In this document: positions 1 to 64,000 of the stretch, piece by piece | Layout of the letters: each line of letters begins with the position of its first letter | How positions within the stretch are numbered: position 1 is the stretch's first letter | Source of the DNA: Candidatus Thioglobus sp. | GTDB lineage: Bacteria > Pseudomonadota > Gammaproteobacteria > PS1 > Pseudothioglobaceae | Direction of reading: 5' to 3' | DNA length: 64,000 nucleotides | Assembly: GCA_028352435.1 (NCBI GenBank) | Contig: JAOMMB010000001.1 | Coordinates: 1 to 64,000, forward strand | The notes under the pieces: model-generated | Database searches by the model: none | What the model saw: the letters and a program-made list of their open reading frames with translations, nothing else | What the model was told of the DNA's origin: nothing | Position numbers and translations under genes: made by a program

Positions 1-106
1 TACAAGCCTTGTTCACTTGCGCAACTGAGCTAATCAGAGTGGCCTTGGGTGTTTGAATGTTGAATTGTCTAAATAAGTCTTTCGCTTGGTATTCGTGTAT
101 ATGCAT
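1..106 (-). CDS. sucC: Succinyl-CoA synthetase beta subunit, 5' end only (partial)
   Basis: Reading the minus strand from the ATG at 106 gives about 35 residues that begin MHIHEYQAKDLFRQFNIQTP, and the gene runs off the left edge. The opening HEYQAK-LF is the hallmark start of the ATP-grasp beta subunit of succinyl-CoA synthetase, which joins succinate and CoA in the TCA cycle. Malate-CoA ligase and related acyl-CoA synthetases share this start, so the exact substrate is inferred. The gene is divergent from efp, with about 50 bp between the start codons holding both promoters. Confidence 0.8.
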   Translation of the reverse strand, partial: MHIHEYQAKDLFRQFNIQTPKATLISSVAQVNKAC

Positions 107-158
107 GAAAAAGTGCGTAAAATAAGATGCTTGAATTTTACACTTATTAGGTTAAAAA

Positions 159-722
159 ATGGCAAATTACTCTACCAGTCAGTTTAAAAATGGCATGAAA
201 TTAATGCTTGATGGTAATCCTTGCTCTATTGTTAACAATGAAATTGTAAAGCCAGGCAAAGGTCAGGCATTTAATCGTGTTAAATTTAAAGACTTGATTA
301 CTGGAAAAAGCCTAATTAAAACGTTTAAATCGGGTGAATCGTTAGAAAGTGCTGACGTCATGGAGCTCGACATGCAGTATCTTTATAATGATGGCAGTGC
401 TTGGAATTTTATGGATACAGAGTCTTTCGAACAGCATGCTATTGATGATAGCTCTATGGATGATGCACGAGGATATTTGGTCGAGCAAGACATGTGCACT
501 GTGGTCCTTTGGAATAATAATCCAATTTCAGTTACGCCACCTATCCATGTTATGTTGGAAGTTGTGGATACGGATCCTGGTCTTAAAGGTGACTCTGCTG
601 GAACCGGTGGTAAACCGGCAACCATGAATACAGGTGTGGTTGTTCAAGTGCCTTTGTTTATTGGCATTGGTGAAGTCATCAAAGTGGATACACGCACTAA
701 TGAATACGCTGGGCGTTCATAA
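159..722 (+). CDS. efp: Elongation factor P
   Basis: This 187-residue protein has the usual length of EF-P, which enters the ribosomal E site and relieves stalling at polyproline stretches. The KOW-like N-terminal domain carries the loop KPGKGQAF, with Lys34 at the position that is beta-lysylated in Escherichia coli. The OB domains follow, with the conserved [12 protein letters not shown] segment near residues 145-155. A weak AGG lies before the ATG. The next gene is the ligase that would modify Lys34, so substrate and modifier are adjacent. The companion enzyme EpmB is not in this window. Confidence 0.97.
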
Positions 723-737
723 CAATCATTTAAATGT

Positions 738-766
738 GAAGTTTGAGTTGTTAAACTTCTTTATTT
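738..766 (+). terminator. Weak hairpin between efp and epmA
   Basis: GAAGTTT (738-744) pairs with AAACTTC (753-759) around an 8-nt loop, and a T-rich tail follows. It probably terminates or attenuates efp transcripts. Its tail overlaps a possible TTG start at 765, which supports the ATG at 780 for epmA. Confidence 0.4.
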
Positions 767-779
767 GCAATCTGGCAAC

Positions 780-1658
780 ATGATAGCATTACAAAAAAAA
801 GCCACCCTGTTTAAAAAAATTCGAGAATTTTTTGACGCCCAGGGCTTGACTGAAGTTCAAACACTGTCTTTATTAAACACACCAACAACTGATGTTTATA
901 TTGATAGCATTGCTGTAGCAACCAATCAAGAAATCGGCCAAAAAACACACAAGTATCTGCACACCTCTCCAGAGCTAGAAATGAAAAAACTACTCTCGCA
1001 GGGTAGTGGTGATATTTATCAAATCTGCCAGGTTTTTAGAGATAATGAAATGGGCGAGCGCAATTTTAATGAATTCACTTTATTAGAATATTACCGCCTT
1101 GATTTTGATATTCACCAATTAATAAGCGATATATCAGCCCTACTTCGCCATTTAGGCATACATGATGAAGCGGTTAAAATGTCTTACGCTCAAGCGTTTA
1201 ATCAATTTGGAAAAATTGATATATTAAATACAGATTTTGAATCATTAAAGCGTATCGCTTTAACACATGACCTCAATATTGATTTTGAATGGATTGAAGA
1301 TCTACAAATGTTGTTATTCGTTCATCTAGTTGAGCCTTGTTTAAAAGATTTACCTGTGTGTTTTATTTATGATTATCCTTCAGAACAGTCTGCGTTGGCA
1401 AGAGTTGATGGCAAGATTGCTCATAGATTCGAGCTGTATTTATCAGGTGTTGAGGTGGGCAATGGTTATGACGAATTGCAAAGCGCTAAATCGTACCAAC
1501 AAGTGTTTGCACGTGAGAATGCTAAGCGTCAACAGATTAAAAAACCTTCTTTTGAACTAGATTTAGAATTTTTAGCCTGCTTGGAAAAGCCTTTGCCAAA
1601 GTGTTCAGGCGTTGCTATTGGGATGGATCGATTAGCTTCTCAACTCTTTGCAACCTGA
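780..1658 (+). CDS. epmA: EF-P--(R)-beta-lysine ligase (EpmA/PoxA/GenX)
   Basis: The protein resembles a class II lysyl-tRNA synthetase catalytic core without the anticodon-binding domain, as in EpmA. Motif 2 appears as QVFRDNEMG followed by FTLLEYYR, and motif 3 as GVAIGMDRLA at the C terminus. VEVGNGYDEL matches the family's GIELANGFHEL segment. It would activate beta-lysine and attach it to Lys34 of EF-P. The ATG at 780 gives 292 residues. A TTG at 765 would add five residues but lies in the hairpin tail after efp. It is shorter at the N terminus than the E. coli protein (about 325 residues). No epmB is visible nearby. Confidence 0.92.
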   Translation: MIALQKKATLFKKIREFFDAQGLTEVQTLSLLNTPTTDVYIDSIAVATNQEIGQKTHKYLHTSPELEMKKLLSQGSGDIYQICQVFRDNEMGERNFNEFTLLEYYRLDFDIHQLISDISALLRHLGIHDEAVKMSYAQAFNQFGKIDILNTDFESLKRIALTHDLNIDFEWIEDLQMLLFVHLVEPCLKDLPVCFIYDYPSEQSALARVDGKIAHRFELYLSGVEVGNGYDELQSAKSYQQVFARENAKRQQIKKPSFELDLEFLACLEKPLPKCSGVAIGMDRLASQLFAT

Positions 1659-1673
1659 TTAAAATATAGAACA

Positions 1674-3143
1674 ATGATTAAATTTTTCTACCTTATTATT
1701 TTTCTTTATGCACCTGCTCAGGCCTTGCAAATTTTGGAGCCTGAAAGTGGCAATGAGGTGGTGGTTCAGCAGTTTAAAGCGCTTGATGAATCTAGCCAGT
1801 TATCAAATAATCTATTATTAACGAAGCTAGAAAAATCTGCCAAAAGTGGTGATGTTAGGGCGCAATTTAGTCTGGCTAATATTTATCACAATGGCATCGG
1901 CATCAAGACTGATGAAAAACTTGCGTTCTATTGGTATACGCAAGTCGCAGAACAAGGTTATGCAAGTGCACAGTTTAATATTGCAAATGGTTATTATCAC
2001 GGTATTGGCACTACCCAAGATTTAACAAAAGCCCAAATTTGGTACGAGAAAGCCGCCGAACAAGATTTTGTTAATGCGCAATATAATTTAGCCGTTATGT
2101 ATCGTCGTGGCGAAGGCGCTGAAGTTGATAACGAGCTTGCTTTTTATTGGTATGAAAGAGCTGCGCAATTAGGCTATGGGGTTGCGCAATTAACATTGGC
2201 TAAATTATATGAAGAAGGCGTAGGCACTGAGCAAGATGACAGCTTAGCCCAAGTCTGGTATTTAAAAGCTGCCAATCAATATGACCCTGAAGCACAATTT
2301 CATTTGGCTGATTTTTATCATAAGCGTAGTCATTATGCGCAAGCGGTTTATTACTATCGTCAAGCGGCAGACCAGGGTTATGTTAGTGCAAAATATGCTT
2401 TAGCCATGAATTTAATCTCAGGCACTGGCGTTATTAAGGATGAAATCCAGGCGCAACAATTATTTCTAGAAGCTTCTCAAGCAGGACATGCGAAAGCTCA
2501 ATTACAACTTGGCCAACTGTTTTTAGCGAATGATCAAATTATTAAAGCAAAAAAATGGCTAACTAAGGCCAGCGCTCAGCAAGAGAGTACGGCAACCATT
2601 TTACTAGAAGACTTAGCAACTTTAGAACAGTCTAAGCGTGATGAGTTAGTATTAGAAAAGCCAAAAACCGAAGTGCTAAGTGTTGAGAGTGTCCAAATAG
2701 ACTCAGCACCCGCTCCTGTCGTTATTTCTGATAACGTATTAAGTGAGTTAGCTATTCAGTCAGCCCCGAGTTTGCCAATCATTATTCCCAATCAACAACA
2801 GATCTTAGATTCGTTAAATAGCAACGTAGATGCCATGAATAACGTGGAGAAATTAGTTGTTAGCGCACAACAAGGCAACCCGATTGCTCAGTATAACTTA
2901 AGCATACTTTATAGTATTGGCGAGCTGGTGGCCAAGGATGAGCGCAGGGCATTTTTACTCATGCAGCAGTCTGCTAATCAAAACATTACCCGCTCTCAAA
3001 ATTCTTTAGCAATGATGTATGTCAATGGTATCGGGGTTACTCCAGATTATCAAAAGGCTTACTATTGGGCCAGCGTATCAGCGCGAAAAGGAAATACTGA
3101 GGGTAAGAAAATTTTGACATATCTTGTTGGGGGATCTTTATAA
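1674..3143 (+). CDS. Secreted Sel1-repeat (SLR/TPR-like) protein
   Basis: A signal peptide of about 17 residues (hydrophobic FFYLIIFLY, cleavage near PAQA) precedes a long array of about 36-residue Sel1-like repeats. Each carries the signature A-x-F-x-L-A-x-x-Y-x-x-G-x-G and W-Y-x-x-A-A. About seven repeats fill residues 55-300. A spacer at about 310-380 is rich in Pro, Ser and Val, and two more repeats lie at the C terminus. Such proteins are periplasmic or envelope scaffolds for protein-protein contacts. The particular partner cannot be read from sequence. The gene follows epmA after 15 bp and probably shares its transcript with ycgN. Confidence 0.85.
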   Translation: MIKFFYLIIFLYAPAQALQILEPESGNEVVVQQFKALDESSQLSNNLLLTKLEKSAKSGDVRAQFSLANIYHNGIGIKTDEKLAFYWYTQVAEQGYASAQFNIANGYYHGIGTTQDLTKAQIWYEKAAEQDFVNAQYNLAVMYRRGEGAEVDNELAFYWYERAAQLGYGVAQLTLAKLYEEGVGTEQDDSLAQVWYLKAANQYDPEAQFHLADFYHKRSHYAQAVYYYRQAADQGYVSAKYALAMNLISGTGVIKDEIQAQQLFLEASQAGHAKAQLQLGQLFLANDQIIKAKKWLTKASAQQESTATILLEDLATLEQSKRDELVLEKPKTEVLSVESVQIDSAPAPVVISDNVLSELAIQSAPSLPIIIPNQQQILDSLNSNVDAMNNVEKLVVSAQQGNPIAQYNLSILYSIGELVAKDERRAFLLMQQSANQNITRSQNSLAMMYVNGIGVTPDYQKAYYWASVSARKGNTEGKKILTYLVGGSL

Positions 3144-3147
3144 AGTT

Positions 3148-3597
3148 ATGTCAGATACAGAATTAAAATTTTGGGAAACACACAATTTGGATGAAATGAG
3201 TCGCACACAGTGGGAGTCTTTATGTGACAGCTGTGGACGTTGTTGTTTGCATAAGCTTGAAGACGAAGACTCGGGCGATATTTATTTCACGGATGTGGTT
3301 TGCCATTACATGGATGAAGAAACTTGCCAATGCCCACATTATGATAATCGACAAAAATTTGTACCTGATTGCTTAACCATTTACCCAGATTGGGGTGAAA
3401 AGTTTAACTGGTTACCTAATACTTGTGCTTACCGTTTATTGCACGAAGGAAAACCTTTATTTGATTGGCATCCTCTGATTAGTAAAGATCCTCAGTCGGT
3501 TCATTTGGCAGGAATTTCAGTTCGCGGTCGAACGTTTTCAGATGATAAAATCAACGAAGATGAAATTGAACTACATATAGTGGATTGGGTGAAATGA
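3148..3597 (+). CDS. ycgN: YcgN family (UPF0260) cysteine-cluster protein
   Basis: The sequence matches the UPF0260/YcgN family. Diagnostic segments are LDEMS-x-x-W-ESLCDSCGRCCLHKL near the N terminus, an internal C-x-C motif in ETCQCPHY, PDCLTIYP, and WLPNTCAYRLL-x-EGK-x-L-x-x-WHPL. The conserved cysteines suggest a bound metal or Fe-S cluster (YkgJ-like zinc or iron chelation). The biochemical role is unknown. The ATG at 3148 is preferred over a TTG at 3124, which would overlap the Sel1 gene. A G-rich ribosome site lies about 12 nt upstream. Confidence 0.88.
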   Translation: MSDTELKFWETHNLDEMSRTQWESLCDSCGRCCLHKLEDEDSGDIYFTDVVCHYMDEETCQCPHYDNRQKFVPDCLTIYPDWGEKFNWLPNTCAYRLLHEGKPLFDWHPLISKDPQSVHLAGISVRGRTFSDDKINEDEIELHIVDWVK

Positions 3598-4016
3598 TTA
3601 AAAAAATAATGGTTTTATTGTTGGTAGTTTGGGCACAGTCAGTGATGGCTTTATGGCCACATGAAAATATTTCTCAGGCTGTTTTTTCCACCTCTATCGT
3701 CGACAGACAGCCTGCTAAGATAATCACTGAAGCAGATGATTCTTTAGGTAAAATCTATTTCTTTACCAATATTCGACATCTGGCTGGTGACAAGATCACG
3801 CATCGCTGGATTTATAAGGGTAAAGTCAAGGCTGAAATTAGCTTTGATATTAAAGGTGATCGTTGGCGTGTTTGGTCAAGTAAAAATATTTGGCATACGT
3901 GGATAGGTCAGTGGCGTGTCGAAGTGGTTAATCAAAACCATGAAATACTCCTGGTAAAAATAATTAATTTTGAAAAAAATACGGCTCAAGAGGGCGCAAG
4001 GAAGAACAATGGATAA
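3594..4016 (+). CDS. DUF2914 domain protein, exported
   Basis: This small protein of about 140 residues has an N-terminal signal peptide (hydrophobic IMVLLLVVW, cleavage near VMA). It is followed by a single DUF2914-type beta domain with the typical [14 protein letters not shown] and GQWRVEVV segments. The family's function is not known; fusions elsewhere suggest an envelope or periplasmic role. Its ATG overlaps the ycgN stop (ATGA) and its end overlaps the argG start by 8 nt, so the three genes are translationally coupled. Confidence 0.8.
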
Positions 4017-5205
4017 AGTAGTACTAGCCTATTCAGGCGGATTAGATACAAGCATTATTGTTAAATGGTTGCAAGACACTTACCAATGTGAAGTGGTCAC
4101 TTTTACTGCTGATATTGGTCAGGGTGAAGAAGTTGAGCCAGCTCGCGCTAAAGCCAAAGCTTCAGGCGTTAAAGAAATCTATATTGAAGATTTACGCGAA
4201 GAGTTTGCCCGTGATTTCGTCTTCCCTATGTTTAGAGCGAATGCTATTTATGAAGGTGAATATTTACTTGGCACCTCTATTGCCCGTCCTCTAATCTCTA
4301 AGCGCTTGGTTGAAATTGCCAAAGAAGTGGGCGCAGATGCTATTTCACATGGCGCTACAGGCAAAGGTAACGACCAAGTCCGTTTTGAATTAAACGCTTA
4401 TGCACTAGATGCAGATATTCAAATCATCGCACCATGGCGTGAGTGGGATTTATCGTCGCGTGAATCGTTAATGAATTATGCTGAAAGTCACGGTATTGAA
4501 ATTGATTATCAAAAGCAAGACAAAAAGTCTCCATATTCAATGGACGCAAACCTACTACATATTTCTTATGAAGGTGATATCTTAGAAGACCCTTGGGCTG
4601 AGCCAGAAGAAGACATGTGGCGTTGGACAGTGTCCCCAGAAAATGCACCAGATAAAGCAGAATATATTGAGCTCACTTATAAACGAGGCGATATTGTTGC
4701 CATTGATAACCAAGCCATGAGTCCAGCGACCGTGATGGAAGTTTTGAATGAGCGCGCTGGCGCACATGGCATTGGTCGTGATGATATTGTTGAAAACCGT
4801 TTTGTTGGCATGAAATCACGTGGTTGTTACGAAACACCTGCTGGTACAGTCATGCTTAAAGCGCATCGCGCCATGGAAAGTCTTACATTGGATCGTGCAG
4901 CAGCACACCTTAAGGATGAGCTTATGCCAAGATACGCCGAGATGATTTATAACGGCTTTTGGTTTGCACCTGAGCGTGTAATGCTGCAAGCAGCGATTGA
5001 CCAAACTCAAGAAAGTGTTAATGGTACAGTGCGTTTAAAACTTTACAAAGGTGGCATTGCGGTCGTTGGACGTAAATCTGATGATTCACTCTTTAGTGAA
5101 AAGATTGCAACCTTTGAAGACGATGGCGGTGCGTATGATCAGAAAGATGCGGCAGGTTTTATCAAACTTAATGCGCTTCGCTTACGCCTAAAGGCTTTAA
5201 AGTAA
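4009..5205 (+). CDS. argG: Argininosuccinate synthase
   Basis: The 398-residue enzyme joins citrulline and aspartate using ATP in arginine synthesis. It opens [15 protein letters not shown], the PP-loop (SGGLDTS) of the N-type ATP pyrophosphatases. [13 protein letters not shown] and [16 protein letters not shown], the citrulline/aspartate-binding segments, follow. The start is the ATG at 4009, with AAGGA just upstream. An in-frame ATG at 3970 would add residues unlike the family. argH is not in the window. Confidence 0.97.
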
Positions 5206-5475
5206 GAAGCAATAAGCCATTCTTAAAATTTCCGAAATTTTAATTCTCAGCTTGAGGTTTGATTATTTTTAAGGTGTTATGCATAAAAGTTCTAATTTTT
5301 GATAGATTTTTAGCTGTTAATAGGGTATTTTTGTCCTAAAAAAACTATTTTAAAGCTTTTAAGAGGTGTTTACATCTATCAATACCCATTTTATATATAA
5401 ATATATTGTTGAATATTGGTCATATTCATTATTTGTTAAATTTTTCGTCGTTTTTTAGATAAAAACAGAGGTGTT
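5206..5475 (+). other. AT-rich intergenic region with long-range inverted repeats
   Basis: No coding sequence is seen. A short AT-rich hairpin lies at 5225-5241. TTGATAGAT (5299-5307) is the exact reverse complement of ATCTATCAA (5374-5382), and GGGTATT (5323-5329) of AATACCC (5381-5387). The two right arms overlap by two bases, so the pairings compete. The region probably holds the argG terminator and the promoter/leader of the FAH gene. Confidence 0.35.
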
Positions 5476-6087
5476 ATGAATACCATATATATTAATAAAA
5501 AGACCATCACCCCTTCAAAAATTGTTTGCGTGGGTAGAAATTATTATGAGCATATTAGCGAACTTAATAATGAAATTCCAGATCAAATGGTGGTGTTTTC
5601 TAAGCCCAACTCAGCCATTAGTAATAAGCTTAATTCATACCACCAAGAGTCTATTCATTACGAAGGGGAGTTGGCGTTTGTCTTTGAAAACGGTCGATTT
5701 TCAGCAGTCGGTTTTGGTTTTGATCTAACTAAAAGAGGGCTTCAATCCCAGCTTAAGGGTAAATCACTACCTTGGGAGCGTGCCAAGTCTTTTGATGGAT
5801 CGGCAGTATTTAGTTCGTTCATTCCTATAAAAGATATTGATCCAACTTTGTCATTTACATTGAATATTAATGGCATGATTGTTCAGCAGGGAAATCTAGA
5901 GCTGATGATCCATTCTCCTGAAAAAATATTAAATGAAATTCAAACTTTTATGAGTTTAAATGATGGAGATATAGTGATGACAGGCACACCAAAAGGTGTT
6001 GGCATATTAAAGCCTGGAGATATTTATCAGTCCTTGATAAGCAATAGCCAAGAGATTTTGTTAGAGCAACAATGGACTGTACGATAG
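5476..6087 (+). CDS. Fumarylacetoacetate hydrolase (FAH) family protein
   Basis: The 203-residue protein is a short single-domain FAH member of the YcgM/FAHD1 kind. Visible motifs are CVGRNYYEH near the start, KPNSAI, the metal-binding HYEGELAFVF, GFDLTKR, and the C-terminal TGTPKGVG loop. Relatives hydrolyse acylpyruvates or act on oxaloacetate as decarboxylase or tautomerase. The substrate here cannot be fixed from sequence. GAGGTG immediately precedes the ATG. The gene stands alone between argG and rubrerythrin. Confidence 0.85.
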   Translation: MNTIYINKKTITPSKIVCVGRNYYEHISELNNEIPDQMVVFSKPNSAISNKLNSYHQESIHYEGELAFVFENGRFSAVGFGFDLTKRGLQSQLKGKSLPWERAKSFDGSAVFSSFIPIKDIDPTLSFTLNINGMIVQQGNLELMIHSPEKILNEIQTFMSLNDGDIVMTGTPKGVGILKPGDIYQSLISNSQEILLEQQWTVR

Positions 6088-6168
6088 TAAATGAAAAAAT
6101 ATGAAGCTCAATATAAGTCCTTGCACGGGGTTATAATTTTGTCTGATTTTTAATCAACAATTAATTAC

Positions 6169-6747
6169 ATGACTCAAAGCATTAAAGGCACTCAAACTGA
6201 GAAAAATTTACTCATTGCTTTTTCAGGTGAATCGCAAGCGCGCAATCGATATACTTTTTTTGCCAGCAAAGCAAAGAAAGAAGGTTTGATGCAAATTTCT
6301 GAAATATTTTTAGAAACTGCTAATCAAGAAAAAGAACATGCAGAACAGTTTTTTAAATATTTAGAAGGCGGCGATCTAGAAATCACCTCTTCATTTCCTG
6401 CCGGTGTTATCGGTACCACTTTTGATAATCTATTATCCGCTGCACAAGGCGAAGAGTACGAATGGTCAGTGATGTATCCAGCATTTGCAAAAATGGCTAA
6501 AGAGGAGGGATTTGACGACATAGCAAAAACGTTTGAGTCGATTATCATTTCTGAAAAACAACATGATCGTCGTTATAAGGCTTTGGCTAAAAATATTGAA
6601 GAAGGTCGGGTGTTTAAACGCAATGACACAGTCACATGGCGTTGTCGAAATTGTGGATACTTACATGAAGCAAAACAAGCGCCAAGTGTTTGTCCAGCTT
6701 GCAAACACCCTCAAGCATATTTTGAACTCTTAGGTGAGAATTACTAG
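6169..6747 (+). CDS. rbr: Rubrerythrin
   Basis: The 192-residue protein has an N-terminal ferritin-like four-helix bundle with the di-iron ligand motifs ESQARNRY, ANQEKEHAEQ and SEKQHDRRY. A C-terminal rubredoxin-like domain carries CRNCGY and CPACKHP, which bind one iron. It would reduce hydrogen peroxide in the cytoplasm, as expected in a microaerophile. A TATAAT lies at 6132-6137 without a clear -35 box. A strong bidirectional terminator follows. Confidence 0.96.
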   Translation: MTQSIKGTQTEKNLLIAFSGESQARNRYTFFASKAKKEGLMQISEIFLETANQEKEHAEQFFKYLEGGDLEITSSFPAGVIGTTFDNLLSAAQGEEYEWSVMYPAFAKMAKEEGFDDIAKTFESIIISEKQHDRRYKALAKNIEEGRVFKRNDTVTWRCRNCGYLHEAKQAPSVCPACKHPQAYFELLGENY

Positions 6748-6767
6748 ATTGATTTTAGTGAGCACAT

Positions 6768-6798
6768 AAAAAAAGCCCGATAATAATCGGGCTTTTTT
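6768..6798. terminator. Bidirectional Rho-independent terminator
   Basis: GCCCGAT and ATCGGGC form a 7-bp stem with a 4-nt loop, flanked by seven A and six T. It serves the rubrerythrin gene on the plus strand and tRNA-Cys on the minus strand. Confidence 0.93.
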
Positions 6799-6803
6799 GT
6801 ATA

Positions 6804-6877
6804 TGGAGGCCGGAACCAGAGTCGAACTGGTCTAGATGGATTTGCAATCCACTGCATAACCGCTTTGCTATCCGGCC
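6804..6877 (-). tRNA. cysT: tRNA-Cys (GCA)
   Basis: The minus strand folds as a cloverleaf: acceptor GGCCGGA with TCCGGCC, T arm ACCAG-TTCGACT-CTGGT, and anticodon loop TTGCAAA with GCA. The 3' CCA is encoded. It is 74 nt long. Its place after pgsA and tRNA-Gly matches pgsA-glyW-cysT of E. coli. The leuZ tRNA that follows in E. coli is absent. Confidence 0.97.
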
Positions 6878-6902
6878 AAGGTGTAAGTGCAAAGAGCTAT
6901 AT

Positions 6903-6932
6903 AAAAAAAGACCTGATAAACAGGTCTTTTTT
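6903..6932 (-). terminator. Hairpin terminator between tRNA-Gly and tRNA-Cys
   Basis: GACCTG and CAGGTC form a perfect stem with a 5-nt loop, flanked by seven A and six T, so it can act on either strand. It separates two tRNA genes of the same orientation. Either tRNA-Cys has its own promoter, or transcripts read through and are processed here. Confidence 0.85.
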
Positions 6933-6938
6933 AGAATC

Positions 6939-7014
6939 TGGAGCGGGAAACGAGATTCGAACTCGCGACATTCACGTTGGCAACGTGATGCTCTACCAGC
7001 TGAGCTATTCCCGC
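6939..7014 (-). tRNA. glyW: tRNA-Gly (GCC)
   Basis: The minus strand starts GCGGGAATAGCTCAGC, has anticodon stem TCACG/CGTGA with loop TTGCCAA (anticodon GCC), T loop GTTCGAA, and an encoded CCA. It is 76 nt long. It lies directly downstream of pgsA, as in E. coli. Confidence 0.97.
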
Positions 7015-7027
7015 AATACAAAGAGGA

Positions 7028-7055
7028 ATTATAGTGTTTTTTTCAAAATAGTCAA
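7028..7055 (-). promoter_or_regulatory. Sigma-70 promoter of tRNA-Gly
   Basis: On the minus strand TTGACT (7055-7050) and TATAAT (7033-7028) are separated by 16 bp, and transcription would start a few bases before tRNA-Gly. It lies just past the pgsA stop codon. Confidence 0.8.
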
Positions 7056-7068
7056 GGCAGATTTGACT

Positions 7069-7653
7069 TTAATTGTCAAAAGTCTTAACCCCTTCTCTTA
7101 AATAAATAAATCCAGACCAAAGAGTTAAAAGTGTCGCGGCAATAAGTAGTACTACACCAATTTCAAAACTAGGCAGTCCGAAGAATGGCTGCTGATAAAG
7201 TAAGAACAAAATGGCAAAAATTTGCACAAAGGTTTTGACTTTACCAATAGAAGAAACATTTACGCTAGATCTTTGGCCAATAGTGCCCATCCATTCTCTT
7301 AATGCAGAGACTAAAATTTCACGAGAGATGATAATTAGCGCTGCCACAGTAATATACCAATGCGTGTCTGAGGGATAGAAATCAACCAGCATAATAAGAG
7401 CTACAGATACAATGAGCTTATCGGCAACTGGGTCTAAAAAAGCACCTAATTGCGAAGTCATATTAAGTTTTCTAGCAAGATAGCCATCTAAATAGTCAGT
7501 AGTACTGATAAAGGCATACGCGCCTGTTAAGCTAAAGTTAATCCAAGTAAAGATTGGTGTATGTGTATAGGCAGGTTGGAAATAATAAAGGGCGACAAAA
7601 ACTGGAATTAAGAAAATTCTAGAAAGGGTGATTATATTTGGGATTGTCATCAT
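7069..7653 (-). CDS. pgsA: CDP-diacylglycerol--glycerol-3-phosphate 3-phosphatidyltransferase
   Basis: The 194-residue integral membrane enzyme makes phosphatidylglycerol phosphate, the committed step to phosphatidylglycerol and cardiolipin. The full CDP-alcohol phosphatidyltransferase motif D-x2-DG-x2-AR-x8-G-x3-D-x3-D is present, starting DYLDGYLAR near residue 53. About five hydrophobic segments follow the usual pattern. It opens MMTIPNIITLSRI, so either of two adjacent ATGs may be used. The gene sits between tRNA-Arg and tRNA-Gly on the same strand. Confidence 0.96.
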   Translation of the reverse strand: MMTIPNIITLSRIFLIPVFVALYYFQPAYTHTPIFTWINFSLTGAYAFISTTDYLDGYLARKLNMTSQLGAFLDPVADKLIVSVALIMLVDFYPSDTHWYITVAALIIISREILVSALREWMGTIGQRSSVNVSSIGKVKTFVQIFAILFLLYQQPFFGLPSFEIGVVLLIAATLLTLWSGFIYLREGVKTFDN

Positions 7654-7706
7654 AGGTGTATTCTATCAGAAGCTGTTTATTTAGAATAATCTCGATGGAA
7701 ATTTGA

Positions 7707-7783
7707 TGGTGGGCCCGACAGGAGTCGAACCTGTAACCGCTCGGTTCGTAGCCGAGTACTCTATCCAGTTGAGCTACGGGCCC
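7707..7783 (-). tRNA. tRNA-Arg (ACG)
   Basis: The minus strand opens GGGCCCGTAGCTCAAC. The anticodon arm is CTCGG-CTACGAA-CCGAG, giving anticodon ACG, read as ICG after TadA deamination. T arm ACAGG-TTCGACT-CCTGT pairs, and the 3' CCA is encoded. It is 77 nt long. Confidence 0.97.
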
Positions 7784-7795
7784 ATCAAGCCGGTA

Positions 7796-7824
7796 ATTAT
7801 CGCTAGGTTTTGGTAAAAGGTCAA
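7796..7824 (-). promoter_or_regulatory. Sigma-70 promoter of tRNA-Arg
   Basis: On the minus strand TTGACC (7824-7819) and GATAAT (7801-7796) are 17 bp apart, in the short gap between murF and tRNA-Arg. The transcript may continue into pgsA. Confidence 0.75.
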
Positions 7825-7836
7825 GTTAAAAATGGT

Positions 7837-9126
7837 TTATTTTTGTAAAAGTTTAACCAGTTTGTCTAGTTGTACGACTCTAGAGCCTTTGATGAGTAAA
7901 GTTGCACCCTGATGATGTTGCAAGATATGATCAGCTAACGCTGTTTGGCTAGCAAAATGCTGTGCTTGATAATGCTTGGCTAATGATCCAAATGTGTAAA
8001 AATTTGGGCTAATCTGCTGCGCTTGCAGGCCAATTTTTTGGTGTAGGGCAATAGTCTGCATACCTAACTCTGCCATATCACCCAGAACAATAACTAATTC
8101 GCCCGAAAATGTTTTCAAGGTTTCTAATGCAGCTGTTATTGAACTTGGACTAGCGTTATAGCTATCATCAATCAAGGTGAATTGGTCGGTATGAATAATA
8201 TTTAAACGTCCATTTTCCGGCGTGGTGGACTCTAGTCCAGATTTAATGGTTTTAAGGTTAATGCCCAGAGCATAGGCACAAGCACTTGCAGCTAGTGCAT
8301 TGTCGATATTATGCGTGCCAATAAGTTTTAAATTAATTTGAATTTGTTGTTGGTGAATGTTTAACGTAAATCTAGATTTTTTAACATCACTAGCAAACAC
8401 ATCACCTATTTTTGAGTTATTCAAATCTTGAACTGAAGCAGGTGTAAAGCTGATATCACCTTTGAATTGTGTTTGTGTATTAACAATATTTTTAGAATTT
8501 TTTGAGTAAATTTCGCCTTTGGCTTTAATCAAATTAGCCTTACTGCCAAATTCACCAATATGGGCGTCACCCGTGTTGGTAATCACAGCAACATCAGGCT
8601 TGACAATACACCTTAGATGTTCAATTTCACCTATATGATTAGCACCCATTTCGATCACGGCGTATTGGTGATGAGGCTTGAGTTTTAAGAGTGTCATCGG
8701 TACGCCTAAATGATTATTTAGATTACCCTGGGTTTTAAGTGTGGGTGCAGATAAATTTAAAATATTGGCAAGCAGATTTTTTGTGGTGGTTTTGCCGTTA
8801 CTACCTGTAATTCCAACTATTTTTGGCTGGATGTTTTTCAAGTGATATTGGGCAATATCACTGAGTGCTTTTTGCGTATCTTTAACCAGTAAAACAGGTA
8901 AATTACTGACTATATTTTGACTAGCAATAATAGCCACAGCACCCATTTCTTCAGCTTTATTTATGTAATGATGTGCATCAAAATTTTCACCAATCAGTGC
9001 AAGAAAAATACCGCCATCCATGCGTTGACGCGTGTCGGTGTAAATATCTTCAAAAGCAATATCTTGAATATTGCTTGGATCAAGTTGTAGAACTTCGGCG
9101 AGTATTTTCGTGGATGATTTAAGCAT
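7837..9126 (-). CDS. murF: UDP-N-acetylmuramoyl-tripeptide--D-alanyl-D-alanine ligase
   Basis: This Mur ligase adds the D-Ala-D-Ala dipeptide to the peptidoglycan precursor in the cytoplasm. The ATP-binding loop GITGSNGKTTTK is near residue 107. VIEMGANHIGEI, ITNTGDAHIGEFGS and DDSYNASPSS are characteristic MurF segments. The ATG at 9126 overlaps the murE end by 8 nt. An upstream TTG at 9135 is less likely. The length, about 429 residues, is a little below the E. coli 452. Confidence 0.95.
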   Translation of the reverse strand: MLKSSTKILAEVLQLDPSNIQDIAFEDIYTDTRQRMDGGIFLALIGENFDAHHYINKAEEMGAVAIIASQNIVSNLPVLLVKDTQKALSDIAQYHLKNIQPKIVGITGSNGKTTTKNLLANILNLSAPTLKTQGNLNNHLGVPMTLLKLKPHHQYAVIEMGANHIGEIEHLRCIVKPDVAVITNTGDAHIGEFGSKANLIKAKGEIYSKNSKNIVNTQTQFKGDISFTPASVQDLNNSKIGDVFASDVKKSRFTLNIHQQQIQINLKLIGTHNIDNALAASACAYALGINLKTIKSGLESTTPENGRLNIIHTDQFTLIDDSYNASPSSITAALETLKTFSGELVIVLGDMAELGMQTIALHQKIGLQAQQISPNFYTFGSLAKHYQAQHFASQTALADHILQHHQGATLLIKGSRVVQLDKLVKLLQK

Positions 9127-10501
9127 TATTAGCAATGTCTATATCATTCATTGCAATGGTGTTATCTTGATAATATTGTTCAGATTCATGGCCTTTTCCA
9201 GCGATGAGCAAGCATTCATTTTCTTTAAGTGTGGTAATGCCAGTTTCAATGGCTAATATTCTATCTTGAATAATATCCACCTCATAGCTATCATCAATAC
9301 CATTGAGAATGTCATGGATGATACTAAGTGGGTCTTCTGAGCGTGGGTTGTCATCCGTTAGGATAATCGTACTGGCTAATTTAGAAGCGATCTTACCCAT
9401 TAAAGCGCGTTTTGTTTGGTCTCGATCCCCACCACAACCAAATATAACTCGAATATTATGCTCTGGGTAATGTGTTTGCAAAGTGGTAATGGCCTTTTCT
9501 ATGGCATCAGGTGTGTGCGCATAATCTACCCAGGCAAAGTGATTATTAATTTTGTGCATGCGACCCATTGGCGGGCTTAGCTTGTCCAATAATGGAATGA
9601 TTTGCGCACTGCTAAAGTTGCGTGCTTTTAATGCTTGATAAGTAGCCAAAATATTCATCAGGTTAAACTCACCTAAGAATGGCACTTCAAATACAAAGCC
9701 ATCAAGTTGAGCAATGAAGCCATACTCAGTGGTTTTAATGTCATTAAAATCCTTAAGAGAATAATTAAACTGTGATTTTTCGCCAGCGGCGTGGCTAAAC
9801 TCTGCATAACTCGGATCGTCAGAATTTAGAATCACACTGTTGAGAGTATCGAGTTGAAAAAGCTTTAACTTTTCAGTTTTATATTGCGCGAGTGATAAAT
9901 GATAATCAAGATGATCTTGTGTGAAGTTGGTTAACACTGCTTGGGTAATATTAAGACCAGCAATACGATTTTGAGCTAAAGCATGTGACGAAACCTCTAA
10001 TGCAACGACTTTGATATTTTTTTGATAATACTCATCTAAAGCGCGATATAGCGTGATTATATCTGGCGTAGTTTGTTTAGATGTTTGTGAATTGTTAGCA
10101 ATACCTAGCGTTCCAATTAAGCCACTCTTTTCACCTAATTGATTAAGTGTTTGCGAGATAAAGTGAGCTACTGAGGTTTTGCCATTAGTACCAGTTACAC
10201 CGATTATTTCTACGTCACAAGCACTTGAGTAAAAAGTTTTTGCAAGGCTGGGTAAGTGCTTTGACAGATTATCTATTCGAATAGTAGGAACACTACAAAC
10301 CGTTTCTTTTGAATCTATCAGTACGGCGATACAACCTCTTTCAATTGCTTGATCGATATAGTCTATACCATGGCTATTTTCACCTTGTAAGGCGATAAAA
10401 ACGTCCCCAGGTTGAATTTTGTGTGAGTTTAGACATAAGCCTTCCACGGTTAAATCAAATTCAGTGGCAGCGATGTTTTGGAGTAGTTGGTTAATTTTCA
10501 T
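9119..10501 (-). CDS. murE: UDP-N-acetylmuramoyl-L-alanyl-D-glutamate--2,6-diaminopimelate ligase
   Basis: The 460-residue Mur ligase adds meso-diaminopimelate to UDP-MurNAc-Ala-Glu. The ATP loop GVTGTNGKTSVAHF lies near residue 110. The C-terminal motif DNPRSEDP contains DNPR, the signature for diaminopimelate rather than lysine. LEVSSHAL and NFTQDHLDYH are further family motifs. It overlaps murF by 8 nt. Unlike the usual dcw order, neither ftsI nor mraY adjoins the pair; soxB lies divergently upstream. Confidence 0.96.
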   Translation of the reverse strand: MKINQLLQNIAATEFDLTVEGLCLNSHKIQPGDVFIALQGENSHGIDYIDQAIERGCIAVLIDSKETVCSVPTIRIDNLSKHLPSLAKTFYSSACDVEIIGVTGTNGKTSVAHFISQTLNQLGEKSGLIGTLGIANNSQTSKQTTPDIITLYRALDEYYQKNIKVVALEVSSHALAQNRIAGLNITQAVLTNFTQDHLDYHLSLAQYKTEKLKLFQLDTLNSVILNSDDPSYAEFSHAAGEKSQFNYSLKDFNDIKTTEYGFIAQLDGFVFEVPFLGEFNLMNILATYQALKARNFSSAQIIPLLDKLSPPMGRMHKINNHFAWVDYAHTPDAIEKAITTLQTHYPEHNIRVIFGCGGDRDQTKRALMGKIASKLASTIILTDDNPRSEDPLSIIHDILNGIDDSYEVDIIQDRILAIETGITTLKENECLLIAGKGHESEQYYQDNTIAMNDIDIANNA

Positions 10502-10722
10502 GGCAATATTATAAGATTTTTTGCAACTTATACTAAGATGAATCGAAAATATACCAATATTTTTTTAAAAAGCAGCTTAATTCTTTTTTTGTTTTATACT
10601 AAGCTCTTGATTAGCATTTTTATAGATTATCATTACTTTAAGTAAGGTTTATTTAGATTGAATATTGTATAAAATCTTAGTCATTAAAATTTAAAAAATT
10701 ATTGTTTTCCTGGGGAGGGAGT
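10502..10722. promoter_or_regulatory. Divergent murE / soxB spacer
   Basis: This 221-bp AT-rich spacer must hold promoters for both genes. TTATACTAAG occurs twice as a direct repeat (10528-10537 and 10594-10603, 66 bp apart). A TATAAA lies at 10668-10673, about 50 bp before soxB. A strong ribosome site, GGGGAGGGAG, lies at 10712-10721. No clear -35 box is seen. Confidence 0.4.
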
Positions 10723-12615
10723 ATGTCGTTAACACGTAGAGATTTTATTAAAGTTTTGGGCGCTGGTTCAGCAGCAGGTTTGATTAGTGGTTGTGGCAAT
10801 GATGCGCCAACTAAGCTTGCTTCACAAGATAATATGTATGAAGTAGCTAAAACGGGTAATGCTCGAATTTTGCATATCACTGATACGCATGGTAATTTAT
10901 TACCTAATTATTTCCGTGAGCCAAACGTAAATCTCGGCTTTGGACCTACCTATGGCCAACTACCACACGTCGTTGGTAATAAACTTCTTGAGCAAATTGG
11001 TGTTAAACCAGGTTCACCTGAAGCGTATGCATTTACTTACAATAACTTTGAGGAGCTTTCTAATAAATATGGAAAAACGGGTGGTTTTGCCCAAATTAAA
11101 ACGGTTTTAGAGTCTTTGCGTGATAGTGCAGGTGGTGTAAAAAATACATTAACTATTGATGGTGGAGATACTTGGCAGGGTTCAGGTACATCACTTTGGA
11201 CTCGCGGCGCTGATATGGTTGAAGCATGTAATATGCTAGGTGTTGACGTGATGGTTGGCCATTGGGAGTTTACTTATAAGGAAGAAGAGACACTGAAAAA
11301 TATCGGCTTCTTTAAAGGAGATTTCTTAGGGCAAAATGTTCGTATTCTTGAAGATGCTTTAATGGGTGACAAATATGCCACCATGACTGAAAAATTTGAT
11401 GGTAATGGGCTTTATAGTGAAGATGATGCGATGCCATTCAAGCCTTATGTGATTAAAAATGTAGGTGGTCATCGTATTGCAGTGATTGGTCAAGCTTTCC
11501 CAAGAACCGCTAATGCTAACCCGCAAAAATACTTTTTCCCAGATTGGTCATTCGGTCTTCGTGAAGACGAAATGAGTGAATTAGTTGCCGATATTCGTGA
11601 AAATGAAAAGCCAGATGCAGTAATCGTGGTTTCTCATAATGGCATGGATGTAGATATTAAGATGGCATCACGTATTGTTGGTATTGATGCTATTTTTGGT
11701 GGTCATACGCATGATGGCATGCCAAAACCTATTGAAGTTAAAAATGCAGGCGGTATTACAGTGGTAACGAATGCAGGTTGTTCGGGTAAGTATATCGGTG
11801 TCATGGATCTTGAAATTAAAGATCATAAGATGGTTGGCTATAACTACAAGATGCTGCCAATTTTGACAAACTTCATTAAGCCAGATGCAGCTATGGTGTC
11901 GTACATTACTAAAATGCGTAATACTAAATACGATAAAAATGTTGTTGAAGCTCGAAGCTCAACTATGTCAAACAATCCAGATCGTGTGGGCAAAACTTAT
12001 GATGAAATCCTAACTGAGAAACTCTGTTCAACGACTCAAACCTTATACCGTCGTGGTAACTTTATGGGTACTTGGGATCAAGTATTGGTTAACTCTTTAC
12101 GTGAAGAGCACGATGCAGACTTTGCTATGTCGGCAGGTGTGCGCTGGGGTACTTCTGTACCAGCAGGCCATGATGTTACTATGGAAGATTTAATGACCAA
12201 TACATCAATGACTTATGGTGAAACTTATGTGTCTGAAATGAAAGGTGCACAGCTTAAAGATGTACTAGAAGGCATTGCTGAAAACTTATTTGTACAAGAC
12301 CCATACTTACAATCAGGTGGTGACATGGTGCGTATGGGTGGTATGGATTACACTATCGATCCAGCCGCTGGACTGGGTAATCGAATTTCAGAAATGAAAG
12401 ATGATGCAGGCACAGCTATTGATCCAAATAAGTCGTACAAAGTTTCTGGTTGGGCGCAAGTTGGCTCAGTAGGCAATGGTCGCTTAATGTGGGATGTTGC
12501 TGCAGACTATTTACGCAAACAAGGCACGCTGGATTTAAAGAAAGTAAATCATCCAACTATTAAAGGTGTTAAGACTAATCCTGGTATTGAAAATTACTCT
12601 GGAGAGTTAATCTAA
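10723..12615 (+). CDS. soxB: Thiosulfohydrolase SoxB
   Basis: The 630-residue periplasmic enzyme releases sulfate from SoxYZ-bound thiosulfonate in the Sox thiosulfate-oxidation pathway. It starts with a twin-arginine signal (SLTRRDFIKVLGAGSAAG). The calcineurin-like metallophosphatase core, expected to bind two manganese ions, shows ITDTHGN, GGDTWQGSGT, GHWEFTY, VSHNGMD and GGHTHDGMP. A 5'-nucleotidase C-terminal domain covers about residues 400-630. The ATG at 10723 is chosen for its strong ribosome site and the Tat motif at residues 4-5. No other sox gene is in the window. Confidence 0.97.
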   Translation: MSLTRRDFIKVLGAGSAAGLISGCGNDAPTKLASQDNMYEVAKTGNARILHITDTHGNLLPNYFREPNVNLGFGPTYGQLPHVVGNKLLEQIGVKPGSPEAYAFTYNNFEELSNKYGKTGGFAQIKTVLESLRDSAGGVKNTLTIDGGDTWQGSGTSLWTRGADMVEACNMLGVDVMVGHWEFTYKEEETLKNIGFFKGDFLGQNVRILEDALMGDKYATMTEKFDGNGLYSEDDAMPFKPYVIKNVGGHRIAVIGQAFPRTANANPQKYFFPDWSFGLREDEMSELVADIRENEKPDAVIVVSHNGMDVDIKMASRIVGIDAIFGGHTHDGMPKPIEVKNAGGITVVTNAGCSGKYIGVMDLEIKDHKMVGYNYKMLPILTNFIKPDAAMVSYITKMRNTKYDKNVVEARSSTMSNNPDRVGKTYDEILTEKLCSTTQTLYRRGNFMGTWDQVLVNSLREEHDADFAMSAGVRWGTSVPAGHDVTMEDLMTNTSMTYGETYVSEMKGAQLKDVLEGIAENLFVQDPYLQSGGDMVRMGGMDYTIDPAAGLGNRISEMKDDAGTAIDPNKSYKVSGWAQVGSVGNGRLMWDVAADYLRKQGTLDLKKVNHPTIKGVKTNPGIENYSGELI

Positions 12616-12635
12616 ATCTGGATTTAAATTATTAT

Positions 12636-12662
12636 AAAAAACCCCGCTAGACGGGGTTTTTT
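12636..12662 (+). terminator. soxB Rho-independent terminator
   Basis: ACCCCG and CGGGGT pair around CTAGA, with flanking A and T runs of at least five. It ends the soxB transcript before the HupE-like gene. Confidence 0.93.
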
Positions 12663-12678
12663 ATATTAGAAGAGCTTG

Positions 12679-13797
12679 ATGAAATTATTATTTTTATTAC
12701 TATTATTTACTAATATAGCTACACAGGCGGACGTCGTTAAACCTGCCTTAGTAGAAATTTCTATATTTGAAAATAAAACACTTGAGGTGAGAATTGATTT
12801 AAGTCTTGAAGCGGCGATGACAGGTATCGGTACGCAATATAAGAATACCACAGACTCTCCAGATTCAGCTCGTTATGATGAATTGCGAGCGCTTGAGCCA
12901 AATAATTTACGTCAAAAATTTAAAAAATTTGAAACTGAGTTTTTAAATAGCCTTCAATTAAAGATTAATAGCGAGCAACAATTACTGAGTTTAACTCAAG
13001 TTGATATTGATATTGTTGGGTATAAAAAGCGACCTAGAAAAACCACGCTTACTTATATAGCAAAGCTTACTGAATGGCCTAAAGCGCTCTCTTGGCAGTA
13101 CGGAAAAATCCATGGAGATAGCGCCTTACGCTGGCAGATATATCAAGCAAATGAATACAATTGGAGTCAATGGCAATGGCTACGTGGAGGTGATCCTAGT
13201 GGAATGATTCATATTGACCATCCAGAATTTCAAAGCGATACACAGCGTTTTTTACAATTTATTAAAATCGGCTTTGATCATGTTGTTCCATTGGGATGGG
13301 ACCATATTTTATTTATTATTGGTATGGCACTTTCATCTTTATTGTGGCGTCGATTGTTGATACTAGTGAGTGCTTTTACTTTGGCACATACGCTAACACT
13401 TGGTCTGGCCATGATAGAAGTGTTGGAGGTATCAGCAAGGCTTGTTGAGCCGCTAATTGCCTTTTCTATTGCTTATGTGGCAATAGAAAATCTATTAATT
13501 AAGCAATCGATTAAACGTAAAACTGTGATTGTTTTTTTATTTGGACTGGTTCATGGACTGGGCTTTGCCAGTATGCTTCAAGAATTTGAGTTATCACCTG
13601 AATCATTCTTATCAACACTCATAGGCTTTAATGTGGGCGTTGAATTGGCACAAGTCATGATTGTGACTGTTGTGGTTATGTTGCTACTAAGTTTACGAGC
13701 CCTAGGGCGGAATTATCGACAGCTGGTTGTTATACCTGTTTCAGTCTTAATTGCACTCATTGGATTTTGGTGGGGTTTAGAGAGGTTGTTTGGCTAG
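12679..13797 (+). CDS. HupE/UreJ family membrane protein with periplasmic N-terminal domain
   Basis: The 372-residue protein begins with a signal peptide (LLFLLLLFTNIATQA). A soluble domain of about 170 residues follows, then six predicted membrane helices with the HupE/UreJ metal-transport signatures GFDHVVPLGWDHILF, FTLAHTLTL and GLVHGLGFAS. Relatives are thought to move nickel or cobalt; the substrate here is inferred only. No hydrogenase or urease gene is in the window. The ATG at 12679 follows AGAAGAG. The stop codon overlaps that of convergent kdsD in the palindrome CTAG. Confidence 0.85.
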   Translation: MKLLFLLLLFTNIATQADVVKPALVEISIFENKTLEVRIDLSLEAAMTGIGTQYKNTTDSPDSARYDELRALEPNNLRQKFKKFETEFLNSLQLKINSEQQLLSLTQVDIDIVGYKKRPRKTTLTYIAKLTEWPKALSWQYGKIHGDSALRWQIYQANEYNWSQWQWLRGGDPSGMIHIDHPEFQSDTQRFLQFIKIGFDHVVPLGWDHILFIIGMALSSLLWRRLLILVSAFTLAHTLTLGLAMIEVLEVSARLVEPLIAFSIAYVAIENLLIKQSIKRKTVIVFLFGLVHGLGFASMLQEFELSPESFLSTLIGFNVGVELAQVMIVTVVVMLLLSLRALGRNYRQLVVIPVSVLIALIGFWWGLERLFG

Positions 13798-14759
13798 ATG
13801 ATTTTGGCTTGCATTAGCGTGTGTGTATTAATTGCGCCTAAGACCTGGTTGTTCTCATCAACCACAGGTAGAGAATTTAAATTAAACTCATCCATTATCT
13901 GAACAGCAGCCATAGCAGGCTTGTCTGCAAGAATTGTTTTACAATTTGGCACCATTACTTCTTTTATACGCAGACTCTGAATGTCAGAATGTGTTTCTAA
14001 TACACGACGTAAATCGCCATCTGTAAAGATACCTTCTAAATGATTATTGTCTGTGATTAAAACCATACCCAGTGCCTTTTGACTCATCACTAGTAATGCA
14101 TCTAGTAGTTTGGTATCTGCGCTAACCATTGGAATCTCATCACCAGTTTTCATAATATTATGAACAAATGTCAACAGCCTTCTACCAAGTGCACCCGATG
14201 GATGAGATCTGGCAAAATCATCTGGACTAAAGCCTTTATTGGTGAGAATACTAACGGCTAATGCATCACCCATGGCTAGAGCAACGGTTGTTGAAGAAGT
14301 AGGCGCTAGATTATGTGGGCAAGCTTCTTTTTCGACACCAACATTTAAATGAACATCACTAATTTGTCCAATTGAAGAGTTTTGATTGCCAGTCATACTG
14401 ATAATAGACACACCCAAACGCTTAATAACAGGAACAAGCGTCATGATTTCATCAGATTCACCTGAATAAGAAATACAGATGGCTACATCGTTTTGTTCAA
14501 TCATGCCAAGATCACCATGTCCTGCTTCACCAGGATGTACGGCAAACGCAGGTGTTCCAGTAGAGGCAAAAGTTGCAGCAATTTTATTACCAATATGGCC
14601 AGATTTACCCATACCAATTAAAACCACCTTTCCTGTGCAATTTTGAATGAGGCCACAAGCATCAATAAAACCTTGATCAAGTTGTTCGGCTAGCTGAGTG
14701 ACAGCGTGTGCTTCAATCAAAATAACTTGTTTAGCAGTTTCTAATAAGGTGTTAGACAT
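13794..14759 (-). CDS. kdsD: Arabinose 5-phosphate isomerase (KdsD/KpsF)
   Basis: The 321-residue enzyme interconverts ribulose 5-phosphate and arabinose 5-phosphate, the first step to KDO for lipopolysaccharide. An N-terminal SIS domain carries IGMGKSGHIG (Lys52 in the expected active site), SYSGESDE, and the RSHPSGALGRRLL segment with its conserved His. Two CBS domains follow (about residues 205-321), ending with a GIFTDGDLRR-type motif. A degenerate copy of its first 40 or so codons lies at 16357-16461. LpxL- and phosphatase-type genes nearby fit an envelope role. Confidence 0.96.
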   Translation of the reverse strand: MSNTLLETAKQVILIEAHAVTQLAEQLDQGFIDACGLIQNCTGKVVLIGMGKSGHIGNKIAATFASTGTPAFAVHPGEAGHGDLGMIEQNDVAICISYSGESDEIMTLVPVIKRLGVSIISMTGNQNSSIGQISDVHLNVGVEKEACPHNLAPTSSTTVALAMGDALAVSILTNKGFSPDDFARSHPSGALGRRLLTFVHNIMKTGDEIPMVSADTKLLDALLVMSQKALGMVLITDNNHLEGIFTDGDLRRVLETHSDIQSLRIKEVMVPNCKTILADKPAMAAVQIMDEFNLNSLPVVDENNQVLGAINTHTLMQAKII

Positions 14760-14833
14760 AATTAACTTTGATAATAAATATTGTTATTAATTTTATCAAT
14801 TATAAAGCTCGATGAGTAACAAAAAAATTAAAG
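14641..14833. repeat. Diverged direct repeat, copy A (kdsD start, spacer, phosphatase start)
   Basis: This stretch, from about kdsD codon 40 through the divergent spacer to the first few codons of a phosphatase gene, aligns with 16364-16533 in the same orientation. Positions 14790-14832 match 16491-16533 at 38 of 43 bases. The kdsD part matches at roughly two thirds of bases, with one 21-nt in-frame deletion in copy B. Here kdsD is complete and the phosphatase is a stub. Confidence 0.8.
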
Positions 14834-14841
14834 ATAACTAG
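14812..14841 (+). pseudogene. Nine-codon stub of the phosphatase gene
   Basis: ATG at 14812 reads MSNKKIKDN and then TAG. The intact phosphatase gene at 16513 starts MSNEKIK, and both are preceded by nearly the same 22 bp. The stub is the end of copy A of the duplicated divergent region; similarity stops after codon 7. Confidence 0.7.
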
Positions 14842-14939
14842 CTGATTGACTCATATTAGATAAGTATATTTTGTAATGTAATTATTCAATATAATAAGCT
14901 AATAGCAGTCTGTGACTCAAAAAAAGTAAAAGGTAAATT

Positions 14940-15350
14940 ATGCTTTCTAAAGAAAAACTAACCGAATTCTTAAAATCAGAATTCCCTCAAACAAAATGCT
15001 CCGTTGATAAAGTTGGAAATCGGGGTGCTAGCGTTAGACATAAAGTTGGAGTTGATGAATTGCGTCCTGGTGGTACAGTCTCTGGCCCAGTTATGATGGC
15101 TACCGCAGATGTTGCCTTATACATAGCAATTCTTGGTGAAATTGGACTCGTGCCACTTGTCGCAACTACAAGCTTAACTATTAATTTTCTTCGTAAACCC
15201 TCATCAAAAAAAGACATTATTGGTAAGTGTTCATTGATAAAGGTTGGAAGATCTTTAGTTGTTGGTGAAGTTACTTTGTATTCTGATGGCGAAGTAGAGC
15301 CAATAGCCCATGTTGTTGGCACCTACTCAATACCGCCAAAAAGAAGCTAA
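14940..15350 (+). CDS. PaaI-type hotdog-fold thioesterase
   Basis: The 136-residue protein has the single hotdog domain of the PaaI/4HBT family. Conserved segments are RPGGTVSGPVMMATADVALY, which covers the helix and substrate-facing residues, and LTINFLRKP. Such proteins hydrolyse acyl-CoA thioesters. The acyl substrate is unknown. It lies between kdsD and an LpxL-type gene, inside the interval bracketed by the duplicated spacer. A TATAAT at 14890-14895 may be its -10 box. Confidence 0.82.
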   Translation: MLSKEKLTEFLKSEFPQTKCSVDKVGNRGASVRHKVGVDELRPGGTVSGPVMMATADVALYIAILGEIGLVPLVATTSLTINFLRKPSSKKDIIGKCSLIKVGRSLVVGEVTLYSDGEVEPIAHVVGTYSIPPKRS

Positions 15351-15405
15351 TAAGACACTTAAGACTGATAAAGATGTTGTGAGCAATAGTGCTGTGGATT
15401 ATCTT

Positions 15406-16353
15406 TTAATATAAAGAATTTTCACCATCAGGCCGAGTTCGGTACAACTTCATCAGCCACATATATTGCGAAGGGTGCTGTTTAATTAATTGCTCTAATT
15501 GATGATTAAGTTTACAAGCATCATCCTCTGGACTACTACTGGGGTATTCTTCAATAGGAGGCGTAATGACCACCTTATATTTTGACATTTCCTCATCATA
15601 ATAAGAGAAGCAGGGCAAGCTAACAGCTTTCCCTAGTTTAGAAATACGTGCAGGAGTAGTTAACGTAGCCTTTTCTTTACCAAAAAAAGGTGCAAAAACT
15701 GCATTTTTCTTACCAAGATCCTCATCAGGTAAAAAGATAAGTAGCTGTCTTGGAATTAATTCTCTAATTATTTTACGCAACCCTTGTTCACGTGAAATAA
15801 CGAACTTGACATAACGACAGCGACTTTTAGTAATAAGCCAATTGATGACAGGGTTACTGGACTGTTTATAAGAGCCATAACAATCATAATGAAAGCTCAG
15901 AGCTATAGGGGCAAACTCCAGCATAACACTATGTGCAAGTAAGATAATTACACTTTGATTTTTTTCAATCGCTCGATCTATAAACTCCCTGCCCTCGATG
16001 TATACTAGTTTATTTAGACGGCTTCTGGAGGCAAAGAATAATAAACTATAGTCTAATAACGCACAACCGTACCATTGTAAATGTTGCTTGGCAAGCTGAT
16101 GTTGGGCGTGAGTATTTAATGCTGGAAATGCAATGTTGATATTTGTTAAAACGATATGACGTCGTTTTTTATTTTTAGTATAGATAAGACGACCAATAAA
16201 CCGACCAATGAGATGTCTTAAAAACTGAGGTAATAATGATACTAAAAAGAAAATAGCAAGTCCAGTCCAGGTTAGCCAGTAACGTGGGTGAAGAAAAGAA
16301 ACTTTGAAGTTCACTTTAATAGTGTCGCTACTAGACCCTGTTTTGTTAATCAC
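15406..16353 (-). CDS. lpxL: Lipid A biosynthesis acyltransferase (LpxL/HtrB family)
   Basis: The 315-residue protein has an N-terminal membrane anchor (about residues 25-45) preceded by FLHPRYWLTW, typical of LpxL/LpxM. The H-x4-acidic catalytic motif appears as AHSVMLEF. It would transfer a secondary acyl chain to KDO-lipid A on the inner face of the membrane. LpxL, LpxM and LpxP cannot be told apart here. The start is GTG at 16353, the first start codon after an in-frame TGA at 16357-16359 that ends a kdsD-like fragment. Confidence 0.88.
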   Translation of the reverse strand: MINKTGSSSDTIKVNFKVSFLHPRYWLTWTGLAIFFLVSLLPQFLRHLIGRFIGRLIYTKNKKRRHIVLTNINIAFPALNTHAQHQLAKQHLQWYGCALLDYSLLFFASRSRLNKLVYIEGREFIDRAIEKNQSVIILLAHSVMLEFAPIALSFHYDCYGSYKQSSNPVINWLITKSRCRYVKFVISREQGLRKIIRELIPRQLLIFLPDEDLGKKNAVFAPFFGKEKATLTTPARISKLGKAVSLPCFSYYDEEMSKYKVVITPPIEEYPSSSPEDDACKLNHQLEQLIKQHPSQYMWLMKLYRTRPDGENSLY

Positions 16354-16356
16354 AAT

Positions 16357-16461
16357 TCACACTTTTTGAATTAAATTACAGGTATCAATAAAGATTTTCT
16401 CAAGATGTGCCTTGAATTGAGTAACAATATGTTTATCAGATTTCGATGATGTGTCAAACAT
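16357..16461 (-). pseudogene. Degenerate kdsD 5' fragment
   Basis: The minus strand from ATG 16461 reads 34 codons and then TGA. The peptide ends FIDTCNLIQKV, against FIDACGLIQNC in KdsD, and starts M-x-x-T with a shared V-T-Q. Seven codons are missing in between. About 14 of 38 aligned residues are identical, and the DNA matches at about two thirds of positions. It lies in frame with lpxL, just two codons upstream of its GTG, and could be a leader for that gene. Confidence 0.75.
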
Positions 16462-16533
16462 GAATAACTTTACAATAGATATAATGTTTGATTTTATCAA
16501 TTATGAAAGTCAATGAGTAACGAAAAAATTAAA
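16364..16533. repeat. Diverged direct repeat, copy B (kdsD fragment, spacer, phosphatase start)
   Basis: This is the partner of 14641-14833. Here the phosphatase is complete and kdsD is a fragment. A plus-strand TATAAT at 16480-16485 points to the phosphatase; the corresponding bases in copy A are changed. Conversely, copy A keeps a minus-strand TATAAT (14804-14799) toward kdsD, which is CATAAT in copy B. Confidence 0.8.
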
Positions 16534-16989
16534 ATTTTATTCGTATGTATGGGTAATATTTGTCGATCCCCAACTGCTGAAGCCACCTTTAGGTTACAAG
16601 TAGATAAGCGCGGTCTTGGCCACTTATTTGAAATTGATTCAGCAGGGACGCATGCTTATCATATAGGTGAGAAGCCAGATTCAAGATCACAAATAGCGGC
16701 AACTAAGCATCAGGTGGATTTATCTAGTCAGCGAGCGCGTCAAGTTCATGAGAGTGATTTTTATTATTACGATTATGTCTTTGCTATGGATGAATCTAAT
16801 TTGGCCAATATGAAAAATATTTGTCCTAAAGAGTTTCAGCATAAACTGTCTTTAATGCTAGATAACATACCAAATAATAAAATAAAAAGTGTGCCTGACC
16901 CATATATTGAAGGGCGATTTGATGACGTATTTGAAATGCTAAATCGCGCCAGTAATTTTTTATTAGACAGCTTATCGAAAAAGGCCTAA
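16513..16989 (+). CDS. Low-molecular-weight protein-tyrosine phosphatase
   Basis: The 158-residue protein has the P-loop C-x5-R-S as CMGNICRS, with Cys12 and Arg18. The general-acid loop is PDPY near residue 128, and paired tyrosines (FYYYDYVF) lie mid-protein. The family dephosphorylates tyrosine kinases of polysaccharide export (Wzb type) or other substrates. No Wzc/Wza genes are visible, so the target is unknown. A near-copy of its first seven codons and upstream DNA lies at 14790-14833. Confidence 0.93.
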   Translation: MSNEKIKILFVCMGNICRSPTAEATFRLQVDKRGLGHLFEIDSAGTHAYHIGEKPDSRSQIAATKHQVDLSSQRARQVHESDFYYYDYVFAMDESNLANMKNICPKEFQHKLSLMLDNIPNNKIKSVPDPYIEGRFDDVFEMLNRASNFLLDSLSKKA

Positions 16990-16995
16990 AACTTG

Positions 16996-17025
16996 TTGAC
17001 ATAAGCGCCCCTAACACAGTATAAT
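16996..17025 (+). promoter_or_regulatory. Sigma-70 promoter of the str operon
   Basis: TTGACA (16996-17001) and TATAAT (17020-17025) are both consensus, with an 18-bp spacer. They lie about 80 bp before rpsL, as expected for a strong ribosomal-protein promoter. Confidence 0.93.
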
Positions 17026-17104
17026 TCACCCCTTTATTGCCCCCGAAAAAACAACGGGTGGCTGTAAGTTACTTAAATTAAAAGAGATTTGGAGAAATAG
17101 CGAT

Positions 17105-17479
17105 ATGTCAACAGTTAATCAATTGGTACGTAATCCACGTAAAAAGAAGGTTGTTAAAAGTGGTGTACCAGCATTAGACAGCTGCCCTCAAAAACGCGGA
17201 GTATGTACTCGTGTTTATACAACTACACCTAAGAAACCTAACTCAGCATTACGTAAAGTTGCTCGTGTAAGGCTTACTAATTCAGCTGAAGTTACTACTT
17301 ACATTGGTGGTGAAGGTCACAACTTACAAGAACACTCAGTGATTCTTATTCGTGGTGGTCGTGTTAAAGATCTACCTGGTGTTCGTTACCACACAGTTCG
17401 TGGAGCGTTAGATACCGTTGGTGTTGATGGCAGAATGCAAGGTCGCTCTAAGTATGGTACTAAGAAGCCTAAGAAATAA
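17105..17479 (+). CDS. rpsL: 30S ribosomal protein S12
   Basis: The 124-residue protein is a component of the decoding centre. [13 protein letters not shown] carries the lysine that gives streptomycin resistance when mutated, and [13 protein letters not shown] is the second such loop. Both read as the sensitive form. It is the first gene of the str operon, 80 bp after a consensus promoter, and is followed by rpsG. Confidence 0.99.
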
Positions 17480-17492
17480 CAACAATATATAA

Positions 17493-17975
<483 letters not shown>

Positions 17976-18005
17976 TCGAACATTTAGATTTAAGGATTTA
18001 AGAAA

Positions 18006-20108
18006 ATGGCAAGAAATCACCCACTTAGTCGCTACCGTAATGTCGGTGTTATGGCGCATATTGATGCTGGTAAAACCACTACAACTGAACGTGTACTTTT
18101 GTACACAGGTCGTACTCACAAAATTGGTGAAGTACATGACGGCGGTGCAACCATGGACTGGATGGAGCAGGAGCAAGAACGTGGTATTACCATTACTTCT
18201 GCTGCAACTACTTGTATGTGGAAAGGCATGGACGAGCAGTTTGAAGAGCACCGTATCAACATTATTGATACTCCGGGACACGTTGACTTCACCATTGAAG
18301 TAGAGCGTTCACTTAAAGTATTAGACGGCGCATTGGCTTTATTTTGTGCGGTAGGTGGTGTTGAGCCTCAGTCTGAGACTGTATGGCGTCAAGCTAATAA
18401 ATACAATGTTCCAAGAATTGGTTTCGTTAATAAGATGGACCGTGCTGGTGCAGATTTCTTACGTGTTTGTGAGCAAATCAGAACTCGTTTAGGTGGCAAC
18501 CCAGTGCCAATGCAGATTGCTATCGGTGCAGAAGAAGGCTTCAAAGGTGTGGTTGATTTAATCACTATGAAGGCTATTTTCTGGAATGAAGAAGACCAGG
18601 GTGCTACATACGAAACAACAGATGTTCCTGCAGATTTACTAGATCTTGCTGAAGAAAAACGTGAAGCTATGGTTGAAGCAGCTGCAGAAGCTAATGACGT
18701 GTTAATGGAAAAGTACCTTGAAGAAGGTGAGTTAACTAATGATGAGATTAAAGAAGGTATTCGTCATCAAACAATCAATAGTCAAATTATTCCAATGTTT
18801 TGTGGTTCAGCCTTTAAAAACAAAGGTGTGCAAGCAGCATTAGATGCAATTATTATGTATATGCCATCTCCACTGGAAGTAGATCCAATTGAAGGTATTC
18901 TTGATGATAAAGATGAAACTAGAGCGCCTCGTCCAGCTTCTGATGACGAACCGTTTGCAGCATTAGCATTTAAAATTGCAACTGACCCATTCGTAGGCAC
19001 ATTAACTTTCTTCCGTGTTTATTCAGGTGTTCTTAAAGCTGGTGATTTCGTATACAACTCATCAAAAGGTAAAAAAGAACGTATTGGTCGTATGGTGCAA
19101 ATGCATTCTAACGATCGTGATGAAATTAAAGAAGTTCGTGCCGGCGATATCGCTGCTGCTATTGGACTTAAAGATGTAACAACGGGTGATACGTTGTGTG
19201 ACATGAAAGAGAAAATTGTTTTAGAAAGAATGGAATTCCCTGAGCCGGTTATTGCACTTGCTGTTGAGCCTAAAACTAAAGCTGACCAAGAAAAAATGGG
19301 CATTGCTTTAAGTAAATTAGCAGCTGAAGATCCTTCTTTCCGTGTCACTTCAGATGAAGAATCTGGTCAGACTATTATTGCTGGTATGGGTGAGCTTCAC
19401 TTAGATATTATTGTAGATCGTATGAAGCGTGAATTCGACGTTGAATGTAACGTTGGCGCACCACAAGTGTCTTACCGTGAAGCAATTACAACATTAGTTG
19501 AACACCAACATAAATTCGCTAAGCAGTCTGGTGGTCGTGGACAATATGGGCATGTTTATTTACGTATTGAGCCTCAAGAGCCTGGTGTAGGTTATGAGTT
19601 TGTTGACGAAATTAAAGGTGGTGTTATTCCTAAGGAATACATTCCTGCAGTTAACAAAGGTGTTCAAGAGCAAATGGAAAACGGTGTTTTAGCTGGTTTC
19701 CCTCTAGTTGACATTAAAGTGACTGTTTATGATGGTTCATACCATGATGTTGACTCGAATGAGATGGCGTTTAAGATTGCAGCTTCTAAATGTTTAGCAG
19801 AAGGTGTTAGATTAGCTAACCCTCAATTACTTGAGCCAATGATGTCTGTAGAAATTATAACTCCTGAAGAATACATGGGTGATGTTATGGGTGACCTTAA
19901 TAGACGTCGTGGTTTGGTTGGCGCCATGGAAGATCTTCCAAATGGTAAGCAATTGAAAGCAGATGTTCCATTAGCAGAAATGTTTGGTTATGCAAATGAC
20001 CTTCGTTCAGCGACTCAAGGTCGTGCTAGTTATTCAATGGAATTCTCAAGGTATACGGCAGCATCGAAGAACGTTGCTGATGACGTAATCGAAAAATTGA
20101 ACAAATAA
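18006..20108 (+). CDS. fusA: Elongation factor G
   Basis: The 700-residue GTPase drives translocation on the ribosome. G1 is [13 protein letters not shown]3 DTPGHVDF and G4 NKMD; domains II-V follow with GMGELHLDI. The length and position in rpsL-rpsG-fusA-tuf are canonical. Confidence 0.99.
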
Positions 20109-20134
20109 TAAAAAAGCAGTAAGGAGCATACAAA

Positions 20135-21325
20135 ATGTCAAAAGAAAAATTTGAAAGAACCAAGCCACACGTTAACGTGGGCACAATTGGTCACGTTGAC
20201 CACGGCAAGACTACATTAACTGCAGCTATCACTAAAGTGATGGCTGAAGCTCAAGGTGGTGAATTTAAAGATTATGCAGATATCGATAATGCTCCTGAAG
20301 AAAGAGAACGCGGTATTACTATCTCAACAGCACACGTTGAATACGAAACTGAATCTCGTCATTACGCACACGTTGACTGTCCTGGACACGCCGACTACGT
20401 TAAGAACATGATTACAGGTGCTGCACAGATGGACGGCGCTATTATTGTTATCGCTGCCAATGACGGTCCTATGGCTCAAACACGTGAGCACATTCTTTTA
20501 TCTAAGCAAGTTGGTGTACCTTACATCGTTGTTTACATGAATAAAGCTGACTTAGTTGATGACGAAGAATTAGTAGAATTAGTTGAAATGGAAATCCGTG
20601 AGTTATTGACTGAATACGATTTCCCAGGTGATGACACGCCAGTTATCTTTGGTTCTGCTCTTAAAGCATTAGAAGGTGATACATCTGATATGGGTGTTCC
20701 TTCAATCATGAAGCTTGCAGAAGCTTTAGATACATACATTCCTACGCCAGTTCGTGATACGGATAAAACATTCATTATGCCAATTGAGGACGTATTCTCA
20801 ATCTCTGGTCGTGGTACTGTTGTTACCGGTCGTATTGAAGCAGGTATCGTAAACGTTGGTGATGAATTAGAAATCGTTGGTATTAAGGACACACAAACAA
20901 CAACTTGTACAGGTGTTGAGATGTTCCGTAAGTTACTAGATTCTGGTGAAGCTGGTGATAACGTAGGTGTGCTACTACGTGGTACTAAGCGTGAAGAAGT
21001 AGAGCGTGGTCAAGTATTGGCTAAGCCTGGTTCTATCAAGCCACATTCAAAGTTTGAAGCTGAAGTGTATATTTTAAGCAAAGATGAAGGTGGCCGTCAT
21101 ACGCCATTCTTTGATAACTACCGTCCACAGTTCTACTTCAGAACAACTGACGTGACAGGTGCTTGTAAGTTACCTGAAGGCGTAGAGATGGTAATGCCAG
21201 GCGATAACGTGAAAATGGTTGTAGAGCTATTGTCACCGATCGCTATGGAAGACGGTTTAAGATTCGCAATTAGAGAAGGTGGTCGTACTGTAGGTGCGGG
21301 TGTTGTTTCTAAGGTTACGGATTAA
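20135..21325 (+). CDS. tuf: Elongation factor Tu
   Basis: The 396-residue GTPase delivers aminoacyl-tRNA. G1 is [11 protein letters not shown] and G3 DCPGHADY. G4 reads NKAD instead of the more common NKCD. The C-terminal domain is intact. It is the last gene of the str operon, 26 bp after fusA. A second tuf copy, usual in gammaproteobacteria, is not in this window. Confidence 0.99.
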
Positions 21326-21340
21326 TTAGTTAAATAAAGA

Positions 21341-21371
21341 CCAAAGATTTATTGTATAATCTCTGGTTTTT
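21341..21371 (+). terminator. tuf terminator with an embedded -10 element
   Basis: CCAAAGATT pairs with AATCTCTGG (one mismatch) around an 8-nt loop and is followed by five T. TATAAT at 21355-21360 lies across the loop and the descending arm. It may be the -10 box of the S10 operon, giving a leader of about 45 nt before rpsJ. The -35 region is weak. Confidence 0.6.
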
Positions 21372-21413
21372 CGTTTGTAAATAAAGACACTACAAATAGA
21401 TAGGACAAAACAC

Positions 21414-21725
21414 ATGAGCAACCAAAATATTAGAATTAAATTAAAAGCATTTGATCATCGTTTAATCGACAAATCAGCGCTTGAAATTGTAGAGACTGCT
21501 AAACGCACTGGTGCTAGTGTAAGAGGGCCAATCCCTCTTCCATCTAAGAAAGAGCGCTTTACTGTATTGACTTCTCCGCACGTTAACAAAAAAGCGAGAG
21601 ATCAGTATGAGTTAAGAACTTACATTAGATTAATGGACGTTATTAGCCCAACAGATAAGACAGTAGACGCCTTAATGAAGTTAGATTTAGCTGCTGGTGT
21701 TGATGTAGCAATCAAGCTTAACTAG
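21414..21725 (+). CDS. rpsJ: 30S ribosomal protein S10
   Basis: The 103-residue protein is the first gene of the S10 operon and doubles as transcription antitermination factor NusE. It carries [14 protein letters not shown] and [19 protein letters not shown] ribosome site precedes the ATG. Confidence 0.99.
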
Positions 21726-21754
21726 ACAGATATAAATAAATTAGGAATAAGATC

Positions 21755-22480
21755 ATGGCAATTGGTTTAGTAGGACAAAAATTAGGTATGACACGCTTAG
21801 TGAACGACGATGGCTCGGTCACGCCGGTTAGTGTTATAAAAATTGAACCTAATCGTGTTGTTCAAACAAGAACACTTGAAGTTGACGGCTATAGCGCTGT
21901 TCAAGTTACAACAGGTGCAAAAGTGAACAAGAGAGGCGAAGCTAAAGTACGTCGTGTACCTGCTGCAATCAAAGGTCATTACGCGAAAGCGTCGCAAGAA
22001 ATTGGCTTAGGTCTATGGGAATTTAGAGCTGAAGCAGAAGAAATTGCAGATGCAACGAGTTTTGATATTTCTTTTTTTGGAACTGGACATTATATTGATG
22101 TAACAGGCCAATCTAAAGGTAAAGGTTTTCAAGGTGGTGTTAAGCGTCATAATTTCCAAATGCAAGATGCTACTCACGGTAACTCAGTCTCTCACCGAGC
22201 GATTGGTTCTACTGGACAGTGTCAGGAGCCTGGTCGTGTGTTTAAGGGAAAGAAGATGGCTGGCCATATGGGTGCTGAGCAAGTAACACAAGAGTGTTTA
22301 GAAATTGTGAAAGTCGATAGTGATAAGAATGTAATCTTAGTTAAGGGTTCAATACCTGGCTCAACTAACGGCATTGTTAAAGTTTCGTTATCACCTAAGA
22401 AAGACAAAATTAACGTTGTAGTTACTAAAAATATTCAAGATAATGCAGCTTCTGAAGCTGTTGAATCTTCAGAGGCGTAA
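21755..22480 (+). CDS. rplC: 50S ribosomal protein L3
   Basis: At 241 residues it is about 30 longer than E. coli L3. It starts [15 protein letters not shown] and contains [14 protein letters not shown] and [14 protein letters not shown], the loop that reaches the peptidyl-transferase centre. The extra length is a C-terminal tail ending in acidic and serine-rich residues ([10 protein letters not shown]), which looks disordered. The stop precedes rplD by 10 bp. Confidence 0.98.
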
Positions 22481-22490
22481 GGTTTTTAAG

Positions 22491-23105
22491 ATGAAATTAA
22501 AAGTATTAAACATAAGCACAAACAAGTCAACTACCGCTGAAGTAGATGATACTATTTTTGCAAGAGATTACAACCAGTCATTGGTTCATCAAGTTACTAC
22601 AGCTTATATGGCTGGTGGTCGTCAGGGTTCTAAAGCTCAAAAGAACCGTGCTGCAGTAAGCGGTGGTGGTAAGAAGCCATGGAACCAAAAAGGTACTGGC
22701 CGTGCCCGTGCAGGTACATCGCGTGGCCCAATCTGGCGTTCAGGTGGTGTTACATTTGCTGCACAACCCCGTAGCTATGCTCAAAAAGTTAACAAGAAAA
22801 TGTATAAAGGCGCTATATCAATAATTTTTTCTGAATTAGCACGTACAGAACGCTTAAAAGTTGTTTCTGAATTTGACGTTCAAGAAGCTAAGACTAAAAA
22901 TATAACGGCACTTCTTAAATCATTAAATATTAAAGATGCATTATTAATGACAGATGAGTTAGATGAAAATTTATACTTATCTTCGCGTAACTTATACCAT
23001 GTTGGTGTTTGTGACACACAAAGTATTGATCCAGTTAGCTTAATTGGTTATCAAAATGTTGTTGTTACAGAAGCTGCATTGAAAAGAATTGAGGCAATGT
23101 TATGA
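22491..23105 (+). CDS. rplD: 50S ribosomal protein L4
   Basis: This protein of about 204 residues contains the exit-tunnel loop [14 protein letters not shown] and [12 protein letters not shown]. In E. coli L4 represses the S10 operon; the short leader here leaves little room for the same attenuator. The ATG at 22491 matches homologues. A longer frame from 22443 would overlap rplC and is rejected. The end overlaps rplW by 4 nt. Confidence 0.98.
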
Positions 23106-23392
23106 ATCAAGAAAAAATATTAAAAACTATATTGTCACCGCTTGTTTCTGAAAAAACAGCAATGTTATCAGCAAGCAATCAATACGCTTTTAAAGTTCGT
23201 GTCGATAGTAACAAGAAAGAAATTAAAACAGCCGTCGAATTATTGTTCGGCGTGACAGTTGAAAATGTTACAACTTCAGTTGTTAAAGGTAAACAGAAAG
23301 TATTTAAAGGCAGGATTGGTCGTCGTGTCAATTGGAAGAAGGCAATGGTAAAAGTGTCTGAAGGTCAAATGATTGACGTTAGCGCATCTTAA
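23102..23392 (+). CDS. rplW: 50S ribosomal protein L23
   Basis: The 96-residue protein lies at the tunnel exit and docks signal recognition particle and trigger factor. [12 protein letters not shown] and the basic loop [14 protein letters not shown] are typical. Its ATG overlaps the rplD stop, indicating coupling. Confidence 0.98.
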
Positions 23393-23401
23393 GAGAATAT
23401 T

Positions 23402-24232
23402 ATGGCAGAAGTAATTAGAAGAAAGCCTACCTCACCCGGTAGAAGATTTGTAGTTAATATTGTAGATAAAGATTTACATAAAGGCGAACCTTATGCGCCG
23501 CTAACTGAAAGCAAAAATAGAATTAGTGGTCGTAATAACGCTGGCCGTATTACTACCCGTCATAAAGGTGGTGGTCATAAGCGTCGTTACCGTATTATTG
23601 ACTTTAAACGTAATAAAGATGATATTACAGCTCGTGTAGAGCGTCTAGAATATGATCCTAACCGAAGTGCAAACATCGCATTAGTTTTATATGCAGATGG
23701 TGAGCGTCGTTATATCATCGCTCCTAAAGGTTTAAAGGCCGGTGATAGCGTTATATCTGGTACTACAGTTGCAATTCAAACTGGTAATGTAATGCCTTTG
23801 GCTAACATACCTTTAGGTAGTGTTGTTCATTGTATTGAATTACAACCTAAGAAAGGTGCTCAAATTGCACGTAGTGCAGGAACATCAGCACAGCTTATTG
23901 CTAAAGAAGGTAACTATGTAACGCTAAGATTGCGTTCTGGTGAAGTTCGTAAAGTATTAGCCGAATGTCGTGCCACCATAGGTGAAGTTTCTAAGAAAGA
24001 ACACAGTTTAAGAAAATTAGGTAAAGCGGGCGCAACTCGCTGGAGAGGTGTTAGACCAACCGTTCGTGGTGTAGTAATGAACCCAGTTGATCATCCACAT
24101 GGTGGTGGTGAAGGTAAAACAAGTGGTGGTCGTCATCCAGTTTCACCTTGGGGTACACCAACTAAAGGTTATAAGACACGTAGCAATAAACGTACTGATA
24201 AGTTTATCATACGTCGCAGGAATAAGGGTTAA
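23402..24232 (+). CDS. rplB: 50S ribosomal protein L2
   Basis: The 276-residue protein binds near the peptidyl-transferase centre. [16 protein letters not shown] and the C-terminal [18 protein letters not shown], with the conserved histidine, are intact. It lies 9 bp after rplW. Confidence 0.99.
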
Positions 24233-24234
24233 TC

Positions 24235-24501
24235 ATGGGTAGATCATTAAGAAAAGGACCATTTGTAGACGAGCATTTAATTAAGAAAGTTTTAACAGCT
24301 CAAGAGAACAACGATAGAAAACCAATTAAAACTTGGTCGCGTCGCTCAGTAATCGTACCTGAGATGATTGGTTTAACAATTGCAGTTCATAACGGCAGAG
24401 CTCATGTTCCTGTATCAGTTACAGAAGAAATGATTGGCCATAAGTTGGGTGAATTTTCTCAAACTAGGACTTTTAATGGTCACTCTGGCGACCGTTCGTA
24501 A
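24235..24501 (+). CDS. rpsS: 30S ribosomal protein S19
   Basis: The 88-residue protein of the small-subunit head opens [15 protein letters not shown] and contains [18 protein letters not shown], both canonical. Only 2 bp separate it from rplB. Confidence 0.99.
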
Positions 24502-24515
24502 TATAGGTGAATGAA

Positions 24516-24851
24516 ATGAAAGAAGTTAAAGCAATCCATAAATACGCAAAAGGCTCATCTTTTAAAGTGAGATTGGTAGCGGATCAAATCCGTAACAAGC
24601 CAGTAGAAGAGGCGTTGAATATTTTGTCGTTTAGTAATAAGGGAGCGGCTAAATTAGTAAAGAAAGTGCTAAATTCAGCAATTTCTAATGCTGAGCATAA
24701 TGATGGTCTTGATATTGATGAGTTGAAAGTGAGCAGCATCTTTATCGACGAAGGCTCAACAATGAAAAGAATCCGCCCTAGGGCAAAAGGTAGAGCGAAT
24801 CGTATTTTAAAAAGAACAAGCCACATTACAGTTGGCGTAAGCGCAGGTTAA
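24516..24851 (+). CDS. rplV: 50S ribosomal protein L22
   Basis: The 111-residue protein has [18 protein letters not shown] and the C-terminal [17 protein letters not shown], which includes the tunnel-lining beta hairpin. The ATG at 24516 is favoured because AGGTGA lies 5 nt upstream. An in-frame GTG at 24507 would place the ribosome site inside the gene. Confidence 0.98.
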
Positions 24852-24853
24852 TT

Positions 24854-25546
24854 ATGGGTCAAAAAGTAAATCCAAAAGGTATTAGATTAGGTATCGTTAA
24901 AGATTGGGATTCAAAATGGTATGCCAATTCTCAAGATTACCCTAAATTCTTATTGTCTGATATTGCAGTTAGAGATTTTTTGTTCGAGAAATTGAGCACT
25001 GCCTCTGTGAGTCGTGTGCAAATTGAGCGTTTAGCTAATAACGCTAAAGTTACTATTCATACAGCTCGACCAGGTATTGTTATTGGTAAGAAGGGTGCAG
25101 ATATTGAGCAGTTGAAAGCAACTGTTGCAAAAATGATGGGTATCCCTGTACATATTAATATTGAAGAAATTAAAAAACCAGAGCTTGACGCTCGTCTAGT
25201 TGCTGAGAATATCGCTCAGCAACTTGAAAAGCGAGTTATGTACCGTCGTGCTGTTAAACGTGTTTTAGGAAATGCAACACGTTTAGGTGCACAAGGTATC
25301 AAGATAATGGTAAGTGGTCGTTTAAACGGTGCTGAAATTGCACGTTCTGAATGGTACCGTGAAGGTCGTGTTCCATTGCATACTTTCAGAGCGGATGTTG
25401 ATTACTCTTCATACGGTGCTAACACGCAGTATGGTGTGATCGGTATTAAAGTTTGGATCTTTAAAGGTGAAATTCTTGACCATAAAAAAGGTACATTAGA
25501 TGAGGTTGCTCGTCGTGGTGCTACAAATCAAATCGGTAAGAAGTAA
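24854..25546 (+). CDS. rpsC: 30S ribosomal protein S3
   Basis: The 230-residue protein lies at the mRNA entry channel. It opens [21 protein letters not shown] domain with [12 protein letters not shown] follows, then the [20 protein letters not shown] segment. It starts 2 bp after rplV. Confidence 0.99.
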
Positions 25547-25559
25547 TAAGGACTGAGAA

Positions 25560-25970
25560 ATGTTACAACCTAAACGTACAAAATTTAGAAAAATGATGAA
25601 AGGCCGTAACCGCGGTCTTGCAACTGGCCATAAGGTTAGTTTTGGTGAAATTGGACTTCAAGCTACTGGTAGATGTCGTATGACTGCTAGACAAATTGAA
25701 TCAGCACGTCGTGCAATGACTCGTCATGTTAAGCGTACTGGTAAAATTTGGATTAGAGTTTTTCCAGATAAGCCAATCACTAAAAAACCATTAGAAGTAA
25801 GAATGGGTAAAGGTAAAGGTAGTGTTGAATATTGGGTTGCTCAAATTAAACCTGGTCAGATGTTATTTGAAATGCAAGGTGTTGATGAAACAATTGCACG
25901 AGAAGCATTTGCATTGGCTGCTGCTAAATTGCCAGTTAAAACAACGGTTATTAAAAGGACGGCAATGTAA
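25560..25970 (+). CDS. rplP: 50S ribosomal protein L16
   Basis: The 136-residue protein contacts the A-site tRNA elbow. It opens [19 protein letters not shown] and contains [14 protein letters not shown]. Its last base is the first base of the rpmC start. Confidence 0.99.
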
Positions 25971-26158
25971 TGGATATTAAAGCATTAAGAGATCAAGATA
26001 TCTCAACACTAAACGAAACGTTAATGACGCTTTTAAAAGAACATTTTGAATTGCGTATGAAGCATAGCAGTGCGCAATTAGATGATGCAACAAAATTAGG
26101 TAAAACTAAAAGATCTATTGCACAAGTTAAAACTATTATTAAAGAGAAACAAGCATGA
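25970..26158 (+). CDS. rpmC: 50S ribosomal protein L29
   Basis: The 62-residue helical protein sits beside the tunnel exit. [16 protein letters not shown] and the C-terminal [12 protein letters not shown] are typical. It overlaps rplP by 1 nt and rpsQ by 4 nt. Confidence 0.97.
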
Positions 26159-26421
26159 GTGATAACAAAGTAGAACGCGTATTAACAGGTACGGTTGTAA
26201 GTGCTGGTCGTGATAAGACTATTGCTGTTCAAATCGAACGCAAGGTTAGACACCCGATTTACAAAAAATACATCAAGCGTAGTACTAAAGTTCACGCTCA
26301 TGATGAAAAGAATGAATGTTCAATGGGAGACACAGTTAGGGTAGTGGAATCAAAGCCATTTTCTAAAACTAAGTGTTGGGCATTACTTGAAGTGGTTGAG
26401 AAATCAGTTTCAGTTGATTAA
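26155..26421 (+). CDS. rpsQ: 30S ribosomal protein S17
   Basis: The 88-residue OB-fold protein carries [17 protein letters not shown] and [14 protein letters not shown], both canonical. It is the last gene of the classical S10 operon; the spc genes follow after 26 bp without a visible terminator. Confidence 0.98.
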
Positions 26422-26447
26422 TATCAAAATTTAAAGAGAGTTTAGAC

Positions 26448-26816
26448 ATGATTCAAATGCAAACAAAACTTAGTATCGCCGATAACAGTGGTGGTGTTAA
26501 AGCTATGTGTATTAAAGTATTAGGAGGCTCTAAGCGTCGTTATGCTAATATTGGTGATGTCATCAAGGTTAGTATTAAAGAAGCTTCACCTCGTGGTAAA
26601 GTAAAAAAAGGTGATGTATATGACGCTGTTGTTGTTAGAACAGCGCAAGGTGTTAGACGTTCAGATGGATCTCGTATTCGTTTTGACAATAACGCTTGTG
26701 TTCTTCTAAATACAAAGTTAGAGCCAGTTGGTACACGTATCTTTGGCCCTGTGACTCGTGAATTGCGTAGTGCAAAGTTTATGAAGATCGTTTCATTAGC
26801 TCCAGAGGTTCTATAA
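26448..26816 (+). CDS. rplN: 50S ribosomal protein L14
   Basis: The 122-residue protein opens [16 protein letters not shown] and contains [15 protein letters not shown]. It is the first gene of the spc operon. Its stop overlaps the rplX start by one base. Confidence 0.99.
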
Positions 26817-27127
26817 TGCAAAAAATTAAAGTAAAAGATGAAGTGATCATTATTGCTGGAAAGGATAAAGGCTCTACTGGTACGATTACTAAAGTTATCG
26901 CTAATAAAGTGATTGTTGAAGGTAAGAATATTGCCAAGAAGCATGTAAAAGCTAACCCTACTGCAGGTGTTACTGGCGGTATTATTGATACTGAAATGCC
27001 TTTAGCTATTTCAAATGTAGCTATTTTAAATGCAGAAACAAATAAAGCTGATAGAGTTGGTATTCGTACTGACAAAGATGGCAAAAAGGAAAGATTTTTT
27101 AAATCAAACGGCAAAGCAATCGTTTGA
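26816..27127 (+). CDS. rplX: 50S ribosomal protein L24
   Basis: The 103-residue protein has an N-terminal KOW motif (VIIIAGKDKGSTGTI) and initiates 50S assembly. AKKHVKANPTAGVTGGI is typical of the family. Confidence 0.98.
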   Translation: MQKIKVKDEVIIIAGKDKGSTGTITKVIANKVIVEGKNIAKKHVKANPTAGVTGGIIDTEMPLAISNVAILNAETNKADRVGIRTDKDGKKERFFKSNGKAIV

Positions 27128-27147
27128 GCAAGTTAAGGAAATAAACC

Positions 27148-27687
27148 GTGTCTAGATTACAAGAAGAATATACAAATGTTATTAAACCTGCTTTACAAAA
27201 AGAGCTAGGTCTTACTAACCCAATGGCAGTGCCAAAAATTGAAAAGATTACTATTAATATGGGTCTTGGAAGTGCACTGGGTGATAAGAAAGTTTTGCAA
27301 AGTGCATTAGAAGAAATGGGTCTTATCTCAGGTCAGAAGGCACTTACGTGTAATGCGCGCAAATCAGTCGCAAGTTTTAAGATTAGAGAAGGTAATGCAA
27401 TTGGTTGTAAAGTAACTTTGCGTAAAGAAAAGATGTATGAATTTCTTGATCGCCTAGTGAGTGTTGCAATTCCTCGTATCCGTGATTTTCGTGGTTTAAA
27501 GCCGACATCTTTTGATGGACGTGGTAACTACAATATGGGTATTACGGAGCAAATTACTTTTGCTGAAATTGATTTTGAAAAAGTAACGCAAACTCGTGGC
27601 ATGGATATTGCAATCACGACAACTGCTGCTTCTGATGATGACGCTAAGAAACTATTAGCAATGTTTAAATTCCCATTTAAAGGATAA
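27148..27687 (+). CDS. rplE: 50S ribosomal protein L5
   Basis: The 179-residue protein binds 5S r[26 protein letters not shown] and [20 protein letters not shown] are family signatures. Confidence 0.99.
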
Positions 27688-27692
27688 GGAAA

Positions 27693-27998
27693 ATGGCTAA
27701 AAAGTCTATGATAAATAGAGACATCAAACGTTTAAAGATTGCTGAAAAGTTTAAATCTAAACGTCTTGAGTTAAAGAAAATTATTAAGAGTGTGCACTCT
27801 TCAGATGAAGAGCGCTTCCAGGCGACGATTAAGTTGCAAGGTCTTCCACGTGATGCATCACCAACTCGTCAACGTAGTCGTTGTGGTTTGACTGGTCGTC
27901 CACATGGTTTTTACCGTAAGTTTGGTTTGGCAAGAACTAAGCTTAGAGAGCGCACTATGAATGGTGAAGTTCCTGGTTTATCTAAAGCAAGCTGGTAA
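27693..27998 (+). CDS. rpsN: 30S ribosomal protein S14
   Basis: The 101-residue protein is the long, zinc-free form: the C-x2-C motifs of the short form are absent. It ends [20 protein letters not shown] followed by LRE and KASW, as in gammaproteobacteria. Confidence 0.98.
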
Positions 27999-28009
27999 GG
28001 AGAAATAAT

Positions 28010-28405
28010 ATGAGTATGTCTGATCCTATCGCTGATATGTTAACGCGCATTCGCAACGCTCAAATGGTTGCAAAGAAAGAAGTTAATATTCCAGCATCAA
28101 ATTTAAAATCTGCTATTGCTAGCGTAATGCAGCAAGAAGGTTATATTGAATCATTTTCTGTTGAAGGTGAAAAAGCCGCTAAAACATTAACTATTAAGCT
28201 TAAATATTTTGAAACTAAGCCAGTTATTGATACGTTACAACGTATCTCTAAGCCTAGTTTAAGAGTTTATGCTGCTGGTACTGAAATGCCAAGTGTAATG
28301 AATGGCCTAGGTATTGTTATCGTTTCCACCCCTAAGGGTGTAATGACCGGACAATCTGCAACTGCCCAAAATGTTGGCGGTGAATTATTGTGCAGTGTTT
28401 ACTAA
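28010..28405 (+). CDS. rpsH: 30S ribosomal protein S8
   Basis: The 131-residue protein opens [18 protein letters not shown] and ends with the canonical [10 protein letters not shown]. In E. coli it represses the spc operon. Confidence 0.99.
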
Positions 28406-28420
28406 TATTGGAGATATTAA

Positions 28421-28966
28421 ATGTCTAGAGTAGCAAAAGCAGAAATCACAATTGAAAATGGCATTGAAGTATCTATGTCTGGCTCAACAATTACTGCAAA
28501 AGGAAAGTTAGGTCAATTATCAATGGATGTTAACTCCGCTGTTATAGTTGCATTTAACGATAACCAGATTAGTTTCACAATTGCAAAAGTTGAGAAAAAA
28601 GCTGAAAAATTAGCATGGGCTCAGGCTGGTACTGCAAGAGCAAATACAGCAAACTTGATTCAAGGTGTTTCAGTTGGTTGGGAAAAGAAACTATCACTTA
28701 TTGGTGTTGGTTACCGTGCGAAAGCAATGGGTAAATCATTAGATTTAACACTCGGTTTTTCTCATCCAGTTGTTTATGCATTGCCTGAAGGAATTACTGT
28801 TGAAACGCCATCTCAAACTGAGATTGTCGTCAAAGGTATGGATAAGCAAAAAGTAGGCCAAGTGGCTGCAGAAATAAGAGCTTTCCGCCCACCTGAGCCA
28901 TATAAAGGTAAAGGCGTACGTTACACTGACGAACATGTTGTTCGTAAAGAAGCTAAAAAGAAATAA
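28421..28966 (+). CDS. rplF: 50S ribosomal protein L6
   Basis: The 181-residue protein has two L6 repeats. [20 protein letters not shown] and the C-terminal [16 protein letters not shown] are diagnostic. A short lysine-rich tail (KEAKKK) makes it slightly longer than the usual 177 residues. Confidence 0.98.
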
Positions 28967-28983
28967 TTGATAAGGTATTCAAA

Positions 28984-29331
28984 ATGAAACTTTCTAAAAA
29001 ACAAGCTCGTTTAAGAAGAGCAACTAAGTTTAGAGCTCAGCATGCAAGTAGAAGCACTGCGCGTCTATGTGTTTTCAAAACGTCTGCTCATATATATGCA
29101 CAGATCATCAGTAGCTGTGGCACGAAGACGCTTGCGGCTGCGTCTACACTTACTGCCAAGTTAAAAAATGGTGGCAATGTTGATGCGGCAACACAAATTG
29201 GTACTGCAATTGCTGAGGCAGCTAAAAAAGCTAAAGTAACTAAAGTGGCGTTTGACCGTTCAGGATTTAAATATCATGGCCGTGTTAAGGCGTTAGCAGA
29301 TGCAGCAAGAGACGGCGGATTAGAATTCTAA
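28984..29331 (+). CDS. rplR: 50S ribosomal protein L18
   Basis: The 115-residue protein binds 5S r[23 protein letters not shown] at the C terminus is the family signature; the N terminus is rich in Arg and Lys. Confidence 0.98.
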
Positions 29332-29371
29332 TCAATGGTTCCAACTAAGACAAAATTAAAAGGCGACAAGA

Positions 29372-29890
29372 ATGGCTGAATATAAGAAAAATAATAATAA
29401 CGACGACAACGAATTCATTGAAAAATTAGTTAATATTCGTCGTGTTGTAAAAGTAGTTAAAGGTGGACGTATCTTTGGTTTTTCAGCACTAGTTGTAGTT
29501 GGTGATGGTAAAGGTAAAGTTGGATACGGAACGGGTAAAGCTCGTGAAGTACCTGCAGCCATTCAAAAAGCAGTTGATAAGGCTAAAAAAGCAATGAAAG
29601 CTGTTCCTTTAGTTAACGGTACGCTTCATTACCCTATTACCTCTCATGTTGGTGCTGCAAAAATTTACATGCAGCCTGCATCTGAAGGTACTGGTGTTAT
29701 TGCTGGTGGCCCAATGCGTAGTGTTTTAGAAGCGGTTGGTGTTCATAATATCTTAGCTAAATGTAATGGTACTCGTAATCCAATTAGCGTTGTTCGTGCT
29801 ACGGTTGAAGGTTTAACTTCAATGTCTTCACCTGCAATGGTTGCTGCTAAGCGTGGTAAAACTGTTGAACAAATTAATGGAGAAGCGTAA
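29372..29890 (+). CDS. rpsE: 30S ribosomal protein S5
   Basis: The 172-residue protein supports decoding accuracy. [19 protein letters not shown] and [17 protein letters not shown] are canonical. A low-complexity Asn/Asp stretch (KNNNNDDNE) lies near the start. It overlaps rpmD by 1 nt. Confidence 0.99.
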
Positions 29891-30072
29891 TGGCCAGTAA
29901 AACTGTCACTGTAACATTATTAAAGAGTTTTTATGGTCGTTTGCCATCTCACCGTGCTACGGTAACTGGCTTAGGCTTAAAAAGAATTAACCACACAGTA
30001 ACCCTTCAAGACACGCCTGAAGTTAGAGGCATGATCAATAAAGTTGCTTACTTATTAAGAGTAGAGGATTAA
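29890..30072 (+). CDS. rpmD: 50S ribosomal protein L30
   Basis: The 60-residue protein carries [18 protein letters not shown] and [11 protein letters not shown], typical of bacterial L30. Confidence 0.97.
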
Positions 30073-30076
30073 GAAA

Positions 30077-30511
30077 ATGTTTTTAAATACATTAGCACCT
30101 AGCGAAGGTGAAAAGAAAGATAGAAAACGTGTAGGACGTGGAATCGGTTGTGGCTGGGGTAAAACTTGTGGCCGTGGTCATAAAGGTCAAAAGTCTCGTT
30201 CTGGTGGTTTTAGTAAAGTAGGTTTTGAAGGTGGTCAGATGCCTTTACAACGTCGTCTTCCTAAAGTTGGTTTCTCATCAAGAGTTTCTATTATTACTTC
30301 ACAAGTTACTTTATCTGAAATCGACAAGTTAGAAGAGTCAGATATTACGGTTGATGTATTAAAATTACACAACTTAGTAACTAAGAATATTAAAAGAGTT
30401 AAAGTAATGTTATCAGGCGAAATTAATCGTGCAGTAACATTGACTGGTATTAAAGCAACAAAAGGCGCAAAAGCGGCTATTGAAGCTGCTAAAGGTTCAG
30501 TGAACGAGTAA
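30077..30511 (+). CDS. rplO: 50S ribosomal protein L15
   Basis: The 144-residue protein has the glycine/arginine-rich N-terminal stretch ([20 protein letters not shown]) and [17 protein letters not shown]. It precedes secY by 3 bp. Confidence 0.99.
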
Positions 30512-30514
30512 ATT

Positions 30515-31813
30515 ATGTCACAACCTTTAGGCCTTTCTCAAGACTTATCTAAACGCATCCTGTTTTTACTGGGTGCGTTAATCGTTTTTAGATTAGGCAC
30601 ACACATTACTATTCCATTTATTTCTAGCGCTGCGCTGGCTTCTTTAGTGCAAGATCAGCAAGGCACTATTCTGGATATGTTTAATATGTTTTCAGGTGGT
30701 GCGTTAGAGCGTTTGTCGATCTTTACGCTAGGCATCATGCCTTATATTTCAGCTTCAATTATTGTTACATTGATGACTTCAGTTATACCGAAGTTAGAGC
30801 AGCTTAAGAAAGAAGGTGAAACAGGTAAGCGTAAGATCACTCAATATACTCGTATGGGTACAGTTTTTTTAGCAGTGTTTCAGTCGTATGGTATTTCAAT
30901 TGCTTTGCAGACTCAAAGTGCAGGTGGTGTTGCGTTAGTCACTCAAACTGGTTTTACATTTAGCATGGTAACCGTTATAACTTTGACAACAGGAACTTTA
31001 TTCTTAATGTGGGTAGGTGAGCAGATTACTGAAAAAGGTATCGGTAACGGTATCTCAATGATTATTTTTGCTGGTATTGTTTCTGGTTTGCCATCAGCAT
31101 TTGGATCAACTTTGTCGTTAGTGTCTACGGGCGAGTTAACGGTTATTTTGGTTGTGATCTTATTAGCGATGACATTATTAGTAACCGCATTTGTTGTATT
31201 TATGGAGAGAGGGCAGCGTCGTATTACGGTTAATTACGCCAAGCGCCAGCAAGGTCGTAAAATGGTTGGCGGTCAAAGTTCATACCTACCTCTTAAGATT
31301 AATATGGCCGGTGTTATTCCACCAATCTTTGCCTCTAGTATTATTTTGTTCCCAGCAACCTTGGGCGGTTGGTTTTCACAAAGTGAAGGCATGGGTTGGT
31401 TGGCTGATATTACAGCGAGCATCTCACCAGGACAGCCATTGTATGTACTGTTTTATGGTTTAGCGATTGTATTTTTTACTTTTTTCTATACAGCTTTAAC
31501 ATTTGACGCTAAAGATACTGCAGATAATCTTCGTAAATCTGGTGGTTTCATCCCAGGTATTCGTCCAGGTAAGCATTCAGCTGATTATATTGATTCAGTT
31601 ATGTCTCGACTAACTGCCTCAGGTGCACTGTATATTACCGCAGTATGTTTGCTGCCAGAATTTTTAATTTTATATTGGAACGTGCCATTTTACTTTGGCG
31701 GTACCAGTTTATTGATCATCGTCGTAGTGGTGATGGATTTTATCGCGCAAGCCCAATCTCATTTAATGTCTAATCAGTACGAGTCATTAATGAAGAAGTC
31801 CGGCTTAAATTAA
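30515..31813 (+). CDS. secY: Protein translocase subunit SecY
   Basis: The 432-residue channel has about ten membrane helices. Plug and gate regions are recognisable ([22 protein letters not shown]), as are [16 protein letters not shown] in the C4 cytosolic loop and [15 protein letters not shown]. It is encoded in the spc operon between rplO and rpmJ, as is usual. Confidence 0.99.
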
Positions 31814-31828
31814 CTAAAGGTAGTAATC

Positions 31829-31942
31829 ATGAAAGTAAGAGCATCAGTTAAGAAAATTTGTAATAATTGTAAAATTATTAAGCGTCACGGCGTCGTGCGT
31901 GTGATTTGCAAAGAGCCTCGTCATAAACAAAGACAAGGCTAA
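31829..31942 (+). CDS. rpmJ: 50S ribosomal protein L36
   Basis: The 37-residue protein begins [20 protein letters not shown] and ends with [12 protein letters not shown], then Cys and His (VICKEPRH), form the zinc ribbon. The position after secY is canonical. A promoter for the alpha operon follows within 8 bp of its stop. Confidence 0.98.
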
Positions 31943-31948
31943 TTTCAA

Positions 31949-31977
31949 TTGACAATGTTAAACGCGCAACGTATAAT
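31949..31977 (+). promoter_or_regulatory. Consensus sigma-70 promoter of the alpha operon
   Basis: TTGACA (31949-31954) and TATAAT (31972-31977) are separated by exactly 17 bp. The leader to rpsM is about 85 nt, long enough for the S4-binding pseudoknot known in E. coli, though that fold was not checked. Confidence 0.95.
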
Positions 31978-32066
31978 TGCCCGTTTTTCGAATTCAAATT
32001 TTGTAAGCGTTGAAAGACGTAAATATTTGCAAAATTAAGACTAAGAAGTAAGGATATAAGGAAACT

Positions 32067-32420
32067 ATGGCTAGAATAGCGGGAATTAACGTTCCAACAC
32101 ATAAACACATTGTAATTGGCTTGCAGTCAATTTTTGGAATCGGTGAAACAAGATCTAAAAAGATTTGTGCAACCCTTAAAATTGATCCGGCAACTAAAGT
32201 ATCACAGATACCAGAAGATCAGGTTGAAATGATTCGTGCTGAAGTTGCTAAATTTGAGGTAGAAGGTGATCTTCGTCGTCAAGTAGCTCTTGATATTAAA
32301 CGCTTAAAAGACTTAGGCTGTTATCGTGGTGTTCGCCATAGAAAAGGATTGCCACTACGTGGTCAGAAAACTAAAACTAACGCTAGGACTCGGAAGGGCC
32401 CTCGTAAGTTAATTAAATAA
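32067..32420 (+). CDS. rpsM: 30S ribosomal protein S13
   Basis: The 117-residue protein opens [15 protein letters not shown]. It contains [16 protein letters not shown] and [19 protein letters not shown], whose tail contacts P-site tRNA. AAGGAAACT precedes the ATG. Confidence 0.99.
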
Positions 32421-32435
32421 TTATAGGTAGATATT

Positions 32436-32819
32436 ATGGCTAAGGCTCCAATTAAGAAGAAATCTAAAAAAGTAGTTACTGATGGTGTTGCGCATATTCA
32501 TGCAACTTTTAACAATACCATCGTTATGATTACTGACCGTCATGGTAATGCTGTTTGTTGGGCAACTTCAGGCGGTTCAGGTTTTAGAGGTTCTAGAAAA
32601 TCAACTCCATTTGCTGCGCAGGTTGCTGCCGGTAACTGTGGTGATAAAGCCTTAGCTTTTGGTATGAAAAACCTAGAAGTACGTGTTAAAGGTCCCGGTC
32701 CTGGTAGAGATTCTGCTATCCGTGGTTTAAACGCAAAAGGTTTAAAGATTCAATCAATTACAGATGTAACGCCAATCCCTCATAACGGTTGTCGTCCTTC
32801 TAAGAAACGTAGAGTTTAA
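32436..32819 (+). CDS. rpsK: 30S ribosomal protein S11
   Basis: The 127-residue protein has [31 protein letters not shown] and the C-terminal [15 protein letters not shown], all canonical. Confidence 0.99.
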
Positions 32820-32828
32820 GGATAAATT

Positions 32829-33455
32829 ATGGCTAGATATACTGGACCAACTTGTAAATTAGCACGTCGCGAAGGCACGGACTTATTTCTAAAGAGCGGC
32901 ATTAGATCATTAGATTCTAAATGTAAAATTACTCAACTACCTGGTGTTCACGGTGCAAATGCCCGTCGTCAAAAAGGTACTGAATACGGATTACAACTTC
33001 GTGAAAAGCAAAAAGTTAGACGTATTTATGGTGTTTTAGAAAAGCAATTCCGTCTTTACTATCAGAAAGCTTCTCAAAAGAAGGGTTCAACAGGTGAAAA
33101 CTTGTTATCACTTCTTGAGTGTCGTCTTGATAATGTTGTATATCGTATGGGTTTTGGCTCTACACGTGCAGAATCTAGACAGTTAGTTTCTCATAAATCA
33201 ATTTTAGTAAATGGTTCTATTGTTAACATTCCTTCTTACCAAGTGAGTGCAAACGATGAAATTTCTATTAGAGAAAAAGCTAAAAAGCAAAGTCGCATTC
33301 AATTAGCGGTAGAGCTTTCAGAGCAAGGTGATCAACCAGATTGGATAGATGTTGACTCTAAAGCTTTAAAAGGCTTATTCAAAAATGTTCCTGCACGTGA
33401 TGATCTTTCTTCAGACATCCAGGAACATTTAATTGTCGAATTGTATTCTAAATAA
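32829..33455 (+). CDS. rpsD: 30S ribosomal protein S4
   Basis: The 208-residue protein opens [19 protein letters not shown]. An S4 RNA-binding domain ([15 protein letters not shown]) follows. It initiates 30S assembly and in E. coli represses the alpha operon. It lacks the zinc-binding cysteines of some S4 forms. Confidence 0.99.
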
Positions 33456-33465
33456 GGAATTAATT

Positions 33466-34446
33466 ATGCAAGGTAACGCAAAAGATTTTTTAAAGCCAAA
33501 ATTAGTTGAGTCTTCACAGACTGCTACTAATGAGTTTAAAGTTATTCTAGAGCCATTAGAAAGAGGCTTTGGACATACTTTGGGTAACGCCCTTAGAAGA
33601 ACCCTATTATCTTCAATGACAGGTTCTGCTGTGACAGAAGTTGCTATTGATGGTGTGATGCATGAATTTTCTACGATTGAAGGTGTTCAAGAGGATGTTT
33701 TAGATATTCTTCTTAACCTGAAAGAAGTATCTGTTGCTTTAAACACTGCAGAAACTGCTGAAGTTGTTATTGACAAAAAAGGTCCTTGTGAAATTACAGT
33801 TGCTGATATCGAAGCTAATGGCAACGACATCTCTGCTCACAACCCTGAATTTGTTATCGCTACCATTAATGAAGGTGGTCATATGCGTATGACCCTTAAG
33901 ATCGGTACTGGTATTGGTTATGATACGGCTGCTTCTCGTTCAGACGAAGCAACTTCTATCGGTGGTATTCAGCTAGATGCAAGCTTTTCGCCAATTAAGC
34001 GTGTTAGCTTCACAGTTGACGCTGCTAGAGTTGAGCAAAAAGTCAATCTTGACAAGCTTAACATGGTGATTGAAACTAATGGTTCTGTTAATGCTGAGGC
34101 GGCAATTAAACGCGCTGCTTCTATTCTTCGCGATCAACTTTCTTCATTCGTTGAATTAGAATTGGTTGAAGAAGAAGAGGCATTGCCAACATCTCAGGAT
34201 TTCGATCCTCAGTTATTAGCAGCAGTTGATGAATTAGAATTAACAGTACGTAGTGCAAACTGCCTTAAAGCAGAGCAAATTTATTACATTGGTGATTTAA
34301 TTCAAAAATCTGAGCAAGATTTATTAAGAACACCTAACTTAGGTCGTAAATCATTAAACGAAATTAAAGAAGTATTAACTGACAAAGGTCTAGATTTAGG
34401 AACAGATATTCCTAACTGGCCACCAGTTGATCTAATGAGTGAATAA
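33466..34446 (+). CDS. rpoA: RNA polymerase subunit alpha
   Basis: The 326-residue subunit has an N-terminal assembly domain ([20 protein letters not shown]) and a C-terminal DNA- and activator-binding domain ([32 protein letters not shown]). The ATG at 33466 matches homologues; an upstream in-frame start at 33433 would overlap rpsD. Confidence 0.99.
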
Positions 34447-34455
34447 GGAAATAGC

Positions 34456-34842
34456 ATGAGACATAGAAAGTCAGGTAGACAACTAAATCGTAACTCTTCT
34501 CACCGTAAGGCGATGTTTAAAAACATGGCAAACTCATTGTTTGACCATGAAACAATCAGAACTACTTTGCCTAAAGCAAAGGAGCTTCGTCGTGTTGTTG
34601 AGCCATTAATTACTAAAGCTGGAATAGATAGCGTTGCTAATCGTCGTAATGCTTTTGCAAAGCTACGTGATGATGCAATGGTTGCTAAATTATTCACCCA
34701 ACTAGGTCCGTTCTACAAAGAGCGCCCTGGTGGTTACATCCGTATTTTAAAAGCTGGTTACCGTACTGGCGATAAAGCACCAATGGCGATTGTTCAATTG
34801 GTTGATTTTGACAGCAAGACTGCTGCTTCTACTGATTCATAA
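34456..34842 (+). CDS. rplQ: 50S ribosomal protein L17
   Basis: The 128-residue protein opens [20 protein letters not shown] and contains FRNM-like [17 protein letters not shown]. It normally ends the alpha operon; here rpsU follows after 12 bp. Confidence 0.99.
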
Positions 34843-34854
34843 GGAAAATAAAAT

Positions 34855-35070
34855 ATGCCTTCAATTAAATTAAGAGAGAACGAACCATTTGATATAGCCC
34901 TTAGACGTTTCCGTCGTTCATGCGACAGAGCGGGTGTTATTACCGATGTTCGTAAGAAAGAATTTTTCGAAAAGCAGACTTGGGTTAACAAGCGTATGAA
35001 AGCAGCAGCTGTTAAGCGTACTCATAAAGAGATGGCTAAAAACCGCGTTCATAGAAAGAGAATGTACTAA
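34855..35070 (+). CDS. rpsU: 30S ribosomal protein S21
   Basis: The 71-residue basic protein contains [20 protein letters not shown] and ends HRKRMY. It is needed for initiation on many mRNAs. In most gammaproteobacteria rpsU leads the rpsU-dnaG-rpoD operon; here it is the last ribosomal-protein gene of the alpha operon, 12 bp behind rplQ. A terminator follows. Confidence 0.97.
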
Positions 35071-35109
35071 GAGAAGTTTAACGCTTTACGGCGTTATCCA
35101 ACTTTCCTT

Positions 35110-35139
35110 AAATGCCGATCTTTGTATCGGCATTTTTTT
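35110..35139 (+). terminator. Terminator after rpsU
   Basis: ATGCCGAT and ATCGGCAT form a stem of at least 8 bp with a 6-nt loop and seven T. A smaller hairpin (TAACGC/GCGTTA) lies just before, at 35078-35097. Together they end the long ribosomal transcript before yqeY. Confidence 0.93.
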
Positions 35140-35166
35140 AAATTTAATTAAATTATCATCAAAATT

Positions 35167-35613
35167 ATGTCAGCATTAAAAGCACGCGTTACCAACGATA
35201 TGAAGTTAGCCATGAAGGCAAAAGACAAGGCCGCCCTTAAAGCAGTTCGAATGATTTTAGGCGCTATCAAGCAACGAGAAGTTGATGAGCGCATTGAGCT
35301 AGATGATGCGCAGGTATTAACGGTTATTCAAAAAATGGTTAAACAGCGTAAAGACTCTATTTCACAATTTAAAGATGCGGGTCGCACTGACTTAGTTGAT
35401 GTTGAAGAAGCGGAGTTAGTTATCATTAATAATTACATGCCTGCTCAACTCTCTGAAGAAGAGATTTCTGTTGCTGTCGACAAAGCTATTGCCGATTCTG
35501 GTGCTTCTTCTATGCAAGACATGGGCAAGCTAATGGGATTGCTAAAATCTCAATTAGATGGCAAGGCAGACATGGGTGCTGTATCTGGTTTAATCAGATC
35601 TAAACTTTCTTAA
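35167..35613 (+). CDS. yqeY: YqeY/GatB-like domain protein
   Basis: The 148-residue helical protein belongs to the YqeY family, which resembles the tRNA-interacting C-terminal domain of GatB. Visible segments are LKAVRMILGAIKQREVDER, KQRKDSISQFKDAGR and MGKLMGLLKSQLDGKADM. It may bind tRNA, but the function is not established. In many bacteria it lies between rpsU and dnaG. Here it keeps its place after rpsU although dnaG and rpoD are gone. Confidence 0.9.
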   Translation: MSALKARVTNDMKLAMKAKDKAALKAVRMILGAIKQREVDERIELDDAQVLTVIQKMVKQRKDSISQFKDAGRTDLVDVEEAELVIINNYMPAQLSEEEISVAVDKAIADSGASSMQDMGKLMGLLKSQLDGKADMGAVSGLIRSKLS

Positions 35614-36152
35614 ATAGTTTACTAACACTATCAATTAGTATTTTTAATTATTAAGTGCTTGCTTTAAAGAAATGCGGAATATTTCTATATTAATAATTAT
35701 TTAAATCTTGTATAATGTATCAATATAAACTATATATTGGCCCTCTCCCCGAGTCTGATTGTAGTTAATATACTTGTTACAGTATTTAATTTTCTTGTAA
35801 ATTTCATCAATGTAACTAAGTTTTGAGTGATATTCGCACATAAAGTTGTTTTTCATACTCTTCTCCAGCGAATATTGCTCTTTTTTTTGCGTTTTTCCAG
35901 TAAAAATCTTAAAAAATAGCCTATTTATCCTTTATTGTCATAAAAAAAATCAAAAAACCCTATTTTTATCTATTAATTCGTTATTTCCCATATTATTTCT
36001 AAAGTCTAGTCATTTGCATTATTTCCTAAATTTTTGTCTTATGATTATTACGGGTATATAATTTTTTGAGCAAAAAAAAGCTTGCTATAATTAAAATTTG
36101 CTTGCTAAATTAGAAGCATATTTTTATTTTAATTTGTAATGAGGAAAATATA
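35614..36152. other. AT-rich intergenic region, no convincing gene
   Basis: These 539 bp hold no recognisable protein or structured RNA. A 71-codon frame at 35846-36061 is low-complexity (Phe/Leu/Ser) and looks spurious. Isolated TATAAT boxes lie at 35711 and 36086. A pyrimidine-rich GC patch (GGCCCTCTCCCCGAG, near 35740) stands out from the surrounding AT. The right end holds the promoter of the following gene. Confidence 0.5.
36080..36113 (+). promoter_or_regulatory. Extended -10 promoter within a 20-bp-period direct repeat
   Basis: TGCTATAAT (36083-36091) is an extended -10 element about 60 bp before the DUF3530 gene. It lies in the first of two near-identical units: GCTTGCTATAATTA at 36080 and GCTTGCTAAATTAG at 36100. 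The 20-bp spacing is about two helical turns and could be an operator. Confidence 0.5.
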
Positions 36153-36878
36153 ATGAAGTTACTAGCAGTGTTATTATTAATGATAGGTACAGCCAATGCT
36201 CAGATTACACCTGATTATGCCAAAGAAACCCGTTGGGCTGAGCAGGTAGAAGACGGATTAATGGATGGTGATTCAGTTTGGCTTACTGCCAGTGATCATG
36301 AATTTATGGCTATTTACACACCCAGTGAAACTGACACTACAAGAACTGCAGTGGTTGTCCATGGTTTAGGTGTTCATCCTGATTGGGTACAAGTGATTCA
36401 ACCATTACGTGTCGCTTTAACCACTCAAGGATTTAATACATTGTCTATTCAAATGCCAGTTTTGGCAAATGATGCGCATTCGGGCGAGTATAAACAGGTG
36501 CTTGGTCATGCAGATTTGCGTATTAAAGCGGCTGTAGAATACTTAGAGAAAGAAGGTTTAGTGAGTGATGTTTTGGTTGCGCACAGTTTAGGCAGTGTGA
36601 TGTCAACGCATTATTTGGCTAATTTTGCGCATCCATTCAAGCGTTTTGTGGGAATTGGTATGGGTCCAGCGACTGCTGACTATCTGAAAAAAATTGATAT
36701 TCCTGTCTTTGACTTGTATGGTGATGAGGATCTTGAATCAGTTCTAAAGAGCGTGAAAGATCGAGCTCATGCATCAAAAAACAACTCAAACTATTTGCAG
36801 ATGAAGGTTAGCGCTGATCATTTCTTTAATGATAAAGACAGCTTATTAATTGAATCAGTAGGTACTTGGCTGAAGTAG
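36153..36878 (+). CDS. DUF3530 family alpha/beta hydrolase, exported
   Basis: The 241-residue protein starts with a signal peptide (LLAVLLLMIGTANA, cleavage before Gln). The rest is an alpha/beta-hydrolase fold with VVVHGLGVHPDW and TLSIQMPVL after the oxyanion strand. The nucleophile elbow is VAHSLGSVMS, the acid is near LYGDEDLE, and the histidine is in SADHFF. The substrate is unknown. AGGA precedes the ATG. The downstream transporter start overlaps its end by 13 nt. Confidence 0.85.
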   Translation: MKLLAVLLLMIGTANAQITPDYAKETRWAEQVEDGLMDGDSVWLTASDHEFMAIYTPSETDTTRTAVVVHGLGVHPDWVQVIQPLRVALTTQGFNTLSIQMPVLANDAHSGEYKQVLGHADLRIKAAVEYLEKEGLVSDVLVAHSLGSVMSTHYLANFAHPFKRFVGIGMGPATADYLKKIDIPVFDLYGDEDLESVLKSVKDRAHASKNNSNYLQMKVSADHFFNDKDSLLIESVGTWLK

Positions 36879-37648
36879 CTTCACTCTTATTACTCGGCGC
36901 ATTTTCAGGCTTTATTGCTGGTCTGTTAGGTGTCGGCGGCGGGCTGATTATGGTGCCCGTGATGTTGTATTTATTGGCTGGACAAATTGATCAAGCCATA
37001 CTCATGCATACAGCAGTTGGTACAGCATTAGCTGCAATTGTCTTTACCTCACTTTCAAGTGTTAGAGCACATCATCAACAGGGCGCTATTCATTGGCATT
37101 ATTTTAAAAAACTGACCCCGACTATTTTGTTAGGTGCCTTTTGTGGCGCTTTGCTGACTCAGTTGATGAGTTTTGATTTCATGAGACTGTTCTTTGCTAT
37201 ATTTGAATTGTTAGTAGCGGCCATACTATTTTTTGGTTTGAGTAGTAGCCGGCATATTGATCATTTGGCCAATTGGGTATGGCGATTAACAGGCTACATC
37301 ATTGGCTTGATTTCAGCGATTGTTGGAATTGGCGGTGGCACCATGACCACGCCATTTTTAACCTATAACAATGTAAATATCAAAAATGCCATTGCCACTT
37401 CAGCGGCTGTCGGCTTACCGATTGCTATTGCTGGTGCGTTAGGTTTTGTTGTCGCTGGTTTGAATATTGAATCTGGCGCAAGTAGTTTGGGATTTATCCA
37501 TACTCAGGCACTGATTAGCATTGTTGTGATGAGTGTGGTGTTTGCTCCATTGGGTGCTAAAGTTGCTCATCGTGCTGATGGTAAAAAACTCAAAAAATTC
37601 TTTGCTTTATTTTTAGCTTTTTTAGGAATTAGCGTTCTAGTTTTTTAG
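36866..37648 (+). CDS. TauE/SafE family sulfite/anion exporter-like protein
   Basis: The 260-residue membrane protein has about eight helices and the paired family motifs GLLGVGGGLIMVP and AIVGIGGGTMTTP, one in each half. Members export sulfite, sulfoacetate or related anions; a sulfur role is plausible here but not shown. The start is TTG at 36866, coupled to the preceding gene by a 13-nt overlap. Its stop overlaps that of the convergent ubiX by 4 nt. Confidence 0.88.
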   Translation: MAEVASLLLLGAFSGFIAGLLGVGGGLIMVPVMLYLLAGQIDQAILMHTAVGTALAAIVFTSLSSVRAHHQQGAIHWHYFKKLTPTILLGAFCGALLTQLMSFDFMRLFFAIFELLVAAILFFGLSSSRHIDHLANWVWRLTGYIIGLISAIVGIGGGTMTTPFLTYNNVNIKNAIATSAAVGLPIAIAGALGFVVAGLNIESGASSLGFIHTQALISIVVMSVVFAPLGAKVAHRADGKKLKKFFALFLAFLGISVLVF

Positions 37649-38244
37649 CCTTGCCAAGGTGGTAGTAAGTTGTGCTCTACTTCCAAGTGGTCCAAAATTC
37701 GTGCCACAACAAAATCAACCATGTCTTGAATAGAGCCTGGATTTTGGTAAAACGCAGGATTCGCATCCATAATAACCACCCCTAATCGCGATAGCTTTAG
37801 CATATTTTCCAAATGAATAGCGGAATAAGGGGTTTCTCTAGGGACTAAAATAAGTTTTTTCTGTTCTTTGATGACCACATCAGCAGCCCGATGCATAAGA
37901 TTATCTCCATGGCCATTGGCAATTGCAGACAAGGTACTCATGGTGCAAGGGCAAACAACCATAGCACGAGGTGGATTTGAACCCGAGGCAACCGGCGCAG
38001 TCCATTGGTTTTTAGAAAATACTTCAATTTGTCCTTCTTTAGCACCTAAATATTGGCTAAGATTTTTTTCAATAGATGGCGTGTCAGCACCTAAGTTCAG
38101 ATCAGTTTCCATGGTGATGACAATGCTTGCTGCTTGTGAAATCATCACATAGATCTTATCTTGGGTTTTGACTAGCTCTTTTAACAAAGTGATGGCGTAG
38201 GGCATACCAGATGCGCCAGTTAATGCAATTGCAATAGGTCTCAT
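37645..38244 (-). CDS. ubiX: Flavin prenyltransferase UbiX
   Basis: The 199-residue enzyme makes prenylated FMN, the cofactor for UbiD in ubiquinone synthesis. It begins with ALTGASGMPYAI, the FMN-binding loop, and contains VVCPCTMSTLSAIANG and LVPRETPYSAIHLENML. Its start overlaps the mpl stop by 4 nt. Confidence 0.96.
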   Translation of the reverse strand: MRPIAIALTGASGMPYAITLLKELVKTQDKIYVMISQAASIVITMETDLNLGADTPSIEKNLSQYLGAKEGQIEVFSKNQWTAPVASGSNPPRAMVVCPCTMSTLSAIANGHGDNLMHRAADVVIKEQKKLILVPRETPYSAIHLENMLKLSRLGVVIMDANPAFYQNPGSIQDMVDFVVARILDHLEVEHNLLPPWQG

Positions 38245-39539
38245 AGGTTTTTAATTAGCTTGTTAAAAATATCATCAAAGCCACCATTCGACATCACCAC
38301 AAAATGGCCTTTTGGAATATGGCTTAGTGCGCTAATGATTTCATCAGCCGAATTAAACAATTCATGCTTGTTAAATAAAGCATCAATATTCCAATCAGTA
38401 TTTGAAGGTCGAAGAATAAGGACTTGATCAGCTTGGATTAGTGCATCAACCAGACTTTGCTGATGAATACCTGATTTCATGGTGTTGGATCTAAGCTCTA
38501 AAATGGCGACAATAGTCTCATCCCCAACTTTATCGCGTAGACCAGATAGTGTGGTTTGGATGGCACTAGGATGATGGGCGAAATCATCATAAAGAGTAAT
38601 ATCTTGGGTTTGATATTTGACTTCTAAACGGCGCTTCACCCCTTTAAAATGATTAAGCGCCTCACAGGCTACATCAAAAGGCACACCAACATGATGAGCC
38701 GCATAAATCGCACTCAAGCCATTTTGCATGTTGTGCTCACCCAATAAATGCCAATTAACCCTAGCACCTTCAACGTCAAAACTGGTACCAATATCGGTTG
38801 TTTTAAGTGTCTGAGTGGCCAAGACTTTCTCACCAGACCAAAGACCTTGTTTAAGCACCTCATCAATCGCTTGATTATTTGCTGGACGAATGATCAAGCC
38901 ATCATTTGGTACGGTACGAATGAGATGATGAAATTGTTTTTGAATATCTTTGAGTGAATCAAAGATATCAGCATGATCAAATTCAAGGTTGTTAATGACT
39001 AAGGTTTTTGGATGATAGTGTACAAATTTTGAACGCTTGTCAAAAAAAGCAGTATCGTACTCATCAGCTTCAATGACAAAAAAGTTTGAGTCAGTGAGTC
39101 TTGATGAAACACCAAAGTCCTCAACCACGCCACCAATTAGAAAACTTGGATTGTATCCAGCATAATCAAGTATCCAAGCAAGCATACTGGCCGTGGTAGT
39201 TTTGCCGTGAGTGCCTGAAATAGCTAATACCCATTTGTCACGTAAAACGTGCTCACTCAACCATTGGGCGCCTGAGGCATAAGCATATTGTTTTTTAAGA
39301 ATCTCTTCCACGCAAGCGTTACCGCGCGACAAGGCATTGCCAATAATATAGATATCAGCCTCAGGCATATCAGCGATTTCATAGCCTTGTGCGTAGTTAA
39401 TATTTTGCTGATCAAGCTGGGTGCTCATGGGTGGGTACACACCTTGGTCTTGGCCGCTGACTTGATGTCCAAGTTGTTTGGCAATCAGTGCCAGTGAACC
39501 CATGAACGTACCAGCAATCCCTAAGATGTGTAGATGCAT
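38241..39539 (-). CDS. mpl: UDP-N-acetylmuramate:L-Ala-gamma-D-Glu-meso-DAP ligase
   Basis: The 432-residue Mur ligase reattaches recycled murein tripeptide to UDP-MurNAc. It opens HLHILGIAGTFMGSLALIAK with the Mpl form of the Rossmann loop. The ATP loop is ISGTHGKTTTASML, and YDDFAHHPSAI is characteristic of Mpl and MurC. Together with MurE and MltG it shows an active peptidoglycan recycling route. It is 3 bp upstream-adjacent to msrB's stop and overlaps ubiX. Confidence 0.95.
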   Translation of the reverse strand: MHLHILGIAGTFMGSLALIAKQLGHQVSGQDQGVYPPMSTQLDQQNINYAQGYEIADMPEADIYIIGNALSRGNACVEEILKKQYAYASGAQWLSEHVLRDKWVLAISGTHGKTTTASMLAWILDYAGYNPSFLIGGVVEDFGVSSRLTDSNFFVIEADEYDTAFFDKRSKFVHYHPKTLVINNLEFDHADIFDSLKDIQKQFHHLIRTVPNDGLIIRPANNQAIDEVLKQGLWSGEKVLATQTLKTTDIGTSFDVEGARVNWHLLGEHNMQNGLSAIYAAHHVGVPFDVACEALNHFKGVKRRLEVKYQTQDITLYDDFAHHPSAIQTTLSGLRDKVGDETIVAILELRSNTMKSGIHQQSLVDALIQADQVLILRPSNTDWNIDALFNKHELFNSADEIISALSHIPKGHFVVMSNGGFDDIFNKLIKNL

Positions 39540-39541
39540 GA

Positions 39542-39907
39542 TTATTTCGCTTTAAAGTTTAATGAAGCAGAGTTAATACAATACCTTTGGCCAGTGGGTG
39601 CAGGGCCGTCTTCAAATACATGACCTAGATGTGCATCGCAACTTCTACATCTCACTTCAACACGCGTCATGCCGTGTGTGCTGTCTTTAATGAGGGTGAC
39701 ACTCTCGGCTTGGGCGATATCGTAAAAACTTGGCCAGCCAGTGCCTGATTCAAATTTAGTTGCAGATGAGAATAAAACCTGATCACAGCAAATGCAGGTG
39801 TAATTGCCATCTTCATGATGATCAACAAACTTCCCTGTAAAGGGTGACTCAGTACCACATTGCTGGGTAACTTTAAACTGTTGGGGTGTTAATTTTGATA
39901 AATCCAT
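39542..39907 (-). CDS. msrB: Peptide methionine (R)-S-oxide reductase MsrB
   Basis: The 121-residue protein repairs oxidised methionine. Two C-x2-C pairs (CICC and CRSC) bind zinc, TGWPSFYDI lies in the active site, and the catalytic cysteine is in [10 protein letters not shown]. No signal peptide is seen, so it is cytoplasmic. It is divergent from cca by about 40 bp and leads the msrB-mpl-ubiX operon. Confidence 0.97.
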
Positions 39908-39948
39908 TCGTGTATTATATGAGAATTAATAAAACTCTTTTTATAAGT

Positions 39949-41034
39949 ATGAAAGTTTATTTAGTTGGCGGTGCAGTTCGCGATCGTTTATTGGGTCTTG
40001 CAGATGACAATACCGAGAAAGATTGGGTAGTAGTTGGCGCCTCACCTGATGAAATGCTGGATCTGGGTTATCGTCAAGTGGGCAAAGAGTTTCCTGTTTT
40101 TTTACACCCAGGTACACAAGAAGAATATGCACTTGCTAGGCTTGAGCGTAAAGTCGGTACTGGCTACAAAGGCTTTGAATTTGATACCTCGCGTGAAGTG
40201 ACACTAGAGCAAGATTTATCTCGCCGAGATTTAACCATTAACGCCATGGCAGAAAAAAATGGGGAATTGGTTGATCCTTTTAATGGTCAACAAGATTTAG
40301 ATAGTGGCCTATTGAGGCATGTCTCCACAGCTTTTAGTGAAGACCCGGTGCGTATTTTGCGCGTTGCACGCTTTGCTGCACGCTTTAAAAGGTTTGGATT
40401 TAAAGTGGCGCATTCGACCCATAAACTGATGAAAGATATGGTGACTTCAGGAGAAGTGGACGCACTGACGCCAGAGCGTGTGTTTAAAGAATTAGGAAAG
40501 TCTTTGTCATATAAAACACCTTCTGCTTTTTTTAAAGTACTGGCAGCATGTGGTGCTTATGAGCGTGTTTTTGCACCTTTGTCTGTTCAAGCACATCAAA
40601 ACCATGATAATACTTTTGAATTCTTAGACGCTTTAAACACAGATCAGCCGCCGCTTAAATTTTGCGTATGGCTGGTGAATGAGCCTATGGTATCGATTGA
40701 TCAGCTATGTAAGCGTTTGAAATGTCCAAAAAACTATGAGCAACTGGCCAAACTCAGCGCCCAGTTTTATTTATTTGTTCAATCTTTTGATAGTCAAACA
40801 GTTGATTCAATTGTTGATTTTTTTGCCAAGACGGACGCGCTTAGACGCAAGGATAGGTTTGTAGAGTTGTTGACAGTGTATCAATTATTAGCGATTAATG
40901 TAGATGCTATTGAAGAGTTAACAAAACAACTTAGCTCAATTGATATCGCCGCACTCGATAAGACTAATATTGCACAAGCAATTGTTAGTGAAAAGAAAGT
41001 AATTATTCAGTTATTTTTGAATTCTGCAAAGTAG
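39949..41034 (+). CDS. cca: CCA tRNA nucleotidyltransferase
   Basis: The 361-residue class II enzyme adds or repairs the 3' CCA of tRNAs. It has [22 protein letters not shown] and [15 protein letters not shown]. The metal-binding pair that is D-x-D in E. coli reads EKD here (Glu23, Asp25), with two extra residues before it. The HD phosphohydrolase motif of the longer E. coli protein (HDLGKG) is absent. The ATG at 39949 matches homologues. The 3' end overlaps the convergent nuclease gene by 24 nt. Confidence 0.94.
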
Positions 41035-43485
41035 ATCGAACTCACAATAATCACAGGCGGTTTTGTTAGGCAAAACTTGTGCTTGACCTGATTGAAAATC
41101 TTGGCTGGCCTGGTCTAGTCTTTTTGACCAAGTTTTTATTTGCTCATCCCATTCTTGACAACTGCCTTTTCGTGAGGATTGTTTAGGCAGAGAATCAGGA
41201 TCTTTAGATAAGCCTTTAAAACTAACTGCACTCGAATTAAGTTCAATAAAAGCAGCGCCTTGGGTGTTATTGGTGACACTATAGATAGGTAATTGTGGCT
41301 CGACAATATCAACTGAGCACCATTTAGCAGTAGATGTGTCGCCCGTTTTGTAGTCAAAAACAATACGATCACCATTGTCCATTTGATCAAGTCGATCAAG
41401 ACGCGTATTAAAGCTTAATCCAGAGATTTCAACACGAACACTTTGTTCGGTGGCCAATATGCGAAAATTTTCTCTCGCTTTGTCAGTCTCGATAAATTTA
41501 TGTAGTAGTTGCGTTAACCTAGTTTTTTCAATAGCTTTGAAGCCAGAGTTAGGGTGGCGTTTGAGTGCGGCGTAAACCTTTTGATCAATCAATGTCTCTA
41601 GCTCAGCTGGGCTTAATTTTAAAAGTGCTTCTTTTGAATCTATTTCTTGATAAATATATTGCAAGGCGTTATGAATAGCGTTGCCTTGTTCGCGCCTATC
41701 TAGGCCGATATGTGGCTCGTCATAGTGTGTTAAATTAAGTCGATGAGCAAAACCTTTAAAGTCGCAGGCCATTTGATCTTTGAGCAAACTCACCCCAGAT
41801 TTAACCTCACTCTGAGTAAATTGACTCACACTGGCATCATTAATCAATTCTGTTTCGCGAGTAGTTGGTTTGATGTCAGGTTGCATAATACTGTCAGCGT
41901 TAAAATCAATCAAAGGAGAGGGGAGTTGCTCTAATTCAAGATGTGATTTCGCATAGGAGAAGATCACATGACTTGATAATGAGCATAAGTTGTTTAATGT
42001 GTTTTGTGCATCCGTTTGAATTAACTCATAACTACTATGTGGAATTTGATGATGAATAGCAATATCAGTAGCGATAAACCGTGGTGAATTTAGCTTGGCG
42101 GGTAAAAAATCATGAGTCATGCCCATCACCCAAGCTTTATCAAAGTATAGGCCTTCGGCCTCTAATGAGCCAATAATTTGAACGTTAGTTTTGCTTGATT
42201 GTGCCTGGAAAACAATTTGACTGCTAATCTCTTTAAGTAAGTAAAGTGCAGTTTTTACAAGACATTTATTTTGATGAAATGCCAGTTGATTAAGCTTAAG
42301 TGAACTGCTTAAATATTTATTAAATAGTTGGTATTCACTACTACTAAGGGGTCGATCTGTTGTAAATCCCCAGTTAGTGAGTGTTGTATTAAAGTTAAGT
42401 AAATGCTCATCTAATCGCTGATTTTTTGTATCATTTAGTTTAGCAGTTTGTATTAGTTTTGATAATACTGGACATTGAGTAATCGCTTCTTCTAATTGCT
42501 CTAATTGGAAATACTCAAGGGATAAAGACAAGGTTTGATTGACCAGCATATGTCGCGAACTACGCTCAAGCTGATAACCTTGAATATAGACACTCGTAAC
42601 CACTTGAGTAAAAAGAGCAGTTTGAATATTGTCAGTTTTTATTTGCTCATTTAGCTCAAGAAGATTGAGTAAATCCTGAACCAAGGTATAGTGAGACAAG
42701 GGTAAACCTAAGGATATGTTGTAAGATTTTTTCCCTGTTTGGGTCAATAGATTATCAAATGTTTGATCAAAAATCGAACTGAGCTGATATTGAAGCTCAC
42801 TTAGTTGCGGGCAAACAATAACAAGTGAGCAATCAGGATTTTTATCTTGTTGCTGTTTTGCCCAAATAGCAGCCGCTTGAATTTCAGATAAGCTATTTTC
42901 AAAGCATTTTTGCTCGGTTTTATCAGTATATTGAGCACTAATAACTTGGTGACCAAGTTTATCAAATACTTTTTGCTGAATTGGCGTAAGTGTTTTAAAG
43001 CCATAAATATAAGGTGCCTGCAGATTGTTTTCAATTTGTAATATAAGGCCAGGTAGATCGTTTGCGTCTACTAGATTTAAGTCATTCTTGGTTTTTTGAT
43101 AGAGCTTGATCCAACTAGCAAAGACTTCGCAAATTTGAACTTTAGATTGAGCGAGTGTCTCTAGAGGTATTAAATGATTAATACAATAATCGTAGTTTTT
43201 AATGACTTCGTTGGTGAGTTGAGCATGGTTATTTTGCTCGAATTGTTGAAGTACAGACTCTATTAAGTAGCGTTGCTCAGTAGGGTCAATGAGACGCAAA
43301 GTGCTATTAAGATACTGCGACTGCCAAGTATGTTTTAAGTATTGTTGCCAGGATAATATGCTTGGCAGTTGTGTTAGCGGATGTTGCTTAGAGAATGTGC
43401 GTTTAAAGGCCAAAACTTGACGATTATTGGCAACAACAATTATGTCTGTTGCGACAATTTGAGTCAGGTCAGCATTTAGATGCAT
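41011..43485 (-). CDS. RecB/AddB-like PD-(D/E)XK nuclease, probable DNA repair protein
   Basis: The 824-residue protein resembles the probable DNA repair protein family (recalled as TIGR03623), a relative of AddB. The N-terminal 500 residues look like a helicase fold without a Walker A motif. The C-terminal nuclease shows [25 protein letters not shown] and EPQLPIYS, the RecB-type metal and QLxxY motifs. A lone cysteine before the nuclease (DQMACDF) and a C-x2-C-x5-C at the very end would bind an Fe-S cluster, as in AddB. It is directly adjacent to engB with no gap. Confidence 0.82.
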
Positions 43486-44085
43486 TTATTCACTATAGCC
43501 AAAAAAAGTATCAAGACGAGACCAGAGCTCCTCTAAGCCTTGTTTTTTAAGACTAGAGAATAGCTGTACATCGACATAAGGATAATCTTTAATAATTTTT
43601 TCCACTTGCAAGCGAGTATTAGCCGCTGCACCCTTTTTAAGTTTATCCGCTTTAGTTAGAATAATTTGTGTTGGCAGGTTAATACTCACACACCAATCTA
43701 GCATCATTTTATCAAAGGGCTTTAGTGGGTGACGAACGTCCATCACTAAAACAGCGCCTCGTAAACAGTCACGCTTGTCAAAATATTCACTCATATCTGT
43801 ATGCCATTGTTTTTTTACATGTTCAGGTACTTTGGCATAGCCGTACCCAGGCAAATCTACTAAGCGCCTATTTTCGTCCAACTCAAAAAAAACAAGATGC
43901 TGAGTACGGCCTGGCGTTCGTGAAACTTTGGCTAATTTATTTTGCAAGGTGAGTGTATTAATCGAGCTTGATTTTCCTGAATTAGACCTTCCGGAAAAAA
44001 TTACTTCAAAGCCTTCATCAGGAGGACACCCCTTTAAAGAGGGGCAAGAAAGTAAGAATTTAGCTTGTTGGTAGTGTTTGCGCAT
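43486..44085 (-). CDS. engB: Ribosome-biogenesis GTPase EngB (YsxC/YihA)
   Basis: The 199-residue TRAFAC GTPase assists 50S assembly. G1 is [10 protein letters not shown]2 TPGRTQ, G3 DLPGYGYA and G4 TKADKL. Its stop is followed at once by the ATG of the nuclease gene, so they form an operon. A divergent promoter separates it from the cytochrome genes. Confidence 0.97.
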
Positions 44086-44106
44086 TTTTTAAAAATTATG
44101 TATAAT
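44078..44106 (+). promoter_or_regulatory. Promoter of the monohaem cytochrome c gene
   Basis: TTGCGC (44078-44083) and TATAAT (44101-44106) are 17 bp apart. The -35 overlaps the engB start region. The leader is about 60 nt and ends with AAGGAGAGGG before the ATG. Confidence 0.65.
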
Positions 44107-44173
44107 AATAAGCTGAAGTTTTAAATTAAACTAGTTAGTATATTTTATATTATTAATAATTAAGGAGAGGGTA

Positions 44174-44455
44174 ATGAAAAAGGTTTTATTAGCAGCATCA
44201 ATTGTTTTGTCAATGGGCTCAGTTCAAGCGAATTCTTTTGACGCTTTAGGTTGTTCAGGTTGTCATGGTGCGGGTGGTAAGTCAGCAATTCCATCGTATC
44301 CATCACTAGCTAAATCAGTTAGACCTAACCTTGACATTGTAAAAGCATTAAAAGATTACCAATCTGGTGCACGTAAAAATGCAACCATGAATGCAATGGC
44401 ACCAATGGCTGCTGGTCAAGAGCAAGCGATTGCAGACTACCTAGCAGGACAATAA
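44174..44455 (+). CDS. Small periplasmic cytochrome c (c553-like)
   Basis: The 93-residue precursor has a signal peptide cleaved near VQA19 and one haem motif CSGCH (Cys27, Cys30, His31). A methionine in MNAMAPM is the likely sixth ligand. It would carry electrons in the periplasm, perhaps from sulfur oxidation to a terminal oxidase. That partner is inferred. A strong ribosome site precedes it, and terminator hairpins separate it from the next cytochrome. Confidence 0.93.
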   Translation: MKKVLLAASIVLSMGSVQANSFDALGCSGCHGAGGKSAIPSYPSLAKSVRPNLDIVKALKDYQSGARKNATMNAMAPMAAGQEQAIADYLAGQ

Positions 44456-44491
44456 ATTACTTAGCGTCTTTGAGACGCATTACGTAAATTT

Positions 44492-44530
44492 AATAAGCCG
44501 ATATTAACGTATAATATCGGCTTATTTTTT
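44492..44530 (+). terminator. Terminator between the cytochrome genes, with an embedded TATAAT
   Basis: A 14-bp perfect stem (AATAAGCCGATATT with its complement) and a 7-nt loop are followed by a T run. A smaller hairpin, GCGTCT/AGACGC, precedes it at 44464-44478. TATAAT at 44510-44515 straddles the loop and descending arm and could serve the next gene 34 nt downstream. Confidence 0.9.
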
Positions 44531-44548
44531 TATAAAAAGAGATATCTT

Positions 44549-45190
44549 ATGAATAAGTTAGTACTGATTTTTTCGATGGCTTTAGCCTTTATTTCCACTA
44601 ATACTTTAGCTGCGGCTGATGTAGCAAAAGGAAAAACCAAGTCCGCAACCTGCATAGCATGCCATGGTGTTAATGGTAATTCAATGGTGCCAATTTTTCC
44701 TAAGCTAGCTGGGCAAGGTGAAAATTATTCTCTTAAGCAGCTTAAAGACTTTAAGTCAGGAAAGCGCCAAAATGGTTTGATGGCAGGAATTGCTGCTGGG
44801 TTAAGTGAGCAAGATATGTCTGATCTAGCAGCGTATTTCTCCCAACAAACTATTTCTCAAAACGTTGCCAATAAGTCTGCGAATATCGCCCTAGGTGAAA
44901 AACTTTATCGAGGTGGTGATAGAGAAAGAGGTGTTACCGCTTGTATAGCATGTCATGGCCCTAAAGGTGCCGGCATTCCATCGGCTGGCTTTCCAGCGAT
45001 TGCCTCTCAACATGCTTCTTACACAGCAAAGCAGTTGAAAGAATTCCGTCAGGTGTCTATTAATACTCTGACAGATACAAAATCGCTTGCTAGAGATAAT
45101 GATGATCGAAAAATGATGACTGCATTTACTAAAGACTTAAATAATATAGAAATTGAAGCATTGTCTCAGTATATTGCCGGCTTGAATTAA
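44549..45190 (+). CDS. Dihaem cytochrome c4
   Basis: The 213-residue precursor has a signal peptide (LVLIFSMALAFISTNTLA). Two homologous c domains each carry CIACHG: Cys35/Cys38/His39 and Cys132/Cys135/His136. Methionines in NGLMAG and KMMTAF are candidate axial ligands. Cytochrome c4 donates electrons to cbb3-type oxidases in other gammaproteobacteria. No oxidase gene is in the window. A terminator follows. Confidence 0.95.
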   Translation: MNKLVLIFSMALAFISTNTLAAADVAKGKTKSATCIACHGVNGNSMVPIFPKLAGQGENYSLKQLKDFKSGKRQNGLMAGIAAGLSEQDMSDLAAYFSQQTISQNVANKSANIALGEKLYRGGDRERGVTACIACHGPKGAGIPSAGFPAIASQHASYTAKQLKEFRQVSINTLTDTKSLARDNDDRKMMTAFTKDLNNIEIEALSQYIAGLN

Positions 45191-45209
45191 AGACAACTTT
45201 TAAATTCAT

Positions 45210-45236
45210 AAAAAGGCAGTTTTTACTGCCTTTTTT
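45210..45236 (+). terminator. Terminator after cytochrome c4
   Basis: AAAGGCAGT and ACTGCC with a TTTT loop and six T form a compact terminator. A TATAAT at 45254-45259, 45 nt before tig, starts the next unit. Confidence 0.9.
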
Positions 45237-45298
45237 ATTGCCTGCAATTTAGGTATAATTATGCGTTTTATATAAACAAAGAGACGGACTTAATACGC

Positions 45299-46594
45299 AT
45301 GAAAACTTCACTAGAAACATTAGAAGGTCTAAAAAGATCATTAACAGTAGATGTACCAATCGATACTTTCAATCAAAAAGTTGATAAAATCGTAAAGACA
45401 ATGGCCTCTCAAGTGAGTATTGATGGCTTTAGAAAAGGCAAGGTTCCTGTCTCAATGGTAAAGAAACGTTTTGGTGATAATGCTAATTCTGATGCGATTA
45501 ATGAAATTGTTAATGAAACTTTAGTTGAAGCATTGACTGATGCAAAATTAACGCCTGCAGCTCGTCCTTTTGTGAGTAAAGTTGACTCAAAAGGTAAGAC
45601 TAATTTTTCTTACACGGTTGAATTTGAAGTATTTCCAGAAGTAAAAATTGCAGACTTTTCCAAATTAGAAGTTGAGCAAGTTACAGTTGACATTACTAAA
45701 GCTGATGAAGAAAAAACATTAAACGGCTTGCAAGAACAAATGATCGAGTTTAAGCCAGTTAAGCGTGCTTCTAAAGAAGGCGATCGCGTAGCGATGGACT
45801 TTATTGGAACTATTGATGGCGAAGCTTTCGAAGGTGGCGAAGCTAAAGATTTTAAAATGGTATTAGGCAAAGGTACAATGATTCCTGGCTTTGAAGAGAG
45901 TGTTACTGGCGTTGCTGCAGGCAAAATAGTTGATCTTGACGTCAGCTTCCCCGATGATTACCATGCGACTCATTTAGCAGGAAAGCCAGTTAAATTTGCT
46001 ATTACGATTAATGAAGTAAGTTCACCAAAACAGCCTAAATTAGACGCAGCATTTGCCAAAAGGTTTGGTGAAAAAGATATGGATGCATTGTTAGTTAGCA
46101 TGAAAGAGCAGATGCGTACTGAAATTGATGGACGTATTGAGCAGCTTAATAAAGATGCATTATTTAATGCTTTAGCATCAGCTAATGAATTTGACGTTCC
46201 TCAAAGTAGCATTGATGGTGAAGCTCAAAACTTATTAACTGAAATGCAAGAGCGTATGCAGCAACAAGGCCAAGCTCCTCAAGCTGCAATGCCAGCTTCA
46301 GTGTTTAATGACGAAGCAGAGCGACGTGTTAAGTTAGGTTTGCTAGTTGGGCAAATTGCCAGCGATAACCAAATGCAAGCTAGCATGGAGCAAATTGATG
46401 CTCGAATTCAAGAAATGTCTCAGTCTTACGGTGAAAATGCTCAGCAAATGGTTGAATATTACAACGAAGATGTTTCAAGAAAATCAAGTGTTGAGTTAAT
46501 GATTGTTGAGAAAATGGTGCAAGAGAAAATTTTAGAAAGCGCTAAAATTAAGATTGTTAAAAAGAAATTTACAGAAATTACTGAGCGAGGCTAA
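45299..46594 (+). CDS. tig: Trigger factor
   Basis: The 431-residue ribosome-bound chaperone has the binding signature GFRKGKVP at about residue 43 in the N-terminal domain. A central FKBP-like PPIase domain (GDRVAMDFIGTIDGEAFEGG) follows, then a helical C-terminal cradle. The gene leads tig-clpP-clpX, the order common in proteobacteria. Confidence 0.97.
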   Translation: MKTSLETLEGLKRSLTVDVPIDTFNQKVDKIVKTMASQVSIDGFRKGKVPVSMVKKRFGDNANSDAINEIVNETLVEALTDAKLTPAARPFVSKVDSKGKTNFSYTVEFEVFPEVKIADFSKLEVEQVTVDITKADEEKTLNGLQEQMIEFKPVKRASKEGDRVAMDFIGTIDGEAFEGGEAKDFKMVLGKGTMIPGFEESVTGVAAGKIVDLDVSFPDDYHATHLAGKPVKFAITINEVSSPKQPKLDAAFAKRFGEKDMDALLVSMKEQMRTEIDGRIEQLNKDALFNALASANEFDVPQSSIDGEAQNLLTEMQERMQQQGQAPQAAMPASVFNDEAERRVKLGLLVGQIASDNQMQASMEQIDARIQEMSQSYGENAQQMVEYYNEDVSRKSSVELMIVEKMVQEKILESAKIKIVKKKFTEITERG

Positions 46595-46600
46595 ACCTAA

Positions 46601-47197
46601 ATGGGCATTAATAATCTGAATCAAATACCAATGGTGGTGGAGCAATCTGCCCGCGGAGAGAGATCGTACGATATTTATTCGCGTCTTTTAAAGGAACGTA
46701 TTATCTTTTTAGTCGGTCCAGTCGAAGATTATATGGCTAATGTGGTGGTTGCTCAGATGTTATTTTTAGAGTCTGAGAATCCAGAGAAAGATATCCATTT
46801 ATATATTAACTCTCCAGGTGGTTCAGTCACAGCAGGGTTGGCAATTTATGACACCATGCAGTTTATTAAGCCAGATATCTCTACTTTGTGTATTGGCCAA
46901 GCTGCATCAATGGGTGCTTTGTTGCTAACAGCGGGCGCTAAAGATAAGCGTTTTGCATTGCCAAATGCCAGGATGATGATTCATCAGCCTTTAGGTGGAT
47001 TTTCTGGCCAAGCTAGTGATATCGATATTCATGCTCAAGAAATTTTGACTGTCAGAGAAAAGCTAAATAATATTCTAAAAACTCATACAGGCCAAAGCTT
47101 AAAGTCTATTCAAAAAGACACAGATAGAGATAACTTTATGTCAGCAGCAGCTTCGGCTAAGTACGGCTTGATTGATAAGGTTATTGATAAGCGATAA
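46601..47197 (+). CDS. clpP: ATP-dependent Clp protease proteolytic subunit
   Basis: The 198-residue serine peptidase has the triad Ser103 (QAASMGA), His128 (MMIHQP) and Asp177 (TDRDNF). [17 protein letters not shown] is the oxyanion region. It would form the 14-mer that works with ClpX, encoded 5 bp downstream. Confidence 0.99.
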
Positions 47198-47202
47198 GTA
47201 TT

Positions 47203-48465
47203 ATGGCAGTTGATAAAAAAGAACTTTCTTGTTCATTTTGTGGCAAGGCAAAATCTGAAGTTGAGCGCTTAATTGCAGGACCGAGTGTCTATATTTGTAA
47301 TGAATGTATTGAATCTTGTCATGATCTAATTGAAGAGCAAGCGATTAAAGAGGTTACTGAAGAATATAAGGATTGGGACTATACTCCGATTCAGCTTCGT
47401 GATTTTTTAAATGATTATGTTATTGGCCAAGATCATGCTAAAAAGGTTTTATCAGTTGCGGTTTATAATCACTATAAGCGCCTAAAAAATGACTACATCT
47501 CAAATGATGTAGAGTTAGACAAATCCAATATCCTTATGATTGGTCCAACAGGCTCGGGAAAAACATTATTGGCACAAACTTTGGCACGTATTTTAGATGT
47601 GCCATTTGCTGTAGCTGATGCAACAACATTAACAGAAGCTGGCTATGTGGGCGATGATGTTGAAAATGTTATTAAGAATCTATTATCAAAATGTGATTTT
47701 GATCCTGCGCGTGCCGAGCGTGGTATTATTTTTATTGATGAAATTGATAAAATTTCTCGTCGTTCTGATTCACCATCCATCACCCGTGATGTGTCAGGTG
47801 AAGGTGTTCAACAAGCCATGCTTAAGCTGATTGAAGGCACTGTTGCCTCTGTTCCACCTCAAGGTGGGCGTAAGCATCCTAATCAAGAAACCATTGATGT
47901 TGATACCTCAAAGATTTTATTTATTTGCGGTGGTGCATTTGATGGGCTAGATGCCATTATTAATCGACGTGTTGAGAAGGTAACAGGCATTGGTTTTTCT
48001 GCAGCCGTTAAAGACAATAATAAAAAGAAAACATTAACCGATTTATTTGATTTAATTCAACCCGAAGATTTGATTAAATTTGGATTGATTCCAGAGTTAG
48101 TTGGCCGATTGCCAGTGCAAACTGCACTAGGTGAATTAGATGAAGCTGCATTGGTAGAAATTTTAACTAAGCCAAAAAATTCAGTTGTTAAACAATTCCA
48201 GGAAATTTTCAAATTAGAATCCGTCAAGCTTACCTTTAAAAAGGCCTCACTACTTGCTATTGCAAAGCTTGCCATTAAGCGCAAAACTGGTGCTCGTGGT
48301 TTACGCTCTATTTTAGAAGACTTGTTGCTAGATACTATGTTTGAACTCCCTTCTTTAAAGGATGTTTCAGAAGTAGTTATTGATAAATCAATGGTTGAAA
48401 CTAAAAAAGAACCTATTATTGTTTACAAGTCTGAGAAGAAAAAATCAGATAAAAAAGTCAGCTAG
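47203..48465 (+). CDS. clpX: Clp protease ATPase subunit ClpX
   Basis: The 420-residue AAA+ unfoldase has an N-terminal zinc domain (CSFCGK, with Cys10 and Cys13, then CNEC). Walker A is GPTGSGKT and Walker [16 protein letters not shown] marks sensor 2. The IGF-type ClpP-binding loop appears as TGIGFSA. It feeds substrates to ClpP. Confidence 0.99.
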
Positions 48466-48476
48466 ACTACTTTATA

Positions 48477-49787
48477 TTGGAATTATTTGATCGTCAAAAA
48501 GATGCTGTAGGCCAAGGTGAAAGAACCTTATTGATTTACGTTGAGCTTCCTAGTACTCGTAATATTCATAATGCTAAATCCGAATTTAAAGAATTGGCCC
48601 GATCTTCAGGATTGGATATCATTGAAGCTATTCATGTTAATCGAAATTCGACTAAGGCCCAATATTTTATTGGAACAGGTAAAGTGGATGAACTTGCGCA
48701 AATGGTTCAAGAACTTGAACTTGATTTGGTAATATTCTCATCTGAATTAACTCCTTCTCAAGAGCGTAACCTAGAAAAAACATTACAATGTCAGGTGATG
48801 GATCGTACTGGTCTTATTCTGGATATTTTTGCATTAAGGGCAAGCTCATTTGAAGGTAAGTTACAAGTAGAACTTGCACAGCTTAGGCATTTATCGACAC
48901 GCTTGGTTCGTGGTTGGACCCACCTAGAGAGACAAAAAGGTGGTATTGGTATGCGTGGACCTGGTGAAACCCAACTAGAAACTGATAAGCGATTAATTGC
49001 TGTTCGTATTAAAAATATTACTAGGCGCTTAGATAAAGTGCACAAGCAAAGAGACTTAGGGCGTAAATCACGAGTTAAGAACGAGCTACCGATGATTGCT
49101 TTGGCAGGTTACACCAATGCTGGAAAATCCACTTTGTTTAATACACTGACTGATGCGAAAGTATTTGCCCATGATCAGTTATTTGCAACATTGGATTCTA
49201 CCATTAGGCGAGTTATATTGCCTGCTTCGGGGGAGGCTGTAATTGCTGATACAGTGGGTTTCATTCAAGACCTTCCGCATGACTTAGTTGATGCTTTTAA
49301 ATCAACTCTAGAGGAAACTAAGCGCTCTGATGTGCTGCTACATATTGTTGATGCAGCTGATGAATATAATATTGAAAAAATTGGCCAAGTTGACGAAATT
49401 ATCGAAGAGATCGGTGCCGGCAAAATTCCAACTATTTTGGTGATGAATAAAATTGATTGCTTAGATAATTTTACGCCGCGATTAGATCGTGATGAATCAG
49501 GTAGGGCTTATCGAGTTTGGATTTCTAGCCAAACTGGAGAGGGAATTGATTTACTATATCAAGCATTAGCAGAACAGCTCAGTGGTATGATGACACGAGC
49601 TAAAATAGAGCTAGATGTGAAGAGTGCCCATATCCGTAGTGAAATTTATGATGTTGGCTATATCCACAACGAAAAGGTGGATGATTTTGGGCAGTGGATA
49701 CTTGAAATTAACGTCACTCACCACTATCTATCTAAATTATTAAACAAGAAAGGTGTTAAGTTGTTATGGGAACAAAGCCAGAAGTAG
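48477..49787 (+). CDS. hflX: GTPase HflX
   Basis: The 436-residue GTPase splits stalled ribosomes. It has the HflX N-terminal domain (RTGLILDIFALRA), the glycine-rich helix segment GGIGMRGPGETQLE, and G1 GYTNAGKSTLF, G3 DTVGF and G4 NKID. The start is TTG at 48477, reading MELFDR as in homologues; no ATG is available. The end overlaps lon by 22 nt. Unlike E. coli, there is no hfq upstream. Confidence 0.95.
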   Translation: MELFDRQKDAVGQGERTLLIYVELPSTRNIHNAKSEFKELARSSGLDIIEAIHVNRNSTKAQYFIGTGKVDELAQMVQELELDLVIFSSELTPSQERNLEKTLQCQVMDRTGLILDIFALRASSFEGKLQVELAQLRHLSTRLVRGWTHLERQKGGIGMRGPGETQLETDKRLIAVRIKNITRRLDKVHKQRDLGRKSRVKNELPMIALAGYTNAGKSTLFNTLTDAKVFAHDQLFATLDSTIRRVILPASGEAVIADTVGFIQDLPHDLVDAFKSTLEETKRSDVLLHIVDAADEYNIEKIGQVDEIIEEIGAGKIPTILVMNKIDCLDNFTPRLDRDESGRAYRVWISSQTGEGIDLLYQALAEQLSGMMTRAKIELDVKSAHIRSEIYDVGYIHNEKVDDFGQWILEINVTHHYLSKLLNKKGVKLLWEQSQK

Positions 49788-52102
49788 AAGAGATTGATTT
49801 AAAACTTGAAAGCGTTCCGTTACTACCCCTAAGAGATGTAGTTATATTTCCGCATACGGTGATGCCATTATTTGTCGGCAGAAAAACATCGGTTAATGCT
49901 ATTACCCAGGCAATGGGCACTAATAAATACATCTTCGTAGTTACTCAAAAAGATGACAAAGTTGAGAATCCTCAATTTAGTGACCTGCATGAAGTGGGTA
50001 CGCTAGCAACCATTCTTCAAATGTTAAAACTGCCAGATGGCACTATTAAAGTTTTAGTGGAAGGTGTTAAACGTGCAAAAATTGAAGCGATCGTTGAGCT
50101 TGAAGATTATAGTGAAGTGCGCCTAAGTGATCTTAACTTAGAAGATGACAATGAAAACGAAGTTAAAGCGATGATGAAATTAGCTTTAGAAAGTTTTGAA
50201 AAATACATAAAGCTGAATAAGAAAATTCCTGAAGAAGTTTTAAAAATGCTGAAAGATGTAAGCGATGTTGAGCGTTTCAGTGATGTGATTATTGCTAATT
50301 TATCTCTAAAAGTTTCAGAGAAGCAGGCTTTATTGGGCGGGAATAATTCGCAAGAAAGGCTTGATAAAATTTTAACAGTCATTCAAAGTGAGATAGAAGT
50401 GCTCGATACAGAGCAAAAGATTCAATCACGTGTGCGTAAGCAAATGGACTCTAATCAGCGTGATTATTATTTGAATGAGCAAATGAAATCTATTCAAAAA
50501 GAGCTAGGTCAAGCAGAAGATGAAAGCGAAATTGAAGAATTGCAGTTAAGTATAAATAAAGCAAAAATGCCTAAAGATGTCAAAGAGAAGGCACAAAGCG
50601 AACTTAAAAAATTATCACGCATGTCTTCTCAATCATCAGATGCCTCTATTATTCGCACCTATATTGAAAATTTGTGCGATGTCCCCTGGAAAAAGAAAAC
50701 CATTATCAATAAAGATCTTAAAAAGGCACAAAAAATTCTTGATGATGATCACTATGGCCTAGACAAAGTAAAAGAGCGTATTTTGGAGCATTTAGCGGTG
50801 CAAACACGTGTTTCACACAACAAAGCCAACATTCTATGTTTAGTGGGTCCTCCTGGCGTGGGAAAAACCTCTTTAGGTGAGTCAATTGCCAGAGCAGTTA
50901 ATCGTAAGTATGTGCGTATGGCCTTAGGTGGCGTTCGTGATGAAGCTGAAATTCGCGGTCATAGACGAACTTATATTGGCGCAATGCCAGGTTCAATTGT
51001 GCAGAAAATGCAAAAAATTAAAGTAAAAAATCCTTTGTTTTTACTTGATGAAATTGAAAAAATGGCTAGTGACTATCGTGGTGATCCATCAAGTGCCATG
51101 TTAGAAGTACTAGATCCAGAGCAAAATCATACGTTTAATGATCATTACCTTGAAGTAGATTATGATCTTTCTCAAGTGATGTTTGTAGCAACAGCAAACT
51201 CGTTAGATCTTCCTCAGCCACTGTTAGACAGAATGGAAATTATCGAACTGGCAGGTTATACAGAAGATGAAAAAGTGCAAATTGCTAAGCGCCATTTGAT
51301 TAAACAAGCCATGGAAGGTAACGGCATAAAAACGAGTGAAATTAACTTTAAAGATTCCGCTATTTTGGATATTATTCGATATTACACTCGTGAAGCTGGC
51401 GTTCGAGGGTTAAACAGAACCATCAGTACTATTTGTCGAAAAGTTGTGAAAGAGGTTGTATTAAAGAAGCGAAAAACTAAGGCTACTATTACTGATAAAA
51501 ATTTAGAAAAATACCTTGGCGTCAAAAAATTCCGCTTTGGTTTGGCAGAAGAAAATAATCAAGTTGGCGAAGTTACAGGTCTTGCCTGGACTTCAGTAGG
51601 TGGTGATTTATTAACCATTGAAGCAACGGCCTACAAAGGTAAAGGTAAGTTAAATTACACAGGCCAGTTGGGCGATGTTATGAAGGAGTCTATTCAGGCT
51701 GCTATGAGTGTCACACGAACTCGTGCTAAAGAATTAGGCATTGCCGATGACTTCCAGGAAAAGCTAGATATTCATATTCACGTTCCCGATGGCTCTACCC
51801 CTAAAGATGGACCAAGCGCTGGCGCAGCAATGTGTACAGCATTAGTTTCTGTTTTAACGGGTAGAAAAGTAAAGGCGGATGTGGCAATGACGGGTGAAAT
51901 CACACTACGTGGTGAAATCACTCCCATTGGCGGCCTTAAAGAAAAAATGTTGGCCGCACTTCGTGGTGGCATTAAGACGGTCATCATTCCAGATGATAAC
52001 GAACGTGAACTCTCTGAGGTACCTGAGAAAATCAAAGGCAAGCTGAATGTGATCAAAGTTAAATGGATTGATGAGGTATTGGATATTGCTTTAGAGAAGT
52101 AA
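49766..52102 (+). CDS. lon: ATP-dependent protease Lon
   Basis: The 778-residue protease has an N-terminal substrate domain (LPLRDVVIFPHTVMPLFVGR), a AAA+ module (Walker A GPPGVGKTS) and a peptidase domain with catalytic serine in DGPSAGAA and lysine in GGLKEKMLAA. Its ATG lies within hflX. Lon follows clpX in E. coli too; here hflX is inserted between them. Confidence 0.99.
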   Translation: MGTKPEVEEIDLKLESVPLLPLRDVVIFPHTVMPLFVGRKTSVNAITQAMGTNKYIFVVTQKDDKVENPQFSDLHEVGTLATILQMLKLPDGTIKVLVEGVKRAKIEAIVELEDYSEVRLSDLNLEDDNENEVKAMMKLALESFEKYIKLNKKIPEEVLKMLKDVSDVERFSDVIIANLSLKVSEKQALLGGNNSQERLDKILTVIQSEIEVLDTEQKIQSRVRKQMDSNQRDYYLNEQMKSIQKELGQAEDESEIEELQLSINKAKMPKDVKEKAQSELKKLSRMSSQSSDASIIRTYIENLCDVPWKKKTIINKDLKKAQKILDDDHYGLDKVKERILEHLAVQTRVSHNKANILCLVGPPGVGKTSLGESIARAVNRKYVRMALGGVRDEAEIRGHRRTYIGAMPGSIVQKMQKIKVKNPLFLLDEIEKMASDYRGDPSSAMLEVLDPEQNHTFNDHYLEVDYDLSQVMFVATANSLDLPQPLLDRMEIIELAGYTEDEKVQIAKRHLIKQAMEGNGIKTSEINFKDSAILDIIRYYTREAGVRGLNRTISTICRKVVKEVVLKKRKTKATITDKNLEKYLGVKKFRFGLAEENNQVGEVTGLAWTSVGGDLLTIEATAYKGKGKLNYTGQLGDVMKESIQAAMSVTRTRAKELGIADDFQEKLDIHIHVPDGSTPKDGPSAGAAMCTALVSVLTGRKVKADVAMTGEITLRGEITPIGGLKEKMLAALRGGIKTVIIPDDNERELSEVPEKIKGKLNVIKVKWIDEVLDIALEK

Positions 52103-52113
52103 CAAAATACAAT

Positions 52114-52140
52114 AAAAAAGGCGCTTTAAGCGCCTTTTTT
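52114..52140. terminator. Bidirectional terminator between lon and the DsrE-like gene
   Basis: GGCGCTT and AAGCGCC form a GC-rich stem flanked by six A and six T, so it can serve both convergent genes. Confidence 0.93.
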
Positions 52141-52160
52141 ATTAAAGTAATATTGACAGA

Positions 52161-52571
52161 TTAAGGTCGGATATAAGAATAACCTTGCTGTTGTAATTCT
52201 CCAATACGAACAACGCCAGAAGATGTCGTTTTAACGCCATCAGTCAATTTTGGAAAGTGACCTTTCTTTTTCTTAAAGCCATTCATGGTATTTTGACAAG
52301 CGCTAAAAGTAACATCATTCATGGCCATTTTTTCAACACGACTTGCATTCTTACTGCCAGTTGTTAGAATGCCTAAACCTGGACCATAAGCCACAATTTC
52401 GATATCGACCTTACCAGCGCCATAGTATTTTTGTAAATTTGCAGCGTTGTTAAGTACAATTTTTTGTGTTCTGGCATCGTCAGTACTCACTTGGATGACG
52501 TATTTTGGATTGGCTGCTTGCACATTAAAGACAAACAGCAGAGTTACGATACTAAGTAATATTTTTTTCAT
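52161..52571 (-). CDS. Exported DsrE/DsrF-like family protein
   Basis: The 136-residue protein has a signal peptide (ILLSIVTLLFVFNVQA). It is followed by a DsrE-like fold with VIQVSTDDARTQKIVLNNAANL, IVAYGPGLGIL and a cysteine in TFSACQNTM. Cytoplasmic DsrE proteins pass sulfur to DsrC; exported single-domain relatives have no proven role. The conserved cysteine would suit persulfide handling, but this is inference. The gene is monocistronic, with a terminator shared with lon. Confidence 0.82.
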   Translation of the reverse strand: MKKILLSIVTLLFVFNVQAANPKYVIQVSTDDARTQKIVLNNAANLQKYYGAGKVDIEIVAYGPGLGILTTGSKNASRVEKMAMNDVTFSACQNTMNGFKKKKGHFPKLTDGVKTTSSGVVRIGELQQQGYSYIRP

Positions 52572-52616
52572 GATTCTCCCCCAAGAGTTATCGTGCCTTT
52601 AATATTAAAGGTAAAG

Positions 52617-53882
52617 CTATTCTACCGCCTTTTGTAGTTTAGCGTAATAAAATCCATCAAAATTATGGATTGGGAGTTGCTGTATTCCTACAGAGGTTTT
52701 AATGCCCCAATCTAAGTCTATTTTAATTTCTTTAGCATCTTCATGAGACTCTAAAAATCGAGTAATTTGCTGTTCATTCTCAGTTTTTAAAATCGAACAG
52801 GTGGCATATAGCAATGTTCCACCAGGTTTAAGTACGGTCCATAAGTTTTCTAATATTTGTTGTTGCAAGGTAACTAGCGCTGCAATATCTTTGGGCTTTC
52901 TAAGCAGCTTGATATCAGGATGTCTTCGGATGACACCAGTAGCTGAACAAGGCGCATCTAGCAATATTTTGTCAAATAATTCACCATCCCACCAATCATA
53001 TTGTTGAGCTTGGCCTTGAATAACTTTAACAGAGCTAATATTAAAACGTTGAAGGTTTTCTTGCACACGCTCCAGTCTATGCTCATCGCTGTCAATTGCT
53101 ACAATAGAAGCTTTGGGCGCTAGCTCACATAAATGCGTGGTTTTTCCACCAGGAGCACTGCAAGCATCAAGAATATACTCATGATTTTGTGGATCTAATA
53201 AAGTAGCAGATAGTTGTGCCGAGCCGTCTTGAACATAACAAGCACCAGACTCAAATTCTGGCAAGTTAAAGACACTAGTTGCCTGATCTAAAACAAGCGC
53301 TTGAGGTGCAATTTTAATCTTCTGAGTGGTGATACCGCATTCACTAAGTTGTTGTTTATAATTATCAAGCTGAAAATCAGGATGAACGCGAATAGTCATC
53401 GGTGCCTGAGTATTGTTTTGCTTAAATATTTGCTCAAAGTCTTGAGGGTAATATTGTTTAATTTTTTTAACTAGCCAAGTTGGATGTGATGCGTGTTTTT
53501 CACTTAGCAGCTTACCCTTATCCCGATCAATTTGCCTGAGTATGGCATTGACTAAACCCTTAGCCCAGGGTTTATCAATGGTATTGGTCACATCAACTGT
53601 TTCAAAAATACTGGCATGTGCTGCTATATTGGAATGCAGTATTTGATAGGCGCCTAGCAAAATAAGGCAATGAATATCCAGGTCTTCTTTTTTTAAAGAA
53701 TGCTTAAGTAAATCAGTAACAATATCATTCAGTTGATGATAAAAACGAATGGTTCCAAAAACCAATGACTTGGTTAGTGAACTATTTTGATCAGGATAGA
53801 CAAAGGCAGAAAGTGATTTTTTTTCTAAAACAACCCAACAAATTGCATCTAAAGCAATAAGGCGTACATTGCTATTTTCCAA
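52617..53882 (-). CDS. rsmB: 16S rRNA m5C967 methyltransferase RsmB
   Basis: The 421-residue protein has an N-terminal NusB-like helical domain and a SAM-dependent methyltransferase domain. DACSAPGGKTTHLCEL binds SAM. LLDAPCSATGVIRRHPDIK and YATCSI carry the two cysteines typical of RNA m5C enzymes. The start is TTG at 53882; no ATG fits. It overlaps the end of dsbC by 11 nt. Confidence 0.95.
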   Translation of the reverse strand: MENSNVRLIALDAICWVVLEKKSLSAFVYPDQNSSLTKSLVFGTIRFYHQLNDIVTDLLKHSLKKEDLDIHCLILLGAYQILHSNIAAHASIFETVDVTNTIDKPWAKGLVNAILRQIDRDKGKLLSEKHASHPTWLVKKIKQYYPQDFEQIFKQNNTQAPMTIRVHPDFQLDNYKQQLSECGITTQKIKIAPQALVLDQATSVFNLPEFESGACYVQDGSAQLSATLLDPQNHEYILDACSAPGGKTTHLCELAPKASIVAIDSDEHRLERVQENLQRFNISSVKVIQGQAQQYDWWDGELFDKILLDAPCSATGVIRRHPDIKLLRKPKDIAALVTLQQQILENLWTVLKPGGTLLYATCSILKTENEQQITRFLESHEDAKEIKIDLDWGIKTSVGIQQLPIHNFDGFYYAKLQKAVE

Positions 53883-54591
53883 GAGTTACTAGGATCTTGC
53901 TTAATAACTTATCAGCAGGCAAAAAGCCAGGTAAATGAGTGCCATCTGATAAGAAAATAGCCGGCGTACCTGTAACACCTAGTTGTTTAGAAACGGCTAA
54001 TTGATCGGCAACCGGATTATCACAATTAGGAGTGTCAACAATAGTGCCGCTATCATTATAATCATCCATGGCTTGATTTCTATCATCTGCGCACCAGATT
54101 TTTTGCATCTTAGCTTGGGCCTTAGGGTGTAATGAAGCCAGAGGAGAGGCAAGATATTTCACACTAATGCCTAAATCATTCATCTGCCCTATGCTGTTAT
54201 GTAGTCGTCTACAGTAAGGACAGTCAACATCAGTAAATACATGAACCTGATATTTTTCATTTTGAGCTTTATAGATAATTTTATCGCTATCTTTGATAGT
54301 GTTGATGAGTGCTAATTTTAAGTTTTTGACTTTGCTACTTTTTTGAATCAAACTTCTAGTTTTTATATTGATCACATCCCCTTGGATTAAGTATTGGCCA
54401 TCTTCAGAAATCAACATAGAGTCAATTGGATTGTAAGTGATTACTTCATACACGCCTTTAAAAGGTGAATCGGTAATATCTTTTTTATCGATTCCATTAA
54501 AGAAGCGACTTAAATTTTGAATGACTTCATCTTTTGTGGCGAATGCTGAGTTAGATAAAAGTGCAATAACTAGTAATAGAGATTTAATCAT
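53872..54591 (-). CDS. dsbC: Thiol:disulfide interchange protein DsbC
   Basis: The 239-residue periplasmic isomerase has a signal peptide (SLLLVIALLSNSAFA), a dimerisation domain and a thioredoxin domain with CPYC (Cys124, Cys127) and the cis-proline loop GVTGTPAIF. A second cysteine pair (KIWCADD and TPNCDN) matches the structural disulfide of DsbC. It helps fold periplasmic proteins such as multihaem cytochromes. Confidence 0.94.
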   Translation of the reverse strand: MIKSLLLVIALLSNSAFATKDEVIQNLSRFFNGIDKKDITDSPFKGVYEVITYNPIDSMLISEDGQYLIQGDVINIKTRSLIQKSSKVKNLKLALINTIKDSDKIIYKAQNEKYQVHVFTDVDCPYCRRLHNSIGQMNDLGISVKYLASPLASLHPKAQAKMQKIWCADDRNQAMDDYNDSGTIVDTPNCDNPVADQLAVSKQLGVTGTPAIFLSDGTHLPGFLPADKLLSKILVTLGK

Positions 54592-54676
54592 GATAAAAAT
54601 ATAATAGGAAAAATGAATAAATTTTACCTTTTTAGGTAGAATATCGCCAATATATTTTTTTTATTTAGGAAGTGGT

Positions 54677-56101
54677 GTGGAATTCTCATTAATTAATACA
54701 CAAATACAAAAATTTGACGGCGATACAGTGGTTGTTTTTTCTAATTCAGAGGCCACTTTTGACAATGTCAATATTCAGCAATTGATTGAGTTGAATCATT
54801 TTGAATCAAAGCCAGGAGCAACGTTATTACTTAGTCTAGTTCAGGGCTTTAAAGCTAATAAGGTGATAGTTGTAGGTTTAGGTGATTTGCCAAATAATGC
54901 TAAAAATTACATCAAAGCATTAACAGCTGCAAATGGCATATTAAGCTCAACTAAAACAAAGAGCGCTATGATTGCTCAGGTTGATATTGAAGGTTTCGAT
55001 GAAAGTTGGACTCATAAAGTCTCAGCAAGAGTTCTAAAAAATGCCGATTATGAAATCCAGCAAGTGGGCGCGCAGGAAAAAACAGATACGCTTGAAAATA
55101 TTGCTATTCAATCTACACGCAATGATGCTCATGAGCTACTTCAGGGTAGCTCTATCGCGAGTGGCATGAAACTTACACGCCATTTAGGAGACCTACCCTC
55201 AAATATTTGTACGCCAACTCACTTAGCGCAAACGGCGCAAGACTTAGCTAAAGAGTTTGATCTTGAGTGTGAGATTTTAGAAGAATCTGATATGTCTGCA
55301 TTAGGCATGGGTTCGTTACTATCTGTTTCAAAAGGTTCAATTGAGCCGCCAAAGCTAATTAGCTTAAGTTATAAAGGCGATGCAAATGCAAAGCCGATTG
55401 TGTTGGTAGGTAAAGGTGTCACGTTTGATAGTGGTGGTATTTCACTTAAACCTGGCGCTGGTATGGATGAAATGAAATATGACATGTGTGGCGCTGCTTC
55501 TGTAATCGGAACAATGCGCGCTATTGCTGAAATAAAACCCAAGCTAAACCTAACTATAGTTGTGCCAGCTGTTGAGAATATGCCTGCACATAATGCTTCA
55601 AAACCTGGTGATGTGGTTACTTCAATGTCAGGGCAAACCATCGAGATTTTAAATACAGATGCAGAAGGGCGTTTAATTTTGTGTGATGCATTAACCTATG
55701 TTGAGAAATTTAATCCAGAAGTTGTGATTGATACAGCAACTCTAACTGGTGCAGTGATTGTGGCATTAGGAAAGCATCATTGTGGGCTAATGGCTAATGA
55801 TCAAGACTTAGCGAATGATTTAATTTCTGCAGGAAAGAAGTCTCTAGATACCGCATGGCAGCTACCACTTGATGATGAATATGATGAATTACTTAAATCT
55901 AATTTTGCTGACATGGGCAATATTGGTGGGCGTGAAGCAGGCAGTGTAACAGCAGCTTGTTTCCTAGCTAGATATACAAAAAATTATCGCTGGGCACATT
56001 TAGATATTGCAGGTACCGCATGGGTAAGTGGTGCTAAAAAAGGCGCAACAGGAAGACCTGTGCCACTATTAACGCAATATATTCTAGACCGCGCTAAATA
56101 A
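54677..56101 (+). CDS. pepA: Leucyl (cytosol) aminopeptidase
   Basis: The 474-residue M17 metallopeptidase carries the signature NTDAEGRLIL. VGKGVTFDSGGISLKPG and KYDMCGAASV supply the zinc and active-site residues. The start is GTG at 54677 (MEFS as in E. coli PepA), with AGGA upstream. PepA can also bind DNA in E. coli (Xer recombination), which cannot be judged here. ppnP follows after 9 bp. Confidence 0.97.
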   Translation: MEFSLINTQIQKFDGDTVVVFSNSEATFDNVNIQQLIELNHFESKPGATLLLSLVQGFKANKVIVVGLGDLPNNAKNYIKALTAANGILSSTKTKSAMIAQVDIEGFDESWTHKVSARVLKNADYEIQQVGAQEKTDTLENIAIQSTRNDAHELLQGSSIASGMKLTRHLGDLPSNICTPTHLAQTAQDLAKEFDLECEILEESDMSALGMGSLLSVSKGSIEPPKLISLSYKGDANAKPIVLVGKGVTFDSGGISLKPGAGMDEMKYDMCGAASVIGTMRAIAEIKPKLNLTIVVPAVENMPAHNASKPGDVVTSMSGQTIEILNTDAEGRLILCDALTYVEKFNPEVVIDTATLTGAVIVALGKHHCGLMANDQDLANDLISAGKKSLDTAWQLPLDDEYDELLKSNFADMGNIGGREAGSVTAACFLARYTKNYRWAHLDIAGTAWVSGAKKGATGRPVPLLTQYILDRAK

Positions 56102-56110
56102 GGAAATAAT

Positions 56111-56422
56111 ATGTCAAGTTTTGAAAATGTAGAAGTAATTAAAGCGGCTAATATTTATTTTGATGGCAAGGTGACATCGAGAGTTGTGGTATTCGCAGAT
56201 GGCTCAAAAAAGACCCTAGGAATCATGATGCCGGGTGATTATGAGTTCGGAACTGATGAGAACGAACTAATGGAAATTCAGGCGGGAGAAATGGATGTAT
56301 TGTTGCCAGGTGAGAATGATTGGCAGACATTTGCTAAAGGCTCGTCTTTTAAAGTTGCTAAAGATTCAAGCTTTAAATTACAAGTAAAAGAAGTAACCGA
56401 CTATTGCTGCTCTTATTTTTGA
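56111..56422 (+). CDS. ppnP: Pyrimidine/purine nucleoside phosphorylase PpnP
   Basis: The 103-residue cupin-like protein matches PpnP (former UPF0345/YaiE). NIYFDGKVTSR, GIMMPGDYEFGT, EIQAGEMDVLLPGENDWQ and the Cys-containing C terminus align with E. coli. It phosphorolyses several nucleosides. It is co-transcribed with pepA. Its end overlaps the convergent MBL hydrolase by 10 nt. Confidence 0.93.
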   Translation: MSSFENVEVIKAANIYFDGKVTSRVVVFADGSKKTLGIMMPGDYEFGTDENELMEIQAGEMDVLLPGENDWQTFAKGSSFKVAKDSSFKLQVKEVTDYCCSYF

Positions 56423-57363
56423 GCCTCTTTATCTAGCCAAACACCCAAGCCCTGGGCGCAGATTTCCAAGTCACCTTTGAATAATTTAATTTGTTGTTGC
56501 TCATCAAGTTCAACACCATGTTGAGTTGCAATATTAAGTAAATATTTGAGCAATGAATCTTTAATAGCCTTATGACGACTTTCCTCATTAGCTGATTTTT
56601 TAGCGATAGCAACAAAACCATTGATATGCTGGTTAAGCATGTCTGCAGATTCTTTTGTAAATTCTATTCTGTTGAAATGAGTTAAATAAGCAAATTTTGG
56701 CTTAAGCGTTAGTAGTTTATTAACCGTATCAATCCAAACTTGAGGGTCAAATTGTACGGGTGTCGTCGGTGGAAAAATCAATACACCTTGTTCAGTATCA
56801 AATTCACGATAACTTACACCTAGTGTGTCACCAGAAAAAATACCTCTAGACTGTTCATCCCAAATACATAAATGATGTCTAGCATGACCAGGTGTGTCGA
56901 TAAATTTTAAAATCCTTCCACCTAAACTAATAATATTTCCATCTTTTGCAATAACAACTTTGCTTGATGGAATGGGGATTAAGTCACCTAAAAACTGTTT
57001 AAAGAATAATTCTCCATAGACACCAATCACACCAGCTCGCAATTTGGAAGGATCAATTAAATGTTGAGCGCCGCGCTCATGAACCAGAACATTAGCATTG
57101 GGCAAGTGTTTTATTAACTCACCAGCGCCACCCGCATGATCTAAGTGAATATGCGTGAGAATAATATGATCAACAGCTTCAACCTCTATGTTTTTTTCTT
57201 TTAAGGTAGCCAATAGGTTGGGTACTGACAAGTGACAGCCAGTATCAACAAAGGCAGCTCGACCATTATGCTCAATTAAATAAGCAGCCACAAAATCTTT
57301 TCGCATATGCTCAGTATCAATACAAGTGATGTTAAATTCTAGTTCATGATAAGTAGGTTTCAT
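56413..57363 (-). CDS. Metallo-beta-lactamase fold hydrolase
   Basis: The 316-residue protein has the MBL metal motif THIHLDHAGG (about residue 70), the downstream ligands in TPGHARHHL and SGDTLG, and a conserved histidine in YLTHFNR. An extra 80-residue helical C-terminal region follows the fold. The family includes glyoxalases, lactonases and others; the substrate is unknown. A terminator of the upstream minus-strand gene lies 17 bp before its start. Confidence 0.88.
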   Translation of the reverse strand: MKPTYHELEFNITCIDTEHMRKDFVAAYLIEHNGRAAFVDTGCHLSVPNLLATLKEKNIEVEAVDHIILTHIHLDHAGGAGELIKHLPNANVLVHERGAQHLIDPSKLRAGVIGVYGELFFKQFLGDLIPIPSSKVVIAKDGNIISLGGRILKFIDTPGHARHHLCIWDEQSRGIFSGDTLGVSYREFDTEQGVLIFPPTTPVQFDPQVWIDTVNKLLTLKPKFAYLTHFNRIEFTKESADMLNQHINGFVAIAKKSANEESRHKAIKDSLLKYLLNIATQHGVELDEQQQIKLFKGDLEICAQGLGVWLDKEAQK

Positions 57364-57379
57364 AAGCTTATTTTAGATC

Positions 57380-57408
57380 AAAAAAAACCGCCCAATTGGG
57401 CGGTTTTT
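57380..57408 (-). terminator. Terminator of the DUF302 gene
   Basis: ACCGCCC and GGGCGGT pair around AATT with A and T runs on both sides. It lies 18 bp after the DUF302 stop and closes the DUF1538/PII/CBS/DUF302 block. Confidence 0.93.
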
Positions 57409-57426
57409 AACTGAATTTTTAGTCGT

Positions 57427-58044
57427 TTAGAAGTCGCCTTCTGCACCACCATCTTGAATTGCTGTAATAACACGCTTAACTTCTAGTGCTTTTTCAAGTA
57501 AATGATCTGGTAATGGTGCACCACCGTAAATCATAGCGTTCATGTCTAATGTGTACAACCATCTTTGACCCTCTTTGTCCTCAATAAGCGCTAAACGACA
57601 AGGCAGGTAAGCAGAGAATGCATCTGAATGATCAACCATTGTCATCGCAGTACGTGGAGAACAATACTGGTAGATTTTTAAGAAACGTTGCTTTTCACCC
57701 GTTTGTAATTCAACCATTTCAGATAAAGGTAGCATACCAACTGAACGAATACTCTCAGCGTTCGCAATACTTTCCATTGCTTCTTCAACATCTTTATTTG
57801 TCACATCATCAGCTACTTTAACACGCACAATAGAGGCCATAGTGATATCACCGGTGTCTAATAATTTATTAGTCATTGGCATATATACTTTTGACATTGC
57901 ACTTGGGTGTAATGTCGGTGAAACCATTTCACTGATAATTTTAGAAGTTACCCCGTATTGAACTTGTAATGTCACTGCGTAGTAAGCTGCAATCGCACCG
58001 ATTGCGATTAATACCCATTTGACTAAATTAATTATTCCACCCAT
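57427..58044 (-). CDS. DUF302 domain protein with N-terminal membrane anchor
   Basis: The 205-residue protein starts with one hydrophobic helix (LVKWVLIAIGAIAAYYAV), so the rest probably faces the periplasm. The DUF302 segment is near the C terminus: FSAYLPCRLALIEDKEGQRW followed by LYTLDMNAMI. The domain's function is not established. A strong AAAGGAGAT ribosome site precedes the ATG. It lies 87 bp after the CBS gene and has its own likely promoter, so its link to the module is by neighbourhood. Confidence 0.82.
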   Translation of the reverse strand: MGGIINLVKWVLIAIGAIAAYYAVTLQVQYGVTSKIISEMVSPTLHPSAMSKVYMPMTNKLLDTGDITMASIVRVKVADDVTNKDVEEAMESIANAESIRSVGMLPLSEMVELQTGEKQRFLKIYQYCSPRTAMTMVDHSDAFSAYLPCRLALIEDKEGQRWLYTLDMNAMIYGGAPLPDHLLEKALEVKRVITAIQDGGAEGDF

Positions 58045-58090
58045 TTTTATCTCCTTTTTTTAGGTTGTACATACTTGATATGAATCATAG

Positions 58091-58121
58091 ATTTTAGCAC
58101 CATAGTTAACCATAATGTTAA
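58091..58121 (-). promoter_or_regulatory. Extended -10 element with upstream direct repeats before the DUF302 gene
   Basis: On the minus strand TGCTAAAAT (58099-58091) is an extended -10 box. Just upstream, CCATAGTTAA and CCATAATGTTAA (plus-strand reading, 58100-58121) form two similar units about 10 bp apart, a possible operator. Confidence 0.45.
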
Positions 58122-58131
58122 AGATATAATA

Positions 58132-58545
58132 CTATACAACTCTTAATCCATTAAGAACAATACCGGTTAAGCTAATAACGCCAACAATTTTCCCATTATC
58201 TAGTACTGGGCATCTAGATAAATTAAAGTGAGTTAATAGTTCAGCACAGTAGCGAATATCCATGTGTGGATGAACCGACATAGCCGGCTTATTCATAATT
58301 TCATAAATATTGACACGGTCTAATGCACGATCTTTAGCGATAACTTTAGAAGCAATATCAGCAATTAAGACGACACCATATTCATCATAATCATGAGATT
58401 TTTCCACTAATAACATTTTAGTTTTTTTGTATTTCATATCAGTAAGCGCTTGCTTAACAGTGGTCTTACCGTCAACAATATCAACTTGTGTCCACATAAT
58501 GTCTTTGACAAGTGTAGGTGTGTTTTTTTGTGTCTCATTACTCAT
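58132..58545 (-). CDS. Stand-alone CBS-pair protein
   Basis: The 137-residue protein consists of two CBS domains and little else: VKDIMWTQVDIVDG opens the first and IYEIMNKPAMSVHPHMDIRY the second. CBS pairs bind adenine nucleotides and control partner enzymes or transporters. Its ATG overlaps the stop of the PII-like gene (TAATG), so the two are coupled. Confidence 0.88.
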   Translation of the reverse strand: MSNETQKNTPTLVKDIMWTQVDIVDGKTTVKQALTDMKYKKTKMLLVEKSHDYDEYGVVLIADIASKVIAKDRALDRVNIYEIMNKPAMSVHPHMDIRYCAELLTHFNLSRCPVLDNGKIVGVISLTGIVLNGLRVV

Positions 58546-58895
58546 TATATTTTCTCCTCTATAGTCTGCTCTAATGCCTGAATTTGATGCATGACACCAA
58601 CGGCATCTTCAACATCTATCTGAAAAGCAATACCCTCTTTAGAGTTTGCCTCAAAGTCACCTGCATCTGCAACACTTTCTAATATTTCTCTAGCAAGGTG
58701 TTGCTCTACAAGTAATAATAATACATCTCTGGGTGTTTCTAGACTTAATCCTAAAAATGTTTTAGTATGCTCAAGCCCTTCTCCTCGGGCTTGAGAAATG
58801 ATAGTGGATCCTGTGGCGCCTTTTTTTCTAGTCGCCTCAAGAATTCTATCAGTTTTGTCGCTATCAACAAAAGCGATAATCAATTTAAAATGCAT
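58545..58895 (-). CDS. PII-like signalling protein
   Basis: The 116-residue protein looks like a GlnB/PII ferredoxin-like fold: KLIIAFVDSDKTDRILEATR as the first strand and helix, KGATGSTIISQARGEG in the position of the T-loop, and GIAFQIDVEDAVGV in the position of the PII C-terminal signature. The T-loop is shorter than in GlnB/GlnK and lacks the uridylylated tyrosine. It lies between a DUF1538 pair and a CBS protein. A role in nucleotide-dependent control of the transporter is inferred. Confidence 0.82.
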   Translation of the reverse strand: MHFKLIIAFVDSDKTDRILEATRKKGATGSTIISQARGEGLEHTKTFLGLSLETPRDVLLLLVEQHLAREILESVADAGDFEANSKEGIAFQIDVEDAVGVMHQIQALEQTIEEKI

Positions 58896-58910
58896 AAATG
58901 CCTCCTGTTA

Positions 58911-59654
58911 TTAATTGGGTTTGTCATGGTTGAAAAAATGAATAATTTGCACATAAGCAAGGACACTCATGATGGGGAAAAGAGAGGCAAAGGCTATTAA
59001 ACCAAAGCCATCAGTTAATGGATTTCGCCCATCTATAGCGCCAGATAATCCAAGCCCTAGAGCGGCAATAATAGGCACTGTAACAATGGAAGTTGTTACA
59101 CCACCTGTATCATAAGCCAATGCAATAATATTTTTTGGTGAAAAATAAGTTTGGATTAAAACCAGTATATAGCCACCAATAATAAAATAATGCAGGGGAA
59201 GTCCAGCAACAATTCTAAAGCTACCTAGTGCAATTCCAATGGCAACTCCAATGGCAACTATGACGCGTAATGCTTTAATCTTGATAAAACCACCTGAAAC
59301 TTGATTAGCCTTAATAGCTACTGCTAATAATGATGGCTCTGCAATGGTGGTGGCAAAACCAATACATCCTGCAAAGATATAAACCCAATAGTAATCATAC
59401 CAATTCAAAGGGTCGCTCACTAAATCATTTGATGTGAGTTGTATTGCCATGATTTTTCCAAGTGGAAATAATGCTTTTTCCAGGCCAATGATTAAGAAAG
59501 TAAGCCCAATCCAAACTAAAACAAACCCCGTAATAATGCGCTTTAAGTGCGGAATTTTTTGCTTTAAAATTCCTAGTTGAAAAATAAATAAAATAGCCGC
59601 AATGGGCGCTACTGCCCAAAATGTTTCTAAAAAATGATGCGGTAATGACATCAT
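58911..59654 (-). CDS. DUF1538 family membrane protein (second of pair)
   Basis: The 247-residue protein has about six to seven hydrophobic helices and the DUF1538 motifs FATTIAEPSLLAVA and GGVTTSIVTVPIIAALGLGL, then GRNPLTDGFGLIAFASLFP. It is clearly homologous to the adjacent upstream protein, motif by motif. The transported substrate is unknown. Its start overlaps the upstream DUF1538 gene by 4 nt, and the PII-like gene follows after 15 bp. Confidence 0.85.
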   Translation of the reverse strand: MMSLPHHFLETFWAVAPIAAILFIFQLGILKQKIPHLKRIITGFVLVWIGLTFLIIGLEKALFPLGKIMAIQLTSNDLVSDPLNWYDYYWVYIFAGCIGFATTIAEPSLLAVAIKANQVSGGFIKIKALRVIVAIGVAIGIALGSFRIVAGLPLHYFIIGGYILVLIQTYFSPKNIIALAYDTGGVTTSIVTVPIIAALGLGLSGAIDGRNPLTDGFGLIAFASLFPIMSVLAYVQIIHFFNHDKPN

Positions 59655-60382
59655 TGAAAGATACCAAATAACATGACAGCAATAATGGGTAGCAATGAGG
59701 CAATTGCAATCATACCAAATCCATCAATGAGTGGATTTCTAGCACGGATACTACTACTCAGTCCAACCCCTAATGCGGTTAGCAAGGGGACAGTTATTGG
59801 CCCTGTAGTTACACCACCTGCATCATAAGCAATGCCAATAATAAAATCTGGTGCGAAGAGTGTCACCAACATAACCATTAGATAGCCACTGATAATTAAG
59901 TATTGAATAGGCCAGCCTTTAAGAATTTTAATGACACCAATAACAACCGATAGTCCTACAGCAATAGCCACCGTATATCTCAAAGTTTGAGCATAGTGAT
60001 CAAGTTCGACATCAGAGGTTATGATGCCACCAAATTGGGCAACTTTAGCTGCTTCATTAGCCATAACTATTAAATCTGGCTCGGCAATTGTGGCGCCAAA
60101 TCCAAGAGCAAAAGAAAAAACTAACAGCCAAATGATGGAGCCTTTTTTAACAAAAGAAAAGGCTAGCACTTCACCAATAGGAAATAAGCCCAGCTTAAGT
60201 CCATGGATAAAAAACGTAAGACCGATAAGTACAAACCCAGCACCTATGATAATATTGTCAATGTTGGGAATAGGTTGTTGAATGACGATAATTTGAAAAA
60301 AAGCAATAACCAGCACAATTGGCGCTAAATCTTTTGCACTGTCCGTCAAATTATGGGCAAATTGATAAAGCGTTTTTTTCAT
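59651..60382 (-). CDS. DUF1538 family membrane protein (first of pair)
   Basis: The 243-residue membrane protein shows FGATIAEPDLIVMANEA and GGVTTGPITVPLLTALGVGL, then ARNPLIDGFGMIAIASLLP. The paired motifs in this and the next gene suggest the two half-size proteins form an inverted-repeat-like heterodimer. It is the first gene of the operon, divergent from the pabC-mltG gene with about 40 bp between starts. Confidence 0.85.
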   Translation of the reverse strand: MKKTLYQFAHNLTDSAKDLAPIVLVIAFFQIIVIQQPIPNIDNIIIGAGFVLIGLTFFIHGLKLGLFPIGEVLAFSFVKKGSIIWLLVFSFALGFGATIAEPDLIVMANEAAKVAQFGGIITSDVELDHYAQTLRYTVAIAVGLSVVIGVIKILKGWPIQYLIISGYLMVMLVTLFAPDFIIGIAYDAGGVTTGPITVPLLTALGVGLSSSIRARNPLIDGFGMIAIASLLPIIAVMLFGIFQ

Positions 60383-60409
60383 AAGTGTTATTTTATAGAT
60401 GCACTGAAT

Positions 60410-60415
60410 TATAAT
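60410..60415 (+). promoter_or_regulatory. -10 element placing transcription start next to the pabC-mltG ATG
   Basis: TATAAT (60410-60415) lies only 8 bp before the ATG at 60424, and no ribosome site is seen. If used, the mRNA would be leaderless or nearly so. The -35 region is poor, so this is tentative. Confidence 0.4.
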
Positions 60416-60423
60416 ACTTGCAC

Positions 60424-62214
60424 ATGAATCGTATCATCTTAATTAATGGAAAAGATCAAACCAAACTGAGCGTATTTAATCGTCTGGTGCAATTTGGCGA
60501 TGGCTTGTTTGAAACCTGTTTAGTTGTTGATCATAAATTGATTTTAGCGGAAGCACATTTTAAACGATTAGAGAAAGGCGCTAAGCGACTAAAGATATCA
60601 CCAATTGCGCGTTCAGTTTGGATAAGAGAGATTGCTAAAGCTGTCTTTATGGCCAAATTAGATAATGCGGTGGTCAAAATTATACTGTCCCGTGGTGAAA
60701 CATTCAGAGGCTATGGATATGATAAGTCCATCACTCCTACTCGTATTGTCATGGTCTCAAAGGCGCCCGATCTTCCAAAGGATTACACATTAAGTCTTTG
60801 CGATAGTGGATACGCAACGAATCAGATGCTATCTGAAGTTAAACATTGCAACCGTTTGGAGCAAATTCTTGCTCGTACAAATATTAAGACCCAAGAATGT
60901 ATTATGCTTGACCCGCAAGCTCAGGTCGTTTCTGTTACTCAAGGTAATATTTTTGCTATCAAGAATGGCGTACTATTAACCCCGGGTTTAAATGAGTGCG
61001 GTATTGAAGGCACAAGACGACAAGTAATTATTGAATTGACAAGAAAACTTGGCTTATCGGTAGAAATTTGCCGATTAAGTGTTGCAGAATTATTAGCCTG
61101 TGACGAGATATTTATTAGTAATAGCGTGATGGGAATTAAATGCATTAGCCAAATTAATGAACAGAAATATTCCCAGCATCAGTTTACTGATCAAATACTA
61201 GATAGTTTAAATGAGCACCTATTTAAACCCGAAAATTCGATTGTATTAAAGCCTAAAAAAAGATTTTTTAAAAGCTGGCTGATTATCGCTTTGAGTTTGC
61301 TGGTTGCTTGGTCATTTTGGGCTAACAAGATAAATACGGTCAAACCATTTGTTTATCAACTTCCTCAGGGTGCCACTATTCACTCTACCGCTAATAGTCT
61401 AAAACTCTATGGCTTAGTTAATTCAGCACAGTTTGTGGTTTGGACAGCAAAACTACTAAGAATTGATGGTGAATTAAAATCAGGCTATTACGATGTTAAT
61501 TCGAATACAAGCGTTTTAAGTTTATTAAACGATTTTTCTAAAGCTCAAGTAGCCACTCGAAAAATTACTTTAATAGAAGGTCAAACTATTCAAGAGTATT
61601 ACCAGTTATTAAGTCAGAATCCAGCTTTAACTTCTCAACTTTCCTTTGAGAAAGTTTTGCGAAAGACGACTGCCAAAGCGCCCTATGATGGTAAATTTTG
61701 GCCAGACACATATCAAATTAATTATGCAGATAGCGTGTTGAGCGTTTTAAATAGATCGCATGCTTTATTACAAGACAAATTATCAAAAGCGTGGAATGAT
61801 AAAGCTGAAGACTTGTTATTAAAAAATGCAGATCAAGCTCTGATCCTAGCATCGCTGATCGAAAAAGAAACAGCTAACGATGCGGAAAAGTCAAAGATTG
61901 CAGGTGTATTTATGAATCGCTTAAAAATAGGTATGCGTCTGCAAACAGATCCAACGGTTGCATATGCTTTGGGAGATGCCTATACAGGGAAATTAAACAA
62001 GAAAGATTTGTGGTTTAAGAGTCCATACAATACCTATCGACACAAGGGCTTGCCACCAGGGGCAATTGGCTCAGTTGGTCTAGAATCTTTACGGGCAGCT
62101 ACACATCCTTTGAAGTCCGATTATTTATATTTTGTGGCAAAAAAAGATGGCACCCATGCATTTGCAAAAACTTATAAACAACATCTTATTAATATCAAGA
62201 AGTATCTAAAATAA
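60424..62214 (+). CDS. Fused aminodeoxychorismate lyase (PabC) - endolytic transglycosylase (MltG)
   Basis: One open frame of 596 residues joins two enzymes usually encoded by neighbouring genes. Residues 1 to about 268 are a class IV PLP aminotransferase-fold lyase: FNRLVQFGDGLFET, the PLP lysine Lys140 in EVKHCNRLEQ, and VTQGNIFA. It releases 4-aminobenzoate for folate. A basic stretch and a membrane helix (SWLIIALSLLVAWSFW, about 283-300) follow. The rest is MltG/YceG: ILASLIEKETA with the catalytic Glu, GMRLQTDPTVAY, YNTYRHKGLPPGAI and HPLKSDYLYFVA. The topology would leave PabC in the cytoplasm and MltG in the periplasm. tmk follows after 5 bp. Confidence 0.93.
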   Translation: MNRIILINGKDQTKLSVFNRLVQFGDGLFETCLVVDHKLILAEAHFKRLEKGAKRLKISPIARSVWIREIAKAVFMAKLDNAVVKIILSRGETFRGYGYDKSITPTRIVMVSKAPDLPKDYTLSLCDSGYATNQMLSEVKHCNRLEQILARTNIKTQECIMLDPQAQVVSVTQGNIFAIKNGVLLTPGLNECGIEGTRRQVIIELTRKLGLSVEICRLSVAELLACDEIFISNSVMGIKCISQINEQKYSQHQFTDQILDSLNEHLFKPENSIVLKPKKRFFKSWLIIALSLLVAWSFWANKINTVKPFVYQLPQGATIHSTANSLKLYGLVNSAQFVVWTAKLLRIDGELKSGYYDVNSNTSVLSLLNDFSKAQVATRKITLIEGQTIQEYYQLLSQNPALTSQLSFEKVLRKTTAKAPYDGKFWPDTYQINYADSVLSVLNRSHALLQDKLSKAWNDKAEDLLLKNADQALILASLIEKETANDAEKSKIAGVFMNRLKIGMRLQTDPTVAYALGDAYTGKLNKKDLWFKSPYNTYRHKGLPPGAIGSVGLESLRAATHPLKSDYLYFVAKKDGTHAFAKTYKQHLINIKKYLK

Positions 62215-62219
62215 AACCC

Positions 62220-62837
62220 ATGCAAAAAGGAAAATTTATCACTATAGATGGCGTTGAAGGCGCTGGTAAAAGTACACAAATAAAATTTATTTGTGACTAT
62301 TTAGAGGCAAAGGGAATTAACGTTGTTTTAACGCGAGAGCCCGGTGGAACTGATTTAGGTGAGAAAATTCGTGAGCTATTACTCAGTACCACAACTAAAT
62401 CAATGCATAGTGATAGTGAGCTATTACTTATGTTTGCAGCTAGAAATGAACACATTCATCATAAGATTATTCCTGCTCTTGAAAAAGGAGACTGGGTATT
62501 GAGTGATCGTTTCACTGATGCTTCGTATGCTTATCAAGGTGGAGGTAGGGGCTTAGATATTGAACGTATTGAGCACTTAGAGCATTGGGTTTTAAAAAAC
62601 TTTACACCTGATATGACGTTACTACTAGATATACCCGTAGACTTGGGTATGTCACGTGTTGAATCTAGAGGTGAGAAAGACCGTATCGAATTAGAAGATC
62701 TAGATTTTTTTGAGCGCGTTAGACAAGCGTATATTGATCGTTCAGAAAAATATCCACAACGAATTAAGCTGATTGATTCTTCGAAATCTCGTGAGCATAC
62801 CAGTGCCCAAATTGAGAAAATTTTAGAAATATTATGA
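62220..62837 (+). CDS. tmk: Thymidylate kinase
   Basis: The 205-residue kinase phosphorylates dTMP. The P-loop is GVEGAGKST, the DRX motif is in LSDRFTDASYAYQGGGRG, and the lid segment is RGEKDRIELEDLDFF. It overlaps holB by 4 nt in the conserved mltG-tmk-holB order. Confidence 0.98.
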   Translation: MQKGKFITIDGVEGAGKSTQIKFICDYLEAKGINVVLTREPGGTDLGEKIRELLLSTTTKSMHSDSELLLMFAARNEHIHHKIIPALEKGDWVLSDRFTDASYAYQGGGRGLDIERIEHLEHWVLKNFTPDMTLLLDIPVDLGMSRVESRGEKDRIELEDLDFFERVRQAYIDRSEKYPQRIKLIDSSKSREHTSAQIEKILEIL

Positions 62838-63847
62838 ATCTTCCTTGGCACGATCAGGCACTTTCTAAACTGCAAAAAATGATTGATCAGAATCATCTAC
62901 CTCATGCACTACTTATTACGGGCACTCAAAAAATTGGAAAATTTGAATTCATGCAGCAATTGGTAGGTATTTTACTCAAGGATGATGCAATAATTAGAAG
63001 GGATAACATTCTCGAAGAGCTCGATCACCCAGTATTAATAAGACGCTCTAATTACACCAATATGATTTATTGTCGAGCAGGTGAAATTAACGAAAAAACT
63101 AAAAATCGCTCTAAAGATATTCGCATAGACCAGGTGCGTGCTTTTTGTGAGGCACTAAATAAAACGGCTGATGATTTACAAATTGGCGTGATTTTTTACG
63201 GCGATCAAATGACTGTCAATGCGGCCAATAGTTTATTAAAAACATTGGAAGAGCCACGAGAAAATACATTAATCATTATCTTAGCGCATAATGTTCAAAA
63301 CTTGCCAGTGACTGTTGTTTCTCGTTGTCAAAATATTCATATTGCACCCAGCTTTGATGACAAAACTCAAGCGTGGCTTAAAGCGCAACTCAGCGAAACC
63401 CAAAATGCTGATTTTGATATTACACAGCTGCTGGAAAATACTCATGGAGTGCCGTTTAAAGTGCTTAGTGAATTAACAGAGGGTGGCTTTATTGCTTATC
63501 AAGCCTATCAGAATCAATTGCTTAATATTGCCATTCATCCCTTAACTATTAATCAAACACAAATATTTGAAGGTAATGAACTGGAAGTATTACACTGTTT
63601 GCAAAACTTAATTATTGAAGCAATTAAGCTTAAAACAACGCAACAAGAAGGTGGATTGGTTGAACTTAATCAGTTGGCTGAGCGTGCAAAATCAGATTTT
63701 TTATTCAAACTACTGGATGATGTGTATCAAGCCATTCGCTTGTCAAAAACCAGTGTCAACATTAAATTATTATTGGATAATATTTTAATTGTGTGGTCTC
63801 ACATCACCCATTTAAAGCAATATCCACAAATAAGTTCAAATTATTAG
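62834..63847 (+). CDS. holB: DNA polymerase III subunit delta prime
   Basis: The 337-residue clamp-loader subunit opens [14 protein letters not shown]. It has the degenerate ATP loop [19 protein letters not shown], the helix [13 protein letters not shown] and the SRC motif in VVSRCQNI. The four cysteines of the zinc module found in E. coli (around CGHCRGC) are missing: the corresponding stretch has none before IYCRAG. Location and the remaining motifs support the call. Confidence 0.92.
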
Positions 63848-63855
63848 GAGCAAAT

Positions 63856-64000
63856 ATGAGTCAATCAGATATCTTATTCGAACAAGCAAAAAAAGTTATA
63901 CCAGGTGGGGTGAATTCCCCAGTTCGTGCCTTTAATGGTGTCGGTGGAAATCCAATATTTTTTACTCGAGGCGAAGGCCCTTATTTATTTGATGCAGATG
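63856..64000 (+). CDS. hemL: Glutamate-1-semialdehyde 2,1-aminomutase, 5' end (partial)
   Basis: The frame from ATG 63856 runs off the right edge after 48 codons. It reads [20 protein letters not shown] and then [11 protein letters not shown], the canonical start of HemL, a PLP enzyme of the C5 route to tetrapyrroles. TAGGAG lies 6 nt upstream. HemL here follows holB, whereas E. coli has a different gene at that place. Confidence 0.95.

Follow-up and report, generated by a model that had tools for sequence, protein, structure and literature searches.

In insertion-duplication, the single-crossover integration of the Campbell type, an insert comes to lie between direct copies of a native homologous segment, and if the segment carries no more than the 5' ends of two divergent genes, the event restores both as complete genes and leaves reciprocal stubs beside the insert. 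In homology-facilitated illegitimate recombination, a subject of PMC5361080 and PMC2884548, a short homologous anchor serves to import foreign genes without a mobile element, with remnants staying behind; of the two ends joined, one is homologous and the other is not. In duplication-degeneration-complementation (subfunctionalisation), the copies each keep a different part of what their ancestor had. Here we describe a locus of Candidatus Thioglobus sp. that recalls each of these, in which a thioesterase gene and an acyltransferase gene lie between two copies of a divergent promoter; in the literature we found no paper treating kdsD together with Thioglobus.

The window, that is, the whole stretch of 64,000 nucleotides analysed, belongs to an assembly (G000) of 0.93 Mb that is 67% complete. 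On its minus strand lies an intact kdsD gene (13794-14759) encoding an arabinose-5-phosphate isomerase of 321 aa, with SIS and two CBS domains (Pfam) and a match to the NCBIfam kpsF subfamily above cut-off. On the plus strand lies an intact gene (16513-16989) for a low-molecular-weight protein tyrosine phosphatase of 158 aa (Pfam LMWPc), followed 3' by rpsL and then rpsG. Between the two are a paaI-like hotdog thioesterase gene (14940-15350, plus strand, 136 aa, Pfam 4HBT) and, convergent to it, an lpxL-type lipid A acyltransferase gene with a GTG start (15406-16353, minus strand, 315 aa, Pfam Lip_A_acyltrans). A first-pass annotation had claimed that the divergent promoter is duplicated around this pair, and the duplication is real. 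When 14600-14900 was compared with 16320-16580, the gapped local alignment spanned exactly 14641-14833 (copy A) and 16364-16533 (copy B), with a score of 130; 1,000 dinucleotide-preserving shuffle pairs gave a mean of 33 (sd 5.9, maximum 72), which corresponds to a Gumbel p of ~4e-10. Copy A comprises the first ~39 kdsD codons, the divergent spacer and the first 7 phosphatase codons, and copy B a kdsD stub, the spacer and the first 7 phosphatase codons. An independent repeat finder returned a single ungapped direct repeat of 65 nt with 80% identity (14768-14832 and 16469-16533). The repeat pair is also significant in the sister genomes G009 (p ~2e-8) and G008 (p ~8e-8) and is therefore not the assembly error of one MAG. 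The two copies are homologous; a third was not found in this assembly, where the other matches are short and at background level.

The stubs are reciprocal, as had been read from the translations. Next to copy A a phosphatase stub of nine codons, MSNKKIKDN followed by a stop, occupies 14812-14841 on the plus strand, and an equivalent stub exists in G008 and G009. Next to copy B a kdsD stub of 34 codons plus TGA occupies 16357-16461 on the minus strand, in frame with lpxL; it translates as MFDTSSKSDKHIVTQFKAHLEKIFIDTCNLIQKV followed by the stop, and it has the pattern FID-x-C-x-LIQ in common with KdsD (FIDACGLIQ and FIDTCNLIQ). The alignment of A with B contains five indels in the kdsD part, of sizes 3, 3, 3, 9 and 3, every one a multiple of three.

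The order without the insert is preserved in relatives. Six genomes of the same genus (G002, G003, G004, G006, G007 and G011) have kdsD directly divergent from the phosphatase gene with a gap of 49-52 bp and neither paaI nor lpxL between them, which is the arrangement expected if an ancestral divergent pair was opened; in most other genera examined the gap is ~50-62 bp, and somewhat larger in genus g3. Whichever the gene order, the genus-level relatives checked share the SoxB-like and HupE-like genes on the kdsD side, and rpsL-rpsG lies beyond the phosphatase gene wherever the contig reaches that far. KdsD is 91-92% identical to its counterparts in G002 and G004 and 98% in G008 and G009, and the phosphatase is 82-84% identical to those of G002 and G004. 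The three insert-bearing genomes, all of related marine sulfur oxidisers, form a clade beside G004/G002 in the gene tree of kdsD and in that of the phosphatase; both intact genes are therefore native. The arrangement of the window is common only to G008 and G009, of which G009 carries the complete set and G008 carries paaI and a fragment of lpxL. Elsewhere in the family these native genes vary in other ways: kdsD is apparently internally deleted in one genome (G058:C2:92922-93301), and the phosphatase gene resembles a decaying pseudogene, with internal stops and fragments, in several genomes of genus g2 (G045:C1:190077, G049, G057), which are small and single-contig.

In other lineages the same site holds a different gene. 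In eight genomes (G010, L144 4378-5698; and G016, G032, G026, G036, G015, G017 and G025, of genera g5, g6 and g7), another gene lies between kdsD and the phosphatase gene, with a gap of ~1.32 kb. Three of these loci were read from end to end, and there the gene is a large membrane-protein ORF (~400-430 aa) on the kdsD strand that, from its sequence, looks like a transporter of the YeeE/YedE type. Seven of these loci were searched for the duplicated segment and none has it (p 0.19-1.0), which ties the duplication to the paaI-lpxL event alone. These loci also bear on the reading that A and B resemble one another merely because both are AT-rich promoters: the region is indeed AT-rich, but the seven loci with the other gene show no repeat, and the shuffles, which preserve composition, refute chance similarity, leaving it a negligible probability.

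The two genes inside the repeats look foreign in origin, judging from their distribution and nearest relatives. The paaI gene is present in 3 of 83 family genomes, and its nearest relatives lie outside the family at 65-69% identity. For lpxL, a counterpart at 89% was found in G009 alone among the 36 family genomes searched, and the other lpxL paralogues of the family are distant, at 24-31% identity over most of the length or up to 38% over a third of it. Across 369 genomes of the class, the best matches outside the family are 50% for lpxL (G156) and 65% for paaI (G315), in different genomes, and around the matches examined in distant genomes the two genes are not adjacent. The best plasmid match of paaI, at 69%, is on a Salinimonas plasmid, with no lpxL adjoining; the best plasmid match of lpxL is ~34%, and no relative of lpxL was found among viral contigs. 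Thus a donor cassette was not found in class-wide genomes, plasmids or viral contigs. The rarity of paaI and lpxL in the family, their nearest kin outside it and the ancestral divergent order together argue that a convergent cassette entered the native pair, and they support the earlier proposal that an ancestral divergent pair was duplicated or split when paaI-lpxL came in.

Both acquired genes are maintained, since between the window and G009 dN/dS is ~0.18 for paaI (0.036/0.208) and ~0.15 for lpxL (0.051/0.343). The lpxL product is covered over its whole length by Lip_A_acyltrans (PF03279, profile positions 3-295 of 295, E 2e-67), and it matches the solved lipid A acyltransferase 5kn7. The HX4(D/E) motif is catalytic in the LpxL/LpxM lipid A acyltransferases, and it is present here as AHSVMLE, aligned to PHFGTWE of 5kn7. 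Scores against the named LpxL, LpxM and LpxP subfamilies of NCBIfam (249, 247 and 245 bits) fall below the cut-offs of 337, 298 and 336, and we therefore leave the acyl-chain specificity unassigned. The acyltransferase gene at this locus is an extra copy that was acquired, since another lpxL-type gene (27% identical) lies elsewhere in the genome, at C1:128609. The suggestion that the duplication explains a lipid A acyltransferase inside an envelope locus was thus partly right: the acyltransferase gene is flanked by a Kdo-pathway isomerase gene on one side and, on the other, by a phosphatase gene that sits beside rpsL-rpsG. In other family genomes a second resident lpxL-type paralogue has in-frame stops in the matched stretch (G002:C1:1411637, G005:C8:13430, G006:C34:10546, G018:C12:12258 and G034:C49:6794).

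We hypothesize, with a probability of about 0.7, that a foreign convergent paaI-lpxL cassette was inserted at the divergent kdsD/phosphatase promoter by insertion-duplication, and that the two copies of the promoter then specialised. The cassette would have landed in the promoter in the ancestor of the three species, by a single crossover, presumably of Campbell type, involving DNA that was homologous over a short stretch to both gene starts. The outcome would be ~190 bp of native segment in direct orientation on each side, both native genes whole and each with its own promoter, and the reciprocal stubs left flanking the cassette. What is found agrees with such an integration: native direct repeats on both sides, the ancestral order in relatives, and insert genes whose affinities are foreign. 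As direct repeats flank the insert, we also considered a transposon-like event whose target-site duplication would be very long. Transposons are known to duplicate targets of some 2-14 bp, whereas the repeat here is ~190 bp; the insert consists of paaI and lpxL only, with no transposase, and inverted repeats are absent from its ends. We rejected this candidate, which is most improbable.

The first-pass annotation had further held that each copy lost the gene that the other kept. This is true of an insertion, but equally of a tandem duplication. A tandem duplication could have come first, with the convergent inner phosphatase and kdsD copies then replaced by paaI and lpxL. The strands of paaI and lpxL are those of the lost phosphatase and kdsD genes, respectively, the products are alike in length (136 aa for paaI against 158 aa for the phosphatase, 315 aa for lpxL against 321 aa for KdsD), and the stub boundaries fall early in both inner genes. 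However, this course requires two steps, the 95 genomes searched show no kdsD-phosphatase tandem array as an intermediate and, in the family, a single full-length kdsD in each genome, and past the ends of the repeat no convincing remnant of phosphatase or kdsD is seen. We regard it as unlikely.

The age and kinship of the two copies were addressed with a tree of the segment. Across the window's genome, G008 and G009, copy A is monophyletic (99/99) and so is copy B (100/100), which makes the duplication older than the split of these genomes; on this tree the insertion event dates to the common ancestor of the three species. Both A and B fall inside the G004/G002 group (89/94). The spacer distance between A and B is 0.25, and that of A or B to G004 is 0.20-0.21, although distances from so short a segment, part of which is under no constraint, are unreliable. 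If the homologous segment came from the recipient itself, A and B should be each other's closest relatives. Since A and B are not closer to each other than either is to G004/G002, the second copy may have arrived with the cassette from a sister lineage, by homology-facilitated illegitimate recombination with the start region of the donor's kdsD/phosphatase pair as anchor. By blast, G002's single copy matches B (83%) somewhat better than A (77%), and PMC5361080 and PMC2884548 treat the capture of foreign DNA through homologous anchors. Against such a donor, the tree leaves A and B ungrouped, but constraining them to one clade is not rejected and carries no likelihood cost (p-AU 0.47). We consider a sister-lineage donor possible but doubtful.

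Under insertion-duplication each copy would start with a complete bidirectional promoter, and the spacers indicate that the copies have since diverged in what they retain. In copy A, the consensus scan predicts a kdsD promoter on the minus strand at 14771-14799 (TTGATA, 17 nt, TATTAT; 10/12). In the alignment of 14 spacers, the phosphatase-facing -10 of this copy is lost, with TATTGT in place of TATAAT at 14779-14784 (plus strand). In copy B, the TATAAT at 16480-16485 (plus strand), predicted to be the phosphatase -10, is the one conserved in all aligned single-copy relatives. The phosphatase-facing TATAAT is thus found in none of three A copies, in all three B copies and in 8/8 single-copy relatives. 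Facing lpxL in copy B, the scan predicts a promoter on the minus strand at 16472-16500 (TTGATA, 17 nt, TATTGT; 9/12). We infer from these predicted promoters that the copies have specialised: copy A, which has lost its phosphatase-facing -10, would have kept the promoter facing kdsD, and copy B would have kept the phosphatase-facing -10; the kdsD half of copy B lies directly upstream of lpxL. This other half has probably been captured, as a predicted promoter, by the acquired acyltransferase gene. Between the window and G009 the copy-B spacer is identical at 50/51 bases, and synonymous divergence is ~0.34-0.48 in kdsD, the phosphatase gene and lpxL. In G008, where lpxL has been deleted, the lpxL-facing -35 of copy B has changed from TTGATA to TTTATA. 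The deletion in this genome (L142, ~9195-9350) leaves a ~26-nt internal fragment of lpxL (IFLPDEDL), which joins the end of paaI to the kdsD stub.

The kdsD stub ends one codon before the GTG of lpxL, with TGA ATT GTG in the window and TAA GTT GTG in G009. The G009 stub has a 12-nt in-frame deletion (30 codons against 34), yet the frame, the position of the stop and the GTG are conserved. Comparing the window with G009, we counted 10 differences in 90 sites (11%) of the stub, against a synonymous divergence of 0.34-0.48; in a hand count of the aligned codons, most of the changes alter the amino acid. The stub thus shows no constraint at the protein level, and any retention would be in the role of a leader rather than of a protein. 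Between G008 and the window 15% of the stub sites differ, close to the synonymous rate of this pair (0.13-0.16 for kdsD and the phosphatase), unlike the comparison with G009; a relative-rate test for faster change of stub and spacer in G008 after the loss of lpxL gave p 0.07, which is suggestive only. A structured RNA leader in the stub region was considered and rejected, as the folding is no better than that of shuffles (z 0.70) and there is no Rfam match. Read by eye, the sequence before the lpxL GTG has no apparent Shine-Dalgarno-like element, which makes reinitiation after the stub plausible. On the insertion-duplication reading, the copied kdsD promoter would drive lpxL, whose translation would reinitiate behind the stub. 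From the sequence we tentatively suggest that the truncated kdsD start in copy B could be the retained promoter and leader ORF of lpxL, the Kdo-pathway promoter providing transcription and the leader coupling translation. If true, such a capture of leader and promoter would link core biosynthesis to a lipid A modification of foreign origin.

The locus shows with unusual clarity how foreign genes can come to lie in a divergent promoter while both native genes stay unbroken: the promoter is doubled. The state before the event is preserved in the relatives, the state after it in the window's genome and G009, and a state of secondary loss in G008, which makes the proposed partition of the promoter and the proposed capture of the leader directly testable. 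Compared with described systems, the locus resembles insertion-duplication in having its insert between direct copies of a native homologous segment, and in that both divergent genes, of which the segment contains no more than the 5' ends, are intact and reciprocal stubs are present; it differs in that no vector or mobility gene is left and that the copies are old and diverged. As in homology-facilitated illegitimate recombination, a short homologous anchor would have imported foreign genes without a mobile element and left remnants; in that process one of the two joined ends lacks homology, whereas here the homologous segment is found at both ends. As in duplication-degeneration-complementation, the ancestral bidirectional promoter seems to have been divided between the copies, one half to each, although here this follows from one lost -10 together with consensus scans. 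The locus adds a clear and well-preserved instance to a type of genome change that is already known, and is not a new system.
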